This document shows, one piece after another, positions 1-9,091 of a stretch of DNA of 9,091 bases (position 1 is the stretch's first letter; each line of letters opens with the position of its first letter). Both the position numbers and the translations under genes were made by a program. Location: positions 1 to 9,091 of the forward strand of contig CAKTKF010000029.1 in NCBI GenBank assembly GCA_934569215.1, in the 5' to 3' direction. This DNA comes from an uncultured Oscillospiraceae bacterium (GTDB lineage Bacteria; Bacillota; Clostridia; Oscillospirales; Oscillospiraceae). The notes beneath the pieces are model-generated. The model was not told the DNA's origin. It made no database searches and saw only the letters and a program-made list of their open reading frames with translations.

Positions 1-7
1 CAAGTCT

Positions 8-74
8 CATATGAACTCCTTGCCCTTCGGGCAATTAAAATCTTTTCTAAAGATTTTAATTGGAGTTCAGTATG
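8..74. repeat. Nested inverted-repeat (cloverleaf-like) element
   Basis: The outer arms CATATGAACTCC (8-19) and GGAGTTC-A-G-TATG (62-74) are complementary over 12 bp with one bulged G at position 70. Inside are two further hairpins: TTGCCC/GGGCAA (20-25 with 29-34, loop TTC) and an AT-rich perfect stem AATTAAAATCTTT/AAAGATTTTAATT (33-45 with 49-61, loop TCT). Their bases at 33-34 compete. Almost every base is paired, so this is a designed-looking structure and not chance. It could be a dispersed palindromic repeat or MITE-like unit, a structured RNA 3' end, or a complex terminator of an upstream gene. I see no second copy in the window, so repeat status is inferred. Confidence 0.6.
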
Positions 75-90
75 AATCGCCGTCACCTCA

Positions 91-130
91 GCCGGGGCAG
101 GTCTATGACCTGCCCCGGCGATTTGTTTGT
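91..130 (+). terminator. GC-rich perfect hairpin, probable terminator of an upstream gene
   Basis: GCCGGGGCAGGTC (91-103) pairs perfectly over 13 bp with GACCTGCCCCGGC (107-119) around a TAT loop. It is followed by a moderately T-rich stretch, GATTTGTTTGT (120-130). The tail is interrupted by G, so termination may be imperfect. A + strand transcript entering from the left, outside the window, would end here. It sits 17 bp after the nested repeat at 8-74 and may belong to the same intergenic structure. Confidence 0.6.
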
Positions 131-304
131 ATACCATGCCGCTCCCGAAACCGGCGAAATGACCAACGTCAATTTATTAGGCTCTGGCAGAATCATTTTC
201 CCGTAAAAGTACCGAACGTGTTCCGGGGAAACGGTGCGTTGCTTGGCAAAAATAGCCTCTGTTTGGGCATTTTGACGGTTTTTTGGCGCGTGGCAGAAAA
301 ATAT
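131..304. other. Intergenic DNA without a recognisable gene; possible operator motifs
   Basis: This is the rest of the 385-base leader before the AraC-family gene. Open frames pass through it, but they have no ribosome site and resemble no known protein. The only patterns I see are short TGGCA-type words: TGGCAGAA at 185-192, TGGCAAA at 244-250 and TGGCAGAA again at 291-298. The last forms a TGGCA-N10-TGCCA dyad (291-310) overlapping the -35 element of the promoter at 305-333. These could be binding sites for the downstream AraC-type regulator, but the words are short and chance is not excluded. Confidence 0.3.
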
Positions 305-333
305 TTGCCATTTTTCTCTTTTTCCGGTATAAT
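305..333 (+). promoter_or_regulatory. Sigma-A-type promoter of the araC-like/antiporter unit
   Basis: A -35 element TTGCCA (305-310) is separated by 17 bp from a perfect -10 element TATAAT (328-333). Transcription would start near 340, giving a leader of about 46 nt before the regulator's start codon at 386. This makes the in-frame ATG at 341 an unlikely start, because it would lie at the very transcript end with no ribosome site. Confidence 0.75.
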
Positions 334-385
334 GATCTATATGTCGGCTTTCCTGCAAGCCATCTTTTTTCGGGGGTTGATTTCC

Positions 386-1537
386 ATGATCCGAAACCTG
401 AATCAGGTCACGTTCCGCTGCTTTGGCAGCGTTCCGTCCGAGCGCACCCAGACGGACAGGAATCTGTTCCGGGATGATGCTGCCGCCGTGCGGCTGTCGC
501 GGACGGAGGCGGTGGTCTACCGCGCCGCGTCGGAGACCCGGATCAGCTGCGGCATGGGCATGAGCGTCCTGTCCGCCAGCACAGACGGGGAAACCTACCA
601 GCGTTTCTATCTGGATAAGCCCGCCGTCGTCCGGAAAGGGATTTATTTTCTCCTGGAGCCGTTTCAGGGAGACGCCACGGTGATGATGTCCGCCCAGGAG
701 CCGCCGGAGGAGCTGGAACGCCATGCTCCCAGCAGCGCCCGGATGGATCATCAGCTGCGGGTGGAGGGCATTTACACCTTTTTCTATCAGGAGAAGGAAC
801 AGGGCTTCCTGTTTTCCGGGGAGTCCCACCCCATGACCGAGCTGACCTACGTGGATCAGGGCGCGCTGCACAGCGTGGTGGACGGGCAGGATCTTCTGCT
901 CAAGCAGGGGGACATCGTCCTCTACGGCCCGAATCAGTGGCACATGCAGTACGCCGACATCGGCGTTGCCCCCCGATTTGTGACCATTTCCTTTGACGTC
1001 AGCGGCGTTGACCTGGCTCCCCTGCTGAACCGGAAATTCTCCGCCCCCCAGAGCGTGGCGACGCTGCTGCAAAATATGCTGCGGGAACAGGAGTTTATGG
1101 ATGCCTACTCCAACGACATCATCCTCTATCAGCTGAATCTGCTGCTGCTCCAGCTCCAGCGGGAGGCCGCGTCCCCCAAGGCCGGGAAGCTGCAAACTTC
1201 CAACGCCGTTCACAGCGAAAACGAGATCATCCGTCAGGCACAGCAGTTTATCAGCGCTCACATCCGGGAAAAGCTGTCGGTGCCGCTGGTCGCCCGGCAG
1301 GTGGACGTCAGCCCCAGCTATCTCACGGCGCTGTTCCACAAGAACCTGCAAATTTCCCCCGGCGAATACATCCGCCGGATCAAGCTCCAGGAGAGCAAGC
1401 AGATGATCCGGGAAAACAACCTGAACTTTACGGAGATCGCTGCCCAGCTCCACTATTCCACAGTGCATCATTTCTCCCGGCAGTTTAAGGAGAAGTTCGG
1501 CATTACCCCCACAGAATACGCAAAATCTGTTCGTTGA
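386..1537 (+). CDS. AraC-family transcriptional regulator with N-terminal cupin-like sensor
   Basis: This is a 383-residue cytoplasmic DNA-binding regulator. The last ~103 residues (281-383) are a typical AraC double helix-turn-helix. The second half carries the family signature: a FTEIAAQLHYST stretch, then HHFSRQFKEKFGITPTEY. Residues about 151-191 form an AraC-type cupin, seen as the GALHSVVDGQDLLLKQGD run ending in a PNQWH motif. Residues 1-110 are an additional beta-rich segment that I cannot assign firmly; it faintly resembles another cupin-type fold and may be a second sensor module. I chose the ATG at 386 because GGGGG (372-376) precedes it at suitable distance and the promoter starts transcripts near 340. 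The frame is open much further upstream, but that part runs through the repeat and terminator. It lies 12 bp before the antiporter gene and is probably co-transcribed with it, so it may regulate it. The ligand is unknown. Confidence 0.9.
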   Translation: MIRNLNQVTFRCFGSVPSERTQTDRNLFRDDAAAVRLSRTEAVVYRAASETRISCGMGMSVLSASTDGETYQRFYLDKPAVVRKGIYFLLEPFQGDATVMMSAQEPPEELERHAPSSARMDHQLRVEGIYTFFYQEKEQGFLFSGESHPMTELTYVDQGALHSVVDGQDLLLKQGDIVLYGPNQWHMQYADIGVAPRFVTISFDVSGVDLAPLLNRKFSAPQSVATLLQNMLREQEFMDAYSNDIILYQLNLLLLQLQREAASPKAGKLQTSNAVHSENEIIRQAQQFISAHIREKLSVPLVARQVDVSPSYLTALFHKNLQISPGEYIRRIKLQESKQMIRENNLNFTEIAAQLHYSTVHHFSRQFKEKFGITPTEYAKSVR

Positions 1538-1549
1538 GAGGTTTGGAAT

Positions 1550-2857
1550 ATGAAAAAAGGGAATCCCATCGCGCTGCTGCCCATCGGCGTGTTTCTCGTG
1601 CTGTACCTTGGGCTGGGGCTGCTGTTTGAGTACGGTCTGCACATCCCCATGGGCTTTTACAACATCCCCATCGTCATCGCGTTTCTCGTGGCCATCTTAG
1701 TAGCCTGTCTTCAGAACCGGGCGGTTCCCTTTGAGGAAAAGCTTGTCATCATGGGGCAGGGCGTGGGGGATAAGAACATCATCACCATGCTGCTGATCTT
1801 CCTCACGGCAGGGGCGTTTGTCGGCGTGGTGGGGCGCAGCTCCGCCCAGAGCGTCGCCTACTTCATGCTCGACATCATCCCCGCCCGGTTTGCCGTGGCG
1901 GTGCTGTTTGTGGTCGCCTGCTTTGTCTCCACCGCTATGGGAACCTCCGTCGGCACCATCACCCTCATCATGCCCATCGCCCTGGAGGTCGCTCAGGCGT
2001 CCGGCTTTGACACGGCGCTGTGTACCGGAAGCGTCGTGGGCGGGGCGATGTTCGGCGACAATCTGTCCTTCATCTCCGACACCACCATTGCCGCCTGCAA
2101 CGGCCAGGGCTGCCCCATGAAGGACAAGTTCAAGGGCAATTTCTGGATTGCCCTGCCCGCGGCCATTGCCACGCTGGCACTGATTCTGCTTCTGACCATG
2201 GGGCATGATACCGCGCCCATTGACGAACACTATGATCTTCTTCAGATCATTCCCTACGTTCTGGTTCTGGCGGGAGGCGTCGCGGGGATCAACGTCTTTG
2301 TCGTTCTGCTGACGGGCATTGTTTCCGGCGCCGTCATCATGCTCCTGACCGGCCAGGTGGAGGCCACCGGTTTGCTTGCCAGCATGGGCAACGGCGCGGC
2401 GGGCATGTTTGAGACCAGCATGGTGGCCATTCTCGTGGCCGCGATGTGCGCCCTGATTCGGGTCTACGGCGGCTTTGACGCGCTGTTGCGCTTCATCCGG
2501 ACGGTCTTCCGGGGCAAAAAGGGCGGCCAGCTGGGCATGGGTCTGCTGGTAGGCGCCATGGACATCGCCACCGCCAACAACACCGTCGCCATCGTCATGG
2601 CAAACCCCATTGCCAAGGAAATGAGCGAGGATTACGGCATCTCCCCCTCCCGCACGGCCTGCCTTCTGGACACCTTCTCCTGCATTTTTCAGGGCATCAT
2701 CCCCTACGGCGCGCAGATGCTGGTGGCCATCTCGGCGGCGGCGGAAATGGGGTTCCCTTTGTCGGCGTTCTCCATCATGCGGTATCTGTTCTATCCGTAT
2801 CTGCTGCTGGTCAGCTCCCTGGTCGCAATTTTTCTGGTAAAGGGTAAGAAAGACTGA
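1550..2857 (+). CDS. NhaC-type Na+/H+ antiporter family membrane protein
   Basis: A 435-residue polytopic inner-membrane protein with about ten or eleven hydrophobic segments. It belongs to the NhaC/ion-antiporter family (COG1757 type). The diagnostic motif is GDNLSFISDTT at residues 169-179, matching the family's GD-x-SP-x-SDTT signature. The second repeat half carries AxxNNTVAI (342-348) and a late GIIPYGAQML motif, also typical. Members exchange Na+ for H+, or couple Na+/H+ to organic acids such as malate/lactate; the sequence does not decide the substrate. The start at 1550 is preceded by GAGAGG (1536-1541) at 8 nt, overlapping the regulator's stop codon. Position directly behind an AraC-type regulator suggests expression controlled by a specific signal, which would fit a substrate-linked exchanger as well as a housekeeping Na+/H+ antiporter. 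It is followed by a terminator and appears full length. Confidence 0.88.
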   Translation: MKKGNPIALLPIGVFLVLYLGLGLLFEYGLHIPMGFYNIPIVIAFLVAILVACLQNRAVPFEEKLVIMGQGVGDKNIITMLLIFLTAGAFVGVVGRSSAQSVAYFMLDIIPARFAVAVLFVVACFVSTAMGTSVGTITLIMPIALEVAQASGFDTALCTGSVVGGAMFGDNLSFISDTTIAACNGQGCPMKDKFKGNFWIALPAAIATLALILLLTMGHDTAPIDEHYDLLQIIPYVLVLAGGVAGINVFVVLLTGIVSGAVIMLLTGQVEATGLLASMGNGAAGMFETSMVAILVAAMCALIRVYGGFDALLRFIRTVFRGKKGGQLGMGLLVGAMDIATANNTVAIVMANPIAKEMSEDYGISPSRTACLLDTFSCIFQGIIPYGAQMLVAISAAAEMGFPLSAFSIMRYLFYPYLLLVSSLVAIFLVKGKKD

Positions 2858-2863
2858 TTTCCC

Positions 2864-2909
2864 GGCAGAAGCGTCGGCATTTGGCCGTGCTTCTGCCTTC
2901 TTGCGTCTT
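2864..2909 (+). terminator. Intrinsic terminator after the antiporter gene
   Basis: GGCAGAAGC (2864-2872) pairs with GCTTCTGCC (2889-2897). An inner CGGC/GCCG stem (2875-2878 with 2884-2887, loop ATTTG) extends the hairpin. A T-rich tail, TTCTTGCGTCTT, follows. It begins 7 bp after the antiporter stop codon and separates this unit from the promoter of the next one. Confidence 0.8.
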
Positions 2910-2914
2910 AAGGC

Positions 2915-2943
2915 TTGCGAAAGTGGGAATTCTGTACTATAAT
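2915..2943 (+). promoter_or_regulatory. Sigma-A-type promoter of the ymdB-yhaO-yhaN-like operon
   Basis: TTGCGA (2915-2920) and a perfect TATAAT (2938-2943) are 17 bp apart. The expected start near 2950 gives a short leader of about 25 nt before the ymdB-like start codon at 2975. The in-frame upstream ATGs at 2915 and 2942 lie inside the promoter and are therefore not starts. Confidence 0.8.
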
Positions 2944-2974
2944 GTATGTCTTAACTTTAAGTATGGAGGCAGCT

Positions 2975-3751
2975 ATGGACTTTCGGGTATTGGCGGTTGG
3001 CGATGTGGTAGGCAATCCGGGCTTGGAGCAGATCCGCCGGAATCTGCGGCAGATGAAGCGGCAGTATTACGCGGATTTCGCGGTGGTCAACGGGGAAAAC
3101 GCCGCCGTGGTGGGCATCACCCCCAACCAGGCGGACAGCATTCTGGACGCCGGGGCGGACATCATCACCATGGGCAACCACACCTGGAGCAAGCGGGAGA
3201 TTGTTCCCTACGTAGATGACTGCCCCTGGATCGTCCGTCCGGCCAATTATGCCCCCCAGGTTCCGGGACGGGGCTGGCAGGTCGTACAGACGGCGGCGGG
3301 AGACGTGGCCGTCATCGACCTCATCGGCCGGTGCAACATGGACTACGGCCCGGAAAATCCCTTCCTGATGGTGGACAAAATTCTGAAAGAAATCACCGCC
3401 AAGATCATTCTGGTGGAAATTCACGCGGAAGCCACCTCGGAAAAGCTGGCAATGGGCTACATGCTGGACGGGCGGGTCAGCGCCGTGTGGGGAACCCACA
3501 CCCACGTTCCCACGGCGGACGTCCGGGTACTGCCCAAGGGGACGGGCTACGTCACAGACCTGGGCATGACCGGCCCCCGGGACTCCGTTCTCGGTATCCG
3601 GCCGGAGCTGTCCATCGCCAAATTCCGGGGCAATCTGACAGAGCGCTACCGCTGGGCGGAGGGCGCGGCCAAGATCGAGGCCGTACTGTTCACCATCGAT
3701 TCGGAAACCGGAAAATGCCGCAAGGCAGAAAGGGTCGACAAATGGGACTGA
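2975..3751 (+). CDS. ymdB: YmdB/TIGR00282 family metallophosphoesterase
   Basis: A 258-residue cytoplasmic enzyme, close to the 264 residues of Bacillus subtilis YmdB, which hydrolyses 2',3'-cyclic nucleotides and influences biofilm and sporulation decisions. The di-metal site is complete: D10 in GDVVG, E41 and N42 in VNGENAA, N68 and H69 in MGNHTW, H150 in EIHAEATSEK, and H175/H177 in WGTHTHVPTAD. The family's downstream GYVTDLGMTGPRDSVLG stretch follows. Start 2975 has GGAGG at 2965-2969; the in-frame ATG at 2963 overlaps that ribosome site. It is the first gene of a three-gene operon and overlaps the next by 10 bp. In B. subtilis ymdB sits beside rny (RNase Y); here the partners are a YhaO/YhaN-like pair. 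Substrate specificity is inferred from family only. Confidence 0.92.
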   Translation: MDFRVLAVGDVVGNPGLEQIRRNLRQMKRQYYADFAVVNGENAAVVGITPNQADSILDAGADIITMGNHTWSKREIVPYVDDCPWIVRPANYAPQVPGRGWQVVQTAAGDVAVIDLIGRCNMDYGPENPFLMVDKILKEITAKIILVEIHAEATSEKLAMGYMLDGRVSAVWGTHTHVPTADVRVLPKGTGYVTDLGMTGPRDSVLGIRPELSIAKFRGNLTERYRWAEGAAKIEAVLFTIDSETGKCRKAERVDKWD

Positions 3752-4806
3752 AAATTCTACACAGCGCCGACTGGCACCTGGACTCCCCCTTCGCGGGCTT
3801 TACCGACGACCAGCGGGCGCTTTTACGGCAGGAGCAGCAGAGCATCCCCGGCAAAACTGCCCAGCTTTGCCGCCGGGAAAAGTGCGATCTTCTGCTCCTT
3901 GCGGGAGATATTTTTGACGGCGAACCCGCCCGGGAGACGGTGGAAGCCCTCAAAAAAGCATTGTCCGAGTGCGGCGCACGGGTCTTCATCACGCCGGGCA
4001 ATCACGATTTCTGCGCCCCCGGCTCCCTCTGGCTGGAAGAACGCTGGCCGGAGAATGTCCACGTGTTCACCGGCGGGCTGGAAGCCGTGACAATTCCCGA
4101 GCTGAACTGTCGGATTTACGGCGCGGGCTATCAAAGCATGGACAGCGCCCCTCTGCTGGAAAATTTCCATGCGGAGGGCAGCGAAAAATACTGCATCGCC
4201 GTCCTTCACGGCGACCCCACCCGCAAAGATTCCCCCTACTGCCCCATCACCGCCCAGCAGGTGCGGGACTCGGGGCTGCAATATCTGGCGCTGGGACATA
4301 TCCATAAAGCGGGGGCGTTCCACGCCGGTGGGACGCTGTGTGCCTGGCCTGGCTGCCCCATGGGGCGGGGCTGGGACGAGACCGGGGAAAAGGGCGTGTG
4401 CATCGTGACCGTGGAGGACAGCGCTTCCCTTCGGGCAGTGGCGCTGGACACCGTCCGCTTCCACGAGCTGAAAGCGGACATTTCCTCCGGTGCGGAGGCG
4501 GCGCTGGAAAAAATCCTGCCCCCCGCGGGAAGCCGGGACTTTTTCCGCATCACCCTCACGGGAAGCGGCGAAGCGGGTATTCCCGAGCTTTTGCAGCGCT
4601 TCTCCGCCATTCCCAATCTGACGCTGCGGGACGAAACCCTCCCGCCCCTGGACATCTGGGGCGACACCGACGCGGACACCCTGGAGGGCGTGTATTTCCG
4701 GCTGCTCCGGGAGGCCATGGAGGCCGACCCTGACAGTCGGGAGGAAATTCAGCTTGCGGCGGAAATTTCCCGGAAGCTGCTGGAAGGACGGGAGGTCACG
4801 CTGTGA
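3742..4806 (+). CDS. SbcD/YhaO-like metallophosphoesterase (putative DNA exonuclease)
   Basis: A 354-residue calcineurin-like phosphoesterase of the SbcD/Mre11/YhaO type, whose members pair with an SMC-like ATPase and cut DNA ends or hairpins. The metal-binding motifs appear in order: D10 and H12 in SADWHLDSPF, D56 in LLAGDIFDG, N87-H88-D89 in TPGNHDF, H156 in LHGDP, and H186/H188 in ALGHIHK. The remaining ~165 residues are a less conserved cap, likely the site of contact with the ATPase. Start 3742 overlaps the ymdB-like stop by 10 bp, with an AAAGGG ribosome site just before it; an in-frame open stretch further upstream runs antisense-frame through ymdB and has no family match. The next gene begins at the overlapping GTGA, so the two are translationally coupled, as expected for an SbcCD-like complex. 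It is somewhat shorter than B. subtilis YhaO (about 408). YhaO-like is my preferred call over SbcD because of the partner. Confidence 0.88.
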   Translation: MGLKILHSADWHLDSPFAGFTDDQRALLRQEQQSIPGKTAQLCRREKCDLLLLAGDIFDGEPARETVEALKKALSECGARVFITPGNHDFCAPGSLWLEERWPENVHVFTGGLEAVTIPELNCRIYGAGYQSMDSAPLLENFHAEGSEKYCIAVLHGDPTRKDSPYCPITAQQVRDSGLQYLALGHIHKAGAFHAGGTLCAWPGCPMGRGWDETGEKGVCIVTVEDSASLRAVALDTVRFHELKADISSGAEAALEKILPPAGSRDFFRITLTGSGEAGIPELLQRFSAIPNLTLRDETLPPLDIWGDTDADTLEGVYFRLLREAMEADPDSREEIQLAAEISRKLLEGREVTL

Positions 4807-6929
4807 AAATCTACAAAATGACGGCCACCTTCGGCAAGCTGGAACATGCGGAGCTGACCCTCCAGCCGGGTCTGAACATCCTCACCGCCCCCAACGAATG
4901 GGGCAAAAGCACCTGGTGCGCCTTTCTCGCGGCCATGCTCTACGGTCTGGACACCCGGGCAAAAACCACGAAAACCGCCCTCGCCGACAAGGAGCGCTAC
5001 GCCCCCTGGTCGGGCAACCCCATGGCCGGGCGCATTGACCTGAATTGGAACGGCCGGGACATCACCATCGAGCGCCGCACCAAGGGCAGAGTCCCCCTGG
5101 GTGAATTTAAGGCTTACGAAACCGATTCCGGACTGGCCGTCCCGGAGCTGACGGCGGCAAACTGCGGCCAGCAGCTGCTGGGCGTGGAGCAGACGGTGTT
5201 CCGCCGGGCGGGATTTATCCGTCAATCGGATTTGCCGGTGACCCAAGACGAAGCCCTCCGCCGCAGACTCAACGACCTCGTGACCACCGGCGACGAAAGC
5301 GGCGCGGGCGACCGGCTGGCAAAAAACCTCCGGGATCTGAAAAACCGCTGCCGCTACAACAAAAGCGGCCTCCTTCCCCAGCTGGAAGGCCAGCGGGATG
5401 CACTCCAGGACAAAATTGAGGAGCTGGACGCGCTGGACACCCAGGTGAAAAAGCTGAAAATGCGTCTGGACGACGTCAAAACCTGGCTTCAGCAGCTGAA
5501 CACCCATCAGGCCGCCCTGGACTATGCCGCCGCAGAGGCGGACGCCGGGCGGGTCGCCCAGGCGCGGGAAGCGCTGGAACAGGCGCAGGATTTGCTCGCC
5601 ATCCGGGAAGCCGCCTGCGAAAAGCTGCCCTCTCAGGAGGACGCGGAAAAGAAGCTCAAGGAGCTGCGCGGCTTCCGGGACGAGTGGAACGCCCTGCAAA
5701 TGGAAAATCAAATGCTCCCCCGCGCTCCCCTGCCCCCGGCTAAAAAGGACCCCTTCGCGGACATGGACGTAACAGCGGCCATGGAAATGGTCAACGCCGA
5801 CCGTCAGACCATGACCGGCCTGCGGGGCAGCAAAATGCCGATCCTGCTGCTGATCCTGGGCGCCATCGTCATGGCCGGAGCGATCGCGCTGCTGGTGATG
5901 GGAAATTACCTCCCGGCGGGCATTCTCGGCATGGTCTCCGTGCTTCTTCAGGCGCTCAGCCTCTTGGGAATGCAAAGGCTGAAAAAGCAGACCGAGGCAC
6001 TGGAAAAGAAATACGGCACCGCCGACCCCGCCCACTGGACGGACTCCCTGCGGGAATATGAGACCGCCCTGCGGGTGTACAACGCCGCCCAGAAGGAATA
6101 TCAGGACGCCCAGGGAGACGTGGAGGTACGCCTGATGGTTCTGCGCAAGCGCCGGGATTCCCTGTGCGGCGCCCAGGAGCCGGACGCAGTCATGGAATTC
6201 TGGCAGCAGATCACGAACAAATGGGAAGCCTACCACACCGCCCGGCGGGAAGCCCAGCGGGCGCAGAATCTGGTGGACACCCTCAGCGCCATGGCGAAGC
6301 CAGTTCGGCCCCCCGTGGGGGTGGATACCCTGACCCACTCCCCGGCGGACACGGCGCGGCTGCTGTCGGACTGCACCGAGGAGCAGCAGCGGCTGCAAAG
6401 CCGCATCAGCCAGTACAAGGGCCGGATGGAAGCCCTGGGCGACCGGGCGCTGCTGGAAACGCAGCTGTCCGCGGTCAACGCCCGTCTTGCCCAGCTGGAA
6501 AAGACCTACACCGCCCTGACCATCGCCCAGGAGACGCTGGCGCAGGCGCGGTCGGAATTGCAGCGGCGGTTCGCCCCCCGGATTTCCCAGCGGGCGCAAA
6601 GCTATCTTGCCGCCATGACCGGCGGGCGCTACCAGCGTCTTTCCATGGGCGAGGACTTTTCCCTCCAGGCCGGAGCCGGGGACGAGGAAACCCTCCACGA
6701 CGCCCTGTGGCGCAGCGACGGCACCATCGATCAGCTGTACCTCGCCCTCCGTCTGGCCGTGGCGGAGGAGCTGACCCCGGAGTCCCCGCTGATTCTGGAC
6801 GACGCGCTGGTGCGCTTCGACGATACCCGGATGCAGGCGGCGCTGGCTATTCTGGAGGACATGGCAAAGAAGCGTCAGGTCATTCTGTTCACCTGCCAGC
6901 AGCGGGAAGGAAATGCTGCAAATTCCTAA
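4803..6929 (+). CDS. SMC/Rad50-like AAA ATPase with transmembrane hairpin (YhaN-like)
   Basis: A 708-residue split-head ATPase. Near the N-terminus is a Walker A, APNEWGKST (29-37), with Ala in place of the usual first Gly, then a Q-loop region, FIRQSDLPV. Near the C-terminus are an ABC-type signature SDGTIDQLYLALRLA (638-652) and Walker B LILDDALVRFDD with D666/D667. The position expected for a switch histidine reads TCQQRE, with Q699. Between the heads are Leu/Glu/Gln/Arg-rich coiled coils (roughly 180-320 and 395-600) interrupted by two hydrophobic helices (about 346-365 and 370-392), starting MPILLLILGAIVMAG. There is no CxxC zinc hook. This matches the YhaN family, not SbcC, though at 708 residues it is shorter than B. 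subtilis YhaN (about 963). Start is GTG 4803, whose bases overlap the upstream stop (GTGA). It probably forms a membrane-tethered complex with the upstream phosphoesterase; its activity on DNA or RNA ends is inferred. Confidence 0.85.
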   Translation: MKIYKMTATFGKLEHAELTLQPGLNILTAPNEWGKSTWCAFLAAMLYGLDTRAKTTKTALADKERYAPWSGNPMAGRIDLNWNGRDITIERRTKGRVPLGEFKAYETDSGLAVPELTAANCGQQLLGVEQTVFRRAGFIRQSDLPVTQDEALRRRLNDLVTTGDESGAGDRLAKNLRDLKNRCRYNKSGLLPQLEGQRDALQDKIEELDALDTQVKKLKMRLDDVKTWLQQLNTHQAALDYAAAEADAGRVAQAREALEQAQDLLAIREAACEKLPSQEDAEKKLKELRGFRDEWNALQMENQMLPRAPLPPAKKDPFADMDVTAAMEMVNADRQTMTGLRGSKMPILLLILGAIVMAGAIALLVMGNYLPAGILGMVSVLLQALSLLGMQRLKKQTEALEKKYGTADPAHWTDSLREYETALRVYNAAQKEYQDAQGDVEVRLMVLRKRRDSLCGAQEPDAVMEFWQQITNKWEAYHTARREAQRAQNLVDTLSAMAKPVRPPVGVDTLTHSPADTARLLSDCTEEQQRLQSRISQYKGRMEALGDRALLETQLSAVNARLAQLEKTYTALTIAQETLAQARSELQRRFAPRISQRAQSYLAAMTGGRYQRLSMGEDFSLQAGAGDEETLHDALWRSDGTIDQLYLALRLAVAEELTPESPLILDDALVRFDDTRMQAALAILEDMAKKRQVILFTCQQREGNAANS

Positions 6930-6940
6930 ATATCGTTCTG

Positions 6941-6976
6941 AACAGCGGAGAAAGCGTGGCTTTCTCCGCTGTTTTT
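6941..6976 (+). terminator. Strong intrinsic terminator of the ymdB-yhaO-yhaN-like operon
   Basis: AACAGCGGAGAAAGC (6941-6955) is perfectly complementary over 15 bp to GCTTTCTCCGCTGTT (6959-6973) around a GTG loop, and runs into a five-T tract (6972-6976). It starts 11 bp after the ATPase stop codon and isolates the operon from the BlaI/M56 unit. Confidence 0.92.
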
Positions 6977-6999
6977 GCACATTCTCCCGTTACGAAAGA

Positions 7000-7028
7000 T
7001 TTCCAGAATTTCTTAATTTTGTTATAAA
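7000..7028 (+). promoter_or_regulatory. Possible secondary promoter upstream of the blaI-like gene
   Basis: TTTCCA (7000-7005) and TATAAA (7023-7028) are spaced by 17 bp in an AT-rich stretch. Both boxes are imperfect, and the stronger promoter at 7044-7072 lies just downstream, so this is a weak alternative. Confidence 0.25.
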
Positions 7029-7043
7029 TTGTAATTTCCCGTC

Positions 7044-7072
7044 TTGACAGGGGAGGTTGAATGTGTTAGACT
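7044..7072 (+). promoter_or_regulatory. Extended -10 promoter of the blaI-like/M56 unit
   Basis: A consensus -35 TTGACA (7044-7049) lies 17 bp before TAGACT (7067-7072), which is preceded by TG at 7064-7065, forming an extended -10. Transcription should begin near 7079, giving a leader of about 50 nt. The -10 box is itself part of a TGTTAGACT word that recurs almost exactly as TGTTAAACT at 7092-7100, consistent with autorepression by the BlaI-type product. Confidence 0.75.
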
Positions 7073-7083
7073 GCCAACGTAAG

Positions 7084-7099
7084 GTTTAATTTGTTAAAC
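7084..7099. promoter_or_regulatory. Candidate operator for the BlaI-type repressor
   Basis: GTTTAA (7084-7089) and TTAAAC (7094-7099) form a perfect dyad with a 4-nt spacer, at about +6 to +21 of the predicted transcript. Including the -10 overlapping TGTTAGACT (7064-7072), three related half-sites line the start region. BlaI/MecI-family dimers bind dyads in their own promoter region, so autoregulation is likely. The exact recognition word is inferred only from position and symmetry. Confidence 0.5.
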
Positions 7100-7113
7100 T
7101 CCCCATCCTAAAC

Positions 7114-7120
7114 AAGGAGG
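7114..7120 (+). promoter_or_regulatory. Ribosome-binding site that fixes the TTG start
   Basis: AAGGAGG, a near-perfect Shine-Dalgarno, sits 8 nt before the TTG at 7129. No ATG or GTG lies at a suitable distance in this frame, so the site decides in favour of the rare start codon. Confidence 0.8.
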
Positions 7121-7128
7121 TATTTCAT

Positions 7129-7497
7129 TTGGAAGCACCCAAAATTTTTGAAAGCGAATACCGGTTCTGCCTGATTTTGTGGGCAAACGAGCCGATCAAC
7201 TCCACCCATCTCGTCGAGCTGTGCAAGGAGCAGATGGGCTGGTCGAAGGCAACCACCTACACCGTCATCCGCCGCCTGTCGGAGCGGGGCGTGGTGAAGA
7301 ACGAGAACGCCGTCGTCACTTCCCTGATTTCCAAGGAACAGGCGCAGGCGTCCCGGTTAAACGAAATGGTGGAAGAAACCTTCCAAGGCTCCATGCCCGC
7401 CTTCATCGCCGCTTTCTCCCGGAGCAAGAAGCTCACCCGGGACGAGGTAGAACAGCTGAAAGCGCTCATTGACAATTACGAGGAGGATCGAACATGA
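7129..7497 (+). CDS. BlaI/MecI/CopY-family transcriptional repressor
   Basis: A 122-residue winged-helix repressor of the BlaI/MecI/CopY type, the usual length for the family. Residues about 8-75 are the DNA-binding domain, including the recognition region MGWSKATTYTVIRRLSERGVV, here read as helix-turn-helix plus wing. The C-terminal ~45 residues form the dimerisation helices (LTRDEVEQLKALIDNYEED) and include the region in which BlaI proteins are cleaved by their partner protease. It starts at TTG, supported by AAGGAGG. Its stop overlaps the next start codon by 4 bp (ATGA), so repressor and M56 peptidase are translationally coupled, as in blaI-blaR1 systems. No beta-lactamase or PBP2a gene is visible, so the regulated targets are unknown and it should not be read as evidence of resistance. 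Confidence 0.9.
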   Translation: MEAPKIFESEYRFCLILWANEPINSTHLVELCKEQMGWSKATTYTVIRRLSERGVVKNENAVVTSLISKEQAQASRLNEMVEETFQGSMPAFIAAFSRSKKLTRDEVEQLKALIDNYEEDRT

Positions 7498-9091
7498 ACA
7501 CATTGTTCCAGAACATCCTGACGGCCAGCTTCCACGGCAGCATCGTCATTCTGGCCGTTATGCTGCTGCGGCTGGTACTGAAAAAGACGCCCCGAAAGTA
7601 CATCTGCCTGCTCTGGCTGCTGGCAGGACTGCGGCTGCTGATGCCCTTCCAGATCCAAAGCGACCTGAGCTTGCAGCCCAGCGCCGACCCGGTGGCGAAG
7701 GTGCAGCAGCAGATCAGCCGTTCCCAGACGCCCGCCGCGCCGGATGATTTCTCTCTGGACGGTCTGGAAGTCCCGGCACCGGTGCAGACGCCCGAGGCGC
7801 TTCCGGACGTCCAGGCTCCCGTCACCACCGTCATCAGCAGCACCCCCTCCCCCGCCCCGGAAACCGCGCCGGAACCGGATACGGGCTTTGATTTCCTGTC
7901 GGTTCTGCCCTGGTTCTGGCTTGGCATCGCCTGCTGCTTCGGCATTTACAGTCTGTACACCTACCTGACCCTGAAGCTGAAGGTTCGGGAGGCCGTCAGG
8001 ATCCCCGGCGGCTGGGAATGCGACCGCATCGAGACCGCTTTTATTCTGGGCTTCATCCGCCCGAATATCTACATCCCCATGGGCATGACCCCCGAGGAAC
8101 AGCGTTACATTCTCGCCCACGAACGCACCCATCTGGACAAGGGCGACCACTGGTTCAAGATGGTGGGCTTTCTGGCGCTGGCGCTGCACTGGTTCAATCC
8201 GCTGGTGTGGGCAGCCTACATCCTGCTGTGCAAGGACATCGAGATCGCCTGCGACGAGCGGGTGGTGCAGTTCATGGAGCTGGACGAGCGGAAAGCCTAC
8301 TCCGCCGCCCTGCTGAACTGCTCCACCAATCGAGCGCACTTCGCGGCCTGTCCCGTGGCCTTCGGCGAGGTGAGCGTCAAGGAGCGCATCAAGTCGGTGC
8401 TTTCCTATAAGAAGCCCAGCTTCTGGATCAGTCTGGTGGGCGTGATCGCCATCGTTTTCGTGGCGGTGTGCCTGGTGACCAGCCCCGCGAGAAAAGATGC
8501 GGCAGCCGCCGGGGATACCGAACCGACCTCTGCTTCCGACGCCGTCACCGTCCGCAATGTGGACGAGCTGCTGGCCGCCATCGCGCCGGACACCGTCATC
8601 CAGCTGGAGCCGGGAACCTACAATCTGTCCGGCGCCAAAGGCTACGGCCTGCCCTCGGAAAACCCCTACTACGGGTGGACGGAAAAGTACGACGGCTTTG
8701 AGCTGATGCTGCAAAACGTGAAGAACCTGACCATCCGCGGCAGCGGTAAGGTGAACACGACTCTGGAATGCGACCCCCGGTCTGCCAGCGTCATCAATCT
8801 GAAGAATTGCGAAAATGTCACGCTGGAGGATTTCACCGCCGGTCACACCCTGGAACTGGGCGAGTGCAGCAGCGGCGTTATTTACCTGCAAAACTGCACC
8901 GGCACCGACATGAACCGCCTGGGCATCTACGGCTGCGGCATGATCGGATTGCAGGCGGCGGATTCCAAGGACATTTCTCTCGCGGACAGCGACGTGTACG
9001 ACTGCTCCAGCAGCGCCGCCGAGATCATCAGCTGTGAAGACGTCTCCATCTCCGGAACCCGCATTTACCGCATCGGCTCCGAGGAATACGG
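7494..9091 (+). CDS. M56 (BlaR1-type) membrane metallopeptidase with beta-helix-like C-terminus, 3' partial
   Basis: The frame is open from ATG 7494 to the window end, 532 residues visible. Hydrophobic segments lie at about 11-28, 33-50, 135-158 and 310-330, with another hydrophobic, probably re-entrant stretch at 221-246 (GFLALALHWFNPLVW). The zinc peptidase motif HERTH is at 209-213, followed by the family's IEIACDE segment with E250; FILGFIRPNIYIP before it is also typical of M56. A Pro-rich loop (about 55-131) should face outside between segments two and three. After the last helix, about 200 visible residues are extracytoplasmic. From about 351 they read VRNVDELLAAIAPDTVIQLE, then PGTYNLS, the usual opening of right-handed beta-helix domains, and then short Asn/Ile/Cys-rich rungs. 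This replaces the penicillin-binding sensor of BlaR1. Expected role: sense an outside ligand and inactivate the coupled repressor. Gene end not seen. Confidence 0.88.
   Translation, partial: MNTLFQNILTASFHGSIVILAVMLLRLVLKKTPRKYICLLWLLAGLRLLMPFQIQSDLSLQPSADPVAKVQQQISRSQTPAAPDDFSLDGLEVPAPVQTPEALPDVQAPVTTVISSTPSPAPETAPEPDTGFDFLSVLPWFWLGIACCFGIYSLYTYLTLKLKVREAVRIPGGWECDRIETAFILGFIRPNIYIPMGMTPEEQRYILAHERTHLDKGDHWFKMVGFLALALHWFNPLVWAAYILLCKDIEIACDERVVQFMELDERKAYSAALLNCSTNRAHFAACPVAFGEVSVKERIKSVLSYKKPSFWISLVGVIAIVFVAVCLVTSPARKDAAAAGDTEPTSASDAVTVRNVDELLAAIAPDTVIQLEPGTYNLSGAKGYGLPSENPYYGWTEKYDGFELMLQNVKNLTIRGSGKVNTTLECDPRSASVINLKNCENVTLEDFTAGHTLELGECSSGVIYLQNCTGTDMNRLGIYGCGMIGLQAADSKDISLADSDVYDCSSSAAEIISCEDVSISGTRIYRIGSEEY

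Follow-up and report, generated by a model that had tools for sequence, protein, structure and literature searches.

Receptor gene, repressor gene and operators

The window is the whole stretch of DNA that was analysed, 9,091 nucleotides from an uncultured Oscillospiraceae bacterium. Its last gene (7494..9091, + strand; an open reading frame of 532 codons from 7494 to 9089, open at the window end) encodes a receptor made of an M56 protease and a beta-helix ectodomain. Peptidase_M56 (PF05569) matches residues 8-301 with 146.7 bits against a Pfam cut-off of 31, and the zinc-binding HExxH motif, here HERTH (residues 209-213; 8118..8132, +), is intact, as is the second gluzincin motif E250xxxD254 (8241..8255, +), the counterpart of E242xxxD as described for BlaR1 (PMC9834060). 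By profile and by both zinc motifs the protein belongs to M56. In a phmmer alignment its HExxH falls on that of S. aureus BlaR1 (8exs) in a weak match (E 0.3), and the NCBIfam model blaR1_generic, best matched at residues 154-329, scores 81 bits and stays below its cut-off of 400.

The membrane topology given here is predicted. Membrane helices 2 and 3 are separated by a long loop (residues 53-133; 7650..7892, +), which is bounded by hydrophobic stretches and has low pLDDT in the model. By position it would be the counterpart of loop EL1 of BlaR1; it is predicted to lie outside, and its role is putative. The PVAFGE loop (8352..8369, +) is near-invariant in the alignment of sister receptors. 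Within it, Ala289-Phe290 is a possible candidate for a self-cleavage bond by analogy with BlaR1, where the loop before helix alpha-9 is described as self-cleaved at Ser283-Phe284 (PMC9834060). The last membrane helix (residues 312-330; 8427..8483, +) coincides with the hydropathy maximum, is helical in the model and carries no canonical lipobox. In the linker that follows (residues 331-349; 8484..8540, +) the identity to two sister receptors (L002 and L003), taken per 20 residues, falls from 80-100% to 20-25%, and at about residue 350 the first beta-helix starts (residues 350-532 and on; 8541..9091, +).

The receptor gene overlaps by 4 bases with blaI (7129..7497, +; TTG start), which encodes a BlaI/MecI-type repressor of 122 amino acids. 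The repressor scores 78.2 bits with Penicillinase_R (PF03965, cut-off 22.6) and aligns with MecI (1sd6, E 6.1e-8) and with a penicillinase repressor (1sd4, E 0.00018), and its score with the CopY copper-repressor model (51.4 of 121.95) lies far under the cut-off. One of its phenylalanines aligns with Phe102 of S. aureus BlaI, which the BlaR1 protease is described to cleave between Asn101 and Phe102 (PMC9834060).

A promoter-like site before blaI, the only one found between 6900 and 7200 by a sigma-70-like consensus scan (shuffles average 0.4), has a -35 hexamer TTGACA (7044..7049, +) and a -10 hexamer TAGACT (7067-7072, +) with 10 of 12 consensus matches and a spacer of 17. Two dyads of the form GGTTTAATnnnTTAAACY are found here. 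Operator 1, GGTTGAATGTGTTAGACT (7055..7072, +), overlaps the spacer and the -10 hexamer, a position that is conserved in relatives, and operator 2, GGTTTAATTTGTTAAACT (7083..7100, +), follows 28 bp further on, start to start. The operator pattern has two matches in the window and none in 200 shuffles, the pattern having been drawn from these same two sites. From the sequence we infer that BlaI binds to the dyads. No RNA element of Rfam matches the window at gathering scores.

For comparison, 27 regions upstream of blaI or of a beta-helix gene were picked by hand, and 24 were kept for an operator matrix, which is trained on the very sites that it reports. The three regions dropped have a distant BlaI and lack the dyad (L121, and L137 and L138 with a second kind of BlaI). 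Two sites lie 28 bp apart in 18 of the 24 regions and 29 bp apart in two, and four regions have one site. The classical BlaI operator motif is TACA-N-TGTA. Operators of this type are absent before the window blaI, and among the 27 regions only L125 and L138 match.

Fourteen genomes were scanned for tandem sites; the places shown leave out G367, G369 and G359 in part. At least 14 tandem places (sites 27-29 bp apart) were found, 12 of them in front of genes of this kind (blaI, beta-helix or M56), and the predicted regulon is therefore essentially the operon itself. A wider regulon was considered and rejected, as tandem sites lie elsewhere at only two places among those listed. One of these (G001:C32:13249-13294) has no clear ORF behind it, is antisense to an ArsR-like ORF and lies beyond a GH2 gene. 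The other (G359:C55:16787-16831) stands before an ORF of 153 amino acids (L165:5215-5676, - strand), membrane-like and without a Pfam match, which is a possible trans target.

Single sites were uninformative. With up to two mismatches 35 matches were found against 18 for a reversed-pattern control (both strands, six genomes), and with up to three mismatches 191 against 334 (nine genomes). Operator-like sites also lie near the same GH2 gene in G304 and G001, both with beta-helix receptors (L163:2701-2718 and L161:5250-5295), and near it in none of eight other genomes that hold the gene. The GH2 glycosidase is not claimed as a target, the site being single and upstream in G304 and past the 3' end in G001.

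The ectodomain and its full-length relatives

The initial annotation had described an M56 protease with HERTH at residues 209-213 that continues into a beta-helix-type opening at residue 351, and Pfam, the motifs and the orthologs agree with it. In the incomplete protein of the window Beta_helix (PF13229) scores 20.7 bits, under the cut-off of 25.9. The complete orthologs P0205 (976 aa) and P0232 (973 aa), which are 96% and 95% identical to the window protein across all 532 residues, pass this cut-off with 75.0 and 69.2 bits, respectively. In both, the M56 part is followed by two beta-helix modules in tandem (about 300 and about 210 residues) and then by a C-terminal domain of roughly 110 residues, with module borders set on a third relative, P0010.

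A beta-solenoid, which a structure prediction had been expected to reveal, is present twice in the AlphaFold2 model of P0010, consecutively at residues 301-830 (window numbering is +49), where 43 of 53 ten-residue blocks have a mean pLDDT above 85. The ectodomain is thus predicted to be a right-handed beta-helix, two in tandem in complete orthologs, and the predicted fold is that of polysaccharide lyases (alginate or pectate-lyase-like). With the full receptor model Foldseek gave low whole-chain TM-scores (0.11-0.22 by query), as only one domain of four was matched. A fold search was therefore run with the helix region, mainly the first helix (model residues 296-646), and PfbA is among its matches. 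The beta-helix fold is typical of sugar-binding and sugar-cutting proteins, and it is also found in adhesins and structural proteins.

It had further been proposed that a transpeptidase-type sensor is missing. A profile search at E <= 0.01 found no transpeptidase profile in the complete relatives P0010, L001, P0232, P0205 and P0154, so a beta-lactam sensor is not hidden further downstream; the complete orthologs rule this candidate out. The same result bears on a relay for beta-lactams or wall damage, in which the beta-helix would detect a wall polymer released under beta-lactams. We consider such a relay improbable: neither the receptor nor its complete relatives have a penicillin-binding domain, and no beta-lactamase gene was recognised in the window or beside the operon of L001, although the partner belongs to the BlaI family, a stand-alone beta-helix gene adjoins mreB in four genomes, and B. 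licheniformis BlaI is described as able to respond to a peptidoglycan fragment (PMC3305447).

The first helix contains a near-invariant set of residues, H451, C458, C481 and C504 in the window (H402, C409, C432 and C455 of P0010), kept in 82/83, 82/82, 83/83 and 83/83 rows of the alignment. The set is repeated in the second helix (79/79, 78/79, 80/80 and 80/80 rows). Cysteines one coil apart (23 residues) are also found as ordinary internal stacks of beta-helices. Could the receptor sense a metal or the redox state through these residues, as PetP is proposed to do for copper? The NosD ('copper-binding') profile PF05048 passes its cut-off of 23.6 in P0232 (31.1 bits) and P0205 (24.2 bits), and together with the conserved His/Cys set and the sub-cut-off CopY score of BlaI this makes a metal signal possible, as does a published copper-responsive BlaI/BlaR1-type pair (PMC7896320). 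We rate it as unlikely nevertheless, since the cysteine spacing has the ordinary explanation just given and no metal-transport gene was recognised beside the operon in the loci inspected.

P0205 represents a cluster of 5732 member sequences and P0232 was found on 75 contigs, which argues that the fusion is no artefact. The window gene is incomplete, and one further beta-helix receptor (P0014, 857 aa) continues into a polysaccharide-biosynthesis domain (Polysacc_synt_C) and is probably a chimeric assembly. An assembly or gene-calling artefact is nonetheless practically inconceivable as the origin of the fusion, being refuted by independent full-length copies in many clusters, contigs and five separate genomes (G001, G304, G367, G099 and G189).

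The M56 relatives of the complete receptor L001 were surveyed with the best 120 of 6080 matches (7999 candidates scored, each 0.55-1.75 times its length). The beta-helix is present in 83 of these 120 and another sensor in 37. An added C-terminal phosphodiester glycosidase domain (NAGPA, PF09992; 106.6 bits in P0154) was found in 18 of the 83 beta-helix receptors among these best 120 relatives. These are 18 proteins between P0149 and P0224, of 1337-1364 amino acids, and the domain is also present in L120:6411-10424. Protease, sensor and glycosidase are here joined in one chain. Per species genome the fusion is rare: a single match across both parts occurs in 4 of 250 genomes (G001, G099, G189 and G036) and, among the matches listed, in 3 of 136 of a second set (G001, G304 and G367). 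These proteins are present in public sets, a few of them under generic names ('M56 family metallopeptidase', 'right-handed parallel beta-helix repeat-containing protein', 'phosphodiester glycosidase family protein').

Sensor exchange and stand-alone beta-helices

A scan of genome contigs gave 45 loci. Conserved neighbours, for which the initial annotation had suggested a search, were found: sbcD-sbcC stand ahead of blaI-M56 on one strand in eight loci (L001, L002, L003, L005, L008, L011, L012 and L014), preceded by ymdB in seven of them, the contig of L002 starting inside sbcD. obg and araC are also common to L001, L003 and L011, and in L008, L012 and L014 additional ORFs lie between sbcC and blaI. 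The neighbours in the window are chromosomal housekeeping-type genes. Between araC and ymdB the window holds a Na+/H+ antiporter-type gene (1550-2857), whose protein has no match in the 45 loci (E <= 1e-6 over 50 residues), including L001, L003 and L011, which span the site; it therefore looks like a local insertion, or like a loss in the others.

Among the eight loci the beta-helix is found only in L001. The receptors of the other seven have a C-terminus of 658-696 residues without a BLAST match to the beta-helix. Identity between the window and L003 is 87.6% for AraC, 88.0% for YmdB, 78.1% for SbcD, 78.7% for SbcC, 86.1% for BlaI and 75.2% for M56 (over L002 and L003 together, 75-77% for M56 and 84-86% for BlaI). 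Along the receptors of window and L003 it is 85% at residues 321-340, drops to 25% at 341-360 and reaches 0-5% at 481-520.

The model of the L002 receptor (1023 aa, mean pLDDT 83.7) has a sensor of about 690 amino acids with strands and helices and no solenoid, and the Ig-like profile Big_14 matches in mid-sensor (residues 629-697). The top Foldseek matches of the whole model are to the cryo-EM structure of BlaR1 (8exp_A, E 2.9e-6, low whole-chain TM), with 8exr_A, also BlaR1, matching the protease part (TM by target 0.50). LolA comes next in the list (8cgm_A, E 1.3e-4, TM by target 0.49), and LppX ranks lower. The sister receptors L002 and L003 thus share the locus with the window but have a LolA/Ig-like sensor instead of the beta-helix. 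On the sequence comparison, the sensor is replaced in place relative to relatives at the orthologous locus.

A tree was built from 72 M56 domains, 13 of 85 full-length M56 rows being left out (11 near-copies of the window protein, one duplicate gene and one cut protein). It is a quick tree with SH-aLRT support only and with long branches (L121, L059, L065, L038 and others). Its 18 beta-helix receptors need six label changes (gains or losses), four of them forced by starred branches, and a single clade of beta-helix receptors was rejected (p-AU 1.6e-6). The window and P0013 are sister (98, starred) to L002 and L003, whose sensor is of the other type. A second M56 kind, represented by nine rows, also has this beta-helix; the beta-helix was what led to all nine, forms without one being unsampled. 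L121, with an M56 domain 34% identical to that of the window, is a third setting. The beta-helix receptors appear to have arisen more than once, and this plurality is better supported than the exact number of fusions, which the quick, long-branched tree leaves uncertain. The swap of the sensor that had been proposed from the window is borne out by the intact zinc motifs, the BlaI partner, the orthologous locus and the scatter of the receptors over the M56 tree.

Homologous beta-helices also occur as separate proteins. Of 120 listed beta-helix proteins, 34 have an M56 match. The remaining 86, which lack one, include 11 (P0011, P0020-P0028 and P0042) that are evidently truncated versions of the fused protein, and a lenient pattern picks out a lipobox-like motif between residues 11 and 45 in 66 of the 86. 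Stand-alone beta-helix places adjoin an M56 match in 8 of 30 cases and do not in 22, among the matches listed. At four loci (L049, L050, L051 and L053, of G015, G005, G013 and G009) a tandem beta-helix lipoprotein gene adjoins mreB, which is 98-100% identical between them and matches Pfam MreB_Mbl in L049; the opposite flank holds a small membrane-like ORF. The BlaI operator has no match at these four loci. A link of this beta-helix with cell shape is possible.

We also examined the 55 blaI-M56 pairs that have 800 nt or more of sequence ahead of blaI. In 13 pairs (L013, L122-L129, L131, L133, L134 and L136) a beta-helix gene on the strand of blaI ends no more than 200 nt before it, and the M56 protein has the other sensor kind, those of L123 and L126 being cut before the sensor. 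Five pairs are fusions (L001, L120, L121, L137 and L138), none of which also has the upstream gene. These counts come from a biased set, 20 of the 55 pairs (L120-L139) having been chosen after hits; in the 35 unselected pairs the upstream gene occurs only in L013 and the fusion only in L001. According to the matrix an operator site stands ahead of the beta-helix gene in all 13 operons (a single one in L127), and also ahead of the stand-alone lipoprotein gene of L094, where the contig ends soon after. As the operon of relatives encodes a separate beta-helix lipoprotein, sensor and product can share one family.

These genes bear on another explanation, namely that the beta-helix is an anchored effector that binds or modifies glycans, with M56 controlling its synthesis or release and the signal being read elsewhere, for example by the loop between helices 2 and 3 or in the membrane. 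The 86 separate proteins with 66 lipobox-like motifs, the 13 operons that begin with the beta-helix gene and the glycosidase domain of 18 of the 83 receptors speak for it. So does the last membrane helix of the second M56 kind, which in eight of nine receptors (P0103, P0056, P0057, P0077, P0089, P0098, L059 and L137, and not in L138) closes with a lipobox-like LxGC, an ending that might allow the ectodomain to be cleaved and given a lipid anchor. These eight look like a lipoprotein fused together with its signal peptide, and lipoprotein signal peptidase might release a lipid-anchored ectodomain from them. The window protein, however, has no canonical lipobox at this helix, and its ectodomain sits at the position of the BlaR1 sensor, where the sister proteins hold another large domain. 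We therefore regard the effector explanation as rather doubtful.

Proposed relay and comparison with known systems

By sequence, the intact zinc motif, the BlaI partner, the tandem dyad at the promoter, the beta-helix homology and the replacement of the sensor are in place. Our preferred reading, which we hold to be somewhat better than an even bet, is an M56 protease with a beta-helix in place of the penicillin-binding domain, where an outside ligand, likely a glycan, relieves repression by BlaI on its own operon. The ligand would contact the beta-helix ectodomain and switch on the cytoplasmic M56 protease, the activated protease would cleave the co-encoded BlaI, and the loss of BlaI would derepress the operator-controlled operon, presumably itself the main induced product. 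The aligned phenylalanine of BlaI and the conserved PVAFGE loop suggest the same relay as in BlaR1 with another input.

That the relay answers to something other than antibiotics is likely, as a predicted beta-helix stands at the position of the penicillin detector and the closest relatives have a third kind of detector there; the signal may be a sugar polymer of the cell surface. A glycan-like input is probable in view of the fold, of the phosphodiester glycosidase domain added to some receptors and of the same-family lipoprotein that follows the same operator. A glycan signal instead of a beta-lactam had been suggested in the initial annotation. The replacement of the sensor stood, and the carbohydrate-type part goes as far as the predicted fold, plus the glycosidase in 18 of 83 receptors.

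More tentatively, the system might be a surface-glycan relay of exchangeable cassettes, in which the beta-helix is both detector and regulated product and whole sensors are swapped on one M56 platform. BlaI would then silence little beyond its own operon until the ligand frees it, and more beta-helix would be made, fused or as lipoprotein, sometimes with a domain that cuts sugar phosphodiesters. Histidine kinases swap input domains, and in a similar way gut Oscillospiraceae would exchange the beta-helix for a LolA/Ig-like sensor at one locus.

BlaR1 is known for one job, the detection of beta-lactams. If M56 is a general platform whose outside domain is exchangeable at a fixed locus, labels such as 'BlaR1' and 'beta-lactamase repressor' in gut genomes need not mean resistance, and it becomes possible to test for a counterpart of two-component systems that is built on a protease and takes glycan-type and perhaps lipid-type inputs. 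The recurring association of the sensor with a separately encoded lipoprotein of its own family resembles the relation between the BlaR1 sensor and class D beta-lactamases, and hints at a route by which such receptors come about. A literature search that went by titles, the beginnings of abstracts and term counts brought up no evident case of a paper linking BlaR1/M56 to a beta-helix. As far as these searches reach, the family of beta-helix receptors, the in-place exchange with a LolA/Ig-like sensor, the several fusions and the operon with a homologous lipoprotein behind the same operator are new within the literature surveyed.

The closest known systems are BlaR1/MecR1 with BlaI/MecI of S. 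aureus and B. licheniformis, which share the M56 gluzincin motifs HExxH and ExxxD, the BlaI-type partner, promoter dyads and a large domain C-terminal to the last membrane helix. For S. aureus BlaR1 the proposal is that the drug pushes an outside loop away from the sensor, whereupon the domains shift; the sensor, a relative of class D beta-lactamases, is described as shed by signal peptidase at Gly331 (PMC9834060). The window receptor differs in that its sensor is a tandem beta-helix and not a class D beta-lactamase-like penicillin-binding domain, in the greater length of the loop that joins helices 2 and 3 (about 81 residues versus EL1, 56-96), in the dyad sequence, and in that no beta-lactamase gene was recognised. 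A search for the sensor that defines BlaR1 beta-lactam receptors did not find it, and the protein is therefore not filed as one of them; it is an M56 member and a functional look-alike of BlaR1.

PetR/PetP of Synechocystis, a BlaI-like regulator with a BlaR1-like protease, is described as a copper switch with the targets petE and petJ and a very small regulon of four proteins, and is a precedent for a pair of this type with a non-beta-lactam signal (PMC7896320). Its signal is copper, and the likeness to the window pair noted here is that both are BlaI/BlaR1-type pairs. BlaI_0696 and BlaI_1845 of Clostridium thermocellum have small regulons by DAP-seq that include their own operon, and their sites are ordered for four protomers like the tandem dyads of the window, but the motif differs (PMC8457756). 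The right-handed beta-helix polysaccharide lyases and epimerases (alginate lyase 6kfn, AlgE4/AlgE6 and 8ja4) are 13-18% identical to the window-type beta-helix, which here, in contrast to these enzymes, is attached to a signalling-type protease.
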